From Stenotrophomonas sp. Marseille-Q4652 (GTDB lineage: Bacteria > Pseudomonadota > Gammaproteobacteria > Xanthomonadales > Xanthomonadaceae), in NCBI RefSeq assembly GCF_916618915.1, contig NZ_CAKAKE010000001.1, positions 744,001-808,000 of the forward strand: DNA of 64,000 bases. Direction: 5' to 3'. This document shows, piece after piece, positions 1 to 64,000 of the stretch. The first letter of the stretch is position 1, and each line of letters starts with the position of its first letter. The notes beneath the pieces were generated by a model that did not search any database, was not told where the DNA came from, and was given only the letters and a program-made list of their open reading frames with translations. The position numbers and the translations under genes were made by a program.

Positions 1-1654
1 TGTTGTCACTGTGCTTGAGCGCGCAGATCACAAACACGTTCGGGTTGTCCCATCCTTCACGCAGGGCAGAGTGCGAGAAGATGAAGCGCACGGGCTCTAC
101 GAACGACAGCAACCGCTCCTTGTCCTTCAGGATCAGGTCGTAGGCGTCTACGTCGTCAGAAAGTCCCGCGTTCTCGCCACGCGCTGCGACCGTTGGGTCG
201 GCCAGCCGTTTGCTCTTCTTGTCTATGGAGAAGTAGCCGCTGTGCGTTTTGTCGGCAGAAATCCCTTTGAGGTATTTGACGTACGGCGTCTCATCCAGCT
301 CCAGCACCTCGTTGAGGTAGAGCTGGTACTCCTCCTCGAAGATGCGGGCGTACTCACCTTTTTCGTCGGGCTGCGAATAGTCGCGGTACTTGACCACTTC
401 GTCGATGAAGTAAAGCGTGAGAACCTTCACACCCTGCCGGAACAGCGCCTGTTCCTTGTCGAAGTGCGCCTTGATTGCCTCGCGGATCTGTATGCGGCGC
501 AGCGCGGCCTCTGTCACATCACCGGTCGCATCCCCGACGGTGAGCTCAATGCCATTGGTGAAGCTCAGGGTGTCGGAGTTGGCGTTGATGTCGGCCACGA
601 CAAAGCCGTCCCGATACTGATCGAGTCCGTTCGACAGATCGAACAAGTTGTCGCCTTTTGAGAGCTTCCTGACCACCCGCTTGATGTTCCCGCCCGCCAA
701 TTTCTGCTCGAACTCCACGCGCGCCTCTGGCGGCTTCTTGCTCGAGATCTCGATGGACTGCAGGTACAGATAGCCCGCCGTGCCCGCCAGCCCCTTGACC
801 GCGATGCCGCGTACCGCGATCTTCTTCACCAGCTTCTGGTTGTAGGCGTCCAGCGCATCGAGGCGGTGAATCTTGTTGTGCGTAGTCTTGTGGGTTGCCG
901 AGTAGCGCAACACCATCAGCGCCTTGAACTCCTCCAGCGACTTCAGCGTCGCCGCGCCTTCCATCTTCTGCGGCTCATCCAGGATCAGGATGGGGCGGTT
1001 GGCGCTGATCACGTCGATGGGTTTGCGCGACTGGAAATCGTCCAGCACGTCATAAATGCGGCGGTTGTCGGCTCCGCGTGCGGCGAAGGCCTGCACGTTG
1101 ATCACCATCACATTGATGCCCGCGTCAGACGAGAAGCTCTCTAGGTGGTGCAGCTGCTTGGAGTTGTAGATGAAGAAACGCGCCTTCTTCTGGTAGGTCT
1201 CCAGGAAGTGGTCTGCAGTGATCTGCAGCGACTTGGCCACACCCTCGCGGATGGCAATGCTCGGCACCACGATGATGAACTTGCTCCAGCCGTACTGCTT
1301 GTTCAGCTCAAAAATCGTCTTGATGTAGCAATAGGTCTTGCCGGTGCCGGTTTCCATCTCGATGTCGAGATTGATCTTGGCCACCTTGGTCTTGACCAGC
1401 GTATCCGACAGGGGCAGGTTCTGTGCTCGTTGTACGTCGTGGATGTTGGCGAGCAGGGTCGAATGAGACAGCGAAAGGTCGGCGTTCTTGAAACCAGCCT
1501 CGGAAAACAGGCTTTCCATTCTGCTCTTTGCCTTGCCGGGGTCGATGCGATAACTCATGGCTTCAGCGGATGCCAAGGGCTGGCCCTTGAAGCATTCGAT
1601 GACCGCCTGTACCGCTGCTGTCTGGTAGGCCTGTGTTTTGAACTTCAGTTTCAT
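1..1654 (-). CDS. Type III restriction enzyme Res-like subunit (partial, C-terminus beyond left edge)
   Basis: This is the first 551 codons of a superfamily 2 helicase/nuclease that would translocate on and cleave unmodified DNA together with the upstream methyltransferase. The protein starts [13 protein letters not shown] Walker A motif (METGTGKTY) lies near residue 103, an ILILDEPQ Walker B box near residue 225, an S-A-T motif (RYSATH) shortly after, and the helicase motif EGWDNPNVF near residue 536. These are typical of type III Res subunits. The endonuclease domain, normally C-terminal, falls outside the window, so cleavage activity cannot be judged. The frame is open from 1654 to the window edge. 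It is the last visible gene of the operon, 22 bp after the PLD-fold gene. The family call is firm; function in this unusual operon is inferred. Confidence 0.9.
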
Positions 1655-1676
1655 GGTTTTTCCCTAGGACAGCGAA

Positions 1677-2726
1677 TCACAACTTCCAACGCCGAGCCGG
1701 TGGCACCTGTTTACACTCGGCGATCAGTACGTCGTATCGACTCGGATCGATTGCTCGACGGACCAGTTCGAAGTCGAATTTCCTGCGTCCCCGCTTGGTA
1801 AAGATGAGAACACAAGGGCGACTGCCGTATTCGAGTTCGCGGATCGACAGGCGAGCGGTAGCGTTACCGTTGAGCGTAAAAACTAGCGTGCGCGATTCCT
1901 GGGTGTCGACGTTATTCAAGTCGAGGTTGATGCTACTTCCGACCGGATTACCCAGCCCAAAGAATCTCCGCGCGGCGTCCAACGGTATCTGGACCTGACG
2001 TCCTTCCTCGCTTGTCTCTCTGGGCATGACTTCGAGGATCAATCTGGAGCCCCTCGGCTCGCCAGCCGCATTGGCCTTCGCATTGGACCTCTTGGCCGAA
2101 GCACCGCTTGTACGCTTCGACCAAGTGAAATCTCCGCCCAGGCCCGATGTCGCCCGTCGCTGTCCGTACTTTTCCTTCTCCTTCGCATAGCTCTTGATAA
2201 GCGCTGCCGTGACAGGATCGCTGGCCTTGTGGATTTCGTCATGCCATGTTTGCAGATGGGCATCGACATGGGCCAACGTCGTGACGGTTGCGAACTCGAT
2301 GTTATTCCTCAGACCGTCTTCGGTCAGGTTGTTGCTCCCTGCCAGAATGGTGCTACCAGCCTTGCCGACGAACCAGATGACCTTGGGATGGAAGATGCCT
2401 TTGTAGTGGCGCATCAAGCGAACTTCGATTCCTTCGTCCTGCATGGCTTCGAGGGCTGCTACGTCAGTCAGTGCGTGGTCAGTTCCGATGTAGGCCGTAA
2501 CAGCTCGGCCGTCCCGCGACTTGCGCCAATTTAGGATGCTCTTTCGAATCCGCTTCCATCCCGATTCTGTGGCTGCATAGAAGTACAGCCTCAGCTGAAG
2601 GGCCTGTTTGTCGGTTTCGCACATATGCTCGGCAGCAGCAAGAAAGTCGGTTACGGCCCATGCGGCGGCCCGCATGGTTGGTGCCGTCCGCGACAGGGCC
2701 GCCGATGTTTTAGGGACTTGGCTCAC
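1677..2726 (-). CDS. Phospholipase-D-fold nuclease-like protein of the restriction operon
   Basis: The 349-residue protein carries one PLD-like half site: His113 and Lys115 in GIFHPKVIWF, then SNNLT with Asn132/Asn133. This is the H-x-K...N arrangement of PLD/BfiI-type nucleases and DISARM DrmC-like proteins. A second HKD motif is not evident, so an active enzyme would probably be a dimer. The region after about residue 190 is not recognised. Its ATG overlaps the methyltransferase stop codon by four bases (ATGA at 2723-2726), so the two are probably translationally coupled. The res gene follows 22 bp downstream. It is not a standard part of a type III restriction-modification system. A role as an extra nuclease or DNA-binding component is inferred from fold and context. 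Confidence 0.8.
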   Translation of the reverse strand: MSQVPKTSAALSRTAPTMRAAAWAVTDFLAAAEHMCETDKQALQLRLYFYAATESGWKRIRKSILNWRKSRDGRAVTAYIGTDHALTDVAALEAMQDEGIEVRLMRHYKGIFHPKVIWFVGKAGSTILAGSNNLTEDGLRNNIEFATVTTLAHVDAHLQTWHDEIHKASDPVTAALIKSYAKEKEKYGQRRATSGLGGDFTWSKRTSGASAKRSNAKANAAGEPRGSRLILEVMPRETSEEGRQVQIPLDAARRFFGLGNPVGSSINLDLNNVDTQESRTLVFTLNGNATARLSIRELEYGSRPCVLIFTKRGRRKFDFELVRRAIDPSRYDVLIAECKQVPPARRWKL

Positions 2727-4651
2727 AGTACCTTGATCTCCGTACTTGGCGACAGCAGCCTGAAGATCTGCTCAATGTTGATCCTCACGGCACTGCTCCT
2801 TAGGCCGGAATCGCGACAGACAGCGCGCAGTGGCTTGTAGGCCGCTAGTTCCTTGATGAAAGACTCGTCGACGCCACCATCGTTGTCGAAGCAGCAGGCC
2901 AGCGCATCGCCATCGACGAAATAAACGTCCTTGCCCTGAATAATCTCTATCTCGATGGGCAGGGAGAGGTCCAGCCCCCAATCCAGCATCACCTGGAAAA
3001 GCAGGTCCTCGGGTGTGCGGTCGGGTTTGATGTTTTCGACGAGCAGGTCAAGATTTGCCTTATCCAGGGCGTCTGGTTGGTAGTAGACGTCGGCCATATT
3101 CGACGTATCGACCTTAAGCACACGGAAGCCAATGTCCCTGTCCCAGTCTTCATGGCACTGACTTCCCAGCGTCCGCTTACCGGCGCGGCGAATGCGTTCC
3201 TTGCTGATCTCTGCAATTGTTTGGTAACCGCCAGTAAATGCATCCGAGTTCGCCTCACACGGCTCGGGCAGCTGGACCATGATGAATCTACGGTTACCTC
3301 CATCTTCGGAATTCAGCTGAATCACGGCGTCGGCGGTTGAGCCCGATCCACAGAAGAAATCCATGACCAAGGCATCCTGATCATCGTACGTGACGGCACG
3401 GCACAGCACCCGAATCAAGCTTGAAGGCTTCGGGTTGTCGAACAGGGGTGCCCCGAAAAGGCTTTCCAGCTCAGCGGTTCCATCTTCGTTAGTGCCAACT
3501 TGATACGTTTCTGGCGAAAGGAGGTTGTGCATTTTCTTGACCTCTCCGCCTGCCTTTACATGGTTAGGCCTGAACGGCGCCTTCGAAATGGTGATCGTCT
3601 CGCCAGCACGAACTATCTCGTCGAGCCGGCTCTGGCTATACCTGAATTCACCTTCCAGCCGGAAGGCGTCGACGTTGCGGTAATCGCTCACGACGACCTT
3701 GTCGAGCAGGCGGGTGACAATGTTTCCCTCGCTCATATCCTGAGGTTCGAAGATTGCATCTTTTGACGCGAATCGGACAGCTCCTGCAGGAAATATAAGC
3801 GTCCCCAAAGAGTTACCGGCGTTGTTGACTGGATACTTTTTCCCGGCCGTTGTGACATCGACCGAAAAAGGTGGGGCGAGAGATCGGTTCCGCGCTACGC
3901 ACACCACATACTCGAACATCGAGCCTACGTTAGCGTGTAGGAACGAAGGTTTCTTCTTGCGCTGGCGCAGGAAGGTAGTTACGAAGTTCTGTTCGCCAAA
4001 GACCTCCTTGGTCAGGCGCAGCAAATTATCGACCTCCTGTTCGCCTATGCTGATGAAGAGCAGGCCATCATCTGCTAGAAGGGTCCTAGCGAGCTTCAAT
4101 CGGGGATAGATCATCGATAGCCAGTCCGAATGGAACCGGCCATTGGTGTCAGGGTTGGCGATCAGCCGATTCCCCTTGACATCCTTCTGATTGGATCTCC
4201 GGAGAAAGTCCTCTGTGTTTTCGGCAAAGTCGTCCTCGTAAATGAAGTCGTTCCCTGTGTTATATGGGGGATCGATGTAGATCATCTTGACCTTGCCCAG
4301 ATACGTCTCCTGCAAGAGCTTCAACGCGTCGAGGTTGTCGCCTTCGATGAACAGGTTTTTGGTGGTATCAAAGTCCACGCTCTCATCGCGGCAAGGGCGC
4401 AGCGTTTTGGCAATGGGCGCGTTGGCCGTGAGCAAGGCTTCGCGTTTACCCGGCCAGTTCAGGTGGTAGCGCTCCTGCGGCCCTTCCACAATCGACTCGG
4501 CCAACTCTTGCCGCAACTGGTCAAAATCCACGGCTAACTTCACGCTGCCGTCCTCGCCCTTGGCTTCGGTGACGCAGCTCGGAAACAGATCACGAATACG
4601 GGCGATGTTGTCCTGCGTGAGATTGGGTGAATGCATTTTTAGCTTTTCCAT
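2723..4651 (-). CDS. Site-specific DNA adenine methyltransferase, type III Mod-like (beta class)
   Basis: The 642-residue protein would methylate adenine N6 in a short asymmetric site, protecting host DNA. The catalytic motif IV, DPPYNTGND, lies at residues 127-135. The SAM-binding motif I, DFFCGSGSTAD, lies near residue 430. The order IV-then-I with an intervening target-recognition region is the beta class used by type III Mod subunits. The region around residues 240-400, presumably target recognition, is visibly more AT-rich than the flanking genome, as expected for a horizontally exchanged specificity segment. The N-terminal MEKLKMHSPNLTQDN is typical of this family. It starts 39 bp after the DUF4391 gene and overlaps the PLD gene by four bases. 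The recognition sequence cannot be predicted. Confidence 0.92.
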   Translation of the reverse strand: MEKLKMHSPNLTQDNIARIRDLFPSCVTEAKGEDGSVKLAVDFDQLRQELAESIVEGPQERYHLNWPGKREALLTANAPIAKTLRPCRDESVDFDTTKNLFIEGDNLDALKLLQETYLGKVKMIYIDPPYNTGNDFIYEDDFAENTEDFLRRSNQKDVKGNRLIANPDTNGRFHSDWLSMIYPRLKLARTLLADDGLLFISIGEQEVDNLLRLTKEVFGEQNFVTTFLRQRKKKPSFLHANVGSMFEYVVCVARNRSLAPPFSVDVTTAGKKYPVNNAGNSLGTLIFPAGAVRFASKDAIFEPQDMSEGNIVTRLLDKVVVSDYRNVDAFRLEGEFRYSQSRLDEIVRAGETITISKAPFRPNHVKAGGEVKKMHNLLSPETYQVGTNEDGTAELESLFGAPLFDNPKPSSLIRVLCRAVTYDDQDALVMDFFCGSGSTADAVIQLNSEDGGNRRFIMVQLPEPCEANSDAFTGGYQTIAEISKERIRRAGKRTLGSQCHEDWDRDIGFRVLKVDTSNMADVYYQPDALDKANLDLLVENIKPDRTPEDLLFQVMLDWGLDLSLPIEIEIIQGKDVYFVDGDALACCFDNDGGVDESFIKELAAYKPLRAVCRDSGLRSSAVRINIEQIFRLLSPSTEIKVL

Positions 4652-4690
4652 GTTCTTTTCCTCTGGTCGCTGCGCTTCAGATATCAGGGT

Positions 4691-5389
4691 TCAGCGGCTC
4701 AATTGTTCAAGTTCAGATTTCAGTTGCCGCAAGGTCGCGTTGATCTCGACCTTGCGGTTAAATTGCTTTTCCTTAGCCAGTCTCGCCTGGGTCTTCTCGA
4801 CTTCGCGGCGCTTGTTTGCCACCTGCTCGATACGCGCAATCCAGTCGGGCAAGGCCTCCTGTGGACGTGCTGGCAGCGGCATTAAGCCTTGCAGCAGAAC
4901 GGAGTACAGGTGGGCCATGTCGAGGGCCACTGGCATAGCCGTACGGGCAGTTGCCGCAGGCATCCAGTCGCTGGTGAAGTAGCTGGACAGCACCCAGCGA
5001 CTGGCATCGGCTTCGCTCGGGCGCTTGTAAGCCGCCACGACCTGCGTTTTCGCCTGATCGCCGTGGCCTTGGTTCAGTTCAAACAGGATCGGGAACTGCA
5101 CCGCGCCATCAATGCAGCGGAGCACGTCTTCGTGTAGCTCGGTGGACTTGAGCTGGATGCTGAAGACCTGGATTTCCGGCACGCCGGGCCGCGCAGGCAG
5201 GTTGATCGTCTCCGGGGCGAGCTTGTACTGCCAGACGATCTGCTCGACCTGCTCTACGAACAGTTCCTTCAGCCGGGTGTTGGCCCCGCTGTGCTCATAG
5301 ATTTTGTTCTTGGGCAGAACGCGCCCGAAAGCAGCTTGCTTGGGGTAGGCGATCAGCACTGTTCTTTTTGTGGTCGCTCCTTGACTCAT
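4691..5389 (-). CDS. DUF4391 domain protein of the restriction operon
   Basis: This 232-residue protein of unknown function starts MSQGATTKRTVLIAYPKQ and ends in a charged, probably coiled-coil segment (about residues 190-232, rich in K, E, R and Q). The start at 5389 is chosen because its ATG overlaps the helicase stop codon by four bases (ATGA). I recognise it as DUF4391, a family I associate with SNF2-helicase and methyltransferase defence operons; no biochemical role is known to me. The helical C-terminus suggests a bridging or assembly role between helicase and Mod/Res, but that is speculation. Confidence 0.75.
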   Translation of the reverse strand: MSQGATTKRTVLIAYPKQAAFGRVLPKNKIYEHSGANTRLKELFVEQVEQIVWQYKLAPETINLPARPGVPEIQVFSIQLKSTELHEDVLRCIDGAVQFPILFELNQGHGDQAKTQVVAAYKRPSEADASRWVLSSYFTSDWMPAATARTAMPVALDMAHLYSVLLQGLMPLPARPQEALPDWIARIEQVANKRREVEKTQARLAKEKQFNRKVEINATLRQLKSELEQLSR

Positions 5390-8300
5390 CCAGCCTCCTG
5401 AATCACGAGGAAGGTGATCAGTTCGAAGTCGTCCAGCCCGGCGATGGTATTGACCAGCGCGGTGGTCTTGCCGCCGCTGAACAGGCTGTCCAGATCCTTC
5501 TCTTCCTTCACCTCGATCATGGAGCGAATGGTCTTGCCAAGCAGGTCCGAATACACCTGCATCTTGCGGCCATCGGCCGTTTCCTGATTGAAGCGCTGGC
5601 ACACGTCGACAAACGGCTTGTCCTGGCCTTTGCAGCAGGTGCGTACCAGATCAAGCAGGCGCTTGACCTCAGTGTGGTCGTGAATGACCTCGCCCTCGCG
5701 GTTGATGTAGACGAGGTAGTACGGGTGCAGGCGGTTGTGCTGGTTGAGGGTGATCCCGGCGTTCCGATTGCGCAGCGTGAAGATCGCGCCCGGCCGTAGG
5801 CCCATCTCGAGTCTGGCGGGAACCACTGCGTGCATCCCGTTAGGCACATTGCTCAGTTCGCCGTGGGCTTTGACGTAGTTGAGCAAATCCATCCGGAAGT
5901 CGTTGAGGCCCAGGTCGGTGATCGAGACACCGGTCTTCAAATCCTCCAGCTCGATGACTTCCTCCTGCAGGCGACGCAGTTGCTCCTTGCGGTACGACAC
6001 GTCGTTAGCCTGCGCAGACAGCACGTTGTCGTCACCTGTGGCGGTCACGTCGGCGATCATCATCCGGCTCTCGACGCGCTCTTTGAGGTTGATGTACTCG
6101 TCGAGCGAGATGTCGGGCCAGTAGTTGACCAGCTGGATGCTGCTATTGGGCGAGCCAATGCGATCAACCCGGCCAAAGCGCTGGATGATGCGCACCGGGT
6201 TCCAGTGGATGTCGTAGTTGATCAGGTAGTCGCAGTCCTGCAGGTTCTGGCCTTCGGAGATGCAATCGGTGCCGATCAGCAGATCCACCTCGTGCGGCTC
6301 GTCCGGCAGTACCACCGCCTTCTCTTTAGAACGAGGGGAAAACAGGGTGAGCAGCTCCTGGAAGTCATAGCTGCGCTTCTGAGTTTTGCTCTTGATGGTG
6401 GACTGCGGTGCCCCCTTGCCGGTGACCTTGGCCGTGTGGATGGCGAGCGTAGCCAGCAGCTCCGGCGCAAGGTTGGCGTACAGGTAATCAGCGGTGTCAG
6501 CAAAGGCTGTGAAGATCAGCACCTTCCCGTTCCCGGGGTTGATTGGGTTTGCAATCTTGCCGAGCAGTAGTGCTTTGAGGTGCTGCAACTTGGCGTCGTC
6601 CTGCGGCGTGATCTTGTTCATCGAAGCCAGCAAGGCATCGATGACCTGTAAGTCCACCTTCAGTTCGTGTTCCCAGGACGGCAAATCCATGTCGGCGAGG
6701 CTGATCTTGATCTTGCTGCCGATCTCGCCGCCCTCGTCGCCGGGCATTGGCAGCTCATCGTCCTCTGCATCCAGTCCTTCCAGCACTTCCGTGAGGTCGC
6801 CCACCGTGACCGCGCCGCCGGATTGATTGAACGCGGCGATCTTTGCGAGGGTGACTTCGTTGTTGGCCCGCAGCGATTGTAGTGTTAGCCGGAACGACTG
6901 CACCGAACTTTCAAGCCGTTTGAGCAGGTTGACCGTCATCAGGGCCTGCAGGCTCTTTTCGCGGTCGGCTTGGCGCAGCGTGCCCTTGCGGCCTACCTTG
7001 GTGTCGTAGATCTCCTCGTACTTTTTCAGACGGCTGGGCAGGATGTAGCTGATGGGCGCATACACGGCCAGCTTGAGCAGTGAGAGTTGCTCGAAAATTT
7101 CGTTGAAGCCCAACACGTCCGACCGCTCAGTCAACGGGCAGTGAAACGACAACGGTTTGCGGCGCTCCGGAAATTGACCGATGTCCTTGGTGTCGTAGAA
7201 GGTCTGGATGTGCTTACGCGAGCGTGCGATGGTGACGCTGTCGAGCAGCTCGAAGAAGTCGAAGTCCAGTGAGTCGAGGATCGCACGCGCGGTACGTTCT
7301 TCCGGGGGGAGCTTCGACCACGCATTGAAGGCTGCTTGTGCGCCTCGGAAAATCTCCTCAACGCTTCTGTCCGTGCGCAGTTTTTTTGTGAGGTTTTCGG
7401 AGTCGCCTTCGTAGGCCAGGGCCAGTTGGTTGCGCAAGTCGTTAAAGCGGTTGTTCACTGGCGTTGCCGACAACATCAGCACCTTGGTCTTGACCCCTTC
7501 TTGGATCACCTTGCGCATCAGCTTCTGGTAGCGGGTTTCCTTGTCCTTGTAGGCATCGTTGTTGCGGAAGTTGTGTGACTCATCGATGACGACGAGGTCG
7601 TAGTTGCCCCAGTTGATTCGGTTCAGCGGCGTACCGAAGGACTCGCCGCCGGTGCGGGACAGATCCGTGTGGCAGAGGACGTCGTAGTTGAACCGGTCGC
7701 GGGCGAAGATGTTGGTCTTAAGGTTGCGGTTGTAGTTCAGCCAGTTATCCGCCAGCTTCTTGGGGCAGAGCACCAGCACTGACCGGTTGCGCAGCTCGTA
7801 ATACTTGATGACGGCCAGTGCGGTGAAGGTCTTGCCCAAGCCGACGCTGTCGGCAAGGATGCAGCCGCTGTAGGTTTCCAGCTTGTTGATGATCCCGGTG
7901 GCAGCATCCTTCTGGTAGTTAAAGAGCTTGTTCCAGATCAGGGTGTCCTGGTAGCCGGTGCGGTCGTTGGGCAGGACGTCTTCGTCGATGTCGTCTAGGA
8001 ACTCGTTGAAGATGTTGTAGAGCATCAGGAAGTAGATGCTCTCGGGTGAGTTCTCTTGGTAGACCGAGGCGATGTGCTCGCAAATCTGCGCTGTCACGTC
8101 CTCGAGCTTTTCGGGGTCATTCCAGATCTGATCGAACAGGCTCAGGTACGTGGCAGCAAAGGGTGCCTCGTCCATCTTGTTGACGAGGTTGGATACCGCA
8201 TTGCCTTGCTGGTACCCGAGATCGACAGCCGTGAACCCGTGCAGGGGCATGTAAGCCGTGTCGGTACCACCAGCCTGCACGCAGGCGAACTGCTGCATCG

Positions 8301-8676
8301 GCGCTTTAGTGCGGTTGCTCTTGAATTTGGCCTTGCGCCGTATCCACTCTGCGCACTCCTTGGCCACCGCCCGCTGGGTCAGCTTGTTGCGCAGTTGGAT
8401 TTCAAACTCGCTGCCGTAGAGGCTGCGCTCCCGGTCGAGCTTGGGAATGTGGAATTCCTTTCGCTCTTTGCGAATCTTGTCGGTGACCTCGTTGCCAACA
8501 AAGGTGGGCGAGGTGAAGATGAAGTCCAGCTCGTCGATCTTTTCCAGCTCGGCTTTCAGCGCCTCGTAGGCGTACATCGAAAAGCACGAGGCCGCGACCT
8601 TCAGGCGCGCGCCTGGCCGGAGGGTCTTCTTGAGATCGTCGCCAAGCAACCGGCTGATGTTGTCGATCAGTTCCAT
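5386..8676 (-). CDS. SNF2-family helicase with PLD-like N-terminal region
   Basis: The 1096-residue ATPase would act as a DNA translocase in the defence complex. The N-terminal 200 residues resemble a catalytically degenerate PLD-like domain. The motor follows: Walker A ADSVGLGKT near residue 278, Walker B VVIDESHNF near 365, motif III LSATPVNN near 400, and motif VI QRFGRVDRIGSPN near 835. The long insertion between the two RecA lobes (about 450-700) is typical of this helicase group. I start it at 8676 (MELIDNISRLL), where ATG overlaps the stop of the helix-turn-helix gene by one base; an in-frame start 48 bp upstream is less likely. Such helicases accompany DISARM-like and other defence systems. 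The exact role here is inferred. Confidence 0.87.
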   Translation of the reverse strand: MELIDNISRLLGDDLKKTLRPGARLKVAASCFSMYAYEALKAELEKIDELDFIFTSPTFVGNEVTDKIRKERKEFHIPKLDRERSLYGSEFEIQLRNKLTQRAVAKECAEWIRRKAKFKSNRTKAPMQQFACVQAGGTDTAYMPLHGFTAVDLGYQQGNAVSNLVNKMDEAPFAATYLSLFDQIWNDPEKLEDVTAQICEHIASVYQENSPESIYFLMLYNIFNEFLDDIDEDVLPNDRTGYQDTLIWNKLFNYQKDAATGIINKLETYSGCILADSVGLGKTFTALAVIKYYELRNRSVLVLCPKKLADNWLNYNRNLKTNIFARDRFNYDVLCHTDLSRTGGESFGTPLNRINWGNYDLVVIDESHNFRNNDAYKDKETRYQKLMRKVIQEGVKTKVLMLSATPVNNRFNDLRNQLALAYEGDSENLTKKLRTDRSVEEIFRGAQAAFNAWSKLPPEERTARAILDSLDFDFFELLDSVTIARSRKHIQTFYDTKDIGQFPERRKPLSFHCPLTERSDVLGFNEIFEQLSLLKLAVYAPISYILPSRLKKYEEIYDTKVGRKGTLRQADREKSLQALMTVNLLKRLESSVQSFRLTLQSLRANNEVTLAKIAAFNQSGGAVTVGDLTEVLEGLDAEDDELPMPGDEGGEIGSKIKISLADMDLPSWEHELKVDLQVIDALLASMNKITPQDDAKLQHLKALLLGKIANPINPGNGKVLIFTAFADTADYLYANLAPELLATLAIHTAKVTGKGAPQSTIKSKTQKRSYDFQELLTLFSPRSKEKAVVLPDEPHEVDLLIGTDCISEGQNLQDCDYLINYDIHWNPVRIIQRFGRVDRIGSPNSSIQLVNYWPDISLDEYINLKERVESRMMIADVTATGDDNVLSAQANDVSYRKEQLRRLQEEVIELEDLKTGVSITDLGLNDFRMDLLNYVKAHGELSNVPNGMHAVVPARLEMGLRPGAIFTLRNRNAGITLNQHNRLHPYYLVYINREGEVIHDHTEVKRLLDLVRTCCKGQDKPFVDVCQRFNQETADGRKMQVYSDLLGKTIRSMIEVKEEKDLDSLFSGGKTTALVNTIAGLDDFELITFLVIQEAG

Positions 8677-8879
8677 CAGTTGCTTGCCCCCGAATCCTTG
8701 TTGGTCAGATTGGCGGCAATCCACTCATCCAGGTCGCTGCGGCGGAAGCGCCACGTGCCGCCCAGCTTGAAAGCGGGAAGCTTGCCTTCGGCCGCGAGGC
8801 GGTAGACGGTGCGCTTGCCAGCCTTCAAGTAGGCGGCCACCTCGTCCAGGGTCAGGATTTCACCTTCCGGATCTGCCAT
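8676..8879 (-). CDS. Small helix-turn-helix DNA-binding protein (excisionase/MerR-like fold)
   Basis: The 67-residue protein consists of one winged helix of the HTH_17 type: LTLDEVAAYLKAGKRTVYRLA, then FKLGGTWRFRRSDLDEWI. The family includes phage excisionases and operon-proximal regulators. It is the first gene of the minus-strand defence operon, overlaps the helicase start by one base (TGATG), and is the likely transcriptional controller. A candidate binding site, two TTGCCAA units with a 10-bp period, lies 31-47 bp upstream of its ATG. An alternative is an excisionase for the island, though no integrase lies in this window. Confidence 0.82.
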   Translation of the reverse strand: MADPEGEILTLDEVAAYLKAGKRTVYRLAAEGKLPAFKLGGTWRFRRSDLDEWIAANLTNKDSGASN

Positions 8880-8909
8880 CGTCTCGCCTTTGCCGATGAT
8901 GAATAGGGA

Positions 8910-8926
8910 TTGCCAAGAGTTGCCAA
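8910..8926 (-). promoter_or_regulatory. Candidate operator of the defence operon (TTGCCAA direct repeat)
   Basis: TTGCCAA occurs at 8910-8916 and again at 8920-8926, exactly one helical turn apart, in the leader of the first defence gene. On the minus strand a TTGGCA hexamer inside this repeat is followed at 15 bp by TATTCA, a weak sigma-70-like pair, so a bound protein would sit on the promoter. The repeat is seen; its link to the HTH protein is inferred. Confidence 0.35.
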
Positions 8927-9032
8927 TTTTCCATACGACGGCGAACTAGACCAGAGGCTGGGCGAAGAAAAGAATGGCCAAATCGTTGAATCCACGCCCT
9001 CAAGGCCAAGGCGTTACCATCTGGCTCGGATT

Positions 9033-9066
9033 GCGGACGCGGGTTCGGTTCGTTGTTCCGCCACCA
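9033..9066 (+). other. Probable attachment-site scar: tmRNA (ssrA) 3'-end remnant
   Basis: The segment contains GGACGCGGGTTC, which matches the T-arm region of bacterial tmRNA as I remember it, followed by a TTCGGTT loop and ending in CCGCCACCA. Counting back from CCA gives a 7-nt acceptor strand and a 5-nt T-stem strand, but only about one of five T-stem pairs forms. It is therefore not a functional tRNA or tmRNA. No tag-peptide reading frame lies upstream. Integrative elements commonly use the ssrA 3' end as attB and leave such a duplication. It lies exactly at the change from defence genes to core genes and beside smpB. The intact ssrA would then be beyond the left window edge. Confidence 0.5.
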
Positions 9067-9103
9067 ATGCCTTGATTGGATGTTCCTTCCAATCAACAAG
9101 ATG

Positions 9104-9128
9104 GGCCACCCTCCGGGTGGCCTTTTTT
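9104..9128 (+). terminator. Rho-independent terminator, possibly the original ssrA terminator
   Basis: An 8-bp GC-rich stem (9104-9111 with 9115-9122), a three-base loop and six T residues (9123-9128) form a strong rightward terminator. There is no rightward gene immediately before it, only the tmRNA-like remnant. This fits a native ssrA terminator left behind when the island inserted. Confidence 0.8.
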
Positions 9129-9321
9129 GTTTGTGCGGATCGCATATGCATTCCGTTCCGGACGCAGCCCTCGTTCGTCGCTGCTGCTCCAGGGGATTGC
9201 CCCGACGTCGAGCTGGTCACTGTCGCCGTTGGGGAGACGAGGCGCGTGGAAGCGGACCTTGGCTGCGTCAGCTTGCTATGGTTGAAGGGCCGCCGGCTGG
9301 AGCGGCTCGCCAAGGAAACCC

Positions 9322-9609
9322 ATGCGCCCGACAAAGATGTGTATCGCCGCAGTGCTTCTGGCCTTTTCCACCTCTGCCTTCGCCGGGCAGGGCGAGGTGT
9401 GCTCCTCGAAGCCCGTAACCAAGGATGGCACCCTTTCCGACAGCACCGTATTCGAGTGCAAGACCGCAGGTCCGGTAACCATTCCACAGCTCTACGCTGC
9501 CGGCTGGAGGGTGGTCAGCATCATGCCGCAGGCCTCTTTGGGCGCAGACCCCGGGGCCGGGCTGCCGCGGACCAGTCACTCCTGGACGATGGTGGTGGAG
9601 CGCGACTGA
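9322..9609 (+). CDS. Small exported protein of unknown function
   Basis: The 95-residue protein begins MRPTKMCIAAVLLAFSTSAF with a signal peptide likely cleaved after AFA-G, giving a mature product of about 73 residues with two cysteines (CSS...FECK) that could form a disulfide. A ribosome-binding site (AGGAA) is 6-10 bp before the ATG. A bidirectional terminator lies 73 bp downstream. I do not recognise the family. The periplasmic location is predicted from the signal peptide only. Confidence 0.7.
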   Translation: MRPTKMCIAAVLLAFSTSAFAGQGEVCSSKPVTKDGTLSDSTVFECKTAGPVTIPQLYAAGWRVVSIMPQASLGADPGAGLPRTSHSWTMVVERD

Positions 9610-9675
9610 TTCGAAGCGGCTGGGGACTGGCCCTGGTCTTCCCGGGGCGGTTGCCGACAGCGCTGCAGGACCCAG

Positions 9676-9710
9676 AAAAAAAGCCGGGAGCAATGGCTCC
9701 CGGCTTTTTT
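9676..9710. terminator. Bidirectional terminator between the small exported gene and smpB
   Basis: A perfect 9-bp stem (9682-9690 with 9697-9705), a six-base loop, T residues at 9705-9710 and an A tract at 9676-9682 serve both the rightward small gene and the leftward smpB. Confidence 0.85.
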
Positions 9711-9727
9711 GTTTCGATCGCCGCTGC

Positions 9728-10231
9728 TCAGGCGTCGCGGTTGTGGCGGCGCATCAGGCGCTGCTTGTCGCGTGCCCAGTCGCGGTCCTTAGCGGCGTCA
9801 CGCTTGTCGTGGGTCTGCTTGCCCTTGGCCAGCGCGATCTCGATCTTGATCTTGTTCTTGCTCCAGTACATCGCCGTGGGAACGATGGTGTAGCCATCGC
9901 GCTCGACCGCGCCGATCAGCTTGTCGATCTCGCTACGGTGGAGCAGCAGCTTGCGCTGGCGGCGGTCCTCGGGGACCACGTGGGTCGAGGCCTGGATCAA
10001 CGGGGTGATCTGCGCGCCGATCAGGTAGATCTCGCCATCCTTTACGTAGGCGTAGGCGTCGGTCATGTTGCCGCGGCCGGCACGGATGGCCTTGACCTCC
10101 CATCCCTGCAGCACCAGGCCAGCCTCGAAGCGCTGTTCCAGGTGGTACTCGTGGCGCGCACGCTTGTTCAGCGCGATGGTTTTACTGGCCGTCGCGCTCT
10201 TTGCTTTATCCTTGCCGGGTTTCTTGCTCAT
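9728..10231 (-). CDS. smpB: SsrA-binding protein SmpB
   Basis: SmpB binds tmRNA and delivers it to stalled ribosomes for trans-translation. The 167-residue product ([12 protein letters not shown]...) has the family core: [31 protein letters not shown], the ITPL segment, and the basic C-terminal tail with [14 protein letters not shown] that enters the decoding site. I choose the ATG at 10231; an in-frame upstream start would add 20 residues that look non-coding. It is divergent from ratA across 59 bp. Its closeness to the tmRNA-like remnant at 9033 supports ssrA having been a neighbour here. Confidence 0.97.
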
Positions 10232-10290
10232 CGCCGTATTGTCTCCGATTCCGGTCAATCCCGGATGATCCTTTCGCTTCCCGGTACCCA

Positions 10291-10719
10291 ATGCCCACCA
10301 TCAGCCGCAGCGCGCTGGTCGAACACTCCGCCTCGCGCATGTTCGACCTGGTCAATGACGTAGATGCCTATCCCCGCCGCTTCCGGTGGTGCGACAAGGC
10401 CACGATCGTGGAGCAGGGGGCAGACCGCCTCGTTGCCCGCCTTGACCTGGGGCTGGGCTCGTTCCGCACCTGGTTCATGACCGAGAACACCCTGGAGCGG
10501 CCGCGCAGCATTGATATGAAGCTGCGCGATGGCCCGTTCAGGAGCCTGCACGGCCGCTGGGAGTTCCATGCGCTGGCCGAGGATGCCTGCAAGGTGAGCC
10601 TGACGATGGAGTTCGAACCTACCTCGCGCCTGCTGGCGCCGGCGCTGGCGCTGGGCTTCCAGGGGCTGGCCGACCGCATGGTCAACGATTTCGTGCGCGT
10701 GGCTGACCAGGAGGCCTGA
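10291..10719 (+). CDS. ratA: RatA family ribosome-associated toxin / START-like protein
   Basis: This 142-residue START/polyketide-cyclase-fold protein has the family signatures [27 protein letters not shown] and [12 protein letters not shown]. coli RatA binds the 50S subunit and blocks 70S assembly; the family is also annotated as coenzyme-Q-binding (COQ10-like), and which role applies is not decidable from sequence. rnfH starts 5 bp after its stop, and smpB is divergent, the conserved smpB-ratA-rnfH neighbourhood of gammaproteobacteria. Confidence 0.9.
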
Positions 10720-10724
10720 GCGCG

Positions 10725-10982
10725 ATGCGGGTCGAAGTCGTGATGGCGTGGCCGGACCACTACCAGGTGCAGTGGCTGGAGCTGGCAGAGGGGGCGACCG
10801 TTGAACAGGCGCTGCCCCGGGTCACGCTCGAAGGCGCGGCGCAAGCGCCGGCCTGCGCGGTACACGGCGTGCTGGCAAACGCAAAGACGGTGCTGCGCGA
10901 TGGCGACCGGCTGGAATTGCTGCGTCCGCTATTGGCCGATCCGAAGGACAACCGCCGCCGGCGGGCGCGCGGCGGCGAGTGA
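10725..10982 (+). CDS. rnfH: RnfH family ubiquitin-like protein
   Basis: This 85-residue beta-grasp protein has the RnfH pattern MRVEVVMAWPDHYQVQWLEL and VLRDGDRLELLRPLLADPKD. It follows ratA by 5 bp and is certainly cotranscribed. Its biochemical function is unresolved. Its tail is strikingly basic (NRRRRARGGE). It converges on bamE with 12 bp between the stop codons and no clear terminator. Confidence 0.9.
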   Translation: MRVEVVMAWPDHYQVQWLELAEGATVEQALPRVTLEGAAQAPACAVHGVLANAKTVLRDGDRLELLRPLLADPKDNRRRRARGGE

Positions 10983-10994
10983 GCCGGGCCGCCA

Positions 10995-11390
10995 TCAGCG
11001 GCCGCGGTTCTTCTTCTTGTCGCGGGCCAGGTTGCGGCCGAACTGGCGCACGGCCGAAGCGGCCAGCTGCGCATCCTGGTCCGGGAAGTACTCGCCTTCC
11101 CAACGGGCAACCTGGTCGTTCTCGAAGAACACGGTGAAGTTCTTGATCTCGGTCTGGCCCAGCCGGTTGACGCGCTTGCTGGCGGTGTAGTCCCAGCGCT
11201 GGGCGTGGAACGGATCCGGTACCGACGGGGTGCCGAGCAGGGCGTTGACCTGCTGCTTGCTCTGCCCGACCTGAAGCTGCTGGACGGACTGCTCCCGGAT
11301 CAGGTTGCCCTGGTAGATGGGCTGCTTGTAGATGATGCCGCAGCCGGTGGTGGACAGGGCAACAACGGCGATCAACAGGAGATTGCGCAT
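10995..11390 (-). CDS. bamE: Outer membrane lipoprotein BamE (OmlA/SmpA)
   Basis: BamE is the small lipoprotein of the beta-barrel assembly complex. The 131-residue precursor has a lipoprotein signal ending in the lipobox STTGC (Cys17). The family fold is marked by IYQGNLIREQSVQQLQVGQS, LLGTPSVPDPFHAQRWDYT and FENDQVARWEGE. In Xanthomonas the gene was named omlA and lies divergent to fur, the same arrangement as here. The tail (NLARDKKKNRGR) is basic. Confidence 0.95.
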   Translation of the reverse strand: MRNLLLIAVVALSTTGCGIIYKQPIYQGNLIREQSVQQLQVGQSKQQVNALLGTPSVPDPFHAQRWDYTASKRVNRLGQTEIKNFTVFFENDQVARWEGEYFPDQDAQLAASAVRQFGRNLARDKKKNRGR

Positions 11391-11494
11391 CGGGAATCGC
11401 GGGTTGGGAAATCACGTCGATGATACACTCCCGGCCACCCGCCGCCACCGCACCGGAGGCAACTGGCGTAACACCGCCAATCGAGACGATGGCC

Positions 11495-11902
11495 ATGGAA
11501 TCCCACGATCTGCGCAAAGTCGGCCTGAAGGTCACCCATCCGCGCATGCGCATCCTGGCGTTGCTGGAGCAGCGCAGCCCCCACCACCACATGACCGCCG
11601 AGGCCATCTACCGCCAGCTGCTCGAGCATGGCGACGAGATCGGCCTGGCCACGGTGTACCGGGTGCTGACCCAGTTCGAGGCGGCCGGCCTGGTGCTCAA
11701 GCACAACTTCGAGGGCGGCCAGGCGGTGTACGAGCTGGACCGCGGCGGCCACCACGACCACATGGTCGACGTGGACACCGGCCACGTCATCGAGTTCGAG
11801 AGCGCCGAGATCGAGGAGCTGCAGCGCAAGATCGCCGCTGAACACGGGTACGAGCTGGAAGAGCACTCGCTGGTGCTGTACGTGCGCAAGAAACGCGCCT
11901 GA
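11495..11902 (+). CDS. fur: Ferric uptake regulator Fur
   Basis: Fur is the Fe2+-dependent repressor of iron-uptake genes. The 135-residue protein begins MESHDLRKVGLKVTHPRMRI, has the winged helix GLATVYRVLTQFEAAGLV, and the metal site GGHHDHMVDVDTGHVIEF with further histidine and glutamate ligands. The E. coli CxxC pair is replaced by VDVDTG, and the protein has no cysteine, so it lacks the Cys4 structural zinc, as in Pseudomonas-type Fur. Two ATGs lie 6 bp apart (11489, 11495); I use the second because related proteins start ME-x-HDLRKVG. It diverges from bamE and ends before a bidirectional terminator. Confidence 0.96.
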   Translation: MESHDLRKVGLKVTHPRMRILALLEQRSPHHHMTAEAIYRQLLEHGDEIGLATVYRVLTQFEAAGLVLKHNFEGGQAVYELDRGGHHDHMVDVDTGHVIEFESAEIEELQRKIAAEHGYELEEHSLVLYVRKKRA

Positions 11903-11924
11903 CCGACCCGCAAGACCACAGCAG

Positions 11925-11946
11925 AACGGCGCCTTTCGGCGCCGTT
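11925..11946. terminator. Bidirectional terminator between fur and recN
   Basis: A 9-bp stem (11925-11933 with 11938-11946), a TTTC loop and a short T run follow the convergent ends of fur and recN. Confidence 0.75.
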
Positions 11947-11971
11947 TTGCGTTGCGGCCGGGGCAGGGCGG

Positions 11972-13636
11972 TCAGACCGCCTGCATCAGCTTGCGGGCCG
12001 CGGCCCGGGCTTCCTTGCTGACCTCCACGCCGCCGAGCATGCGGGCCAGTTCTTCCTCGCGCTGGCGGGTGTCCAGCAGTTCCACCGCGCTCTGGGTCAT
12101 GCCCTCGACCGGGGCCTTGCTGACCCGGTAGTGGGCGTGGCCCTTGGAGGCCACCTGCGGCAGGTGGGTCACGCACAGCACCTGGCGTTTCTCGCCCAGT
12201 GCGCGCAGCTTCTGGCCGACGATGTCGGCCACGGCGCCGCCGATGCCCGAATCCACTTCGTCGAACACCATGGTCGGGACTGCGTCCAGGCCCAGCGCGG
12301 CAACCTCGATGGCCAGCGAAATGCGCGACAGCTCGCCACCGGAAGCGACCTTGCGCAGGGCGCGCGGCGGCTGGCCAGCATTGGCGGCGACCAGGAATTC
12401 CACCCGCTCGCTGCCGTTGGGGTCCGGGCGCAGCGCCGGCTGCGGCTCGATCTCGATCAGGAACTGGCCGCCGCCCATGCCCAGCTCGCCGATCAGGGCG
12501 GTGGTGGTGGACGACAGCGAGTCGGCGGCCTTGCGGCGGGTGGCACCGAGGGTGTCGGCGGCCTGCTGCCAGACGGCGGCGGCCTTGTCGATTTCACCGG
12601 CCAGCTTCTGCAGGCGTTCGTCGGCACCGCGCAGCTGCTCGACCTCGGCGGCCAGCGCGTCGCGGTGCTGGCCCAGTTCGTCCATCGGCACGCGGTGCTT
12701 GCGGGCCAGGTCGTGCAGGCGACCGAGCCGGCGTTCGATGTCCTCGAACTGCTGCGGATCGGCATCCAGGTCGTCGCGGATCCGGTCCAGCAGGACCAGC
12801 GCCTCGTGCAGCTGGATGGCGGCGCTGTCGAGCAGGGTGTCAACCTCGCCCAGGCGCGGATCGTGCTCGCTGACCCGGCCCAGTTCGTGGCGAATGCCCT
12901 GCAGTGACTGCAGCACCGAGCTGCCGTCATCGCCATTGAGCTGGGCGGTGGCCAGTTCGCAGGCGCTGATCAGCGCGCTGGCGTGGGCCTGGCGGCGGTG
13001 GCTCGTGCCCAGGGCGGCAATGGATTCGGGCTCCAGGTCCTCGCGCTCGAGCTCCTGCAGCTGGTGCTCGAGGAAACCGATGCGGTCGGAGACATCGCCC
13101 TGGCGGGACAGGGCGTCACGCTCGTCCAGCAGCGCCTGCCAGCGGGTGGCGGCGCGGCGCACTGCCTCGCGCTCGGCGTCATTGCGGGCGTAGGCATCGA
13201 GCAGGGCCAGCTGGCTGGGGCGCGACAGCAGCGCCTGCTGCTCGTGCTGGCCATGGATCTCGACCAGCATCGAGGCCAGCTCGGACAGCTGGCCCAAGGT
13301 GGCCGGGCGACCATTGATGAAGGCGCGCGAGCCCCCGTCGGCACGGATCACCCGACGCAACTGGCACTGGTCCTCGTCGTCGAGTTCGTTGTCGCGCAGC
13401 CACTGCCGCGCCGGGGCCTGTTCATCCAGCGCGAACTCGGCGGCCAGCTCGGCGCGGGCGGCGCCGTGGCGGACCACGCCGCTGTCGGCGCGCAGCCCGG
13501 ACAGGAAGCCCAGCGCGTCCACCATCAGCGACTTGCCGGCGCCGGTCTCGCCCGAAACCACGGTCATGCCCGGCCCGAACTCCAGTTCGGTGGCGCGGAC
13601 AACTGCAAAATCCTTGATGGAGAGATGTCTGAGCAT
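11972..13636 (-). CDS. recN: DNA repair protein RecN
   Basis: RecN is an SMC-like ATPase of recombinational double-strand-break repair. The 554-residue protein has Walker A SGETGAGKSLMVDAL near residue 32, a long coiled-coil middle region (about 160-370), the ABC signature VASGGELSRISLAIE, Walker B TMVFDEVDSGIGG and the D-loop/H-loop VLCVTHLPQVAS. The start is taken at MLRHLSIKDFAVV (13636); a start 36 bp upstream would add an unlikely peptide. It is divergent from hrcA across 113 bp. A LexA-type SOS box was not recognised upstream. Confidence 0.96.
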   Translation of the reverse strand: MLRHLSIKDFAVVRATELEFGPGMTVVSGETGAGKSLMVDALGFLSGLRADSGVVRHGAARAELAAEFALDEQAPARQWLRDNELDDEDQCQLRRVIRADGGSRAFINGRPATLGQLSELASMLVEIHGQHEQQALLSRPSQLALLDAYARNDAEREAVRRAATRWQALLDERDALSRQGDVSDRIGFLEHQLQELEREDLEPESIAALGTSHRRQAHASALISACELATAQLNGDDGSSVLQSLQGIRHELGRVSEHDPRLGEVDTLLDSAAIQLHEALVLLDRIRDDLDADPQQFEDIERRLGRLHDLARKHRVPMDELGQHRDALAAEVEQLRGADERLQKLAGEIDKAAAVWQQAADTLGATRRKAADSLSSTTTALIGELGMGGGQFLIEIEPQPALRPDPNGSERVEFLVAANAGQPPRALRKVASGGELSRISLAIEVAALGLDAVPTMVFDEVDSGIGGAVADIVGQKLRALGEKRQVLCVTHLPQVASKGHAHYRVSKAPVEGMTQSAVELLDTRQREEELARMLGGVEVSKEARAAARKLMQAV

Positions 13637-13749
13637 GGTCTGCGGGGGATTGAGGCCGCGCAAAGCTAGCATGCGCGGCAGGGTGGTCCAATGGCTTGTC
13701 TTTGGCGGGCCACTGGCATTATCTGCAAGCCAATCTCACCGCCTGCGCC

Positions 13750-14823
13750 ATGAGCCGTCCGTCTTCCGCCACGTCCACCTTGACCCCCCGCGCGCGGCAG
13801 CTACTGCGCACGCTGATCTCGCGCTACATCAGTGACGGCGAACCGGTGGGTTCGCAGACCCTGGCCCGGCACGCGGGGCTGGATGTCAGCCCGGCCACGA
13901 TCCGCAACATCCTCGGCGACCTGGAGGAGCAGGGGCTGCTGAGCTCGCCGCACACTTCGGCCGGACGGGTGCCGACCGCCCAGGGCTACCGGGTCTTCGT
14001 CGACAGCCTGGTGCAGATGCGGCCGCCCGGCGAGCAGGAGGTCACCCGCCTGCGCAGCGAGCTGGCCAGCGGCAGCGGTACCCAGCACCTGCTGGGCAAT
14101 GCGTCGGAAATGCTGTCGGCGATGACCCATTTCGTGGGAATGGTCAGTGCGCCACGCCGGGAGCAGTTCGCGTTCCGCCATATCGATTTCGTGCCGCTCG
14201 AACCGCAGCGGATCCTGGCGATCCTGGTATTCGCCGACCACGAGGTACAGAACCGCGTCATCGTGCCGCGCAGGGCCTACCGTCCGGACGAGCTGGAGCG
14301 GGTGGCCAACTACCTCAATGCCCATTTCGCCGGGCGGCCGCTGGCCGAGATCCGGACCCGCCTGCTGCAGGAGCTGCGCAGCGCCCAGGCCGAGATGGAG
14401 CAGCTGCTGGCGCACAGCGTGGAACTGGCCGGCGAGGCGCTGGCCCCGGCCGAGGATGACGTGCTGCTCAGCGGCCAGACCCGGCTGATGGGGGTGCAGG
14501 ACCTGTCCGACCTGGACCGGCTGCGCGAGCTGTTCGAACTGTTCGCCAGCAAGCGCGAGATCCTGCAGCTGCTCGAGCGCACCATCCAGGCCCCGGGCAT
14601 GCGGGTGTTCATCGGCGAGGAAACCGGGCTGGTGCCGCTGCAGGATGTCTCGCTGGTCACCGCTCCCTATGTGGCCGGTGGCCAGGTGCTGGGCGTGCTG
14701 GGCGTGATCGGACCCAAGCGCATGGCCTACGACCGTGTGATCCCGCTGGTGCAGACCGCGGCCGAGGTGCTGGGCGAGGCGCTGCGGCCGCCAGGTGGCA
14801 ACGAAGACGATCCGGTGGCTTGA
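13750..14823 (+). CDS. hrcA: Heat-inducible transcription repressor HrcA
   Basis: HrcA is the CIRCE-binding repressor of chaperone genes. The 357-residue protein has an N-terminal winged helix ([52 protein letters not shown]) followed by the GAF-like regulatory domain ([14 protein letters not shown]). The start at MSRPSSATS is chosen over an upstream in-frame start 54 bp earlier. It heads the hrcA-grpE-dnaK-dnaJ cluster. No CIRCE inverted repeat (GCACTC...GAGTGC) is visible upstream of it or upstream of dnaK. Its target is probably elsewhere (groESL is the usual one), which is an inference. Confidence 0.96.
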
Positions 14824-14887
14824 ATCCGTCCGGTCCGCCCACATACGGGGTCGGAGTAGGCGGGCATCTTCCGCCAGGGAACCGGAA

Positions 14888-15403
14888 ATGAACCAAGAGC
14901 ACCCCGAATTCGACGCAGAAAACAACGCCCCCGCGCAGGAATCCGTGGACCCGATGCAGGCGCAGATCGAGGCGCTCCGGAGCGAACTGGAGCTGCTGAA
15001 GGCCGAGTCCCTGCGCGAGCGCGCGGACCTGGACAACCAGCGCAAGCGCGTTGCGCGCGATATCGAGAACGCGCGCAAGTTCGCCAACGAGAAGCTTCTC
15101 GGTGAGCTGCTGCCGGTGTTCGACAGCCTGGATGCCGGCCTGCAGGCCGCCGGGGCCGAACCCTCGCCGCTGCGCGACGGCCTGGAGCTGACCTACAAGC
15201 AGCTGCTCAAGGTCGCCGCCGACAACGGCCTGGTCCTGCTGGACCCGAGCGGCCAGGTGTTCAATCCCGAACACCACCAGGCCATCAGCCAGGTCGAAGC
15301 CGAGGGCGTGGCCCCGGGCCACGTCGTCACCGTGTTCCAGAAGGGCTACCTGCTCAACGGCCGCCTGCTGCGCCCCGCCCTGGTGGTGGTCCGCGCCGAG
15401 TGA
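14888..15403 (+). CDS. grpE: Nucleotide exchange factor GrpE
   Basis: GrpE releases ADP from DnaK. The 171-residue protein has an acidic N-terminus, a long helix ([40 protein letters not shown]) and the C-terminal beta domain with [34 protein letters not shown]. The start at MNQEHPEFD follows a GGGAACCGGAA leader. It lies 64 bp after hrcA and 145 bp before dnaK. Confidence 0.97.
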
Positions 15404-15464
15404 TTCGCTCGCCGGCTGCCGGCTTAACGCCGGTGGCCGGTGGCACACAGCGTCACGGGGATGG

Positions 15465-15492
15465 CTTGAATGTCACACCGCCATCCCCACAT
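15465..15492 (+). promoter_or_regulatory. Sigma-32 (RpoH) type heat-shock promoter upstream of dnaK
   Basis: CTTGAA (15465-15470), a 14-bp spacer and CCCCACAT (15485-15492) match the RpoH consensus CTTGAA-N13-15-CCCCATnT. It lies about 55 bp before the dnaK ATG, in the 145-bp grpE-dnaK gap. The ribosome-binding site TTAGGAGTT is at about 15534-15542. Confidence 0.75.
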
Positions 15493-15548
15493 CCCCTCCA
15501 TAACCCGGCGCGTGCCGGACTGCATACGCATCTTTTAGGAGTTCCCTC

Positions 15549-17474
15549 ATGGGTAAGATCATCGGTATCGACCTCGGCACCACCAACTCGTGCGTGGCGA
15601 TCATGGACGGCGGCAAGGCCCGCGTCATCGAGAATTCGGAAGGCGACCGCACCACGCCTTCCATCGTCGCCTACACCAAGGACGGCGAAGTACTGGTGGG
15701 CGCCTCGGCCAAGCGCCAGGCGGTGACCAACCCGAAGAACACCTTCTACGCCGTCAAGCGCCTGATCGGCCGCAAGTTCACCGACGCCGAAGTGCAGAAG
15801 GACATCTCCCACGTCCCGTACGGCATCCTGGCCCATGACAATGGCGACGCCTGGGTGCAGAGCAGCGACGGCAGGAAGATGGCGCCGCAGGAAATCTCCG
15901 CGCGCGTGCTGGAGAAGATGAAGAAGACCGCCGAGGATTTCCTGGGCGAGAAGGTCACCGAAGCGGTCATCACCGTGCCGGCCTACTTCAACGACAGCCA
16001 GCGCCAGGCGACCAAGGATGCCGGCCGTATCGCCGGCCTGGACGTCAAGCGCATCATCAACGAGCCGACCGCCGCGGCCCTGGCCTACGGCCTGGACAAG
16101 GGTGACAACAAGGACCGCAAGGTCGTGGTGTATGACCTGGGCGGCGGCACCTTCGACGTGTCGATCATCGAGATCGCCAACGTCGACGGCGAGAAGCAGT
16201 TCGAGGTGCTGGCCACCAACGGCGACACCTTCCTGGGTGGCGAGGACTTCGACAACCGCGTCATCGAGTACCTGGTGGAAGAGTTCCAGAAGGACCAGGG
16301 CATCGACCTGCGCAAGGATCCGCTGGCCCTGCAGCGCCTGAAGGACGCCGCCGAGCGCGCCAAGATCGAGCTGTCGTCCTCGCAGCAGACCGAAGTCAAC
16401 CTGCCGTACGTCACTGCTGATGCCACCGGTCCGAAGCACCTGAACATCAAGCTGACCCGCGCCAAGCTCGAAGCCCTGGTCGAGGACCTGATCAAGCGTT
16501 CGATCGAGCCGTGCCGCATCGCGCTGAACGATGCCGGCCTGCGTTCGAGCGACATCAGCGAAGTGATCCTGGTCGGTGGCCAGACCCGCATGCCGAAGGT
16601 GCAGCAGGCGGTGTCGGAGTTCTTCGGCCGCGAGCCGCGCAAGGACGTCAACCCGGACGAGGCCGTGGCGCTGGGCGCCGCGATCCAGGGCGGCGTGCTG
16701 GGCGGCGACGTCAAGGACGTGCTGCTGCTGGACGTGACCCCGCTGTCGCTGGGCATCGAGACCCTGGGCGGCGTGTTCACCAAGATCATCGAGAAGAACA
16801 CCACCATCCCGACCAAGGCTTCGCAGGTATTCTCCACCGCCGAGGACAACCAGTCGGCCGTAACCGTGCATGTGCTGCAGGGTGAGCGCGAACAGGCCCG
16901 CTACAACAAGTCGCTGGCCAAGTTCGACCTGTCCGGCATCGAGCCGGCCCCGCGCGGTCTGCCGCAGGTGGAGGTGTCCTTCGACATCGACGCCAACGGC
17001 ATCCTGCACGTGTCTGCCAAGGACAAGAAGACCAACAAGGAACAGAAGGTCGAGATCAAGGCCGGTTCGGGCCTGAGCGAGGAAGAGATCGCGCGCATGG
17101 TGGCCGACGCCGAGGCCAACCGCGAGGAAGACAAGAAGTTCCAGGAGCTGGTGACCGCCCGCAACCAGGCCGATGCCCTGATCCACGGCACCCGCACCGC
17201 CATCACCGAGCATGGCAGCAAGGTCGGCGGCGATGTGATCGGCAAGGTCGAGTCGGCGCTGGCCGAGCTGGAAACCGCGATGAAGGGTGACGACAAGGCC
17301 CAGATCGAGGCCAAGTCCAAGGCCCTGGAGGAAGCCGGCCAGTCGCTGTACGCGGCGGCTGCGGCGGCCGAGCAGGGTGGTGGCAGCGCTGGTGGCGACG
17401 CTGGCGCCGGTGCCGGCGGCAACGACGACGTCGTCGATGCCGAGTTCACCGAAGTAAAGGACGACAAGAAGTAA
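15549..17474 (+). CDS. dnaK: Chaperone protein DnaK (Hsp70)
   Basis: The 641-residue protein-folding ATPase begins [20 protein letters not shown]. The phosphate-2 motif [13 protein letters not shown] lies near residue 195, the adenosine motif [13 protein letters not shown] near 338, the linker [16 protein letters not shown] near 390, then the substrate-binding domain. The tail is Gly/Ala-rich and ends in [15 protein letters not shown], the usual EEVD-like acidic terminus of bacterial DnaK. It acts with GrpE and DnaJ encoded on either side. Confidence 0.99.
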
Positions 17475-17489
17475 GTCCTGATCCGGACG

Positions 17490-17518
17490 GGCACGGGACC
17501 GCTGGCCGGTCCCGTGCC
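17490..17518 (+). other. Stable hairpin in the dnaK-dnaJ spacer
   Basis: A perfect 11-bp GC-rich stem (17490-17500 with 17508-17518) and a 7-base loop lie 16 bp after dnaK. There is no T run, so it is not a classical terminator. Such hairpins often partially attenuate transcription or mark an RNA processing point that sets the DnaK:DnaJ ratio; that role is inferred. Confidence 0.55.
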
Positions 17519-17625
17519 TGCCGCATGTCCTGGCAGCCATTCGGTCTGTCGGGGCGCCCGACGCAGCGGGCCATGCGCTCGCTGCGGCCCGCCGAATCCC
17601 GACATTCCGGATATCGATCCACCCA

Positions 17626-18750
17626 ATGAGCAAGCGCGATTACTACGAGGTACTGGGCGTTTCCCGTACCGCCAGCGACGAAGAGCTGAAGAAGGCCTAC
17701 CGTCGCAGTGCGATGAAGCACCACCCGGACCGCAACCCGGGTGACGCCGCGGCCGAAGCGGCGTTCAAGGAGTGCAAGGAGGCCTACGAGGTCCTGTCCG
17801 ACGCCAACAAGCGGCGAATGTACGACGCCCACGGCCACGCCGCGTTCGAGCACGGCATGGGCGGCATGGGCGGCGGCGCCGGCGGCCCGGACATGAACGA
17901 CATCTTCGGCGACATCTTCGGCAACATCTTCGGTGGCGGCGGTCCGCGCCAGGCCCGTCGCGGTGCCGACATCGGCTACGTGATGGAGCTGGACCTGGAA
18001 GAGGCCGTTGCCGGCGTCGAACGTCGCATTGAGATCCCGACCCTGGCCGAGTGTGGCGACTGCCACGGCAGCGGCTCGGAGGACGGCAAGGTCGAGACCT
18101 GCAACGTCTGCCATGGCCGCGGCCAGGTCCGCATCCAGCGCGGCATCTTCGCCATGCAGCAGGCCTGCCACAACTGCGGCGGCCGCGGGCAGATCATCGC
18201 CAGGCCGTGCGGTACCTGCCATGGCAATGGCCGCGTGGAAGAAGCGAAGGTGCTGTCAGTCAAGGTCCCGGCCGGTGTGGATACCGGTGACCGCATCCGC
18301 CTGTCGGGCGAGGGCGAGGCCGGTCCGGCCGGCACGCCCCCGGGGGACCTTTACGTGGAAGTGCGGGTGCGCGAGCACGCGATCTTCCAGCGTGACGGCG
18401 ACGACCTGCACTGCGAGGTGCCGATCCGCATTTCGCAGGCGGCGCTGGGCGACACCGTGCGCGTGGCCACCCTGGGCGGCGAGGCGGAAATCCGCATCCC
18501 GGCAGAGACCCAGACCGGCAAGCTGTTCCGCCTGCGTGGCAAGGGCGTGCGTTCGGTGCGCAGCCGCAGCGAGGGCGACCTGTACTGCCGCGTGGTGGTG
18601 GAGACCCCGATCAACCTGACTGCCGAACAGCGCAAGCTGCTGGAGCAGTTCGAGGCGACGTTCACCGGCGAAGGCGCGCGCAAGCATTCGCCCAAGTCGG
18701 CGACCTTCGTCGATGGCATCAAGGGTTTCTGGGAGCGGATGAAGCCCTGA
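17626..18750 (+). CDS. dnaJ: Chaperone protein DnaJ (Hsp40)
   Basis: The 374-residue DnaK co-chaperone has a J domain with HPD ([10 protein letters not shown], near residue 33), a Gly/Phe-rich linker, and a zinc region with four Cys-x-x-Cys repeats ([32 protein letters not shown]). C-terminal substrate-binding domains follow. It is the last gene of the heat-shock cluster and ends before a strong terminator. Confidence 0.99.
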
Positions 18751-18778
18751 GGGCCTGGTTCTCCGGAAAGAAGACAAA

Positions 18779-18805
18779 AGCCGCGGCAGTGCCGCGGCTT
18801 TTTTT
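18779..18805 (+). terminator. Terminator after dnaJ
   Basis: A 9-bp stem (18779-18787 with 18791-18799), a three-base loop and a seven-T run follow dnaJ by about 28 bp. The stop codon of the convergent small membrane gene lies inside the T run. Confidence 0.9.
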
Positions 18806-19076
18806 ATCGCTCCAGCCCGGGCTGGGGTAGTCTGTCGGCGATGTCGAAGATCGCCAGTGCGACATGTCCGGACAGAACCATCGCCAGGGTGACCCCGGCC
18901 ATCGTAAGGAGGCCGGACATGGAGGCCGGCACGAGGCCTTCAATGGAGATTGTCCTGCTGAGCGAGAAGTACAGGGCCGCCAGCAGGATCAGCAGCGCGG
19001 TGGCGATCAGGGTCGCCCAGCCCAGCTTGATGAAGATCTTCGCGACCAGTCGGCCGGTACGGTAACGGGTGAGCAT
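18804..19076 (-). CDS. Small inner-membrane protein of unknown function
   Basis: The 90-residue protein has two predicted membrane segments (about residues 18-40, LGWATLIATALLILLAALYF, and 55-75, LTMAGVTLAMVLSGHVALAI). The ATG at 19076 has a good ribosome-binding site (GGAGGAA) 3-5 bp upstream, which favours it over the GTG codon directly before it. The TAA stop is contributed by the A tract opposite the dnaJ terminator. I do not recognise a family. Codon composition and the ribosome-binding site argue that it is real. Confidence 0.65.
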   Translation of the reverse strand: MLTRYRTGRLVAKIFIKLGWATLIATALLILLAALYFSLSRTISIEGLVPASMSGLLTMAGVTLAMVLSGHVALAIFDIADRLPQPGLER

Positions 19077-19185
19077 CACTTCCTCCGGATGGTGGCTGGC
19101 GATTGTGGCAAATCGGGCGACACCGTTCCACGCAACGGCAACCCGGCCGCCGCGGCCCGCAACCTGCCGGCGCTAGAATGCGGCG

Positions 19186-20094
19186 ATGAACAGCCCCACA
19201 GACAGTCACCTGGTCCACGGCCGCCGCGTGCGCCCGCAAGGCCCTTCGCCGGTGGATGTAATCACCGTCCAGTCGCAGCTGGTCTACGGCCACGCCGGCA
19301 ACAGCGCGGCGGTGCCGCCGCTGCGGGCGCTGGGCCTGCGCGTGGCAGAGGTGCCGACCACGCTGCTGAGCAATTCGCCGTTCTATTCGACGATGCGCGG
19401 GCGCATGCTTCCGGCCGACTGGCTGGGCGAGCTGCTGCTGGGCCTGAGCGAGCGCGGCGTGCCGCAGCGCGCACAGGCCGTGGTGTCCGGGTACTTCGGC
19501 ACCGTGGAGAACGGCGAGGTGTTTGCCGACTGGATCGACTCCATCCAGCCGCAGGCGCCACAGCTGGCCTACTGGCTGGACCCGGTCATTGGCGACACCC
19601 ACACCGGTCCTTACGTCGAGCCCGCGCTGGAGACCGTGTTCCGCGAGCGCCTGCTGCCGCGCGCGCATGTGGTCACGCCCAACGCCTTCGAACTGGGGCG
19701 GTTGACCGGTCGCCCGGCGCTGGCCCAGGACGATGCCATCGTTGCCGCCCGCGAACTGCTCGAGCGCGGCCCGCGCTGGGTGATCGCGCACAGTGTCGAG
19801 GGTGGCCCAGGCGAGCTGGTGACGCTGGCCGTCAGCCGCGGCGAGGTATGGCGCTGGAGCTCCGAGCACCTGCCGGTGGACGTGGCCGGCACCGGAGACG
19901 TGCTGCTGTCGCTGGCCTTGGCCTATGTGCTGCGTGGCGAGCCGATGCAGCTTGCCGTGAGCCGGGCGATTGCCGGCGTGCATGCGGCGCTGGAGGCCAC
20001 GCTGGCGGCCGACGTCGAGGAACTGGACGTGCTGTCGGCTGCGCCGGCAGCCCAGCTGCCGCCCGGCCGTTTCCGCGGCCAGCGCCTGGCATGA
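19186..20094 (+). CDS. pdxY: Pyridoxal kinase PdxY
   Basis: PdxY phosphorylates pyridoxal in the vitamin B6 salvage pathway. The 302-residue ribokinase-family protein has VITVQSQLVYGHAGNSAAVP, VVSGYFGTVENGEV, WLDPVIGDTHTG, the lid segment VVTPNAFELGRLTG and the catalytic GTGD (DVAGTGDVLLSLALAYVL) with Asp as base. The N-terminal 20 residues (MNSPTDSHLVHGRRVRPQGP) extend beyond the family core. Its TGA overlaps the next gene's ATG (ATGA at 20091-20094), so pdxY and the prephenate dehydrogenase are translationally coupled. Confidence 0.93.
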   Translation: MNSPTDSHLVHGRRVRPQGPSPVDVITVQSQLVYGHAGNSAAVPPLRALGLRVAEVPTTLLSNSPFYSTMRGRMLPADWLGELLLGLSERGVPQRAQAVVSGYFGTVENGEVFADWIDSIQPQAPQLAYWLDPVIGDTHTGPYVEPALETVFRERLLPRAHVVTPNAFELGRLTGRPALAQDDAIVAARELLERGPRWVIAHSVEGGPGELVTLAVSRGEVWRWSSEHLPVDVAGTGDVLLSLALAYVLRGEPMQLAVSRAIAGVHAALEATLAADVEELDVLSAAPAAQLPPGRFRGQRLA

Positions 20095-21206
20095 CGCCGG
20101 CCCGGCCCGTCGTCGGCATCGTCGGCTCGGCCGGCGGCTATGGCCGCTGGCTGGCCCGCTTCTTCCGCGAGCGGATGCAGCTGGAGGTCCTGGGCCACGA
20201 TCCGGCCGATGCCACGTCCTCCTGCCCCGACGAGGTGCTGGCAAGGGCCGACGTGCTGGTCTTCAGCGTGCCGATCCGCCACACCCCGGCGGTGATCGAA
20301 CGATGGACGACGCTGGCGGCCGGCCGCGAGGCTGGCCAGCTATGGCTGGACATCACCTCGGTGAAGGAAGCGCCGGTCGCGGCAATGCTCGCATCGCGCG
20401 CCGAAGTGGCCGGCCTGCATCCGATGTGCGCACCGCCCAAGGCGCCGACCCTGCGCGGCCGCGCGATGGTGGTCTGCGCCGCGCGCCTGCAGCAGTGGCA
20501 GCCGTGGTTCGACGAACTGTGCCGGTCGCTCGAAGCGCAGTGCGTGGCCAGCAATGCCCGCCACCATGACCAGGTGATGGCGCTGGTGCAGGCGATGGTC
20601 CATGCCGGTGCACTGGCCCAGGCGGGCGTGCTGCGCGACTACGTCCCCGAGCTGGGCCCGCTGGAATCACTGATGCCGTTCCGCTCCACCGGCTTCGAGC
20701 TGGACATGGCGGTGGTGGCGCGCATCCTGGCGCTCAACCCGGCGATCTACGAGGACATCCAGTTCGGCAATCCCTACGTGGCGCCGATGCTGGCGCGCTT
20801 TGCCGATGCGCTGAAGGAACTGCATGGGCTGGTGGTGCAGGGCGACGACGCGGCGCGTGCGTGTTTCCGCGAAGGGTTCCTGGCCGCCAACCGCCGGCTG
20901 CTCGGCGAGTCGTGGGTGGAAGAGGGCAATTACAGCTTCGAGCGACTGGGCTACCTGCTGGCCGACCTGGCCGAGGCCACCGCGCTGAGCATCCATCTGC
21001 CCGATGATCGCCCCGGTGCGCTGCGCGAACTGCTGCAGGTGTTCGAGCAGCACGGGGTCAACCTGGCCTCGATCCATTCCTCGCGCACGCCAGCTGGCGA
21101 GGTGCATTTCCGCATCGGGTTCGAGCCGGGCCTGCCGGCGGACGTACTCGGACACCTCGTGGCCGAGGTCAATGGCCGCGGCATCGGCCGGGTGCTGTCG
21201 CGCTGA
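20091..21206 (+). CDS. tyrA: Prephenate dehydrogenase with C-terminal ACT domain (TyrA-like)
   Basis: It would convert prephenate to 4-hydroxyphenylpyruvate in tyrosine synthesis using NAD(P). The 371-residue protein has an N-terminal Rossmann motif (VGIVGSAGGYGRWLARFF), the VFSVPIRHT segment, the catalytic-region histidine in EVAGLHPMCAPP, and the helical dimer domain. A C-terminal ACT domain (about 300-371) has SIHLPDDRPGALRELLQVFE, which usually senses an aromatic amino acid. There is no chorismate mutase domain, unlike enterobacterial TyrA. The ATG overlaps the pdxY stop by four bases. PLP is the cofactor of the aminotransferase acting on its product, a possible reason for the pairing (inference). 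Confidence 0.9.
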   Translation: MTPARPVVGIVGSAGGYGRWLARFFRERMQLEVLGHDPADATSSCPDEVLARADVLVFSVPIRHTPAVIERWTTLAAGREAGQLWLDITSVKEAPVAAMLASRAEVAGLHPMCAPPKAPTLRGRAMVVCAARLQQWQPWFDELCRSLEAQCVASNARHHDQVMALVQAMVHAGALAQAGVLRDYVPELGPLESLMPFRSTGFELDMAVVARILALNPAIYEDIQFGNPYVAPMLARFADALKELHGLVVQGDDAARACFREGFLAANRRLLGESWVEEGNYSFERLGYLLADLAEATALSIHLPDDRPGALRELLQVFEQHGVNLASIHSSRTPAGEVHFRIGFEPGLPADVLGHLVAEVNGRGIGRVLSR

Positions 21207-21212
21207 GTGCCA

Positions 21213-21260
21213 TTCCATCCACAGCGTGTGTGGATGGAAGGCGCACAAACATGTGGATAA
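21213..21260. other. Hairpin and cluster of DnaA-box-like motifs after tyrA
   Basis: Immediately downstream of tyrA an 11-bp perfect inverted repeat (21213-21223 with 21229-21239) carries two 7-of-9 matches to the DnaA box. A perfect box TGTGGATAA, the complement of TTATCCACA, lies at 21252-21260. The hairpin has no T run. It could serve as transcript end, DnaA-binding cluster or both. There is no AT-rich unwinding element or replication gene, so this is not an origin. Confidence 0.45.
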
Positions 21261-21298
21261 CCGTCGGCAGCCCGCTTGGCGCAAGGCTGTCAAGATGG

Positions 21299-21317
21299 CT
21301 GGTCAAAAATTGACCAG
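21299..21317. other. Short inverted repeat downstream of a small minus-strand gene
   Basis: CTGGTCAA (21299-21306), AAA and TTGACCAG (21310-21317) form a perfect 8-bp dyad. It lies 9 bp beyond the 3' end of the gene at 21326 and may be its terminator hairpin, although there is no T run after it. A regulatory dyad is equally possible. Confidence 0.4.
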
Positions 21318-21325
21318 TGCCCGGA

Positions 21326-21520
21326 TCAGGCTGCCCAAAGCGTCAGCTCGCCGCCAGTGGTGATGAACTGCTGGCCCCTGCGTACCAAGTGCCTTCCATC
21401 GGCCAGCTCGTATCGTGGCGGGTCGTGGTCCTTGCCGTCCTGGCTGGGCTCGCCCTTGAACTCGATGATGACGTAGGTATCGCCATTGTCGGCGACGGCC
21501 GGGAACTGTCGGAACGACAT
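21326..21520 (-). CDS. Small conserved hypothetical protein
   Basis: The 64-residue cytosolic protein (MSFRQFPAVADNGDTYVIIE, then YELADGRHLVRRGQQFITTG) looks like a compact all-beta domain. An AGGAGG ribosome-binding site lies about 7 bp before the ATG. It is preceded on the same strand by nothing else and is separated from the ABC transporter gene end by 75 bp. No function is recognised; the pattern resembles small proteins found as singletons in xanthomonads and pseudomonads. Confidence 0.68.
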   Translation of the reverse strand: MSFRQFPAVADNGDTYVIIEFKGEPSQDGKDHDPPRYELADGRHLVRRGQQFITTGGELTLWAA

Positions 21521-21595
21521 GGTCTGCCTCCTGGGAGACGTGGCCCGCGGGCCGGTAGCCGCGAGCTTGCCGCCGCCTCCGTTAGCGGGCCGTCA

Positions 21596-23362
21596 TCAGT
21601 CGATGAATTGGAGCCGGGCCAGTTCGGCGTACAGGCCGCCTTCGGCCAGCAGCTGTTCGTGCGAGCCTTGCGCGACGATCCTGCCCTGGTCCATGACCAC
21701 GATGCGGTCAGCCTTGAGCACGGTGGCCAGGCGATGGGCGATGACCAGCGTGGTGCGGCCGGCCATCAGCCGTTCCAGTGCCTGCTGCACCGAGCGCTCG
21801 CTCTGCGCGTCGAGCGCGCTGGTGGCTTCGTCCAGCAGCAGGATCGGCGCATCCTTGAGCAGCGCCCGGGCAATGGCGATGCGCTGCTGCTGGCCGCCGG
21901 ACAGGCGCGCGCCGCGTTCGCCCAGGTCGCTGGCACAGCCATCGGGAAGCTGGCGCAGGAAGTCATCGGCCTCGGCGGCGCGGGCAGCGGCTTCAACCTC
22001 GGCGTCGCTGGCGTCCAGTCGGCCATAACGGATGTTGTCCATCGCGCTGGCAGCGAACAGCGCCGGCTGCTGCGGTACCAGCGCGATCTGCCCGCGCAGT
22101 GCGGCCGGGTCGAGCTGGCGCAGGTCGATGCCATCGATGTGGATCGCGCCGTGCTGCGGGTCGTGGAAACGCAGCAGCAGCGACAGCACCGTGCTCTTGC
22201 CCGCGCCCGAGGGGCCGACCAGGGCCACGGTTTCCCCAGGGCGCACGGTGAGTTCGAAGTCCTGCAGGGCCGGACTGTCCGGGCGCTGCGGGTAGTGGAA
22301 TCCGACCTGCTCGAAGTGGATCCCGCCGCGCAACGGTACTGGCAGCGCGACCGGCCTTGCCGGGGCCACCACCGCGGGGGATTCGTGCAGCAGTTCGGAG
22401 ATCCGGCCCATGCCGCCGGCAGCGCGCTGCAGTTCATTCCAGACCTCGGCCAGCGCGCCGATCGAACCGCCGCCGATCAGTGCGTACAGCACGAACTGGC
22501 CGAGGGTGCCGGCGGTCAGCCGCCCGGCGATCACGTCGTGGGCACCGGACCACAGCACGGCGACGATGGCGCCGAACACCAGCACGATGGCCGCGGCGGT
22601 GACCAGCGCCTGGGTACGGATGCGACGACGCGCGGTCGCTACCGAAACGGCCAGGGCCTGTTCGAAGCGGCCGCGCTCGTACGGTTCGCGTGCGTAGGCC
22701 TGCACCGTTCGTACCGCGCCCAGGGTCTCGGCCGCCAGGCTGTTGGCCTCGGCGATACGGTCCTGGCTGGCGCGGGAGATCTTCTGCAGGCGGCGTGCGC
22801 CCAGGATGATCGGCAGCACCGCCAGCGGGATGCCGAGCAGCGCGTAGGCGGCCAGGCGCGGGCTGGTGATGAACAGCATCGCCAGGCTGCCGACCACGGT
22901 CACGCCGCTGCGCAGGGCCACCGACATGGTCGAGCCGATCACGCTGCGCAGCAGTTCGCTGTCGGCGGTCAGTCGCGACACCAGCTCGCCGCTGCGGTTG
23001 CGGTCATGGAAGCCGGCGTCCAGCCCGACCAGGTGCGCGTACAGCCGACCGCGCAGGTCGGCCACGACCTTCTCGCCCAGCAGGGCCACGAAGAAGAACC
23101 GCGCCGCCGTGGCCAGCGCCAGCACTACCGCCACCAGCATCAGCAGGGCGAAGGCGCGGTTGATCTGGCCGCCGCCGGAAAAACCGTGGTCGATCATCTG
23201 CCGCACGGCCATCGGCAGGCTCAGCGTGGCGGCCGAGGACACCGCCAGCGCCGCCAGCCAGGCGGCGAACAGACCACGGTGGCGGCGCACGAACGGCCAC
23301 AGCGTGCCGAGGCTGCCCAGCTTGCGCAGGGATTTTTCCGAAGCCGCGGTCGGCTCAGTCAT
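21596..23362 (-). CDS. ABC exporter, fused permease-ATPase (MsbA/multidrug type)
   Basis: This 588-residue half transporter has six membrane helices in the first 320 residues and an ATPase domain afterwards. The ATPase has Walker A VGPSGAGKSTVLSL near 390, signature RLSGGQQQRIAIARAL, Walker B ILLLDEATSALD and switch His in LVIAHRL. It would work as a homodimer in the inner membrane, exporting a hydrophobic substrate that cannot be named. I start it at 23362 (MTEPTAASEKSL), where it overlaps the end of the IMPACT-family gene by 8 bp. The longer in-frame opening upstream is only the shadow of that gene. Confidence 0.92.
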   Translation of the reverse strand: MTEPTAASEKSLRKLGSLGTLWPFVRRHRGLFAAWLAALAVSSAATLSLPMAVRQMIDHGFSGGGQINRAFALLMLVAVVLALATAARFFFVALLGEKVVADLRGRLYAHLVGLDAGFHDRNRSGELVSRLTADSELLRSVIGSTMSVALRSGVTVVGSLAMLFITSPRLAAYALLGIPLAVLPIILGARRLQKISRASQDRIAEANSLAAETLGAVRTVQAYAREPYERGRFEQALAVSVATARRRIRTQALVTAAAIVLVFGAIVAVLWSGAHDVIAGRLTAGTLGQFVLYALIGGGSIGALAEVWNELQRAAGGMGRISELLHESPAVVAPARPVALPVPLRGGIHFEQVGFHYPQRPDSPALQDFELTVRPGETVALVGPSGAGKSTVLSLLLRFHDPQHGAIHIDGIDLRQLDPAALRGQIALVPQQPALFAASAMDNIRYGRLDASDAEVEAAARAAEADDFLRQLPDGCASDLGERGARLSGGQQQRIAIARALLKDAPILLLDEATSALDAQSERSVQQALERLMAGRTTLVIAHRLATVLKADRIVVMDQGRIVAQGSHEQLLAEGGLYAELARLQFID

Positions 23363-23951
23363 GGGTCTGGGTTTCCGTGAGGCGGGCGCGGTCGCGGGTG
23401 GCATCGCGCAGGCGCTGGCCCAGCGCGGCGACCTGCGCGGCGGGCAGGCGCAGCAGCAGTTCGATGCCGTCGGCGTGGAAGGTCTCGTTGAGCTTCTCGG
23501 CTGAATGCGCCGGCAGCAGGGCGTGGACCACGCCAGTATCGGCGAAGTCGCACCGCAGGTTGATCTCGGCCAGTTCCACCAGCGGCTGGCGCGGAGCGGT
23601 GCGCAGGCATTCGGCCGCGCTGCCGCCATAGGCGCGGACCAGGCCGCCGGCGCCAAGCTTGATCCCGCCAAACCAGCGGGTCACCACCACCACCACGCGG
23701 TCGAAGCCCTGGCCATCAATCGCGGCCAGGATCGGGCGACCGGCGGTGCCGGCGGGCTCGCCATCGTCGCTGGAGCGGTATTCGCTGCCGAAGCGGTAGG
23801 CCCAGCAGTTGTGGGTGGCATCGGCGGCCGAGACGCGCTGGACGAAGGCCAGCGCCTGGGAGGCATCGTCCAGGGGCGCGGCCTGGGCCAGGAAGCGGCT
23901 GTGTTTGACCTCCAGCAGGTGACTGGCGGGCGCGGCGAGGGTGTCAGGCAT
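23355..23951 (-). CDS. yigZ: IMPACT/YigZ family protein
   Basis: The 198-residue protein has the family's hallmark HNCWAYRFGSEYRSSDDGEP-type segment, followed by AGTAGRPIL and VVVVTRWFGGIKLGAGGLVR. A C-terminal EF-G-domain-IV-like region follows. Members are linked to translational regulation, but the bacterial role is undefined. The start is taken at MPDTLAAPASHLLEV (23951), because the longer upstream opening runs antisense to the diguanylate cyclase gene. It overlaps the ABC exporter start by 8 bp. The intergenic space to the GGDEF-EAL gene (24106) is 154 bp and divergent. Confidence 0.93.
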   Translation of the reverse strand: MPDTLAAPASHLLEVKHSRFLAQAAPLDDASQALAFVQRVSAADATHNCWAYRFGSEYRSSDDGEPAGTAGRPILAAIDGQGFDRVVVVVTRWFGGIKLGAGGLVRAYGGSAAECLRTAPRQPLVELAEINLRCDFADTGVVHALLPAHSAEKLNETFHADGIELLLRLPAAQVAALGQRLRDATRDRARLTETQTHD

Positions 23952-24105
23952 CAGCGTTATTCTAGTAGCTGGCGCCGGCAGTGTCCGTGGTCTACCCGGG
24001 TCGCGCCGGGTCGTTACCTCCTGCATGCTGCGCCGGCTGCATCCGGACGTTATGCTGGCCCGCGGGGGAGGTGACCGGTGTCCGGCACCATTGCAGGAAA
24101 CCGGA

Positions 24106-26988
24106 ATGATGTCGTTGAGCAAACCAGGGTCGATCGCGTTGCGTGCCTTTTCGGCTGAGAAGCTGACGGCTGCACTCGTCGATTCATTACCCTCCGGGGC
24201 CGCCGTTGCCCTGGCCTGGGAGGACGAGGTGCTGGGGCAGGGCAGCAGTGCCCACCCGCCGGGAGCCGGTGCCCTGCAGGAGCAGGCGCAACAGGTCCTG
24301 CTCCATACCACCACCAATACCGTGCCCGGTGACGAACGCATGCGCCACGTCTGGACGTCCAGCCGGGGCAATACCCGGTGGGCGCTGGTCGCCGAGCCCA
24401 CCGCGGCACTGGAGCCGGGCGAGCGCCAGGGCTGGCTCGCCCTGGCCACGGCAATGGTCAACAGCGCCGTCGAGGTCGCCACCCAGCGGGTAAGGATCGA
24501 GCAGCTGGAGCGCTCCAAGCTGCTGCAGGAAGCCCTGTACGAGATCGCAGACCTGGCCGGCGCCGACCTGGAAATGGGGGAGATGCTGCGCGAGGTGCAC
24601 CGCGTGCTCGGCCTGCTGATGTATGCGGAGAACTGCTTCATCGTCGAGTACGACGACGAGCAGAACACTCTGCGCTTCCTGTACTTCGCCGACGCACTGG
24701 ACACCTTCCTGCCCGACCCCGAACGCCGTTACCACGAGCGGGAGATGCCCAACAGCCTGACCTTCGCGATGCTGCGTAGCGGTGCCGCGCTGAGTGGCCC
24801 GTCCAGGGACCTGCTGCTGAAGATTGGCGCCGACGTGCAGGCGAACGGGCCGGACAGCTTCCACTGGCTGGGCGTGCCGATGCGTCGCGACAACCGGATC
24901 TCCGGTGCGATCGTGGTGCAGAGCTACGAGGCCGGCGTGCACTACAGCGAGGAGGACCGGGCGCTGCTGGACTTCGTGGCCAAGCACATCCAGACCGCGA
25001 TGGACCGCCGCCAGGCCCAGGTGCAGCTGGAGCTGCGCGTGCAGGAACGCACCCAGGAACTGCGCCGCGCCAACCTCAGCCTCCAGGAGGAGATCGCCGA
25101 GCGCAAGCGCGCCGAGAAGCTGCAGCTGGCGCTGTTCGGCATTTCCGAGCTGGCGATGAGCTGCCAGACCCTGGACCAGTTCTACGCCGAGGTTCATGGC
25201 GTGGTCGGCCAGCTGCTCGATGCCCGCAATTTCTACATTGCGCTGGTCAATGACGCCGGCGACGGGCTGGACTTCGTCTATTCAGTGGACGAGTTCAGCG
25301 CACGCGGGTCGCGCCCGTTCAGTGGCGGCCTGACCGAATACACCCTGCGCAGCCGCCGCGCCGTGCTGGTCTCGCGCGAGGACATCGACGAACTGCAGCT
25401 CGCCGGCGAGGTGCACGAGTTCGGCGTGCGTTCCCACTGCTGGCTGGGCGTGCCACTGTTCAGCGATGACGACGTGGTCGGCGTGATCGTGGTCCAGAGT
25501 TACTCCAGCGAGGTGCGCTTCACCCGCCACGACCAGCGCCTGCTGGCCTTCGTTGCCCACAACATCGGCAACGGCCTGGCCCGCCAGCGTGACCAGGCAC
25601 GCCTGCGCCATGCGCACGCCGAGCTGGAAGTGCGCGTGGAAGAGCGCACCCGCGAACTGGAAGAGGTCAACCAGAAGTTGCTGGCGCAGATCGGCGAACG
25701 CCTGCGCGCCGAGCAGCGCCTGACCCATCAGGCAATGCATGACGTGCTGACCGGCCTGCCGAACCGCCTGCACCTGCTCGACCAGCTCGAGGACGCTATC
25801 CAGCGGGCAAAGTACGGTGATGGCCAGTCCTTCGCGGTGCTGTTCCTGGACCTGGACCGGTTCAAGCTGGTCAACGACAGCATCGGCCATGCCGCCGGCG
25901 ACCGCATGCTGGTGGAAGTGGCCAAGCGCATCGTCGCGATGATGGATCCGGACGACGTGGTGGCGCGCCTGGGTGGCGACGAATTCGCGATCCTGTTCAA
26001 CGGTGTCGGCGATCCCGATGTGGCCGCGACGCGTGGACAGGAGCTGCTGGCCGCCCTTGAACAGCCGATGCTGGTTGATGGGCGCGAGCTGTTCCCGTCC
26101 GGCAGCCTGGGCATCGCGATGTGGCACACGCGCTACCGCAACGGCCAGGAACTGCTGCGCGACGCGGATGCGGCCATGTACCGCGCCAAGGCCAAGGGCC
26201 AGGACCGCTGCGTGCTGTTCGACGAGGCCATGCGCGAGGCGGCCATGCGCAGCCTGGACATGGAGGCCGACCTACGCCGCGCGATCAACAATCACGATTT
26301 CCTGCCGTACTACCAGCCGATCGTGCGCCTCGAGGATGGCGTGGTGATCGGCCACGAAGCGCTGCTGCGCTGGCAGCACGAAACCCGTGGCGTGCTCGCA
26401 CCCGGTGCGTTCCTGGAGCTGGGCGAGGAAAGCGGGCTGATCGAACAGGTGGACTGGCTGCTGTACGCGCAGGTGATCGAGCGCCTGGCGCGGGGTGGCA
26501 AGGGCTATGTGTCGGTCAACGTGTCGCCGCGGCATTTCCGCTCGCCGGACTTCATCCCGCGTCTGTTCGGCCTGATCGAATCGGCCGGTGCCGATCCGCA
26601 CCGGCTGCGGGTGGAGATCACCGAGATGGCGCTGGCCGACGACGATCCGCGCACCCTGCGCGTGCTGCAGTCGCTGCGCGAGCGCGGGATCCTGGTGCAG
26701 CTGGACGACTTCGGCACCGGCTTCTCGGCGCTGTCCTACCTGCACCGCTTCCCGATCTCGACGCTGAAGATCGACAAGAGCTTTATTGCCGGCCTGCACG
26801 GCGACGATGGCCAGAGCACGCTCACGCTGGTGCGGGGCGTGCTGTCGCTGACCAATACGCTGGGCATCGAGACCGTGGGCGAGGGCATCGAGACCGAGCA
26901 ACAACTGCAGACCCTGCGCGAGCTGGGCTGCGATTACGGGCAGGGCTACCTGCTCGGTCGTCCCGCACCGCACCAGGCCAGTCCCTGA
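24106..26988 (+). CDS. Two-GAF GGDEF-EAL protein (cyclic-di-GMP synthesis/degradation)
   Basis: The 960-residue cytosolic signalling protein has an N-terminal region of unclear fold (1-150), GAF domain 1 (about 150-300), a coiled coil rich in E/R/Q, GAF domain 2 (about 345-490), and a second coiled coil (VEERTRELEEVNQKLLAQ). A GGDEF domain with intact LGGDEF (residues 623-627) and an EAL domain with EALLRW (from residue 751) follow. The EAL domain keeps NVSPRHF, EITE, DDFGTGFSALSYL, LKIDKSF and EGIET. Both active sites look intact. No RxxD inhibitory site precedes GGDEF. The start is MMSLSKPGS with AGGA 8-11 bp upstream; an earlier in-frame opening overlaps yigZ antisense. No membrane segment is seen. 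The GAF ligand is unknown. Confidence 0.93.
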   Translation: MMSLSKPGSIALRAFSAEKLTAALVDSLPSGAAVALAWEDEVLGQGSSAHPPGAGALQEQAQQVLLHTTTNTVPGDERMRHVWTSSRGNTRWALVAEPTAALEPGERQGWLALATAMVNSAVEVATQRVRIEQLERSKLLQEALYEIADLAGADLEMGEMLREVHRVLGLLMYAENCFIVEYDDEQNTLRFLYFADALDTFLPDPERRYHEREMPNSLTFAMLRSGAALSGPSRDLLLKIGADVQANGPDSFHWLGVPMRRDNRISGAIVVQSYEAGVHYSEEDRALLDFVAKHIQTAMDRRQAQVQLELRVQERTQELRRANLSLQEEIAERKRAEKLQLALFGISELAMSCQTLDQFYAEVHGVVGQLLDARNFYIALVNDAGDGLDFVYSVDEFSARGSRPFSGGLTEYTLRSRRAVLVSREDIDELQLAGEVHEFGVRSHCWLGVPLFSDDDVVGVIVVQSYSSEVRFTRHDQRLLAFVAHNIGNGLARQRDQARLRHAHAELEVRVEERTRELEEVNQKLLAQIGERLRAEQRLTHQAMHDVLTGLPNRLHLLDQLEDAIQRAKYGDGQSFAVLFLDLDRFKLVNDSIGHAAGDRMLVEVAKRIVAMMDPDDVVARLGGDEFAILFNGVGDPDVAATRGQELLAALEQPMLVDGRELFPSGSLGIAMWHTRYRNGQELLRDADAAMYRAKAKGQDRCVLFDEAMREAAMRSLDMEADLRRAINNHDFLPYYQPIVRLEDGVVIGHEALLRWQHETRGVLAPGAFLELGEESGLIEQVDWLLYAQVIERLARGGKGYVSVNVSPRHFRSPDFIPRLFGLIESAGADPHRLRVEITEMALADDDPRTLRVLQSLRERGILVQLDDFGTGFSALSYLHRFPISTLKIDKSFIAGLHGDDGQSTLTLVRGVLSLTNTLGIETVGEGIETEQQLQTLRELGCDYGQGYLLGRPAPHQASP

Positions 26989-27088
26989 AGAAGGTCACCC
27001 AATACCGTTGGCACCGGGTGACCGATGGATACCGCACCGCAAGCGCCGGCGCGGGTGCGTGGCAACGCGTGGTCACCCCGCCAAGGAC

Positions 27089-27682
27089 CTACCGCATCAC
27101 GTTCTTGCGCTTTTCATCAATCCACTTGCTGGCCTGCGCCGGCTCATAAGCCCGCATCCACTCCAGCATCTGGTCGATATCCGCGCCGTACCACAGGTCG
27201 GCGCGCTGGGCCGGGTGCAGGAAACGCTCGGCCACCATGCGGTCGATCATGCCGATCAGCGGCTCGTAGAAGCCTTCGATCTCGAAGAAGGCACACGGCT
27301 TGTTGCCGATGCCCAGCTGGCGCCAGGTCAGCATCTCGAAGATCTCTTCCATGGTACCGAAGCCGCCGGGCAGGGCGACGAAGGCATCGGAGAGATCGAA
27401 CATCCGCATCTTGCGCTCGTGCATCGAGCCAACGATTTCCAGCTCGGTCAGGCCGCGGTGGGCGACTTCCCAGTCGGCCAGCTGCTGGGGGATGACGCCG
27501 GTGACTTCACCGCCGGCGGCCAGCACGGCATTGGCAACCGTGCCCATCAGGCCGACGTTGCCGCCGCCATAGACCAGGCGCAGGCCCTCGCGGGCAATGC
27601 GGTCGCCCAGGGCTATCGCGCGTTCGGTGTAGGCCGGCTTGTTGCCGGGATTGGAGCCGCAGTAGACGCAGATTGATTTCAT
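27089..27682 (-). CDS. LOG family protein (cytokinin riboside phosphoribohydrolase-like)
   Basis: The 197-residue Rossmann-fold hydrolase cleaves ribose-phosphate from nucleoside 5'-monophosphates in the family's characterised members. The signature PGGFGTMEEIFE is present with the conserved Glu, along with SICVYCGS at the N-terminus, YGGGNVGLMG and MHERKMRMFDLSDAFVALPG. It is a single-gene unit, with the GGDEF-EAL gene converging from the left (100 bp gap). Physiological substrate in this bacterium is not known. Confidence 0.93.
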   Translation of the reverse strand: MKSICVYCGSNPGNKPAYTERAIALGDRIAREGLRLVYGGGNVGLMGTVANAVLAAGGEVTGVIPQQLADWEVAHRGLTELEIVGSMHERKMRMFDLSDAFVALPGGFGTMEEIFEMLTWRQLGIGNKPCAFFEIEGFYEPLIGMIDRMVAERFLHPAQRADLWYGADIDQMLEWMRAYEPAQASKWIDEKRKNVMR

Positions 27683-27740
27683 GCAGGATTCCTCGAAAAC
27701 AAATTACCGGTATCCGGCCCGCCGGTGGCGGGCGGAAAGC

Positions 27741-27770
27741 AGGAAGGCCCCGCCGGGGCGGGGCCTTCCT
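27741..27770. terminator. Strong hairpin after lpd (terminator-like, no T run)
   Basis: A perfect 14-bp inverted repeat (27741-27754 with 27757-27770) lies 18 bp beyond the lpd stop codon and before the LOG gene start. The stem is very stable, but no T tract follows, so it may act as a Rho-assisted end or a 3'-end stabiliser. Confidence 0.5.
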
Positions 27771-27788
27771 GGGTAGGCCAACCTTGGA

Positions 27789-30558
<2,770 letters not shown>

Positions 30559-30599
30559 GCGGGGAGCTTCCTGGTTCGTTATCTGTTTTGAAGGGGGAA

Positions 30600-33428
30600 T
30601 TATTCAGCGACCTGGTCGTTGAACGTGTTGACCAGCGCGTCGGCGACCAGCTTCTTCTGCTCGGCGACGTGGTCGGCCATGTGTCCAACGGCCGGCGACG
30701 GCGAGCGCGCGCGCCCGGCGTAGTGCAGGGCCTGGCCATCGGCCAGGCAGGCCTGCAGGTGGTGGCGGATCTGGTACCACGCACCCTGGTTCATCGGTTC
30801 TTCCTGGCACCACACCACATCGGTCGCCTTGCCGTACTTCTTGAGCTCGGCGGCCAGCAGCGGACGCGGGAACGGGTACAGCTGCTCGACACGGATGATG
30901 GCCACGTCGTCCTGGCCACGCTTGGTCTGGTCTTCCAGCAGGTCGTAGTAGACCTTGCCCGAGCACAGCACCACGCGCTTGACCTTCTTGGCCTCGGCAT
31001 TGGCATCGCCGATCAGGTGCTGGAACTCGCCGTTGGCCAGCTCGTCCAGGGTCGACACGGCCAGCTTGTGGCGCAGCAGCGACTTCGGGCTCATGACCAC
31101 CAGCGGCTTGCGGGTGGCCAGGTGCATCTGGCGACGCAGCATGTGGAAGGCCTGGGCCGGGGTGGACGGCACGCAGACCAGCATGTTCTCCAGCGCGCAC
31201 AGCTGCAGGAAGCGCTCCAGGCGCGCCGAGCTGTGTTCCGGGCCCTGGCCTTCGTAGCCGTGCGGCAGCAGCAGGGTCAGGCCGGAAATGCGGCCCCACT
31301 TGGCTTCACCGGAGGCGATGAACTGGTCGATCACCACCTGGGCGCCGTTGGCGAAGTCGCCGAACTGGCCTTCCCAGATGCACAGGGTGTTGGGATCGGT
31401 GGTGGAGAAGCCGTACTCGAATGCCATCACCGCTTCCTCGCTGAGCAGCGAGTCGATGATCGAGGCCTTCTCCGGCGAATCCACCAGCTGCCGCAGTGGC
31501 AGGTAGTAGTTGTCGGTCTTCTGGTCGTGCAGGATCGCGTGGCGGTGGGTGAAGGTGCCGCGACCCACGTCCTGGCCGACCAGACGCAGGCCGTGGCCCT
31601 CGTCCAGCAGGGTGGCGTAGGCCAGGTTCTCGGCAAAGCCCCAGTCACCGGCCAGCTCGCCGGCGGCCATCTTGCGACGGTCGTCGTAGACCTTGGCCAC
31701 GCGCGAGTGCAGTTCCACGCCCTCGGGCACGGTGTTGATCAGGTTGGCCAGCTCCTTGAGCTTGCCCATGTCCACCTTGGTGGAGACCGGATCGGACAGC
31801 TTGCCGGCCAGCAGCCTGGGCCAGTCGACGAACAGCGGGCTGGTCGGCGGGGTCTTCTCGACCTTGGCCAGCTCGGTGGTCACTTCGCCGGCGTCGAGCT
31901 TGTCGCGGTAGGTGTCGACCATCGCCTTGCCGGCGCCGGCATCGATCACGCCTTCCTTCTCCAGCTGCTCGGCATAGAGCTCGCGGGTGGTCTTGTGCTT
32001 GCGGATCACCTGGTACATCAGCGGCTGGGTGATCGCCGGCTCGTCGGCCTCGTTGTGGCCCCAGCGGCGGTAGCACATCAGGTCGATGACCACGTCCTTG
32101 GCGAACTGCTGGCGGAACTCGAAGGCGAGCTTGGCAGCGAACACCACGGCTTCCGGGTCGTCACCGTTCACGTGCAGCACCGGCGCGGCGATCATCTTGG
32201 CTACGTCGGTGGCGTAACGGGTCGAGCGGGTGTCCTGCGGGTTGGAGGTGGTGAAGCCAACCTGGTTGTTCACCACGATGTGCACGGTGCCGCCGACGGT
32301 GAAACCGCGGGCCTGCGACATCTGGAACAACTCCATCACCACGCCCTGGCCGGCAAAGGCCGAGTCACCGTGGATCAGGATCGGCATCACCTGGCGACGG
32401 GCGCTGTCCTTGCGGCGCTCCTGGCGCGAGCGCACGGAGCCGGCGACGACCGGGTCGGCGATTTCCAGGTGCGACGGGTTGAAGGCCAGGGCCAGGTGGA
32501 CCGGGCCACCGTCGGTGGCCACGTCGGCCGAGAAGCCCATGTGGTACTTCACGTCGCCGGCAACGGCGCGGTCGTCGTGCTCGAACTTGCCTTCGAACTC
32601 ATCGAACAGCTTGCGCGGGCTCTTGCCCAGGGTGTTGACGAGCACGTTGAGGCGGCCGCGGTGGGCCATGCCGATCACCACGTCCTTGACGCCATCCTTG
32701 CCGGCGTCACGGATGATGGTGTCCATCATCGGGATCAGCGAGTCGCCGCCTTCCAGCGAGAAGCGCTTCTGGCCGACGTACTTGGTATGCAGGTAGCGCT
32801 CCAGGCCCTCGGCGGCGGTCAGGCGCTCCAGGGTGCGGCGCTTGGTCTCGACGTCGAGGTTGTAGTTGCCGCCGGCGTTCTCGAGGCGCTGGTAGATCCA
32901 CTGGCGCTGCTCGACCTCGGCGATGTGCATGAACTCTGCACCGATCGAGCCGGTATAGGTCGCCTTCAGGCGGGCCAGCAGGTCGCGCAGCTTCATGCGC
33001 TGCTGGCCGGCGATGCCGCCGGTGCTGAACTCGTCGTTGAGGTCGGCGTCGGTGAGGTGGTGGAACGGCAGGCCGAGGTCCGGTGGGTTGACCGGCGGGG
33101 TCAGGCCCAGCGGGTCGAGTTTGGCGCCGAGGTGGCCGCGCGACCGGTAAGCGGTGATCAGGCGGCCGACATTGCGTTCGCGCTCGTCGCCACCACCGGT
33201 GGCACCGGCGGTCAGGGCGTTCCTGGCTGCGTCGGAAATGTGGGCGATGACCGCGGAATGCGGGATGTCACCAGCTTCGCGGCCCTTGAAGCCGTCGAAG
33301 TAGGACTTCCACTTGGGGTCCACACTGTCCGGAGAAACGAGGTACTGCTCGTACAGGTCCTCGACGTAGGAGGCGTTGCCGCCGGCGAGCTGCGATGACT
33401 GCGCAAACTGCTTCAGTAGATTGTCCAC
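30600..33428 (-). CDS. sucA: 2-Oxoglutarate dehydrogenase E1
   Basis: This thiamine-diphosphate-dependent decarboxylase is the first enzyme of the complex. The 942-residue protein has the N-terminal E2-binding segment ([20 protein letters not shown]), [17 protein letters not shown], the ThDP motif region [20 protein letters not shown], and the C-terminal [14 protein letters not shown] and [17 protein letters not shown]. The start is a GTG at 33428 (decoded [12 protein letters not shown]), because no ATG lies nearby and family members start at this point. No clear Shine-Dalgarno precedes it. It heads the sucA-sucB-lpd cluster. Confidence 0.97.
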
Positions 33429-33611
33429 GATGGAAGTTGGGTTCGCTGTGGGGGTACGGCTGGTAAACCGGCAGGGAAGGGGTGCGGGCCCTGCGCGGGC
33501 GTTGGTTAACAGGCGAAATTGTACCCCCAACCGGCGATGAAGGGGCGCGAAAAGGCCGTTTTGCGGGCCTTTGGTGGAACTGCAGACAGGTTGGCCGGGC
33601 GCGGCCGCCGG

Positions 33612-34517
33612 CTAGAAACCGAGGGCGCGAAGTTCGGTGCAATTGCGCGAACGCTCCCAGACCCGCTGCAAACCGTCGTCCAACGGCCGTGAACGTGCCG
33701 GGCTTTCCAGTCCGGCCTCGCCCTCGAAGCGGTGGCCGCTCAGACGAAAGTAGTAGTCCCCGGCATCGTTGAGCTGACACGCCGAGGCGATGGCGCGGTC
33801 CACCGGGTCGCGGACCTCGCGGATGCGGAACACACTCGGCAGCCGCTGGGTCAGTGCCAGTACCGGGCTGCCCTCCTGCTGGACGTGGGCTGCGTCATGG
33901 ACCAGCACGAAGGCCTGCTTGTCGTGGCGGGCGGTGGCGAAGCGGCGCAGGGCTTCCTGGGCCTCGGGGGCATCCAGCACGCCAGGGTCCAGCCGCCGGC
34001 TGTGGATGAACAACCGGCGCCGGGCGCGATGGATGATCGCCGTGGTGATGGCTACGGCTTCCTCGATCCGGTCGATGGTGGCCGCCCCGCCGAGCAGGCG
34101 GCGCATGCCGACATGGGCGATGCCGGCTTCCTCGAATACCTCGCTCTCGGGCAGGAAGCCCTGGCGGGCGTAAAAAGCGCGCGCGGGCAGCTGGGCGTGC
34201 AGGTGTACCGCGTGCAGGCCGCGGGAGCGGGCCTGGTCGATCAGCGCCAGCAGCAGGGCCTCGCCCACGCCGCGGTTGCGCCAGTCGGCCAGTACCGCCA
34301 TGCGCCCGATGCGGCCATCCGGCACGAGTCGCCCGGTCCCGATCGGCTGGCCGGCACCGTCGGTGGCCAGCACGTGGACGCTGAGCGGGTCCAGCGCATC
34401 GGTTTCCAGTTCGGCCGGGACGTTCTGCTCCTGGACGAACACGCGGTGACGGACCGCGTGCAGGTCATGCCGGCACGCGGCGTAGTCGGCGACGCTGACC
34501 CGGAAACCGGCACCCAT
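33612..34517 (-). CDS. GNAT N-acetyltransferase with an additional C-terminal domain
   Basis: The 301-residue protein has a GNAT domain in residues 1-145: HRVFVQEQNVPAELE, the acetyl-CoA pyrophosphate loop ADWRNRGVGEALL, and HAQLPARAFYARQGFLPES. The unrelated second half (about 150-301) includes RRRLFIHSRRLDPGVLD and FVLVHDAAHVQQEGSPVLAL, then NDAGDYYFRLSGHRFEGEA. That half weakly resembles a PLD-like/DUF7931-type domain. Substrate is unknown. It starts 3 bp after the stop of the RoxA-like gene and is certainly cotranscribed with it, so a link to ribosomal protein modification is possible but unproven. Confidence 0.85.
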   Translation of the reverse strand: MGAGFRVSVADYAACRHDLHAVRHRVFVQEQNVPAELETDALDPLSVHVLATDGAGQPIGTGRLVPDGRIGRMAVLADWRNRGVGEALLLALIDQARSRGLHAVHLHAQLPARAFYARQGFLPESEVFEEAGIAHVGMRRLLGGAATIDRIEEAVAITTAIIHRARRRLFIHSRRLDPGVLDAPEAQEALRRFATARHDKQAFVLVHDAAHVQQEGSPVLALTQRLPSVFRIREVRDPVDRAIASACQLNDAGDYYFRLSGHRFEGEAGLESPARSRPLDDGLQRVWERSRNCTELRALGF

Positions 34518-34520
34518 GGC

Positions 34521-35951
34521 TCAGGCCTGTCGGGCGGTGTCGTCACCGCCGGTTCCGGCTTCCTCGTCGTCCTCGTCCTCGTCGAAGCCAACCACCACCT
34601 CGATGCCATCGTCGTGGACGTTGACCTCGCGCACGTCGGCATCGGCAGTGGTGTCGTCCTGGGTCAGAACCTCATCGACGGCGGCAATGACCTCGTCCCC
34701 GGCGTCATCTTCTTCGTCGAAGTCGGATTCTTCTTCGGCGAAGTCCGGGTCCATGAGCTGGTAATGGCCGCTGCCCACCAGGTCGTACAGGGCATCACGG
34801 CCCTTGGCGCCGAGCTTGCTCCATGCGCGGGCGTCGACCAGCTCGGCGCCGGCCAGGGCCTGGGCGTCCTTCACCGAAAGCGGGTATTCCAGGCCGCTGC
34901 AGTAAAGGGTTGCGCCCTTGGTTGCGCGGCGCCAGGCGGTGCGGGCCCACGGGTGGCGTTCGAGCAGCATGCCGGCCTGAAGCGCGGCTTCCAGGTGCTG
35001 GCGCGGCACCGGCTCGCCGCGGGCGACGATGTCGCCGGCTGCGCGGTAGGTGGTGATGAAGCGGCCGAACCAGTCGCCGAGGCGATCCGGATCGTTCATG
35101 CGCAGGGCGTTGAGCGCGGCGATGACGCGCTTCATCGAGGTGGCGTCGATCTCGTTCGGGTCTTCCGGCACCTTCAGGTCCGGATCCTGGTAGCGGATCG
35201 ACTCTTCGGCGTCGGCCACCAGCGTGTCCAGCCAGTCGCTGATCAGCTCGGCCGAGGACGGGGCGCGCATGCCGAAGGAGAAGGTCAGGCACGGATCCAC
35301 GGCCACGCCGTCATGCGGCACGTTCGGCGGCAGGTACAGCATGTCGCCCGGGGCCAGCACCCAGTCGTGGCTGGCCTTGAACTTCCTCAGCAGCTTGAGC
35401 TCGACGCCCTCGCGGAAATCCAGCGGCGGACGCTTGCCCCTGGTCGACTCGCTGGCATCGATCTTCCAGCGGCGGTGGCCATGGGCCTGCAGCAGGAATA
35501 CGTCGTACTGGTCCACGTGCGGGCCGACGCCGCCACCGGTGGCGGCAAAGCTGATCATCACGTCGTCCATGCGCCAGCGCGGCAGGAAGTCGAAGGCCGG
35601 CAGCAGCGCGCGCACGTCCGGGTCCCACTTGTCCACGTCCTGCACCAGCAGGGTCCAGTCGTGGTCCGGCATGCCCGGGAAATCCTCTTCCTGGAACGGG
35701 CCGGTACGCACGCTCCAGTGGTCGGCGGCGCGATCGTAGGAGATCAGCCGCGCCAGTGCGCCTTCCTCGCAGGCCAGGCCGGCCAGGTCTTCGGGCATCA
35801 ACGGGGTTTCGAAGTCCGGGAAGGCGTTGCGGATCAGCAGAGGTCGCTTCTGCCAGTAATCGCGCAGGAAGGTCGCGGCGGGCATGCCCAGCGGCAGCCC
35901 CGGACGCGCCTGGACTTCGATGGGATAGGTCTTTTGCTTGCGTGCGGCCAT
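34521..35951 (-). CDS. roxA: Ribosomal-protein L16 arginine hydroxylase RoxA-like (JmjC cupin) with acidic tail
   Basis: This Fe(II)/2-oxoglutarate oxygenase of the ROXA/YcfD family hydroxylates an arginine of 50S protein L16 in E. coli. The JmjC core has GVGPHVDQYDVFLLQAHGHR with the metal-binding His-x-Asp, RRWKIDAS, and a later His in PPNVPHDGVAVDPCLTFSFG. The C-terminal winged-helix region follows. At 476 residues it is about 100 longer than E. coli YcfD. The excess is a very acidic tail from about residue 395 (DFAEEESDFDEEDDAGDE and FDEDEDDEEAG). It shares an operon with the GNAT gene. Confidence 0.9.
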   Translation of the reverse strand: MAARKQKTYPIEVQARPGLPLGMPAATFLRDYWQKRPLLIRNAFPDFETPLMPEDLAGLACEEGALARLISYDRAADHWSVRTGPFQEEDFPGMPDHDWTLLVQDVDKWDPDVRALLPAFDFLPRWRMDDVMISFAATGGGVGPHVDQYDVFLLQAHGHRRWKIDASESTRGKRPPLDFREGVELKLLRKFKASHDWVLAPGDMLYLPPNVPHDGVAVDPCLTFSFGMRAPSSAELISDWLDTLVADAEESIRYQDPDLKVPEDPNEIDATSMKRVIAALNALRMNDPDRLGDWFGRFITTYRAAGDIVARGEPVPRQHLEAALQAGMLLERHPWARTAWRRATKGATLYCSGLEYPLSVKDAQALAGAELVDARAWSKLGAKGRDALYDLVGSGHYQLMDPDFAEEESDFDEEDDAGDEVIAAVDEVLTQDDTTADADVREVNVHDDGIEVVVGFDEDEDDEEAGTGGDDTARQA

Positions 35952-36038
35952 GGGGGAATCCTGGAAGCGGAACGATGATCGGCGCAGGGGCGCCTTGACC
36001 GGCCTATTGTCCGCCTGTTGCGGCCGCGCGCCCAGCCT

Positions 36039-36455
36039 TCATCCAGCCCTGGTGGCAATCCCGTCGTAACCGCGGCCCATGAACTGCAGCAGGCACCAGC
36101 CATGGCCGAACGGGTCGGCCAGGGCGACGATGCGGCCCCAACTGGCCTCGCGAATGCCGCCTTAGGCGCGCATGCTGGCTGCGAGGGCGCGGCCCAGTGC
36201 GGGTTCCAGCGCGTCGACCACCACGTCGACGTGCAGCGGCGTCCAGTGGCGCTGGTAGCTGCGCGCGTCTTCCGCCGCGCCGGTGCTGCCCGCGGGCTTG
36301 GCCAGCAGCCAGATCGGAACGGCGCCCAGTAGTTCGGTGCCATCGGTGCCGATGCGGCGGCCCGGGTGCAGGCCGAAGGCGGCGCAGTAGCAGGCCTCGG
36401 CGGCAGCCAGGTCGGGGACGTCCAGGTTGAGCAGGATCAGGATCTCCAACGTCAT
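36039..36455 (-). pseudogene. VOC (glyoxalase-fold) family gene interrupted by an in-frame TAA
   Basis: Residues 1-97 (MTLEILILLNLDVPDLAAAE, then HVDVVVDALEPALGRALAAS) are a normal VOC start. A TAA at 36162-36164 stops translation, yet the same frame continues with GGIREASWGRIVALADPFGH, GWCLLQFMGRGYDGIATRAG and then TGA. Those 41 further codons are the expected C-terminal half of the second VOC motif, so a single base change (for example GAA to TAA) explains the break. No frameshift is needed. A truncated 97-residue product would lack the last beta-strands and one metal ligand. A sequencing error is the alternative. Confidence 0.8.
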
Positions 36456-36499
36456 GCTCTGGAGTGGCAGGCTGCGGTCACGTAGCCGGGCATAACGAA

Positions 36500-36525
36500 G
36501 ACGGCGGGGCTCTCGCCCCGCCGTC
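36500..36525. terminator. Hairpin downstream of purB
   Basis: A perfect 11-bp stem (36500-36510 with 36515-36525) and a TCTC loop lie 33 bp beyond the purB stop codon. There is no T run, so it is terminator-like only. Confidence 0.5.
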
Positions 36526-36558
36526 CTGGTAATCCATCGATGTGTGCCGACAGGCCGG

Positions 36559-37962
<1,404 letters not shown>

Positions 37963-38057
37963 CTAAGGGTTGCCGGCCGCGGCCGCTGGAAGCGGCGCGC
38001 CGTTGCCCCCTTGCTGGACCCGCCGTGCCGGCGCGGTCCGATCCACGGAGAGCGCGA

Positions 38058-39452
38058 ATGAGCCAGAAATACCGCATCGAGCACGACAGCATGGGCGAGC
38101 TGCAGGTGCCTGCCGATGCGCTGTGGGGCGCACAGACCCAGCGGGCCGTGCAGAACTTCCCGGTGTCCGGGCAACGCATGCCGCGTGCCTTCATCCGTGC
38201 CCTGGGCCTGATCAAGGGCAGCGCCGCCGAGGTCAATGGCGCGCTGGGCCTGCTGCCCAAGGGCGTGGCCCGCGCCATCATGCTGGCCGCGGCGGAAGTG
38301 GCGCAGGGCAACCACGACGCGCACTTCCCGGTGGACGTGTACCAGACCGGCTCGGGCACCTCGTCCAACATGAACGCCAACGAGGTGATTGCCACGCTTG
38401 CCAACCGCAACGGCAAGGCCGGCAGGACCCGCGTGCATCCCAACGACCACGTCAACCTGGGGCAGAGCTCCAACGACGTGGTGCCGACTGCGATCCGGGT
38501 GTCGGCGGTGCTGGAAACCCGCGAACAGCTGCTGCCCGCCCTGGTGCACCTGCGCCGGACCATCGACAAGCGCGGCCGCAGCCTGCGCAGCGTGGTCAAG
38601 ACCGGGCGCACCCACCTGATGGACGCGATGCCGCTGACCTTCGGGCAGGAGTTCGGCGCGTGGTCGGCACAGCTGGCTTCGGCCCAGGCGCGGATCGAGG
38701 ACAGCCTCAAGCGACTGCGCCGGCTGCCGCTGGGCGGCACCGCGATCGGCACCGGCATCAATGCCGACCCGCGCTTCGGTGCGCGCGTGGCCAGGGCGCT
38801 GTCCACCGACACCGGCGCGCGCTTTGAAAGCGCCGAGAACAAGTTCGAGGGGCTGGCCGCGCAGGACGACGCGGTCGAGCTGTCCGGCCAGCTCAACGCG
38901 CTGGCGGTCGCCCTGATCAAGATCGCCAACGACCTGCGGTGGATGAACTCCGGGCCGCTGGCCGGGCTGGGGGAGATCGAACTGCCGGCGCTGCAGCCGG
39001 GCAGCTCGATCATGCCGGGCAAGGTCAACCCGGTGATCCCCGAAGCGACAGTGATGGCCGCCGCGCAGGTCATCGGCCACCACACCGCGATCACGGTGGC
39101 CGGACAGACCGGCAACTTCCAGTTGAACGTGACGCTGCCACTGATCGCGGCCAACCTGCTGGATTCGATCCAGCTGCTGGCCAGCGTCTCGCGGCTGCTG
39201 GCCGATTCGGCCATTGCCGGGCTGGCGGTCCGGCAGGACAAGGTCCGCGACGCCCTGGACCGCAATCCGATCCTGGTCACCGCGCTCAATCCGATCATCG
39301 GCTACGAGAAGGCCGCGGCGATCGCCAAGCGAGCCTACAAGGAAGGCCGCCCGGTACTGGAGGTGGCGCGCGAGGACAGTGGGCTTTCCGAGGCCGAACT
39401 GCGCCGGCTGCTGGATCCGGCCGGGCTGACCCAGGGCGGCATCCACGGCTGA
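38058..39452 (+). CDS. fumC: Class II fumarate hydratase
   Basis: The 464-residue iron-independent fumarase converts fumarate to malate in the TCA cycle. Signatures are MGELQVPADALWGAQTQRAV, TGSGTSSNMNANEV, QSSNDVVPTAIRV, VKTGRTHLMDAMPLTFGQE (catalytic His) and PGSSIMPGKVNPVIPE. The ATG at 38058 follows a GGAGAGCGCGA leader. A convergent terminator separates it from the lipoprotein gene. Confidence 0.96.
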   Translation: MSQKYRIEHDSMGELQVPADALWGAQTQRAVQNFPVSGQRMPRAFIRALGLIKGSAAEVNGALGLLPKGVARAIMLAAAEVAQGNHDAHFPVDVYQTGSGTSSNMNANEVIATLANRNGKAGRTRVHPNDHVNLGQSSNDVVPTAIRVSAVLETREQLLPALVHLRRTIDKRGRSLRSVVKTGRTHLMDAMPLTFGQEFGAWSAQLASAQARIEDSLKRLRRLPLGGTAIGTGINADPRFGARVARALSTDTGARFESAENKFEGLAAQDDAVELSGQLNALAVALIKIANDLRWMNSGPLAGLGEIELPALQPGSSIMPGKVNPVIPEATVMAAAQVIGHHTAITVAGQTGNFQLNVTLPLIAANLLDSIQLLASVSRLLADSAIAGLAVRQDKVRDALDRNPILVTALNPIIGYEKAAAIAKRAYKEGRPVLEVAREDSGLSEAELRRLLDPAGLTQGGIHG

Positions 39453-39472
39453 CACGGGACGGCGCGGATACG

Positions 39473-39501
39473 AAAAACGCCCGGCCAGGCCGGGCGTTTT
39501 T
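39473..39501. terminator. Bidirectional terminator between fumC and the eight-gene operon
   Basis: A perfect 10-bp stem (39477-39486 with 39488-39497) has a T run on the right (39497-39501) and an A run on the left (39473-39477). It can end both fumC and the leftward operon. Confidence 0.85.
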
Positions 39502-39521
39502 GTGGACGGTAGAGCCGCGGC

Positions 39522-39950
39522 TCAGCGCTCGGCGCGATAGTTGTCCAGCGCCTCGGTGTAGTCCTTGAACTCTGGAATCTGCTGCACCAGGTCATCCGGG
39601 AAGGGCTCCACGCCCGGAGGCACCGTGATCGGCAGCGAGTGCCTGGTCGGGTCCGCGTCCGGCGCTGCCAGGGTGTTCTGGCGCAGGATCTGCAGTTTGA
39701 CGAAACTCTCCTGCAGCATCCGCTGCTGCGGCTGCTTGATCGGGATCCCGATCTCGTCGATCTTCATCGAACCGTCGGGCAGGACCATGATGTTCGGATA
39801 CGGCGCGCGGCGGATGATGAGCGAGTTCTCGCCGACGGCGACCTTGGGCTTGCTGCGTTCGGCGCGATGGGTGCGATAGGCCTCGCGGTCTCCGCAGGCG
39901 GCCACCAGCAGGCTTGCCAGGGCCAGGACTACCAACAACAGCTTCTTCAT
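39522..39950 (-). CDS. Predicted lipoprotein of unknown function
   Basis: The 142-residue precursor has a lipoprotein signal (MKKLLLVVLALASLLVAAC, lipobox VAAC, Cys19). Asp at mature +3 and Gly at +2 leave sorting uncertain. The mature part (ENSLIIRRAPYPNIMVLPDG, MKIDEIGIPI, QQRMLQESFVKLQILRQNTL) shares the logic of the two upstream DUF2884 proteins: a short beta segment with a question-like 'PDG/PAG' turn, then a helix after it. It may be distantly related to them. It is the last gene of the operon, 51 bp after its neighbour. Confidence 0.75.
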   Translation of the reverse strand: MKKLLLVVLALASLLVAACGDREAYRTHRAERSKPKVAVGENSLIIRRAPYPNIMVLPDGSMKIDEIGIPIKQPQQRMLQESFVKLQILRQNTLAAPDADPTRHSLPITVPPGVEPFPDDLVQQIPEFKDYTEALDNYRAER

Positions 39951-40001
39951 GGGAAGGGCAATGCGGGGAGGGGGCCTTATTGTAGGCCCCTCCGCCGGGG
40001 A

Positions 40002-40613
40002 TCACTGCGCGCCGGCCTCGGTGGCCAGATCATCGTGGTTGACCCTGGCATCGGCACGGCACTCTTCCACGTCGTCCTCGTCCATCCTTGCATACGGGGC
40101 GAACGCGGGCAGCGAGGCGGCAAGCTGCTGCTGGGTCTGGCGCATGGCCGGCAGCTGGTCACACAGGCGTTGGGCCTGCTCCTCGATCTTCTTCGCCTCG
40201 GCCTTGATGTTCTGCTCGATCTGGTCGGTGTTGCCGGAGAACACGCCCTTGAGCGCCTCGCCCGCCGCCTTCAGGCCGAGATCGGCGCCCTGCACGCCGA
40301 TGTCGATGCCGGTCTGGGCCATCTCGATGACCTGGCCGCGGTAGGCCAGCAGCAACTCACGCTGGGCCCGGTCCACGTCCACGGTCCTGCCCTCGATGAT
40401 CAGGTCGCCGGCGGGCGTGATCTCGGCGTGCGCGCCCTTGCCGCTGGAGATCTTGATGTTGCTTTCGGCCATCTTCTCGCGGGCCTTGTCGGTGGCATTG
40501 CGCACCGTCCTGGCGACGCCGGAGACGTCCGGGTCGGTGCCGGCGGAGCGATCGGCGCAGGCTGCCAGCGGCAGGCCCAGGGCGGCGGACAGCAGGAACA
40601 GGTGCGGTTTCAT
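40002..40613 (-). CDS. DUF2884-like envelope lipoprotein (paralogue 1)
   Basis: The 203-residue precursor has a signal with lipobox LAAC (Cys19). The mature protein contains the segment HAEITPAGDLIIEGRTVDVD, RAQRELLLAYRGQVIEMAQT and GIDIGVQGADLGLKAAGEAL, then a charged helix and a C-terminal LPAFAPYARMDEDDVEECRA. The same blocks occur in the neighbouring gene at 40639, so these are tandem paralogues. Resemblance to DUF2884 (YggN) is from memory. Two cysteines near the C-terminus (LCDQLP, VEECRA) may pair. Probably periplasmic-facing; function unknown. Confidence 0.78.
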   Translation of the reverse strand: MKPHLFLLSAALGLPLAACADRSAGTDPDVSGVARTVRNATDKAREKMAESNIKISSGKGAHAEITPAGDLIIEGRTVDVDRAQRELLLAYRGQVIEMAQTGIDIGVQGADLGLKAAGEALKGVFSGNTDQIEQNIKAEAKKIEEQAQRLCDQLPAMRQTQQQLAASLPAFAPYARMDEDDVEECRADARVNHDDLATEAGAQ

Positions 40614-40638
40614 CGTGTGGTCCTCGAGGGCAGGGAGG

Positions 40639-41292
40639 TCAGCGCAGGGCCAGGTCGCGGCGCAGCTCGCGCTCGCAATCGTCGAGGTCGTCCTGGGCCA
40701 GGCGGGCGTAGGGCTGGAACTGCGGCAGGCTGCCGGCCAGCGCCTGTTCGGAGGCCATCACCGCTGGCAGGCGGCTGCAGATCGTGGCGACCAGCGGCTG
40801 CAGTTCCTGCTTGACCACCTTCTCGATGCGGCGCTCCAGGCTGCCCGTCATGGCGCCGGCAATCAGGCTGAACAGCGAGGTGTCGGTGACATCCAGGGCC
40901 ATCATCGCCGCCTTCTCGCCCACGTCGATACCGGCCCTGGCCACGTCCAGCACCTGGCGACGGTAGGCCAGCAGCAGGCGCCGCTGTTCGGCCGTGGTTG
41001 GCACGGTCTTGCCGTCGACGACGAAGGCACCGGCCGGGGTGATATGGGCCGCAGGCAGGTCGGCATCACGGCGGCTGTCCGAACGCTTGCCGAAGCTGAT
41101 GCCGTTGCCGACCGACAGGTCCTCGCTCTCCAGCTCGGCGCGGGCCTTGGCCAGCTCGGCGCGGACCTCGGCCCGGCTGTTGGCCATCTCGCGCTTGATC
41201 TCGCCACGGATGCTCTCCGGCTCGCTGCCGGCCTGGGCGGCCAGCGGCAGGGCCAGCAGTGCCGCCAGTACAAAGGAATTGAACCTGGTCAT
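40639..41292 (-). CDS. DUF2884-like exported protein (paralogue 2)
   Basis: The 217-residue precursor has a cleavable signal peptide (to ALPLAAQA-G) but no lipobox, unlike its paralogue. An E/R/A-rich helix (about residues 28-60) precedes the shared core AHITPAGAFVVDGKTVPTTA, EQRRLLLAYRRQVLDVARAG, IDVGEKAAMMALDVTDTSLF and the C-terminal LPQFQPYARLAQDDLDDCER. The cysteine pair (TICSRLP, LDDCER) is conserved between the two. It sits 25 bp upstream of paralogue 1 in the operon. Function unknown. Confidence 0.8.
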   Translation of the reverse strand: MTRFNSFVLAALLALPLAAQAGSEPESIRGEIKREMANSRAEVRAELAKARAELESEDLSVGNGISFGKRSDSRRDADLPAAHITPAGAFVVDGKTVPTTAEQRRLLLAYRRQVLDVARAGIDVGEKAAMMALDVTDTSLFSLIAGAMTGSLERRIEKVVKQELQPLVATICSRLPAVMASEQALAGSLPQFQPYARLAQDDLDDCERELRRDLALR

Positions 41293-41333
41293 GGGAAACG
41301 TCCTTTTTCTCGTGATGGAGGGAATGCCGGGCC

Positions 41334-42155
41334 TCAGCGGCCGGCGCCCGAGACCTTGCCGGCGACGCCGGAATGCCGCACCGAGCCACTGCCGCGGCTG
41401 GTCACCTGCAGGTCGCCGCCGACGTCACGCACGTCCAGGTCGCCCGAGCCGAGCGCGCCCAGGGTGACGTTGCCGCGTACGTCGACCAGGTCGATGTCGC
41501 CGGAGCGCAGGCTGGTGATCTTCACGTCGCCGCCCACGTCTTCCAGTTCCAGGTCGCCCGAGCCAACGGTGCCGACCTCGGCGTTGCCGCGCACACCGGT
41601 GACGCTGACATCGCCAGAACCCAGCGACAGCAGGTTGAGCGAGCCGATGCCGGTCAGCTCCAGGTCGCCCGAACCCACCGCGGCGGTGACCACACCCTTG
41701 ATGTCACGGGCCTCCACGTCGCCGGAGCCGACGTCGGCGCTCAGCGACTGCGCGCCGCTGATGGTCGCGTCACCGGAACCGACCTTGAGCTGCACCAGCA
41801 TGTCGTCCGGCACGGTGCCGCTGATCTCCAGGTTGGTGTAGACGCCGCCCAGCGAGATGGTCACGCCCTTGTTGTCGTTGCGCAGGCTGACCACCAGTGT
41901 GTCGCCCTGCTTCTGCTGGGTGAGGACCAGGTTTCCGAGCAGGTTCTCGTGCGAGGCACAGGCGCGGCCGCCGAGCGCGCCGCCACCGGGCGCGGCGCGC
42001 AGGCGCAGGTCGTGCGAGTTGACTTCGAACTTCACCCGCTTGACCCCGGCCAGGTCCAGGTCGAGCTTGCGCTCGGCGCTGTGCTTGCAGTGCGGTGCGG
42101 CCAGCGCAGTCACCGGTGCCAGCAGCAGGGCGAGCAGAACGGTCTTGGCGTGCAT
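41334..42155 (-). CDS. Exported beta-solenoid protein with GSGD repeats (DUF4097/DUF2807-like)
   Basis: The 273-residue precursor has a signal peptide (MHAKTVLLALLLAPVTALA). After an N-terminal region, from about residue 125 the motif GSGD or its variants recurs about every 17-20 residues (VKVGSGDATI, ADVGSGDVEA, AAVGSGDLEL, LSLGSGDVSV, GTVGSGDLEL, TSLRSGDIDL, GALGSGDLDV). Each repeat is a coil of a right-handed beta-solenoid as in DUF4097/DUF2807 proteins. Such proteins are often encoded beside YtrA-type or PspC-type envelope-stress regulators. A ligand is unknown. It lies 35 bp after the ABC permease gene. Confidence 0.85.
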   Translation of the reverse strand: MHAKTVLLALLLAPVTALAAPHCKHSAERKLDLDLAGVKRVKFEVNSHDLRLRAAPGGGALGGRACASHENLLGNLVLTQQKQGDTLVVSLRNDNKGVTISLGGVYTNLEISGTVPDDMLVQLKVGSGDATISGAQSLSADVGSGDVEARDIKGVVTAAVGSGDLELTGIGSLNLLSLGSGDVSVTGVRGNAEVGTVGSGDLELEDVGGDVKITSLRSGDIDLVDVRGNVTLGALGSGDLDVRDVGGDLQVTSRGSGSVRHSGVAGKVSGAGR

Positions 42156-42190
42156 GGTGTTTCCTTTGCGAAAGGTTGGGTCGACGTCGA

Positions 42191-43198
42191 TCAGGCTTCG
42201 TCGCGATGGCGGCGCATGTAGACCGCGGCGACCAGCAGGGCCACGCCGACCACCACGCCGATCCACAGCTCCGGCATCGCCAGCGCGTTCAGCTGGCTCA
42301 CCGGCGAAATGTCCTGCAGGGCGCTGCGCACCGAGGCGGAGCGGCCGCGGAAGGGCAGGTCGGCGCCGGGGAAGGTGCCCAGCAGCAGGCGACCGACGAT
42401 GTGGGTCCAGAACCAGCTGGCCGGCAGGCCGAACAGGCGCATCAGGTCGAACCAGTGAACGATCACCCCGGCGAAAACCGGCACCGTCACCGCCCACAGG
42501 AACGGCTTGCTGCGTGCCCAGGCCGAGCAGAACAGCAGCCAGCCGGCGGTCGGCAGCGCCCACAGCGCATAGACCGGGATCCACGACAGCAGGCCGGCGG
42601 CGATCAGCAGCGGACTGGCCGGGCCCCACACCAAGGTGACCGGATTGCCGCCTTGCGCCAGCACCACCACGCTGATCATCAGCAGGAAGCCGAACATGGT
42701 CAGGATCGCGGCAATGACGGCCAGCAGCGGGGCAATGACCAGGGCGCTGACAGCCTTGGACAGCACGGTCTGGGTATCGGACAGCGGCAGCGACTTCCAG
42801 AACAGCACGCTGCGGTCGCGGCGTTCGTCGTACAGGGCGCCCAGGCAGTAGAAGAAGGCCACGAACGCCAGCACCAGGAACGGCCAGGTGCCGCTGAGGA
42901 ACAGGGTCATGTCCAGGGCGCGGGCCAGTTCGGCAGCGCGCTCGGGGGTCATTTCCCTGACCAGCAGGCCCAGGTCCATGCCGTTGACGGAGAAGCCGTC
43001 GATCTCGAACTCCTGGTTGGCCGCGGCCTTGCGTATGGCCATGAGGCCGGCACCGATCGCAAATGCGGTGAGCAGCAGCGAGATCGCGCCGGCAACCAGC
43101 GGTGCCCACAGGAAGCCACCGCGGTTCTCCCAGAACTCACGCTTGAGCAGCCACTTGAACGAGCTGGCCTTGCTGATGGGGTGGTGGACGGCATTCAT
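42191..43198 (-). CDS. ABC-2 type transporter permease
   Basis: The 335-residue membrane protein has about six hydrophobic segments (for example FLWAPLVAGAISLLLTAFAI, FLVLAFVAFFYCLGALY, IAAILTMFGFLLMISVVVLA, LWIGVVVGVALLVAAVYM) and a periplasmic loop after the first one. The motif YDERRDRSVLFWKSLPLSDT is characteristic of ABC-2 permeases of the YtrC/NatB kind. It forms an exporter with the ATPase encoded immediately upstream (ATGA overlap, 43195-43198). Substrate unknown. Confidence 0.88.
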   Translation of the reverse strand: MNAVHHPISKASSFKWLLKREFWENRGGFLWAPLVAGAISLLLTAFAIGAGLMAIRKAAANQEFEIDGFSVNGMDLGLLVREMTPERAAELARALDMTLFLSGTWPFLVLAFVAFFYCLGALYDERRDRSVLFWKSLPLSDTQTVLSKAVSALVIAPLLAVIAAILTMFGFLLMISVVVLAQGGNPVTLVWGPASPLLIAAGLLSWIPVYALWALPTAGWLLFCSAWARSKPFLWAVTVPVFAGVIVHWFDLMRLFGLPASWFWTHIVGRLLLGTFPGADLPFRGRSASVRSALQDISPVSQLNALAMPELWIGVVVGVALLVAAVYMRRHRDEA

Positions 43199-44064
43199 GC
43201 GTAGGTCCCTTTCATGATGGCGACGAACAGGTCGGCAAGGCCGGGGCTGCGGATTTCACCGAGTGCTTCGAGCTGGTCCCGCGGCACGCCGTCAAACAGC
43301 ATCACGGTCTTGCCGAAGGGCAGGGAGCGCTCGTCGATCGGGCCCAGCGCGCGGGCCTGCTCGACGCTGCCGGCCGAGGCCAGCAGTTCGGTGTAGCGCT
43401 CGCCCACGCTTTCCATGTCGGTGTCGAGCACGATCCGCCCGTCGCGGATGAACAGCACGTCGGTGAGGATGTGTTCGATTTCCTCGACCTGGTGGGTGGT
43501 GACGATGATGGTCTTCTCGTCGTCGAAGTAATCCTCCAGCAGGCGCTGGTAGAACTCCTTGCGGTAGAGGATGTCCAGGCCGAGCGTGGGCTCGTCCAGC
43601 ACCAGCACCTTGGCGTCGATGGCCATCACCAGTGCCAGGTGCAGCTGCACGATCATGCCCTTGGACAGTTCGCGCACGCGCTGCTTGGGCTGCAGCTTGG
43701 TGCTGGCCAGAAAGCGCTCGCAGCGGGCGCGGTCAAAGCGCGGATGTACGCCGGCGACGAAGTCGATGGCTTCCTTGACCCGCAGCCAGCGCGGCAGCAC
43801 CGCGACGTCGGCGATGAAGCAGATGTCGTTCATCAGCTCGTCGCGCTGGGTGCGCGGATCGCGGCCGAGCACCTGCAGCTCGCCCTCGCACGAGGCCAGG
43901 CCCAGCAGCGCCTTGAGCGCGGTGGTCTTGCCGGCGCCGTTGGGGCCGATCAGGCCGACGATGCGCCCGGGCTGGATGGTGAAGCTGGTGTTGTCCAGCG
44001 CGACGGTGCGCTTGTAGGCCTTGCGCAGGCCTCGGACGGTAACGACGGGTGCTACGGCATTCAT
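43195..44064 (-). CDS. ABC transporter ATP-binding protein (YtrB-like)
   Basis: The 289-residue ATPase has Walker A GLIGPNGAGKTTALKALLG, the signature VRELSKGMIVQLHLALVMA (the LSxGQ position reads LSKGM, as in YtrB/EcsA-type proteins), Walker B KVLVLDEPTLGLD and switch IIVTTHQVEEIE. The start at 44064 overlaps the GntR gene's stop by four bases, and its own end overlaps the permease start by four bases, so regulator, ATPase and permease are translationally coupled. Confidence 0.93.
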   Translation of the reverse strand: MNAVAPVVTVRGLRKAYKRTVALDNTSFTIQPGRIVGLIGPNGAGKTTALKALLGLASCEGELQVLGRDPRTQRDELMNDICFIADVAVLPRWLRVKEAIDFVAGVHPRFDRARCERFLASTKLQPKQRVRELSKGMIVQLHLALVMAIDAKVLVLDEPTLGLDILYRKEFYQRLLEDYFDDEKTIIVTTHQVEEIEHILTDVLFIRDGRIVLDTDMESVGERYTELLASAGSVEQARALGPIDERSLPFGKTVMLFDGVPRDQLEALGEIRSPGLADLFVAIMKGTYA

Positions 44065-44423
44065 GGCTTGTCCCCCGATGACAGCAAATCTTCCAATGTC
44101 AGGCCCAGTCGCTGGATGCGCTCCAGAACCGCTGGCCATTCGTCCTTGAGGAAGCGCTCGCGCTCGTTGCCCCGCAGCTTCCTGGCTGCTTCCTCGGTCA
44201 TGAACATGCCCAGCCCGCGCCGCTTTTCCACCAGGTCGTCGTCGGCCAGTTCCTGGTAGGCGCGCGAGACGGTGATGGGGTTGAGCTGGTACTCGGCTGC
44301 AACCTGGCGGACGGAGGGCAGGGCATCGCCCGGTTTGATGATTCCGTCCAGCATCATCGCGATCACGCGATCCTTCAGCTGGCGGTAGATCGGAGCACCA
44401 TCGCTCCACTGGATATCGCTCAT
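44061..44423 (-). CDS. GntR family transcriptional repressor, YtrA subfamily
   Basis: The 120-residue regulator has an N-terminal GntR winged helix (APIYRQLKDRVIAMMLDGII, LPSVRQVAAEYQLNPITVSR, AYQELADDDLVEKRRGLGMF). The effector part is only a short helical dimerisation tail (about 45 residues), the hallmark of the YtrA subfamily. It probably represses its own operon through the dyad at 44696-44719. It starts 2 bp after the small exported gene and overlaps the ATPase gene by four bases. Confidence 0.93.
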   Translation of the reverse strand: MSDIQWSDGAPIYRQLKDRVIAMMLDGIIKPGDALPSVRQVAAEYQLNPITVSRAYQELADDDLVEKRRGLGMFMTEEAARKLRGNERERFLKDEWPAVLERIQRLGLTLEDLLSSGDKP

Positions 44424-44425
44424 GG

Positions 44426-44671
44426 TCAGCTCCGTGAATTCAGCGCCTGGGCGAATGAGAAGTAAGGCATGGTCAGGCTGGCACGCACCCGCCGCTGGGC
44501 GGCGCGGGACCGGCTGCTGGCCGGCTCGGTGGCGACCTCCTGGTCGACATTGATCGGTCCATAATCACCACTGGGCACGGGGCTGCGCTGGGCACCGGGA
44601 CTGCCGGCGAACAGCAGGGCGCCGGCGGCAAACAGGGCCAGATGGGAGTGTCGGCGGAGCATCTTGCTCAT
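44426..44671 (-). CDS. Small exported protein, first gene of the YtrA-type operon
   Basis: The 81-residue protein has an N-terminal signal (MSKMLRRHSHLALFAAGALL) probably cleaved near SPGA-Q. The mature peptide of about 54 residues is polar and low in complexity (SRSRAAQRRVRASLT) and ends YFSFAQALNSRS. An AGGGGA ribosome-binding site precedes the ATG. Position as the promoter-proximal gene, 2 bp before the repressor, argues that it is translated. No family is recognised; the abundance of Arg and Ser suggests a disordered peptide. Confidence 0.62.
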   Translation of the reverse strand: MSKMLRRHSHLALFAAGALLFAGSPGAQRSPVPSGDYGPINVDQEVATEPASSRSRAAQRRVRASLTMPYFSFAQALNSRS

Positions 44672-44695
44672 GACGGTCCCCTGTGTAGGGTGGGT

Positions 44696-44736
44696 GGTGT
44701 TGTATCTAACTATAACACCGCCGCGCCGAAGGTCAA
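44696..44736 (-). promoter_or_regulatory. Promoter and overlapping dyad operator of the eight-gene operon
   Basis: On the minus strand TTGACC (44736-44731), a 16-bp spacer and TATAGT (44714-44709) form a near-consensus sigma-70 promoter. GGTGTTGTA (44696-44704) and TATAACACC (44711-44719) form a dyad with one mismatch that covers the -10 box and the start point. This is the expected geometry for repression by the GntR/YtrA protein of the operon. Both elements are seen directly; the pairing with that regulator is inferred. Confidence 0.75.
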
Positions 44737-44790
44737 CACCCTGGCCAATGATTTCCTGAAAATTCCTCGACCCATGCCACGGAGCGCCGG

Positions 44791-45357
44791 ATGAAAATCT
44801 TCAAATCATTGATTGCACTTTGTTTTGTGGTGGCGCTCTCGCCTTCGATGGCCGCTGCCCAGGAGGGTCTGCTGGATCTCGAATACCGGGCGCTGGCGAA
44901 GAAGGAGAAGGTGAACCTGAACCGCGAGTACGGCGGGAAGGTCGTTCTGGTGGTCAATACCGCCAGCAAATGCGGGTACACCCCGCAGTACGAAGGGCTG
45001 GAAACCCTGCAGCAGAAGTACTCCGCGCGCGGATTCAGCGTGCTGGGATTCCCGTCCAACGACTTTCGCGGGCAGGAGCCGGGCAGCGAGGAACAGATCC
45101 AGGAGTTCTGCACGCTGACCTACGGGGTGAAATTCCCGATGTTCGAGAAGGTGCAGGTCACCGGCGAGGACGCCACGCCACTGTACCAGCGGCTGACCCG
45201 CGCCACCGGCGTGGCCCCGGGCTGGAACTTCCACAAGTACCTGGTCTCGCGCGAGGGCAAGGTCGTCGGCCAGTTCCCGAGCAAGGTCAAGCCCGACGAT
45301 CCGCAGCTTGTGCAGGCCATCGAGCGTGAACTGGCGCGGCCGGCACCGCGCTCCTGA
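44791..45357 (+). CDS. Periplasmic glutathione peroxidase-like thiol peroxidase
   Basis: The 188-residue precursor has a signal peptide (to about SMAAA-Q). The mature domain has the catalytic Cys61 in [20 protein letters not shown], the Gln in [14 protein letters not shown] and the Trp in PGWNFHKYL, the usual C-Q-W triad of non-selenium glutathione peroxidases. A second cysteine (QEFCTL) sits where thioredoxin-dependent members resolve the sulfenic acid. It reduces peroxides in the periplasm; the donor there is unclear. It diverges from the YtrA-type operon. Confidence 0.93.
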
Positions 45358-45443
45358 CCGCCTCGACAACTCTGGTGCGCGTGCGACAATGGCGGCCCTT
45401 GCGCCGACGGCGGCGCCTGTTCACTTCTCAGGAAAAGCAGCGA

Positions 45444-46424
45444 ATGAAGATGGGAATGCGCGGCGCCGCGGCGTCGCTTCTGGTTCTGGCGATGGCGGTT
45501 CCGTATGCCGCGATGTCGCAACAATCGGCCGCACCGGCGGCCGCCAAGGAGAAAACTGTTTTGACCTCGGATCGTGAAAAAATCGGCTACGCCATCGGCA
45601 TCGATGTGGCCAGTTCGTTCGAGCCCATCGCTTCTGAAGTCGATGTGGCCGCACTGCGCCGCGGCGTGGAAAACGCCTTCGCCGGTGGCCAGCCGCTGCT
45701 GTCGCAGGAAGAGGCCCAGCGTACCGACCAGGCGCTGCGCACCCTGATGATGGTCCGTTCCGGCCAGCAGGTGCCGGGCATGGCCCCGGGCAGCCAGCCG
45801 CCGGCGGTTGATCGCGAGAAGGTCGGCCTGATGCTCGGCAGCTACGCCGTCGGCCCGTCGCTGGCTCCGCTGCGCGAGGACCTGGACCTGGCTTCGCTGT
45901 TCCAGGCCATCGAGACCGTGTTCGCCAAGGGCACCCCGCTGATGACACGCGAGCAGGCCCAGGCCGCGCTGCAGTCCTTCAGCCAGGCCAAGGAAGCCGA
46001 GATGCAGGCCAAGGCCGCTGCCCAGGCCGGCACCAACCGCACCGAAGGCAATGCCTTCCTGGCCAAGAACAAGACCCAGCCGGGCGTGGTGACCACCGCC
46101 TCGGGCCTGCAGTACCAGGTGCTGCGCGCCGGCAACGGCGAGCGTCCGCTGCCGACCAGCAAGGTGCGCGTGAACTACGAAGGCAAGCTGCTGGACGGCA
46201 CCGTGTTCGACAGCTCGTACAAGCGTGGCGAGCCGATCGAGTTCGGCCTGAACCAGGTGATCAAGGGCTGGACCGAGGGCGTGTCGCTGATGCCGGTCGG
46301 TTCCAAGTACCGCTTCTGGATTCCGGGCGAGCTGGCTTACGGCGAGCAGGGCACCCCGGGTGGCCCGATCGGCCCGAACGCGACCCTGACCTTCGACGTC
46401 GAGCTGCTGGGCATCGTTCCGTAA
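45444..46424 (+). CDS. FKBP-type peptidyl-prolyl isomerase with duplicated N-terminal domain
   Basis: The 326-residue precursor has a signal peptide ([20 protein letters not shown]). Two consecutive copies of the FKBP N-terminal dimerisation module follow: [20 protein letters not shown] (from about residue 45) and [20 protein letters not shown] (from about 125), each ending in a [20 protein letters not shown] helix. The catalytic FKBP domain ([40 protein letters not shown]) is at the C-terminus. It is a periplasmic FkpA/Mip-like folding catalyst. FkpA normally has one N-terminal module. The start has an AGGAAAA ribosome-binding site. Confidence 0.92.
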
Positions 46425-46446
46425 TCCCCAGCCAGGCAAGGCCAGC

Positions 46447-47796
46447 ATGCGCATCGCGATCTTCGGAACTGGTTATGTCGGCCTGGTGACCGGCACCTGT
46501 CTGGCCGAGGTCGGCCACCACGTGGTCTGCGTCGATACCGACCAGGCCCGCATCGATGGTCTCAACCAGGGTCGGGTCCCAATCTACGAGCCGGGACTCG
46601 AACCGATGGTGAGGGCCAACCATGCCGCGTCGCGGCTGGCCTTCACCAGCGATGCCGCCAGCGCGATCGCCCACGGCCTGGTGGTCTTCATCGCCGTGGG
46701 CACGCCGTCCGGCGAGGACGGCAGTGCCGACCTGCGCTACGTGCTGGAAGTTGCACGCACCATCGGCCGCAACCTGACGCGGCCGGCGGTGGTCGTGAAC
46801 AAGTCGACGGTGCCGGTCGGCACCGCCGACCGGGTCCGCGAGGTCATCGCAGGTGAACTGCGCGCGCGCGGCCTCGAGCTGGACTTCCACGTGGTCTCCA
46901 ACCCGGAGTTCCTCAAGGAAGGCGATGCCATTGCCGACTGCATGCGGCCGGCACGCATCGTGCTCGGCGGCAGCGAGCCGCGGGCGCTGGCAGTGATGCG
47001 GCGCCTGTATGCGCCGTTCAACCGCAACCGCGACCGCGTGGTGGAGATGGACGTGCGCTCGGCCGAGCTGACCAAGTACGCCGCCAACGCCATGCTCGCG
47101 ACCAAGATCAGTTTCATGAACGAGATCGCGCGCATCGCCGAGAAGGTCGGTGCCGATGTCGAGCAGGTCCGCCAGGGCATTGGTTCGGACCCGCGCATCG
47201 GCTGGGACTTCATCTATCCCGGTGCCGGTTACGGTGGGTCGTGCTTCCCCAAGGACGTGCGTGCGCTGAGCCACACCGCGCAGCAGCATGGCGTGGAGCC
47301 GCACCTGCTCGAAGCGGTGGATGCGGTGAACGAGGCGCAGAAGGGCCATCTGTTCGAGTTGATCCAGTCCCACTACGACCGGGGCGAGGACGAAGGCGTC
47401 AACGGCCGCACCTTCGCGGTGTGGGGCCTGTCGTTCAAGCCCAATACCGATGACATGCGCGAGGCGCCGAGCCTGCGCCTGGTTCCGCAACTGCTGGAGG
47501 CCGGTGCCAGGGTGCGCGCGTTTGATCCGGAAGCCAGCGGCGAAGCCCGCCGGCTCCTGGGCGAGCGCGACGGTCTGGTGCTGTGCGAGTCGGCCAGCGA
47601 GGCGCTGGAAGGCGCCGACGCGCTGGTGGTGCTGACCGAGTGGAAGCAGTTCCGCAGCCCGGATGTCGAGCACCTGCGCCACGTGCTGCGCGATGCGGTC
47701 GTCTTCGACGGGCGCAACCTCTATGACCCCGGCGAGCTGGAATCGGCCGGGATCGCTTACTACGGCATTGGCCGCGGACGTTCCCTCCATGCATGA
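46447..47796 (+). CDS. ugd: UDP-glucose 6-dehydrogenase
   Basis: Ugd oxidises UDP-glucose to UDP-glucuronate for polysaccharide or lipid A sugar synthesis. The 449-residue protein has the NAD motif [36 protein letters not shown], the catalytic Cys266 in [15 protein letters not shown] and the C-terminal [14 protein letters not shown]. It lies 22 bp after the FKBP gene and overlaps slyX by 8 bp. Confidence 0.97.
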
Positions 47797-48028
47797 CACA
47801 CCCCCCACACCCCGCGACCAGGCGCTGGAAGAGCGTCTGGTCGAACTTGAGATGCGTGTTTCCTTCCAGGAACAGGCGCTGGCCGAGCTGAGTGAAGCCC
47901 TGGCCGATGCGCGGATGGAAGGTTCGCGTAACGCCGACCTGCTGCGCGTGCTGCTGGAGGATCTGGGCAAGGTCCGCAGCGCGCTGTATTCCGACTCGGG
48001 CGACGAACCGCCGCCCCCGCATTACTGA
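47789..48028 (+). CDS. slyX: SlyX family coiled-coil protein
   Basis: The 79-residue acidic coiled coil ([31 protein letters not shown]) ends in the family's proline-rich DEPPPPHY tail. The start is the ATG at 47789, overlapping ugd by 8 bp. SlyX function is unknown. The DUF2058 gene starts 9 bp later, so ugd-slyX-DUF2058 are cotranscribed. Confidence 0.88.
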
Positions 48029-48037
48029 CGAATCCCT

Positions 48038-48673
48038 ATGAGCGATACCCTCCGCGACCAGCTGCTTGGGCTGGGCTTCAAGGCTGCGCCCAAGCCGGAC
48101 CGCAAGCCCGACCAGCGCCGTGACCACAAGCCGGGGCAGAAGCCTGCCGGCCGTTCCCAGGGCAAGCCGGGCGACGCCCGTCGCGACGGCAAGGCCCCGC
48201 AGCGTGGCGGCCAGGGCCGTCCGCAGGGCGGCAAGCCGCGCACCCAGGAAGAGATCGACCTGGCCAAGGCCTATGCCATCCGCGCCCAGCGCGAGAAGGA
48301 AGAGCGCATCGAGGCCGAGCGCCAGAAGCAGGAAGAGGCCCGGCTGCGCCGCGAGGCCAAGGCCAGGCTGGAGGAGATGCTCAAGGACAAGGCGCTCAAC
48401 GACGAGGCGGCCGAGATCGCGCGCCACTTCCAGTACGGCGGCAAGATCAAGCGCATCTACGTCAATGCCGACCAGCTCAAGGCGCTCAATGCCGGCGAGC
48501 TGGGCGTGGTCCAGCTCAATGGCCGCTACCTGCTGGTGACGGCCCAGGTGCTGGCCGAGGCCGAGGCGATCTTTGCCCCGGCCGTGGCGCTGAAGGTCGA
48601 TCCCGATGCGCCGGCCGGCGACGATCCCTACGCCGATCCCAGGTACCAGGTACCGGACGACCTGGTCTGGTAA
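48038..48673 (+). CDS. DUF2058 (YaiL) family protein
   Basis: The 211-residue protein starts MSDTLRDQLLGLGF. A long basic, disordered segment (about 15-70, rich in K, R, P, G and Q) and a charged helix (AQREKEERIEAERQKQEEAR) follow. A compact C-terminal domain (ARHFQYGGKIKRIYVNADQL, LGVVQLNGRYLLVTAQVL) ends with DPRYQVPDDLVW. These are DUF2058 features. The basic arm suggests nucleic acid binding; function is not known. A terminator follows. Confidence 0.9.
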   Translation: MSDTLRDQLLGLGFKAAPKPDRKPDQRRDHKPGQKPAGRSQGKPGDARRDGKAPQRGGQGRPQGGKPRTQEEIDLAKAYAIRAQREKEERIEAERQKQEEARLRREAKARLEEMLKDKALNDEAAEIARHFQYGGKIKRIYVNADQLKALNAGELGVVQLNGRYLLVTAQVLAEAEAIFAPAVALKVDPDAPAGDDPYADPRYQVPDDLVW

Positions 48674-48703
48674 GCGGCGCATCGCGCCATCGATGTGATA
48701 TGC

Positions 48704-48728
48704 AAAGGGCCGGTTTTTCCGGCCCTTT
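48704..48728. terminator. Bidirectional terminator between the DUF2058 and MFS genes
   Basis: A 10-bp stem (48704-48713 with 48719-48728) and a five-T loop lie 30 bp after the DUF2058 gene and directly after the leftward MFS gene. Confidence 0.75.
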
Positions 48729-48731
48729 GCT

Positions 48732-49919
48732 TTATTGACTGTCGTGGATCAGGCCGGCAGGCGGCTTGCGTGGCGGGATCCAGCGCCAGGCGATCAGCGT
48801 GCCCACCAAGGCGAAGCCACCGGCCACGAGGAAGGCGACCTGGCCGTTGCCCAGCGGCCACAGCTGGCCGGCGATCAGCGCACCGAGCACGCCGCCCAGG
48901 CCAGACGAGAAGCCGTAGAACAGCCCCTGGCCATGGCCATTGAGGCGGCCGGGGAAGTAGCCGGCCAGCAGTTGCATCGCCGAGGCGAAGAACGCGGCAA
49001 AGCCCAGGCAGTGGGTACTCTGCGCGATGAGCATCACCGCCAGGTTCTCCGGCCACAGCGCGGTGGCCCACCAGCGCAACGCGGCGCTGCCCATCGACAG
49101 GATCAGCAGCCAGCTCGCATCCCAGCGGCGGAAGAAGCGCGAGATGGTGAAGAACACCGCGACCTCGAACACCACGCCCACCGTCCACATCAGGCCCAGC
49201 GTGGACGTCGCGTAGCCGTGCTGGTCCATGTAGACCGAGAAGAACGTGTAGTACGGGCCGAATGACAGCTGCTCGAGGAAGGCGGCGATGAAGAACGCCA
49301 GCACCGCCGGGCGCCGCACGATCTGCCAGAAGCCCTCGGCATCGGCGCTGCGTACCGGGATGTTGCGTGCATAGTGGTTGGCAAAGCCCGAGGCGACCAG
49401 CAGCGCGAACAGCGGCAGCATCAGCCACGGCAGGCGGCCGGCGCCGTGGTGTTCGATCAGCCAGCCGAACAGCGAGACCACGGCAATGAAGCCGAACGAG
49501 CCCCAGACCCGGATCAGTCCGTAGCGATGGCTGTCACCACCCAGGTGGGTGAGGGTGATCGACTCGAACTGCGGCATCACCGCGTTGTAGAAGAAGCAGA
49601 ACGCCACCATCGCCGGATACAGCCACCCATGCTCCAGCGGCAGCAGGAACGCCGCGAAGGTCAGCAGGGTCAGGATGCAGCCTGCGCGCAGCCAGCGTAT
49701 CGGGTTGGACGAGCGCGCCGCGGCCGAGGTCCAGATGCTGGGGGCGACCACGCGCGTGGCATACCACAGGCTCATCATCACGCTGATGGCGGTCACGCTC
49801 ATCCCGCGCGAAGCCAGGAACAGGCTCCAGTATGGGGTGAAGGCGCCCAGCGCGGCGTAGTAGACCAGGTAGAAGCTGGACAGCCGTGCGACAGGCACGG
49901 TGGGAGTTGCGGGGGACAT
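48732..49919 (-). CDS. MFS transporter, HcaT/LacY-like (MFS_1_like)
   Basis: The 395-residue inner-membrane transporter has about twelve hydrophobic segments. It begins RLSSFYLVYYAALGAFTPYW SLFL, has RGMSVTAISVMMSLWYATRV and the middle-loop HRYGLIRVWGSFGFI of nucleoside:H+/phenylpropionate symporter relatives. The start at 49919 (MSPATPTVPV) lies 41 bp after the DUF6508 gene. It is the last gene downstream of metH; substrate is not evident, and the operon link to methionine metabolism is only suggestive. Confidence 0.87.
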   Translation of the reverse strand: MSPATPTVPVARLSSFYLVYYAALGAFTPYWSLFLASRGMSVTAISVMMSLWYATRVVAPSIWTSAAARSSNPIRWLRAGCILTLLTFAAFLLPLEHGWLYPAMVAFCFFYNAVMPQFESITLTHLGGDSHRYGLIRVWGSFGFIAVVSLFGWLIEHHGAGRLPWLMLPLFALLVASGFANHYARNIPVRSADAEGFWQIVRRPAVLAFFIAAFLEQLSFGPYYTFFSVYMDQHGYATSTLGLMWTVGVVFEVAVFFTISRFFRRWDASWLLILSMGSAALRWWATALWPENLAVMLIAQSTHCLGFAAFFASAMQLLAGYFPGRLNGHGQGLFYGFSSGLGGVLGALIAGQLWPLGNGQVAFLVAGGFALVGTLIAWRWIPPRKPPAGLIHDSQ

Positions 49920-49960
49920 CGACAGCTCGGTGGCGCCGCAGCGCCGTTGGAGGGAAGGGA

Positions 49961-50341
49961 TCAGCCCTGGCGTGCCAGTTCGTCCAGCCGTTGCAGCCAG
50001 CGCTGCAGGTGGCCATCGCCGATCAGCGAAGCCCGGTGGCCATCGCAGAAGCGCTCGCCGCGCTCCATCCAGGTCAGCAGCTGGCACAGCTGGTCCAGAT
50101 CGGCGCCGGCCATGGTAGCCGGATCGTCGATCAGCCGCCCGCACTGCACCGGGTCGTAATCGGGCCGGGACCACGGCGCTTGCGCTGCCTCGCGGAAGAA
50201 GGCGTCCACCTCGGGCACATAGCTGGGCCAGGAGTTCCTCCAGCGCACAGGCTCGGCCACGCCCAGGGCCGCGTGGCCGAGTGCGAGCAGGTGCGCGATG
50301 GCGCGGTCGTCTGGCAGTTGCCCAGGGCTGCGGCGGGTCAT
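49961..50341 (-). CDS. DUF6508 family protein
   Basis: The 126-residue soluble protein ([60 protein letters not shown]) matches my recollection of DUF6508, whose members share the D-G-x-x-x-x-x-I-x-x-G-H C-terminal motif. Function is unknown. It lies between metH and the MFS gene with gaps of 58 and 41 bp. Confidence 0.82.
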
Positions 50342-50399
50342 CCGGTCAGGGTCCAGTTGGAGGCGCGCCGTAGGTGCTCGCTGCCGCGCGTGGTCAATG

Positions 50400-53080
<2,681 letters not shown>

Positions 53081-53084
<4 letters not shown>

Positions 53085-54175
53085 GCGGCCTGCTCCAGCG
53101 CGCCGGCGGGAATGCGTGGCGGCAGTCCACGCACGGCCTCGGCGATGGCGCGGATGTGGTCCGGCGTGGTGCCACAGCATCCACCGACCAGGTTGAGCAG
53201 ACCGGCCTGCGCGAATTCGCGCAGGGTGGCGGCCATCTCCTCCGGCGTCTCGTCGTAGCCGCCGAAGGCATTGGGCAGGCCGGCATTGGGATGCGCGCTG
53301 ACGTAGTACGGCGAGACCTGGGCCAGCGCCTCCACGTGCGGACGCAGCTCGCGTGCGCCCAGCGCGCAGTTCAAACCGATCGACAGCGGCCGCGCATGGG
53401 CGAGCGAGGTGTGGAAGGCCTCGGCGGTCTGCCCGGACAGGGTTCGGCCGGAGGCGTCGGTGATGGTGCCGGAGATCATCACCGGCAGCCGCGCGCCGCG
53501 GGCCTCGAACACTTCCTCCACTGCGAACAGCGCGGCCTTGGCATTCAGCGTGTCGAAGATGGTCTCGACCATGATCGTGTCGGCGCCACCGTCGATGAGT
53601 CCTTCCACGGCTTCGCGGTAGGTGCCGCGCAGTTCGTCGAAGCTGGTGTTGCGGAAGCCGGGATCGTTGACGTCCGGACTGATCGATGCAGTGCGGCTGG
53701 TCGGGCCGAGCACGCCGATCACGAAGCGCGGCTGGCCCGTGGCCTTCTCCACCTCGTCGCAGGCCTTGCGCGCCAGCGCGGCGCCGGCCCTGTTCAACTC
53801 ATGGACCAGGTGCTCGAGGTGGTAGTCGGCCTGGCTGACCGAGGTGGCGTTGAAGGTGTTGGTCTCGACCAGGTCGGCGCCAGCCTCCAGGTAGGCGCGG
53901 TGGATGCCCTCGATGACCTTCGGCCGGGTCAGCAGCAGCAGGTCGTTGTTGCCCTTGAGGTCGTGGCCGCATTGCGGACCGTGGCCGTCGTGCGCCGGAT
54001 GGTGCTGCTGGTCGTAGCCGTCGGCGAAGCGCTCGCCGCGGTAGTCGGCCTCCTCCAGCTGGTGGCGCTGGATCATCGTGCCCATCGCCCCGTCGATGAC
54101 CAGGATGCGTTCGCGCAGGGCGCGCTCGAGCAGGGCGACGCGTTCGGGATGCAGCCAGGGCAGCGGATGCGGCAT
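53081..54175 (-). CDS. metH: Homocysteine-binding module of split methionine synthase
   Basis: This 364-residue homocysteine S-methyltransferase barrel corresponds to the N-terminal module of full-length MetH. It has [37 protein letters not shown] and the zinc-binding cysteines in [15 protein letters not shown] and [13 protein letters not shown]. Overlap of its stop with the next ATG couples it to the cobalamin half. The sum (about 1258 residues) equals a whole MetH, so the gene is split precisely between modules, not truncated. Confidence 0.95.
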
Positions 54176-54179
54176 GACC

Positions 54180-55109
54180 TCAGGCCTTGTGGGCGATCAA
54201 CGAGATCACCTCGAAGTGCGGCGGACGCTTCTCCCGCGTCACGGTTTCCAGGCTGGAGATGGTCAGCCCGGCCTTCTCCACGAAGCGGCGCAGCTCCTTG
54301 TCGGTGAAGCCGAGGTTGACGTGGCCATAGGCCTCGACGGCCGCGCGGTGCTCGTGCCGGGCCAGGCTGGTGAGCATCAGCCGGCCGCCCTTGCGCAGCA
54401 CGCGTGCGCCTTCGGCCACCGCCTGCGCCGGCTTGCTGGCATAGGTGAGTGCATGCATCAGCACCACCAGGTCGAAGCTGCGGTCCTCGAAGGGCAGGGC
54501 GTGCATGTCACCCTCGCGCACGCTGACGTTGGCCAGCCGGCGCAGGCGCTCGCTGGCCGCGGCCACCACGCGGGCGCTGGTATCGATGCAGACGTACTTC
54601 TTCGCGTGTGGGGCCAGCAGTTCGGCCAGCACGCCATCGCCGGAGGCGATGTCCAGCACATCGCCGGTCTCCAGCAGCGGCAGGGCGCTGCGTGCCAGTG
54701 CTTCCCAGGTGCGGCCGGGCGAGTAGTGGCGCTCCATGTCGCCGGCCACGGTGTCGGCCCAGTTCTGGTCGGCCGCGCGCATGGCCAGCACCGATGGCAG
54801 GCGTTCGGCGTCCTGGCGCAGCAGCGGGTCGTCGCTTCCGGTGCTCAGCGCATGCCACAATGCGCGCTGCGCGTGATCCAGCGCAGCCTCGTCGAACCGG
54901 TAGTAGGCCGAAACGCCGGCGCGGCGGTCGCGCACCAGCCCGGCTTCCTTGAGCTTGGCCAGATGGGTCGACACGCGCGGCTGGGCCAGCGTGGTCACGG
55001 CCGACAGCTCGGCCACGGTGAGTTCTTCCTGTTCAAGCAGCGCCAGCAGGCGCACGCGGGTGGAGTCGGCAAATACCTTCAGCCGGATTGACCAATCCTC
55101 GAGATCCAT
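54180..55109 (-). CDS. ArsR-type regulator fused to a SAM-dependent methyltransferase domain (SahR-like)
   Basis: The 309-residue protein has an N-terminal ArsR winged helix ([57 protein letters not shown]) and a C-terminal class I methyltransferase-fold domain ([40 protein letters not shown]). The start [10 protein letters not shown] is taken at 55109, because the upstream extension would cross the operator. It lies 4 bp before metH, and I recall SAH-responsive SahR proteins with this fusion controlling methionine-cycle genes. SAH or SAM as effector is inferred from the domain. Confidence 0.88.
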
Positions 55110-55141
55110 AAATATCCACTTATCGCGATATAGCGATATTT
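55110..55141 (-). promoter_or_regulatory. Complex palindromic operator upstream of the ArsR-methyltransferase gene
   Basis: Outer arms AAATATC (55110-55116) and GATATTT (55135-55141) enclose inner arms TATCGC (55121-55126) and GCGATA (55133-55138) and a perfect 10-bp palindrome TATCGCGATA (55121-55130). The site abuts the start codon and is the most AT-rich stretch nearby. Nested dyads suit an ArsR dimer or two dimers; autoregulation is inferred. Confidence 0.6.
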
Positions 55142-55203
55142 TCCGTGCTCGCGTCATGGATGGCAAGCAGGAAAGCCCCGACGGCTGCACTCGAGGCTGG
55201 ATG

Positions 55204-55217
55204 GTTACAATCGTAAC
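55204..55217 (+). promoter_or_regulatory. Inverted repeat upstream of the acyl-CoA dehydrogenase gene
   Basis: GTTAC (55204-55208), four bases and GTAAC (55213-55217) form a perfect dyad 24 bp before the GTG start. Its position suits an operator for a fatty-acid or branched-chain catabolism regulator, but the regulator is not identifiable here. Confidence 0.4.
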
Positions 55218-55240
55218 TTCATCAGCCCGGGAGGGGTTTC

Positions 55241-56389
55241 GTGGATTTCAGCTATACCGAAGAGCAGTTGGTGTTGCAGGACGTGGCGCGGCGCATCGCG
55301 CAGGAAAGGATCGCGCCCAGTGCCGAGCATCATGACCACACCGGCGAGTATCCGCTGGAGAACATCCGCCTGCTGGGCGAGAACGGCCTGATGGGCATCC
55401 AAGTGCCCGGCGAATACGGCGGCGCCGGCATGGATACGGTCGCTTCGGTGCTGGCCATCGTCGAGATCGCCGCGGCCGATGCCGCCCATGCCACCATCGT
55501 GTCGGTCAACAACTCGCTGGTGTGCAACAGCATCCTGCGCTACGGCACCGAGGAGCAGAAGCAGCGCTATGTCGGTGCGATTGCCAGCGGCCAGGCCATT
55601 GGCGCGTTCGCGCTGACCGAGCCGCAGTCCGGGTCCGACGCCACCGCCATGCGTTGCCGTGCCATCCGCCAGGCCGATGGCAGCTATGTGGTCAACGGCA
55701 AGAAGAGCTGGATCACCTCCGGCCCGGTCGCCAGGTACATCGTGCTGTTTGCGATGAGCGAGCCGGAGAAGGGATCGCGCGGTATCACTGCGCTGGTCAT
55801 CGATACCGACAAACCCGGCTTCCACCGTGGCAAGGCCGAACCCAAGCTGGGCATCCGCGCCTCGGCCACCTGCGAGATCGAGTTCACCGACTTCGTCGTG
55901 GCACCGGACGAGGTGCTGGGCGCGCATGGCGAGGGCTTCCGGATTGCAATGAGCGTGCTCGATGCCGGCCGCATCGGCATTGCCTCGCAGGCGATCGGCA
56001 TTGCCCGCGCCGCGTACGAAGCCTCGCTGGCCTACGTGCGTGAGCGCCAGGCCTTCGGCGCGCCGATCGGGTCGTTCCAGATGATCCAGTCCAAGATCGC
56101 CGACATGAAGTGCAGGCTGGACGCGGCGCTGATGCTGACCCTGCGTGCGGCGTGGCTGAAGGACCAGGGCAGGCCGTTCAGTACCGAGGCGGCGGTGGCC
56201 AAGCTCACCGCGTCCGAGGCGGCGATGTGGATCTCCCACCAGGCCGTGCAGATCCATGGCGGCATGGGTTACTCCAAGGAAATGCCGCTGGAGCGTTACT
56301 TCCGCGATGCCAAGATCACCGAGATCTACGAAGGCACCAGCGAGATCCAGCGCCTGGTGATCGCACGCAACGAAACCGGCGTGCGCTGA
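55241..56389 (+). CDS. Acyl-CoA dehydrogenase (short/branched-chain type)
   Basis: The 382-residue flavoenzyme introduces the alpha,beta double bond of acyl-CoA in fatty-acid or branched-chain amino acid degradation. Motifs include FALTEPQSGSDATAMRCRAI, SYVVNGKKSWITSGPVA, YVRERQAFGAPIGSFQMIQ, HGGMGYSKEMPLERYFRDAK and the catalytic Glu in ITEIYEGTSEIQRL. The start is GTG at 55241 with GGGAGGGG 5-12 bp upstream. Chain-length preference cannot be read reliably. Confidence 0.94.
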   Translation: MDFSYTEEQLVLQDVARRIAQERIAPSAEHHDHTGEYPLENIRLLGENGLMGIQVPGEYGGAGMDTVASVLAIVEIAAADAAHATIVSVNNSLVCNSILRYGTEEQKQRYVGAIASGQAIGAFALTEPQSGSDATAMRCRAIRQADGSYVVNGKKSWITSGPVARYIVLFAMSEPEKGSRGITALVIDTDKPGFHRGKAEPKLGIRASATCEIEFTDFVVAPDEVLGAHGEGFRIAMSVLDAGRIGIASQAIGIARAAYEASLAYVRERQAFGAPIGSFQMIQSKIADMKCRLDAALMLTLRAAWLKDQGRPFSTEAAVAKLTASEAAMWISHQAVQIHGGMGYSKEMPLERYFRDAKITEIYEGTSEIQRLVIARNETGVR

Positions 56390-56437
56390 AGCATGGCCCG
56401 GATCGGTTTCCCGGGCATCGCGCTCCACCAAAGGAAA

Positions 56438-56465
56438 AGGCCCCGGCAATGCCGGGGCCTTTTTT
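56438..56465 (+). terminator. Terminator after the acyl-CoA dehydrogenase gene
   Basis: A 10-bp stem (56438-56447 with 56451-56460), a three-base loop and T residues at 56460-56465. An AAAA tract on the left makes it usable in the leftward direction for the RND operon as well. Confidence 0.88.
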
Positions 56466-56482
56466 GTTGCGGTCCCGCCGGA

Positions 56483-59400
56483 TCAGCGATCCTGGTTGTG
56501 GCCCGGACGCATCTCGTGGCGTTCCAGGTACTCGCGCGAAGGCTCGTCGATCTTGTCGCCGAGCATGCGCCGCACGACCACGAAGAACACCGGGATCATC
56601 AGCAGGCCCAGGAACGTGGCGAACAGCATGCCGCCGATCACGCCGGTACCGATCGCGTGGCGGGCGTTGGCACCTGCACCGGTGGAGATCGCCATCGGCA
56701 CCACCCCCATGATGAACGCGAACGAGGTCATCAGGATCGGGCGGAAACGCAGGCGGGCCGCCTCGATGGTGGCATCGCGCAGGGTCTTGCCCAGTGCACG
56801 CTGCTCCACCGCGAACTCCACGATCAGGATCGCGTTCTTGGCCGCCAGGCCGATTACGGTGATCAGGCCGATCTTGAAGTACAGGTCGTTGGGCAGGCCG
56901 CGCAGCAGCGACAGGCTGAGCGCGCCAAGCAGGCCCAGCGGCACCACCAGCAGCACGGCGACCGGGATCGACCAGCTTTCATACAGCGCGGCCAAGCACA
57001 GGAACACGACCACGATGGACAGCACCAGCAGCAGCGTGGCGGCGTTGCCGGCCAGGATTTCCTGGTAGGACATGCCCGACCAGTCGTAGCCGAAGCCGGC
57101 CGGCAGGTCGTTGGTCACGATCTCCTCCATCGCCTGCATCGCTTCGCCCGAGCTCTTGCCCGGCGCCTGCGAGCCGACGATGTTGACCGCCGAGTAGCCG
57201 TTGTAGCGGTTGAGCGAGGGCGGGGCGGTGATCCAGTCCGACTTGACCACCGAGGTCAGCGGGATCATCACGTTGGTGCCATCGCTGTTGCTGGCAATGC
57301 TCGAGGGGCTGTAGAAGCTGCGCAGCGAGGCCTCGCCGGTGCGGTACGGGGCGTCGGCCTGCATGGTCACGCGCTTGATGCGGCCCTGGTAGAAGAAGTC
57401 GTTGACGTACACCGGGGCCAGCATCAGCTGGATGGTGCTGTACACGTCGGAAACCGACATCCCCATCGCCTGCGCCTGCACGCGGTCCACGTGCAGCGAC
57501 AGCTGCGGCGAGTCTTCCAGTCCGTTCGGGCGTACGCCAGCCAGGCGCTCGGTGTCCTGCGCGGCCTTGCCCAGCAGGATGTTGCGCGCCTGGGTGAGCT
57601 CGGCGTAGCCGGCACCGGCACGATCCTGCAGCCACATGTCGAAGCCACCGAACTGGCCCAGGCCCTGCACGGTCGGCAGGTTGACCACGAAGATCTGCGC
57701 TTCCTTGATGCCGTAGAAGGCACCATTCATCTTCTGGATGAACTCGGGCGCGCTGACCTTGCGTTCTTCCCAGGGCTTGAGCCGGATGTAGCCCATGCCC
57801 ACGTTCTCGCCGGAGCCGACGAAGCTGAAGCCGGCCACCTGCATCATGCCTTCGAAGGCGTCGTCCTTTTCCAGGATCCCGCGCATCTGCGCGAACGCGG
57901 CATTGGTCTGGCTTATGGTCGAGCCCGGCGGCAGCTGCACGATCGCCAGTGCGTAACCCTGGTCCTCTTCCGGCAGGAAGCTGCCCGGCATGCGGGTGAA
58001 CAGGAATGCACACAGCGCCGCCAGCACCACGAACATCACCATCCAGCGCGGGGCATGGCGGATGGCCGAGCCGATGTGGCCGACATAGGTGTGGCTGATG
58101 CGGTCGTAGTACTTGTTGAACGTGCGGTAGACGACGTTCTGGCTCCCGGTATGGGTCGGCTTGAGGAAGGTCGCGCACAGGGCCGGGGTGAAGCCCAGCG
58201 CCAGGAACGCGGAGAACGCCATCGAGATGGCGATGGTCAGCGCGAACTGCTTGTAGATCTCGCCGGCCGCGCCGCCCTGCAGGGCCGAGGGAATGAACAC
58301 CGCGGCCAGCACCACGGTGATGGCCACCACCGCGCCGGTGATCTGGCCCATGGCCTTCTGCGTGGCCGGCTTCGGTGCCAAGCCTTCCTCGCTCATGATG
58401 CGTTCGACATTCTCGATCACCACGATCGCGTCATCGACCACGATGCCGATTGCCAGCACCATCGCGAACAGGGTCAGCTGGTTGATCGTGAAGCCGATCA
58501 TCCACATGCCCAGGAAGGTACCGAGCAGGGCTACCGGGATGACCAGGGTCGGGATCAGGGTGGCGCGGATGTTCTGCAGGAAGATCAGCATCACCAGGAA
58601 GACCAGGACCATGGCCTCGAACAGCGTCTTGACCACTTCCTGGATCGAGATCTTGACGAAGGTGGTGCTGTCATACGGCGAGAACCAGGTCACGCCGGCG
58701 GGGAAGCTGGGCTGCAGCTCGTCCATCTTGGCGCGCACCGCCTCGGCCACGTTCAGGGCATTGGCGCCCGGCAGCAGCTGGATGGCGAAGGCGCCGGTCG
58801 GGCGGCCGTTGTACTGGGTGTCGAAACCGTAGTTGTTGGCACCGAACGCCACGCGCGCCACGTCCTTGAGCAGCACGCGCGAGCCATCGGCGTTGGAGCG
58901 CAGGATGATGTTCTCGAACTCTTCCGGGGTGCTGAAGCGACCCTCGGCCGAGACCGTGGCGGTGAACAGCTGGCCTTCCGGGGCCGGGTCCGAACCCAGT
59001 GAACCGGCGGCGAACTGCACGTTCTGGCCGCGCACCGCGGCCAGCACCTGGCTGGCGGACAGGCCGTAACCCTGCATCCGCTCCGGGTTGAGCCAGATGT
59101 TCATGGCGTACTCGGAACCGAACTGCTGGGTGCTGCCGACGCCGGGGATGCGCGAGATCTGGTCGAGCACGCGCGACCCGACGATGTCGTTGAGCGCGTC
59201 CCGGCTGACCGAACCATTTTCCGAGCGCAGCGCGACCACCATCAGGAAGCCGGCGTTGGCCTTGGCCACCACCACGCCCTGCTGGGTCACTTCGGAGGGC
59301 AGGCGCGGCGTGGCCAGCGACACCTTGTTCTGCACCTGCACCTGGGCGATGTCCGGATCGGTACCGGTCTCGAAGGTCAGGGTGATGCTGGAGAGGCCGT

Positions 59401-59653
59401 TGGCCGAGGACGACGAGCTGAAATACAGCAGGTGGTCGATACCGGTGAGCTGCTGCTCGATCACCTGGGTGACCGACTTCTCGGTGGTATCGGCGCTGGC
59501 GCCCGGGTAGGTGGCGTTGACCGTCACCTGCGGCGGGGCGATGGAGGGGTAGGACTCCACGCCGAGGTTGAGGATCGCGATCACGCCGGAGAGCGAGATC
59601 AGGATCGCCACCACCCACGCGAAGATGGGATGTTCGATGAAGAATTTAGGCAT
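56483..59653 (-). CDS. RND multidrug efflux permease (HAE1/AcrB family)
   Basis: The 1056-residue trimeric proton antiporter has the N-terminal helix HPIFAWVVAILISLSGVIAI, the periplasmic pore and docking domains, and TM4 with the proton-relay aspartates in GIVVDDAIVVIENVERI. The repeated second half includes GLAAKNAILIVEFAVEQ and the C-terminal HAIGTGVIGGMLFATFLGL. It would export drugs from the periplasm and inner membrane together with the membrane-fusion protein encoded 12 bp upstream. No outer-membrane channel gene follows, so a TolC-like channel from elsewhere must be used. It resembles Stenotrophomonas Sme pumps, but which one is not certain. Confidence 0.96.
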   Translation of the reverse strand: MPKFFIEHPIFAWVVAILISLSGVIAILNLGVESYPSIAPPQVTVNATYPGASADTTEKSVTQVIEQQLTGIDHLLYFSSSSSANGLSSITLTFETGTDPDIAQVQVQNKVSLATPRLPSEVTQQGVVVAKANAGFLMVVALRSENGSVSRDALNDIVGSRVLDQISRIPGVGSTQQFGSEYAMNIWLNPERMQGYGLSASQVLAAVRGQNVQFAAGSLGSDPAPEGQLFTATVSAEGRFSTPEEFENIILRSNADGSRVLLKDVARVAFGANNYGFDTQYNGRPTGAFAIQLLPGANALNVAEAVRAKMDELQPSFPAGVTWFSPYDSTTFVKISIQEVVKTLFEAMVLVFLVMLIFLQNIRATLIPTLVIPVALLGTFLGMWMIGFTINQLTLFAMVLAIGIVVDDAIVVIENVERIMSEEGLAPKPATQKAMGQITGAVVAITVVLAAVFIPSALQGGAAGEIYKQFALTIAISMAFSAFLALGFTPALCATFLKPTHTGSQNVVYRTFNKYYDRISHTYVGHIGSAIRHAPRWMVMFVVLAALCAFLFTRMPGSFLPEEDQGYALAIVQLPPGSTISQTNAAFAQMRGILEKDDAFEGMMQVAGFSFVGSGENVGMGYIRLKPWEERKVSAPEFIQKMNGAFYGIKEAQIFVVNLPTVQGLGQFGGFDMWLQDRAGAGYAELTQARNILLGKAAQDTERLAGVRPNGLEDSPQLSLHVDRVQAQAMGMSVSDVYSTIQLMLAPVYVNDFFYQGRIKRVTMQADAPYRTGEASLRSFYSPSSIASNSDGTNVMIPLTSVVKSDWITAPPSLNRYNGYSAVNIVGSQAPGKSSGEAMQAMEEIVTNDLPAGFGYDWSGMSYQEILAGNAATLLLVLSIVVVFLCLAALYESWSIPVAVLLVVPLGLLGALSLSLLRGLPNDLYFKIGLITVIGLAAKNAILIVEFAVEQRALGKTLRDATIEAARLRFRPILMTSFAFIMGVVPMAISTGAGANARHAIGTGVIGGMLFATFLGLLMIPVFFVVVRRMLGDKIDEPSREYLERHEMRPGHNQDR

Positions 59654-59665
59654 TGGTGCGGTCCG

Positions 59666-60895
59666 TTACTGCTGCGGCTGTGCCGCGGCGTCCTCGGCGG
59701 GCTGTTCCTGCTGGGCGGCCGGTGCGTCGCCGGCCTGCGGAGCAGCTGCGCCTTCATTGCCCGGGGTGGCCTGCGGCTGCCAGGCCACGGCCCTGGCAGG
59801 GGCGCCTTCCTTGACCTTCTGCACGCCGCTGACGACCACCTGGTCGCCCGGCTCCAGGCCACCGGTCACCTGCCAGCTGGTGCCCTGCTGGCCATCGACG
59901 GTGACATTCTTGCGCGCCACGTTGCCGTCCTTGCCGACCACGTAGACGTAGCCGCCGTTGGTATCGCGCAGCAGCGCCTGCTGCGGCACCAGGTAGGCAT
60001 CCTTGCGCTCGCCCAGGGTGGCCTTGAAGGTCACGAACGAGCCCGGCAGCAGGATGCGCTCGGGGTTGGGCAGGCGGGCGCGCAGCGAGACCGCACCGGT
60101 GGTCGGGTCGACCGTGGTGTCGGAGAAGTCCAGCGTGCCCTCGTGGCCGTAGGTGCTGCCGTCGGCCAATTCCACGCTGATGTTGGCCTGCGCCGTGTCG
60201 TTCAGGGCGACTGCGCCGCGGGTCTGTGCCTGGCGCAGCAACTGCAGTTCGTCGGCGCTCATCGAGAAGTTCACGTACAGCGGGTCGATCTGGTCCACGG
60301 TGGTCAGCAGGGTGGTTTCACCCTGGCCGACCAGCGCGCCTTCGGTCACCTGCTGCTTGCCGGCGCGGCCGCTGATCGGTGCGGTGACGCTGGCGTAACC
60401 CAGGCTGATGCGGGCGCTGGTGACGGCGGCCTGGGCCTGCTGCACGGCCGCGGCGCTGCTGCGCTCGGCGGCTTCGGCGTTGTCCAGGTCGGACTTGGAC
60501 ACGTAGCCCTGCGGTGCCAGCCCGCGGGCGCGGGTCGCGGTCGACCTGGCATTGGTGTAGCTGGCCTGGGCCGAAGCCAGCTGGGCCTCGGCGGCCGCCA
60601 GCGAGGCACGCAGCGGCGCCGGGTCGATCTGGAACAGCAGCTGGCCTTCCTTGACCTCGCTGCCTTCGGCGTAGACGCGCTTGAGCAGCACGCCCGGCAC
60701 GCGGGCACGGACGTCGGCCGAGCGGAACGGCGAGAGGCGGCCGACCAGGTCGCGCTGCAGCGGTACCGACTGCGGCTTGGCCTCTATCACGCCCACTTCC
60801 GGCGGCGGCGGCATCTGCTGTTCGGGTTTGCTGCAGGCGGCCAGTGCAGCGGTAGCAGCACAGGCGAGGACGATGTGGCGGAGTGGCGCGATCAT
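59666..60895 (-). CDS. RND efflux periplasmic adaptor (membrane-fusion lipoprotein)
   Basis: The 409-residue protein has a lipoprotein signal (ACAATAALAACSKPEQQ, lipobox LAAC). The lipoyl/hairpin region follows (VRARVPGVLLKRVYAEGSEV, KEGQLLFQIDPAPLRASLAA, ISLGYASVTAPISGRAGKQQ), then the beta-barrel domain and an Ala/Gln/Pro-rich tail (residues about 370-409). It links the permease to an outer-membrane channel. Its ATG overlaps the TetR stop by one base (TGATG), so regulator, adaptor and pump form one operon. Confidence 0.95.
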   Translation of the reverse strand: MIAPLRHIVLACAATAALAACSKPEQQMPPPPEVGVIEAKPQSVPLQRDLVGRLSPFRSADVRARVPGVLLKRVYAEGSEVKEGQLLFQIDPAPLRASLAAAEAQLASAQASYTNARSTATRARGLAPQGYVSKSDLDNAEAAERSSAAAVQQAQAAVTSARISLGYASVTAPISGRAGKQQVTEGALVGQGETTLLTTVDQIDPLYVNFSMSADELQLLRQAQTRGAVALNDTAQANISVELADGSTYGHEGTLDFSDTTVDPTTGAVSLRARLPNPERILLPGSFVTFKATLGERKDAYLVPQQALLRDTNGGYVYVVGKDGNVARKNVTVDGQQGTSWQVTGGLEPGDQVVVSGVQKVKEGAPARAVAWQPQATPGNEGAAAPQAGDAPAAQQEQPAEDAAAQPQQ

Positions 60896-61563
60896 CAGGA
60901 ATAACTCCGGAGCTTGTTTTTATTGGTATGCGGGAAGATGTTCTGCTCCGCCTCCGGAGCCATGGCACGCAGGAATGCGTCCACCGCGAATCCGGCCCAG
61001 TGGCGCCGTGCTTCGGCGCCGTCCCGGTAGGGGGCATTGAAAAGACGTCGATCGAAATCCAGACCGACGATCATGCTGATAAGCAGCTCCGCCATGAAGT
61101 GCGGGTCGTCATGGCGCAGATTACCGCGCCGGCTGGCTGTTGCCATCCATTCAGCCAGGTGCGAATGCAGTGCCACCGCGCTGTTGCGGTACAGCGCCTC
61201 GGCCTCCTCGGGGAAGGAGCGGGCCTCAGCCAGCAGCAGCTGGTGGGTCTGCATGGCCTGCGGCAGCGATCGGCTTTCCAGATAGGTGACGGCGAAGGCC
61301 TCCAGGGTCTGGCGGACATCGTCGTCGTCCTCCAGCGCCAGCTGCGCAGTCGTGGCGACCACGTACTGCTGCAGCACCCGGCGCAGCAGGTCCTGCTTGC
61401 AGCCGTAGCGGCTGTAGAGGGTCTGCTTGGAGCAGCCGGCGCGCGCGGCCACCGCTTCCATGCTCAGGCGCATGCCGTCGATGGAGAGCAGCTCGCGCAC
61501 GGCATCAAACACGCGCTGGTCGCGCGGGTCAACGTCGCTGGCAGGGGAGGTGGGGGCGTTCAC
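60895..61563 (-). CDS. TetR family regulator of the efflux operon
   Basis: The 222-residue protein has a TetR helix-turn-helix (RVFDAVRELLSIDGMRLSME, AVAARAGCSKQTLYSRYGCK) and a C-terminal ligand-binding domain typical of TetR_C-type members. It starts with GTG at 61563; a downstream ATG would remove the first recognition-domain helix. It is the first gene of the efflux operon, and the predicted -10 box lies about 10 bp from the start codon. It probably represses the operon through the dyad at 61570-61585 (inferred). Confidence 0.92.
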   Translation of the reverse strand: MNAPTSPASDVDPRDQRVFDAVRELLSIDGMRLSMEAVAARAGCSKQTLYSRYGCKQDLLRRVLQQYVVATTAQLALEDDDDVRQTLEAFAVTYLESRSLPQAMQTHQLLLAEARSFPEEAEALYRNSAVALHSHLAEWMATASRRGNLRHDDPHFMAELLISMIVGLDFDRRLFNAPYRDGAEARRHWAGFAVDAFLRAMAPEAEQNIFPHTNKNKLRSYS

Positions 61564-61876
61564 AGACAGTGGACTATACCGTCCAGTTCACAATTAGGAC
61601 AGCGTCAGATGGTCCGGCGCGGGGACTTGCGGGCAGGTCGTGGGGCCAAGGTGCTGGAACGCGAACGCTCCGCCCCGATTCCACGTCGTCGACGGACGGG
61701 GTCGGGTTGTCTCGTGTGCGCTGCTCCGTGCACGCACCACACGGTGGCGAATGCTCGCGCTTCACTCGAACCCGCAGTTAAACGCGGCGGGATAATGCCG
61801 TCCTGCAGCAAGGCACATTTGGTTTCGGGAGATACAATTTCATTTTCCCAAACCGAGCATCACACCTCGCTCTGCC
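61564..61876. promoter_or_regulatory. Divergent regulatory region between the efflux operon and glutamate dehydrogenase
   Basis: This 313-bp gene-free stretch contains TGGAC (61570-61574), six bases and GTCCA (61581-61585), a perfect dyad covering the minus-strand -10-like TATAGT (61578-61573). The predicted start point is only about 3 bp before the GTG of the TetR gene. For the rightward gene a TACAAT lies at 61833-61838 with no good -35. Nothing else recognisable was seen between 61600 and 61820. Confidence 0.45.
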
Positions 61877-64000
61877 ATGAAACCGCAAAACAGCGTTGCC
61901 AAGTCTGCAAAGTCCAAATCCAAAACGGCCGGTCAGCACAGTGTTTCGCCCGTCGGCTTCACCCTCGAACCGGTGTTCACGGCTTTGCGGAAGCGCTATC
62001 CGGCGGCTGCGCAGGCACAGGCAGTAGCGTTTGCCGGTGACTTCTACAAGCGCATGGAGGCGGACGAGTTCCCGCTGCATCCGGTGGAAGTCTGGGCGGC
62101 CATCGCCGCCGACATGCTCGAGTTCGCCCGCACCCGCAAGCCGGGCCAGGCCAACGTGCGCGTGTTCAACCCGACGGCAAAGGCCAACGGCTGGGAATCC
62201 CAGTACACCGTGCTGCAGATCGTCAACGACGACATGCCGTTCCTGGTCGACACCGTGACCATGGCGCTGGCCGAGCGTGGCATCGGCGTGCACGTGCTGG
62301 GCCACCCGGTCCTGCAGGTGCAGCGCGACAAGGCCGGCAAGCTGACATCCGTCGGCGACGGCCAGGCCGAATCGATGATGCTGCTGGAAATCGACCGCCA
62401 GACGGCAGACGCCATGCCGCGCATCGAGGCCGACATCCGCCAGGTACTGGGCGACGTACGCAGCATCGTCAAGGACTGGGTCCCGATGCGCGAGAAGATG
62501 GTCGCGCTGGCCGAGGAACTGGGCAGCCGCAAGCTGCCGATGGACGACGGCGCACGCAAGGAGTCGCAGGAGTTCCTGCGCTGGGCCGCCGAAAACCACT
62601 TCACCTTCTTCGGCTACCGCGAATACCGCGTGGAGAAGCAGGGCAAGGAAGAAGTGCTGGCACCCATTGATGCCACCGGCCTGGGCCTGATGCGCGGCAA
62701 GGACAAGTCCGCCGCCCGCCCGGTCAAGACCCTGGCCGCGCAGGGCCTGAACGCCACCACCGGGCTGAAGGACGCGCTGATCCTGACCAAGACCAACGCC
62801 CGCTCGCGCATCCACCGCGCCGGCTACATGGATTACATCGGCGTCCTCGAGTTCGACGCCAAGGGCAAGATCATCGGCGAGCAGCGTTTCCTGGGCCTGT
62901 TCACCTCCAGCGCGTACAACCGCCGGCCGTGGGAGATCCCGCTGGTGCGCCAGCGCCACGAATACGTGATGAATCAGTCCGGCCTGGCGCCGAGCAGCCA
63001 CAGCGGCAAGGCGCTGCGCCACATCCTGGAAACCCTGCCGCGCGAGGAGCTGTTCCAGTCCAGTGAAGACGAGCTCTATCGCACCGCGATGGGCGTGCTG
63101 GGCCTGCAGGAGCGCGTGCGCAGCCGCCTGTTCCTGCGCCGCGACAAGTTCAGCCGCTTCATTTCGGCGCTGGTCTACCTGCCGCGCGAGCGCTTCAACA
63201 CCGACGTGCGCCTGCGCATCGAGGCCATGCTGAAGGAAGCGCTGCAGGGCGAGTACATCGATTCCAGCGTGGTGCTGGGTGATTCGCCGCTGGCGCAGGT
63301 GCACCTGATCGTGCGTTCGAAGGCCGGCCAGGTGCTCGAGTTCGACGCCGCCGACCTGGAACAGCGCCTGGCCCACGTGCTGCGCAACTGGAACGATGAC
63401 CTGCGCGAAGCGCTGGTCGCGCGCCACGGCGAAGCCGAAGGCCTGAGCATCGCCACCCGCATCGGTCGCGCCCTGCCGGCCGGCTACATCGAGGACTCCA
63501 CCACCGAGGTGGCGGCCAACGACGTCAGCCAGCTGGCTGCGCTTGCCGGCCCGCAAGACCTGCGCCTGAGCCTGCAGTCGGTGCCGCGTGACAACGGCAA
63601 TGGCCTGCGCCTGAAGCTGTACCGCCAGCTCAAGGACATCCCGCTGTCCGATGCGCTGCCGATGATGGAGAACATGGGCCTGCGCGTGATGGCGGAGCGC
63701 CCGTACCAGCTGCACGTCGACAACGCCCCGGTCTACATCCAGGACTTCGAGGTCGAATCGATCGCCGGCGACATCGACGCCGCCGCGGTCGACAGCGCCT
63801 TCGGCGAGGCTTTCAAGCGCGTGTGGCACGGCGATGCCGAGAACGATGGCTTCAACCGCCTGGTGCTGGCCGCCGCGCTGGACTGGCGCCAGGTCTCGAT
63901 GCTGCGTGGCTACTGCAAGTACCTGCTGCAGACCGGCGTGCCGTTCTCGCAGGCCTACGTCGAAGGCACCTTCACCCGCTATCCGCTACTGGCCCGCCTG
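61877..64000 (+). CDS. gdhB: NAD-dependent glutamate dehydrogenase, large (about 180 kDa) type (partial)
   Basis: The first 708 codons of an NAD-GDH of the type found in Pseudomonas, Caulobacter and Xanthomonas (1600-1660 residues when complete). It oxidises glutamate to 2-oxoglutarate and ammonia. The visible part includes the regulatory N-terminal ACT-like domains: FPLHPVEVWAAIAADMLEFA, LVDTVTMALAERGIGVHVLG, FLRWAAENHFTFFGYREYRV, YIGVLEFDAKGKIIGEQRFL and DFEVESIAGDIDAAAVDSAF. The catalytic domain lies beyond the right edge. The ATG at 61877 starts MKPQNSVAKSAKSKSKTAG. The C-terminus and catalytic residues cannot be checked here. Confidence 0.95.
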   Translation, partial: MKPQNSVAKSAKSKSKTAGQHSVSPVGFTLEPVFTALRKRYPAAAQAQAVAFAGDFYKRMEADEFPLHPVEVWAAIAADMLEFARTRKPGQANVRVFNPTAKANGWESQYTVLQIVNDDMPFLVDTVTMALAERGIGVHVLGHPVLQVQRDKAGKLTSVGDGQAESMMLLEIDRQTADAMPRIEADIRQVLGDVRSIVKDWVPMREKMVALAEELGSRKLPMDDGARKESQEFLRWAAENHFTFFGYREYRVEKQGKEEVLAPIDATGLGLMRGKDKSAARPVKTLAAQGLNATTGLKDALILTKTNARSRIHRAGYMDYIGVLEFDAKGKIIGEQRFLGLFTSSAYNRRPWEIPLVRQRHEYVMNQSGLAPSSHSGKALRHILETLPREELFQSSEDELYRTAMGVLGLQERVRSRLFLRRDKFSRFISALVYLPRERFNTDVRLRIEAMLKEALQGEYIDSSVVLGDSPLAQVHLIVRSKAGQVLEFDAADLEQRLAHVLRNWNDDLREALVARHGEAEGLSIATRIGRALPAGYIEDSTTEVAANDVSQLAALAGPQDLRLSLQSVPRDNGNGLRLKLYRQLKDIPLSDALPMMENMGLRVMAERPYQLHVDNAPVYIQDFEVESIAGDIDAAAVDSAFGEAFKRVWHGDAENDGFNRLVLAAALDWRQVSMLRGYCKYLLQTGVPFSQAYVEGTFTRYPLLARL

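What the first reader, a model, noticed from the sequence alone, without database searches (positions are those of the whole stretch)
1..8879. Six-gene operon combining a type III R-M pair with an SNF2 helicase, DUF4391, PLD and HTH proteins
All six genes are on one strand and coupled: HTH-helicase overlap 1 bp, helicase-DUF4391 overlap 4 bp, DUF4391-Mod gap 39 bp, Mod-PLD overlap 4 bp, PLD-Res gap 22 bp. A canonical type III system needs only Mod and Res. Here two helicase motors, two PLD-like modules and DUF4391 are added. SNF2 helicase + methyltransferase + PLD resembles the component set of DISARM class 1, but the Mod/Res pair is type III and no DUF1998 (DrmB) gene is visible, so this could be a hybrid or distinct defence system. 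Whether this exact arrangement has been described could not be checked.
Basis: partly seen in the sequence, partly recalled or inferred. Interest (0 to 1): 0.85.

Follow-up and report, generated by a model that had tools for sequence, protein, structure and literature searches.

The report
Type III restriction operon with extra motor
This stretch of DNA carries a probable bacterial anti-virus system built on a known cut-and-protect enzyme pair, to which a conserved motor protein, an uncharacterised partner protein and, in this version, what looks like a second DNA-cutting enzyme matched to the same DNA-recognition part have been added.

Summary
In detail: all six genes, coordinates and overlaps check out, and the operon runs on beyond the window (Res complete at 1017 aa; a DUF262/GmrSD gene starts 16 bp later). 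It is not DISARM. It is a variety of Type III restriction-modification whose constant core is SNF2 motor - DUF4391 - Mod - Res, complete in 68 of 80 DUF4391 loci from genomes (11 of the other 12 are cut by contig ends), and seen on plasmids, viral contigs, in E. coli and in an archaeon. The motor's N-terminal domain models as a PLD fold but lacks GSxN in 94 of 94 sequences. DUF4391 models as an alpha/beta domain plus helical hairpin without a clear PDB match. HTH, PLD and DUF262 genes are optional. The separate PLD gene is a motif-intact, BfiI-like protein found only beside one Mod target-recognition domain (TRD): 6 of 6 PLD loci, one of them in the different, Eco86II-like class; the converse fails once (a plasmid with that TRD but no PLD). 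A second helicase in Type III systems was reported in 2021 for the sister Eco86II class; DUF4391, the altered PLD and the PLD-TRD link were not found in my literature searches. Function is untested.

The parts
8676..8879 (-). HTH_17 / excisionase-type small DNA-binding protein (67 aa), just over the NCBIfam MAD1 cut-off (82.5 vs 80 bits); optional member, probably the operon regulator (inferred)
   Evidence: found in a subset of loci
5386..8676 (-). SNF2-family motor (1096 aa). Residues about 1-207: PLD fold by model, without GSxN and, in the main clade, without HxK (probable pseudo-nuclease); residues about 246-930: SF2 motor with intact motifs
   Evidence: (94 sequences)
4691..5389 (-). DUF4391 protein (232 aa): alpha/beta domain plus C-terminal helical hairpin; constant partner of the motor
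   Evidence: neighbourhoods
2723..4651 (-). Type III Mod methyltransferase (642 aa); DPPYNT 127-132, FFCGSGST 432-439; target-recognition domain about residues 231-430
   Evidence: (MTase_III 1.1e-214)
3392..3946 (-). Target-recognition domain of Mod (residues 236-420), shared by all PLD-bearing loci and different in close relatives without PLD
1677..2726 (-). PLD-family protein (349 aa), BfiI-like N-terminal domain with H113, K115, G130-S131-N132, E144 invariant in the 25 aligned sequences; conserved C-terminal region (DNA-binding role inferred, not tested)
   Evidence: (2c1l BfiI, E 0.003)
1..1654 (-). Type III Res, N-terminal 551 aa; complete protein 1017 aa in L003 1601-4654 with [12 protein letters not shown] and PD...ExK motifs. 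The next gene, DUF262/GmrSD_N, lies outside the window (L002 16701-18584)

Best explanation
The locus is a composite Type III restriction-modification system. Shown by sequence: its constant core is SNF2 motor - DUF4391 - Mod - Res, and the PLD gene belongs with one particular Mod target-recognition domain (TRD). Inferred: (1) Mod reads a short asymmetric site and methylates one strand; Mod2Res1 cuts DNA with unmodified head-to-head sites, as in other Type III systems. (2) SNF2 and DUF4391, translationally coupled, form an ATP-driven motor complex that grips DNA through the nuclease-dead PLD-fold domain and works on or with Mod-Res at invading DNA (delivering or activating it, or clearing its path); DUF4391 is the adaptor. 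(3) The PLD protein is a second restriction nuclease, built like BfiI / R.NgoAVII, that recognises the same site as the Mod TRD, so that one methyl mark protects against two nucleases. Since Type III marks leave one daughter duplex unmarked after replication, this nuclease must be held in check by a two-site or motor requirement (as R.CglI needs its ATPase partner); the SNF2 motor or Mod-Res is the likely gatekeeper. Rough likelihoods: conserved four-gene system 0.95; dedicated partner with a dead PLD domain 0.75; PLD as specificity-matched nuclease 0.5; the motor step as stated 0.35.
Against: No function was tested. The sister-class motor of Eco86II was not needed for methylation and was not detected in a preparation that cut DNA in vitro (PMC8259958), so a motor-dependent cleavage step may be wrong. 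The PLD-TRD link rests on 6 loci, some of them close relatives (WIN/L011/L116; L070/L083), so about three independent cases; an Enterococcus faecium plasmid Mod with DEAD/DEAH helicase gene has the TRD at 56% without PLD. No DNA-binding domain was shown in the PLD C-terminal part. HxK in the SNF2 N-terminal domain was judged from alignment column counts; for a few of the divergent sequences it was not checked one by one, and some of these keep remnants such as GSSH (L088). The SNF2 N-terminal model is of medium confidence (pLDDT 71). L114 has Res and Mod ahead of SNF2-DUF4391; L095 has no Mod or Res in 9.6 kb downstream.
Confidence: 0.55

Rival explanations
1. SNF2-DUF4391 restrains rather than helps Res: it removes or resets Mod-Res complexes on host DNA (for instance after replication), so the system can be carried safely.
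For: Fits a motor with a dead nuclease, its position ahead of mod and res, and the report that the sister Eco86II cuts in vitro without detectable helicase (PMC8259958).
Against: Other Type III pairs do without it: 23 of 41 strong Res loci have no DUF4391 within 20 kb, although several of those contigs are short and four belong to genomes whose DUF4391 is on another contig.
Confidence: 0.25
2. SNF2-DUF4391 is an independent defence system that merely travels nested with a Type III pair.
For: The core spacing tolerates inserted genes (SIR2-like + HerA, DUF2130, UvrD-like, Schlafen/AlbA, YhcG); in L114 the two halves are in another order.
Against: The two halves are rarely seen apart: 75 of 80 and 24 of 27 DUF4391 loci have Mod downstream; of the 8 without, 5 end at contig edges, L114 has Mod on the other side, L067 and L095 lack it in the sequence held. 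The association spans bacteria and an archaeon.
Confidence: 0.15
3. The PLD gene is not a second nuclease for the same site but an effector or adaptor bound to this Mod TRD, or its link with the TRD is only shared descent of one mobile cassette.
For: About three independent cases only; PLD is rare (234 homologues at E<=0.001; 0 of 397 other phylum genomes; family-level in 1 of 300); the TRD occurs once without PLD.
Against: Active-site residues are invariant in 25 aligned sequences; the link holds across two Type III classes and in two gene orders.
Confidence: 0.35
4. Hybrid of DISARM with a Type III pair.
For: SNF2 helicase, methyltransferase and PLD protein are present; DrmD-type models give partial matches to the motor.
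Against: No DrmA or DUF1998/DrmB gene in the operon; SNF2 far below the DrmD cut-offs (137.5 vs 610; 90.8 vs 950); PLD vs DrmC only 1.2e-05.
Confidence: 0.02
5. Ordinary Type III R-M with unrelated passengers.
For: HTH, PLD and DUF262 are optional, and cargo genes vary.
Against: SNF2 and DUF4391 are nearly invariant and their genes mostly overlap by 4 bp.
Confidence: 0.05

Closest known systems
Eco86II / BspHIV class of Type III R-M with an extra SF2 helicase 5' of mod (PMC8259958)
   Same: SNF2-type motor gene directly ahead of mod and res; HTH gene ahead of it in the two plasmid relatives opened; close association reported in over 500 genomes (paper)
   Different: In NCTC86 the motor is 963 aa and shares only the motor part (26% over 238 aa) with this one; no N-terminal PLD-fold part, no DUF4391; Mod and Res are divergent
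Canonical Type III R-M (EcoP15I type)
   Same: Mod with DPPY and TRD; Res with SF2 motor and PD-ExK nuclease
   Different: Two extra constant genes and optional PLD, HTH, DUF262
PADLOC model C3a139 'HKD+Snf2'
   Same: SNF2 protein matches at 1.7e-121
   Different: The match starts at residue 196 of the 1112-aa ORF; the N-terminal HKD part did not align. What C3a139 stands for (Type III CRISPR accessory cluster) is recalled, not looked up
SauUSI (7clg)
   Same: PLD domain ahead of an SF2 motor; best fold match of the N-terminal domain
   Different: Here the PLD motifs are lost; recognition and cutting lie in separate Mod and Res proteins
CglI / NgoAVII and BfiI (PLD + B3 restriction enzymes; PMC4267653 passages)
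   Same: PLD-type protein next to a methyltransferase and an SF2 ATPase; 2c1l (BfiI) is the best PDB sequence hit of the PLD gene
   Different: Methyltransferase there is C5 type; no Type III Res; B3 domain not shown here
BREX-related Type-2 systems (PMC12839542 passages)
   Same: HKD + Swi2/Snf2 fusion; N6-MTase in the system
   Different: Carry DUF499 and DUF3780, neither found in this operon; HKD described as the effector there
MADS
   Same: HTH passes the MAD1 model (82.5 vs 80)
   Different: No other MADS gene among the matches shown

Membership tests
Type III restriction-modification | Mod: beta-type amino-methyltransferase with DPPY and a variable TRD | tested here: met
   MTase_III 1.1e-214; DPPY in 93 of 94 (one gapped), TRD highly variable
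Type III restriction-modification | Res: SF2 motor with C-terminal PD-(D/E)XK nuclease | tested here: met
   REase_III 6.6e-211 for the part in the window; PF19778 1.8e-30 for the whole protein; motif residues in 78-79 of 79
Type III restriction-modification | One-strand methylation of an asymmetric site and ATP-dependent two-site cleavage | not testable with these tools
   needs methylome and enzyme assays
Eco86II-like three-gene Type III class | Extra SF2 helicase gene 5' of mod | tested here: met
Eco86II-like three-gene Type III class | Helicase of the Eco86II family, directly followed by mod | tested here: not met
   only motor similarity (26% over 238 aa); DUF4391 between helicase and mod
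DISARM | DrmA helicase and DrmB (DUF1998) | tested here: not met
   no DUF1998 in the Pfam scans of the operon and the next gene, no gene whose best match is DrmA or DrmB
DISARM | DrmD SNF2 helicase over curated cut-off | tested here: not met
   137.5 vs 610 and 90.8 vs 950 bits
MADS | MAD1 HTH | tested here: met
   82.5 vs 80 bits; short domain, weakly diagnostic
MADS | Remaining MAD genes in the operon | tested here: not met
   no other MADS model among the rows shown (one search shows the best 25 of 50 and of 27 for SNF2 and Mod)
BREX-related Type-2 | DUF499 and DUF3780 | tested here: not met
   absent in the Pfam scan of the operon; definition from PMC12839542 passages
PLD-type restriction nuclease (BfiI / NgoAVII) | HxK and GSxN active site | tested here: met
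   invariant in the window protein and the 24 homologues aligned
[quoted passage not shown]
   no Pfam match over cut-off other than PLDc_2; no model made

The most novel reading that the evidence does not exclude
One Type III methyltransferase specificity guards two unlike nucleases, the ATP-dependent Res and a BfiI-like PLD enzyme; the TRD and the PLD gene move together as a specificity cassette between two classes of Type III system, and a conserved SNF2/pseudo-PLD motor with its DUF4391 adaptor gates cleavage, which would solve the problem that a one-strand mark leaves new daughter DNA unprotected against a single-site nuclease.
Probability: 0.35. Interest if true: 0.8.

Novelty: new variant of a known kind. 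Interest (0 to 1): 0.62.

Why it matters
PADLOC names only Mod and Res here as a restriction system and gives DUF4391 no match, yet 18 of 41 strong Type III Res loci in 398 phylum genomes lie beside DUF4391, so a large share of 'Type III' systems may involve proteins nobody assays. DUF4391 was named in one paper of the 5.39 million searched, once, in a table. The finding gives this domain a precise context and makes three things testable: what the extra motor does, why a nuclease fold was kept without its motifs, and whether one methyl mark can serve two nucleases.

Tried and rejected
DISARM, MADS, BREX-related Type-2 and PADLOC C3a139 as names: see membership test. HTH, PLD and DUF262 as core genes: rejected, they are optional. 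Link of other cargo to TRDs: the nine other cargo families compared spread over two or more TRD clusters each.
Full report
Observation. The window is bases 744001-808000 of contig C1 of a 3.35-Mb genome. Left of the window Res ends after 1017 aa, and a DUF262/GmrSD_N gene follows after 16 bp. That gene's frame ends where a transposase ORF (IS3 type by recall) begins on the other strand, next to the tmRNA gene; smpB lies on the other side of the operon (window 9728-10291, named from recall of its translation), so the operon sits in an island between smpB and the tmRNA gene. A 48-kb viral contig, L116, holds the whole seven-gene set (identities 100, 97, 90, 93, 99, 94 and 99.7% in gene order), with endolysin, tail and virion genes beyond it on the other strand: a phage or prophage carries this operon elsewhere.

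What is constant. I collected DUF4391 neighbourhoods in several ways. (a) A profile scan of GTDB species genomes gave 338 relatives, of which the best 80 were kept: 79 have SNF2 upstream, 75 Mod and 68 Res downstream, on one strand; only L067 lacks Mod for a reason other than a contig end, by the script's length criterion. The set is biased to close relatives. (b) In 398 genomes drawn from the phylum DUF4391 occurs in 23, at 25 places; 18 have a strong Res within 20 kb. Of the other seven, G402 has Res cut by the contig end, three have Mod before the contig ends, G331 ends at DUF4391, one (G300:C42) is a fragment, and G171 (L095) shows no Mod or Res in 9.6 kb. Counting the 27 loci fetched from these and the nearest relatives, 22 have SNF2, 24 Mod and 21 Res in the usual places, 18 all three; L114 has Res and Mod ahead of SNF2-DUF4391. 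(c) Plasmids: 39 records match, of which four were opened and all four show SNF2-DUF4391-Mod-Res: E. coli, Acinetobacter (with an IS inside Mod), an archaeon and Mycolicibacterium. E. coli CFT073 and NCTC11023 carry it on the chromosome; 10 of 5426 complete E. coli genomes hold the plasmid-type SNF2-DUF4391 pair at high identity. (d) Sixteen viral-contig loci were fetched; 14 have SNF2-DUF4391, and where the contig is long enough Mod and Res follow; two (L135, L136) have only a weak DUF4391 match. From the other side, 18 of 41 strong Res loci are linked to DUF4391. Of the 23 that are not, four lie in genomes whose DUF4391 is on another contig (G248, G150, G402, G331); of the remaining 19, two (L143, L156) have the sister-class motor ahead of Mod and the rest gave no SNF2 match, several of them on short contigs.

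DUF4391. Conserved residues include P16, K27, W53, L57, E72 and K122. The model is confident (pLDDT 94.9): an alpha/beta domain and a long helical hairpin. The hairpin accounts for nearly all structural matches. An adaptor role is inferred from the hairpin, the overlap with the motor gene and the lack of a catalytic motif known to me.

Optional cargo. Between DUF4391 and Mod, and between Mod and Res, other genes recur: DUF2130, a SIR2-like + HerA pair, UvrD-like helicase, Schlafen/AlbA_2, YhcG nuclease, RhuM, BRO-N (one representative of each family scanned), and in this window PLD. These resemble modules of other defence systems (recalled).

PLD follows the TRD. The 94 Mod sequences fall into 44 TRD clusters at 45% identity. 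The four PLD loci in that set make up exactly one cluster (81-96% identity), whereas the nine other recurrent cargo families compared sit beside two to ten clusters each. The close relative L008 shows the exchange in DNA: 92.7% identity from the HTH gene to about residue 180 of Mod, no match in the TRD, 72% in the Mod C-terminus, no PLD gene, 87.5% in Res. The strongest case is L141 (its contig has the length given for a Usitatibacter palustris PLD protein): its motor (44% to Eco86II), Mod and Res are of the other class, PLD (42%) stands before Mod instead of after it, and still its TRD is 58% identical to the window's over all 185 residues. The best Mod without PLD in the set of 90 scores 170 (L043) against 543. 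So in 6 of 6 loci PLD goes with this TRD (WIN, L011, L070, L083, L116, L141). The reverse is not strict: an E. faecium plasmid Mod followed by a DEAD/DEAH helicase gene has the TRD (56%) without a PLD gene; its neighbouring 447-aa ORF has no Pfam match. Nine plasmid records match the TRD in all: two of E. faecium at 56% and seven at 29-35%, of which one (Paenarthrobacter) was opened and shows no Mod-Res-PLD set. In viral contigs the TRD query found only the L116 contig.

Mechanism. PLD restriction enzymes such as BfiI and R.CglI/R.NgoAVII read short asymmetric sites, the same kind of site that a Type III Mod marks, and the R-proteins need an SF2 ATPase partner to cut (PMC4267653, passages). 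This fits a PLD enzyme reading the site of this TRD. There is a difficulty that is also informative: a Type III mark is on one strand only, so after replication one daughter has no mark at a site. Type III enzymes escape by demanding two inverted unmodified sites (PMC12707154, passages). A single-site PLD nuclease would attack the host, so if it is a nuclease for this site it must be gated, most simply by Mod-Res or by the SNF2 motor. That is inference.

Prior work. Murray and colleagues described an additional SF2 helicase-like gene 5' of mod in Eco86II and BspHIV, conserved in more than 500 genomes, not needed for methylation and not detected in a cutting preparation (PMC8259958; section 13 part 1, section 17 and passages read). 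I located what I take to be Eco86II in NCTC86 from gene content and order (NCTC86EC_RS24850-24860; the identification is mine). Its motor is a distant relative without the N-terminal PLD-fold part and without DUF4391 beside it. 248 of 5426 E. coli genomes have a blastn match to a sister-class motor, 29 of them over most of its length. The word DUF4391 occurs in one paper of the library, in an enrichment table.

Verdict. A real, widespread and coherent variety of Type III system; in part foreshadowed in print by the sister class; the DUF4391 partner, the altered PLD domain and above all the PLD-TRD coupling are the new points. All function is inferred.

Noticed in passing
L002 15112-18584 (left of the window): The operon's seventh gene (DUF262/GmrSD_N) ends at a transposase ORF that sits beside the tmRNA gene; a relative not ending at a transposase exists on viral contig L116.
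   Followed up: partly
L116 (IMGVR_UViG_3300017816_000077): The whole seven-gene operon is carried on a viral contig next to endolysin, tail and virion genes, so a phage or prophage carries this restriction system.
   Followed up: partly
L117 (E. coli plasmid pLAO18) and relatives: SNF2-DUF4391-Mod-Res stands between repA and a 5'-3' exonuclease gene on an E. coli plasmid of about 112 kb that looks like a phage-plasmid (recalled impression).
   Followed up: no
L030, L031, L036, L038, L039, L064: A SIR2-like gene and a HerA/DUF87 gene, a pair known as a defence system of its own (recalled), are inserted together between DUF4391 and Mod in six loci.
   Followed up: no
L054 10673-14526, L072 5165-9030, L155 4278-8160: Two Mod genes in tandem in one operon; in L054 and L072 their TRDs fall into different clusters, which would give one Res two specificities; the TRDs of L155 were not compared.
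   Followed up: no
L166 (E. coli CFT073) and L171 (E. coli NCTC86): The DUF4391 class and the Eco86II class lie in the same chromosomal neighbourhood, next to nanM, nanC and fimB.
   Followed up: no
L111 (G057, same genus): In a divergent member a DUF262-like gene lies between SNF2 and DUF4391.
   Followed up: no
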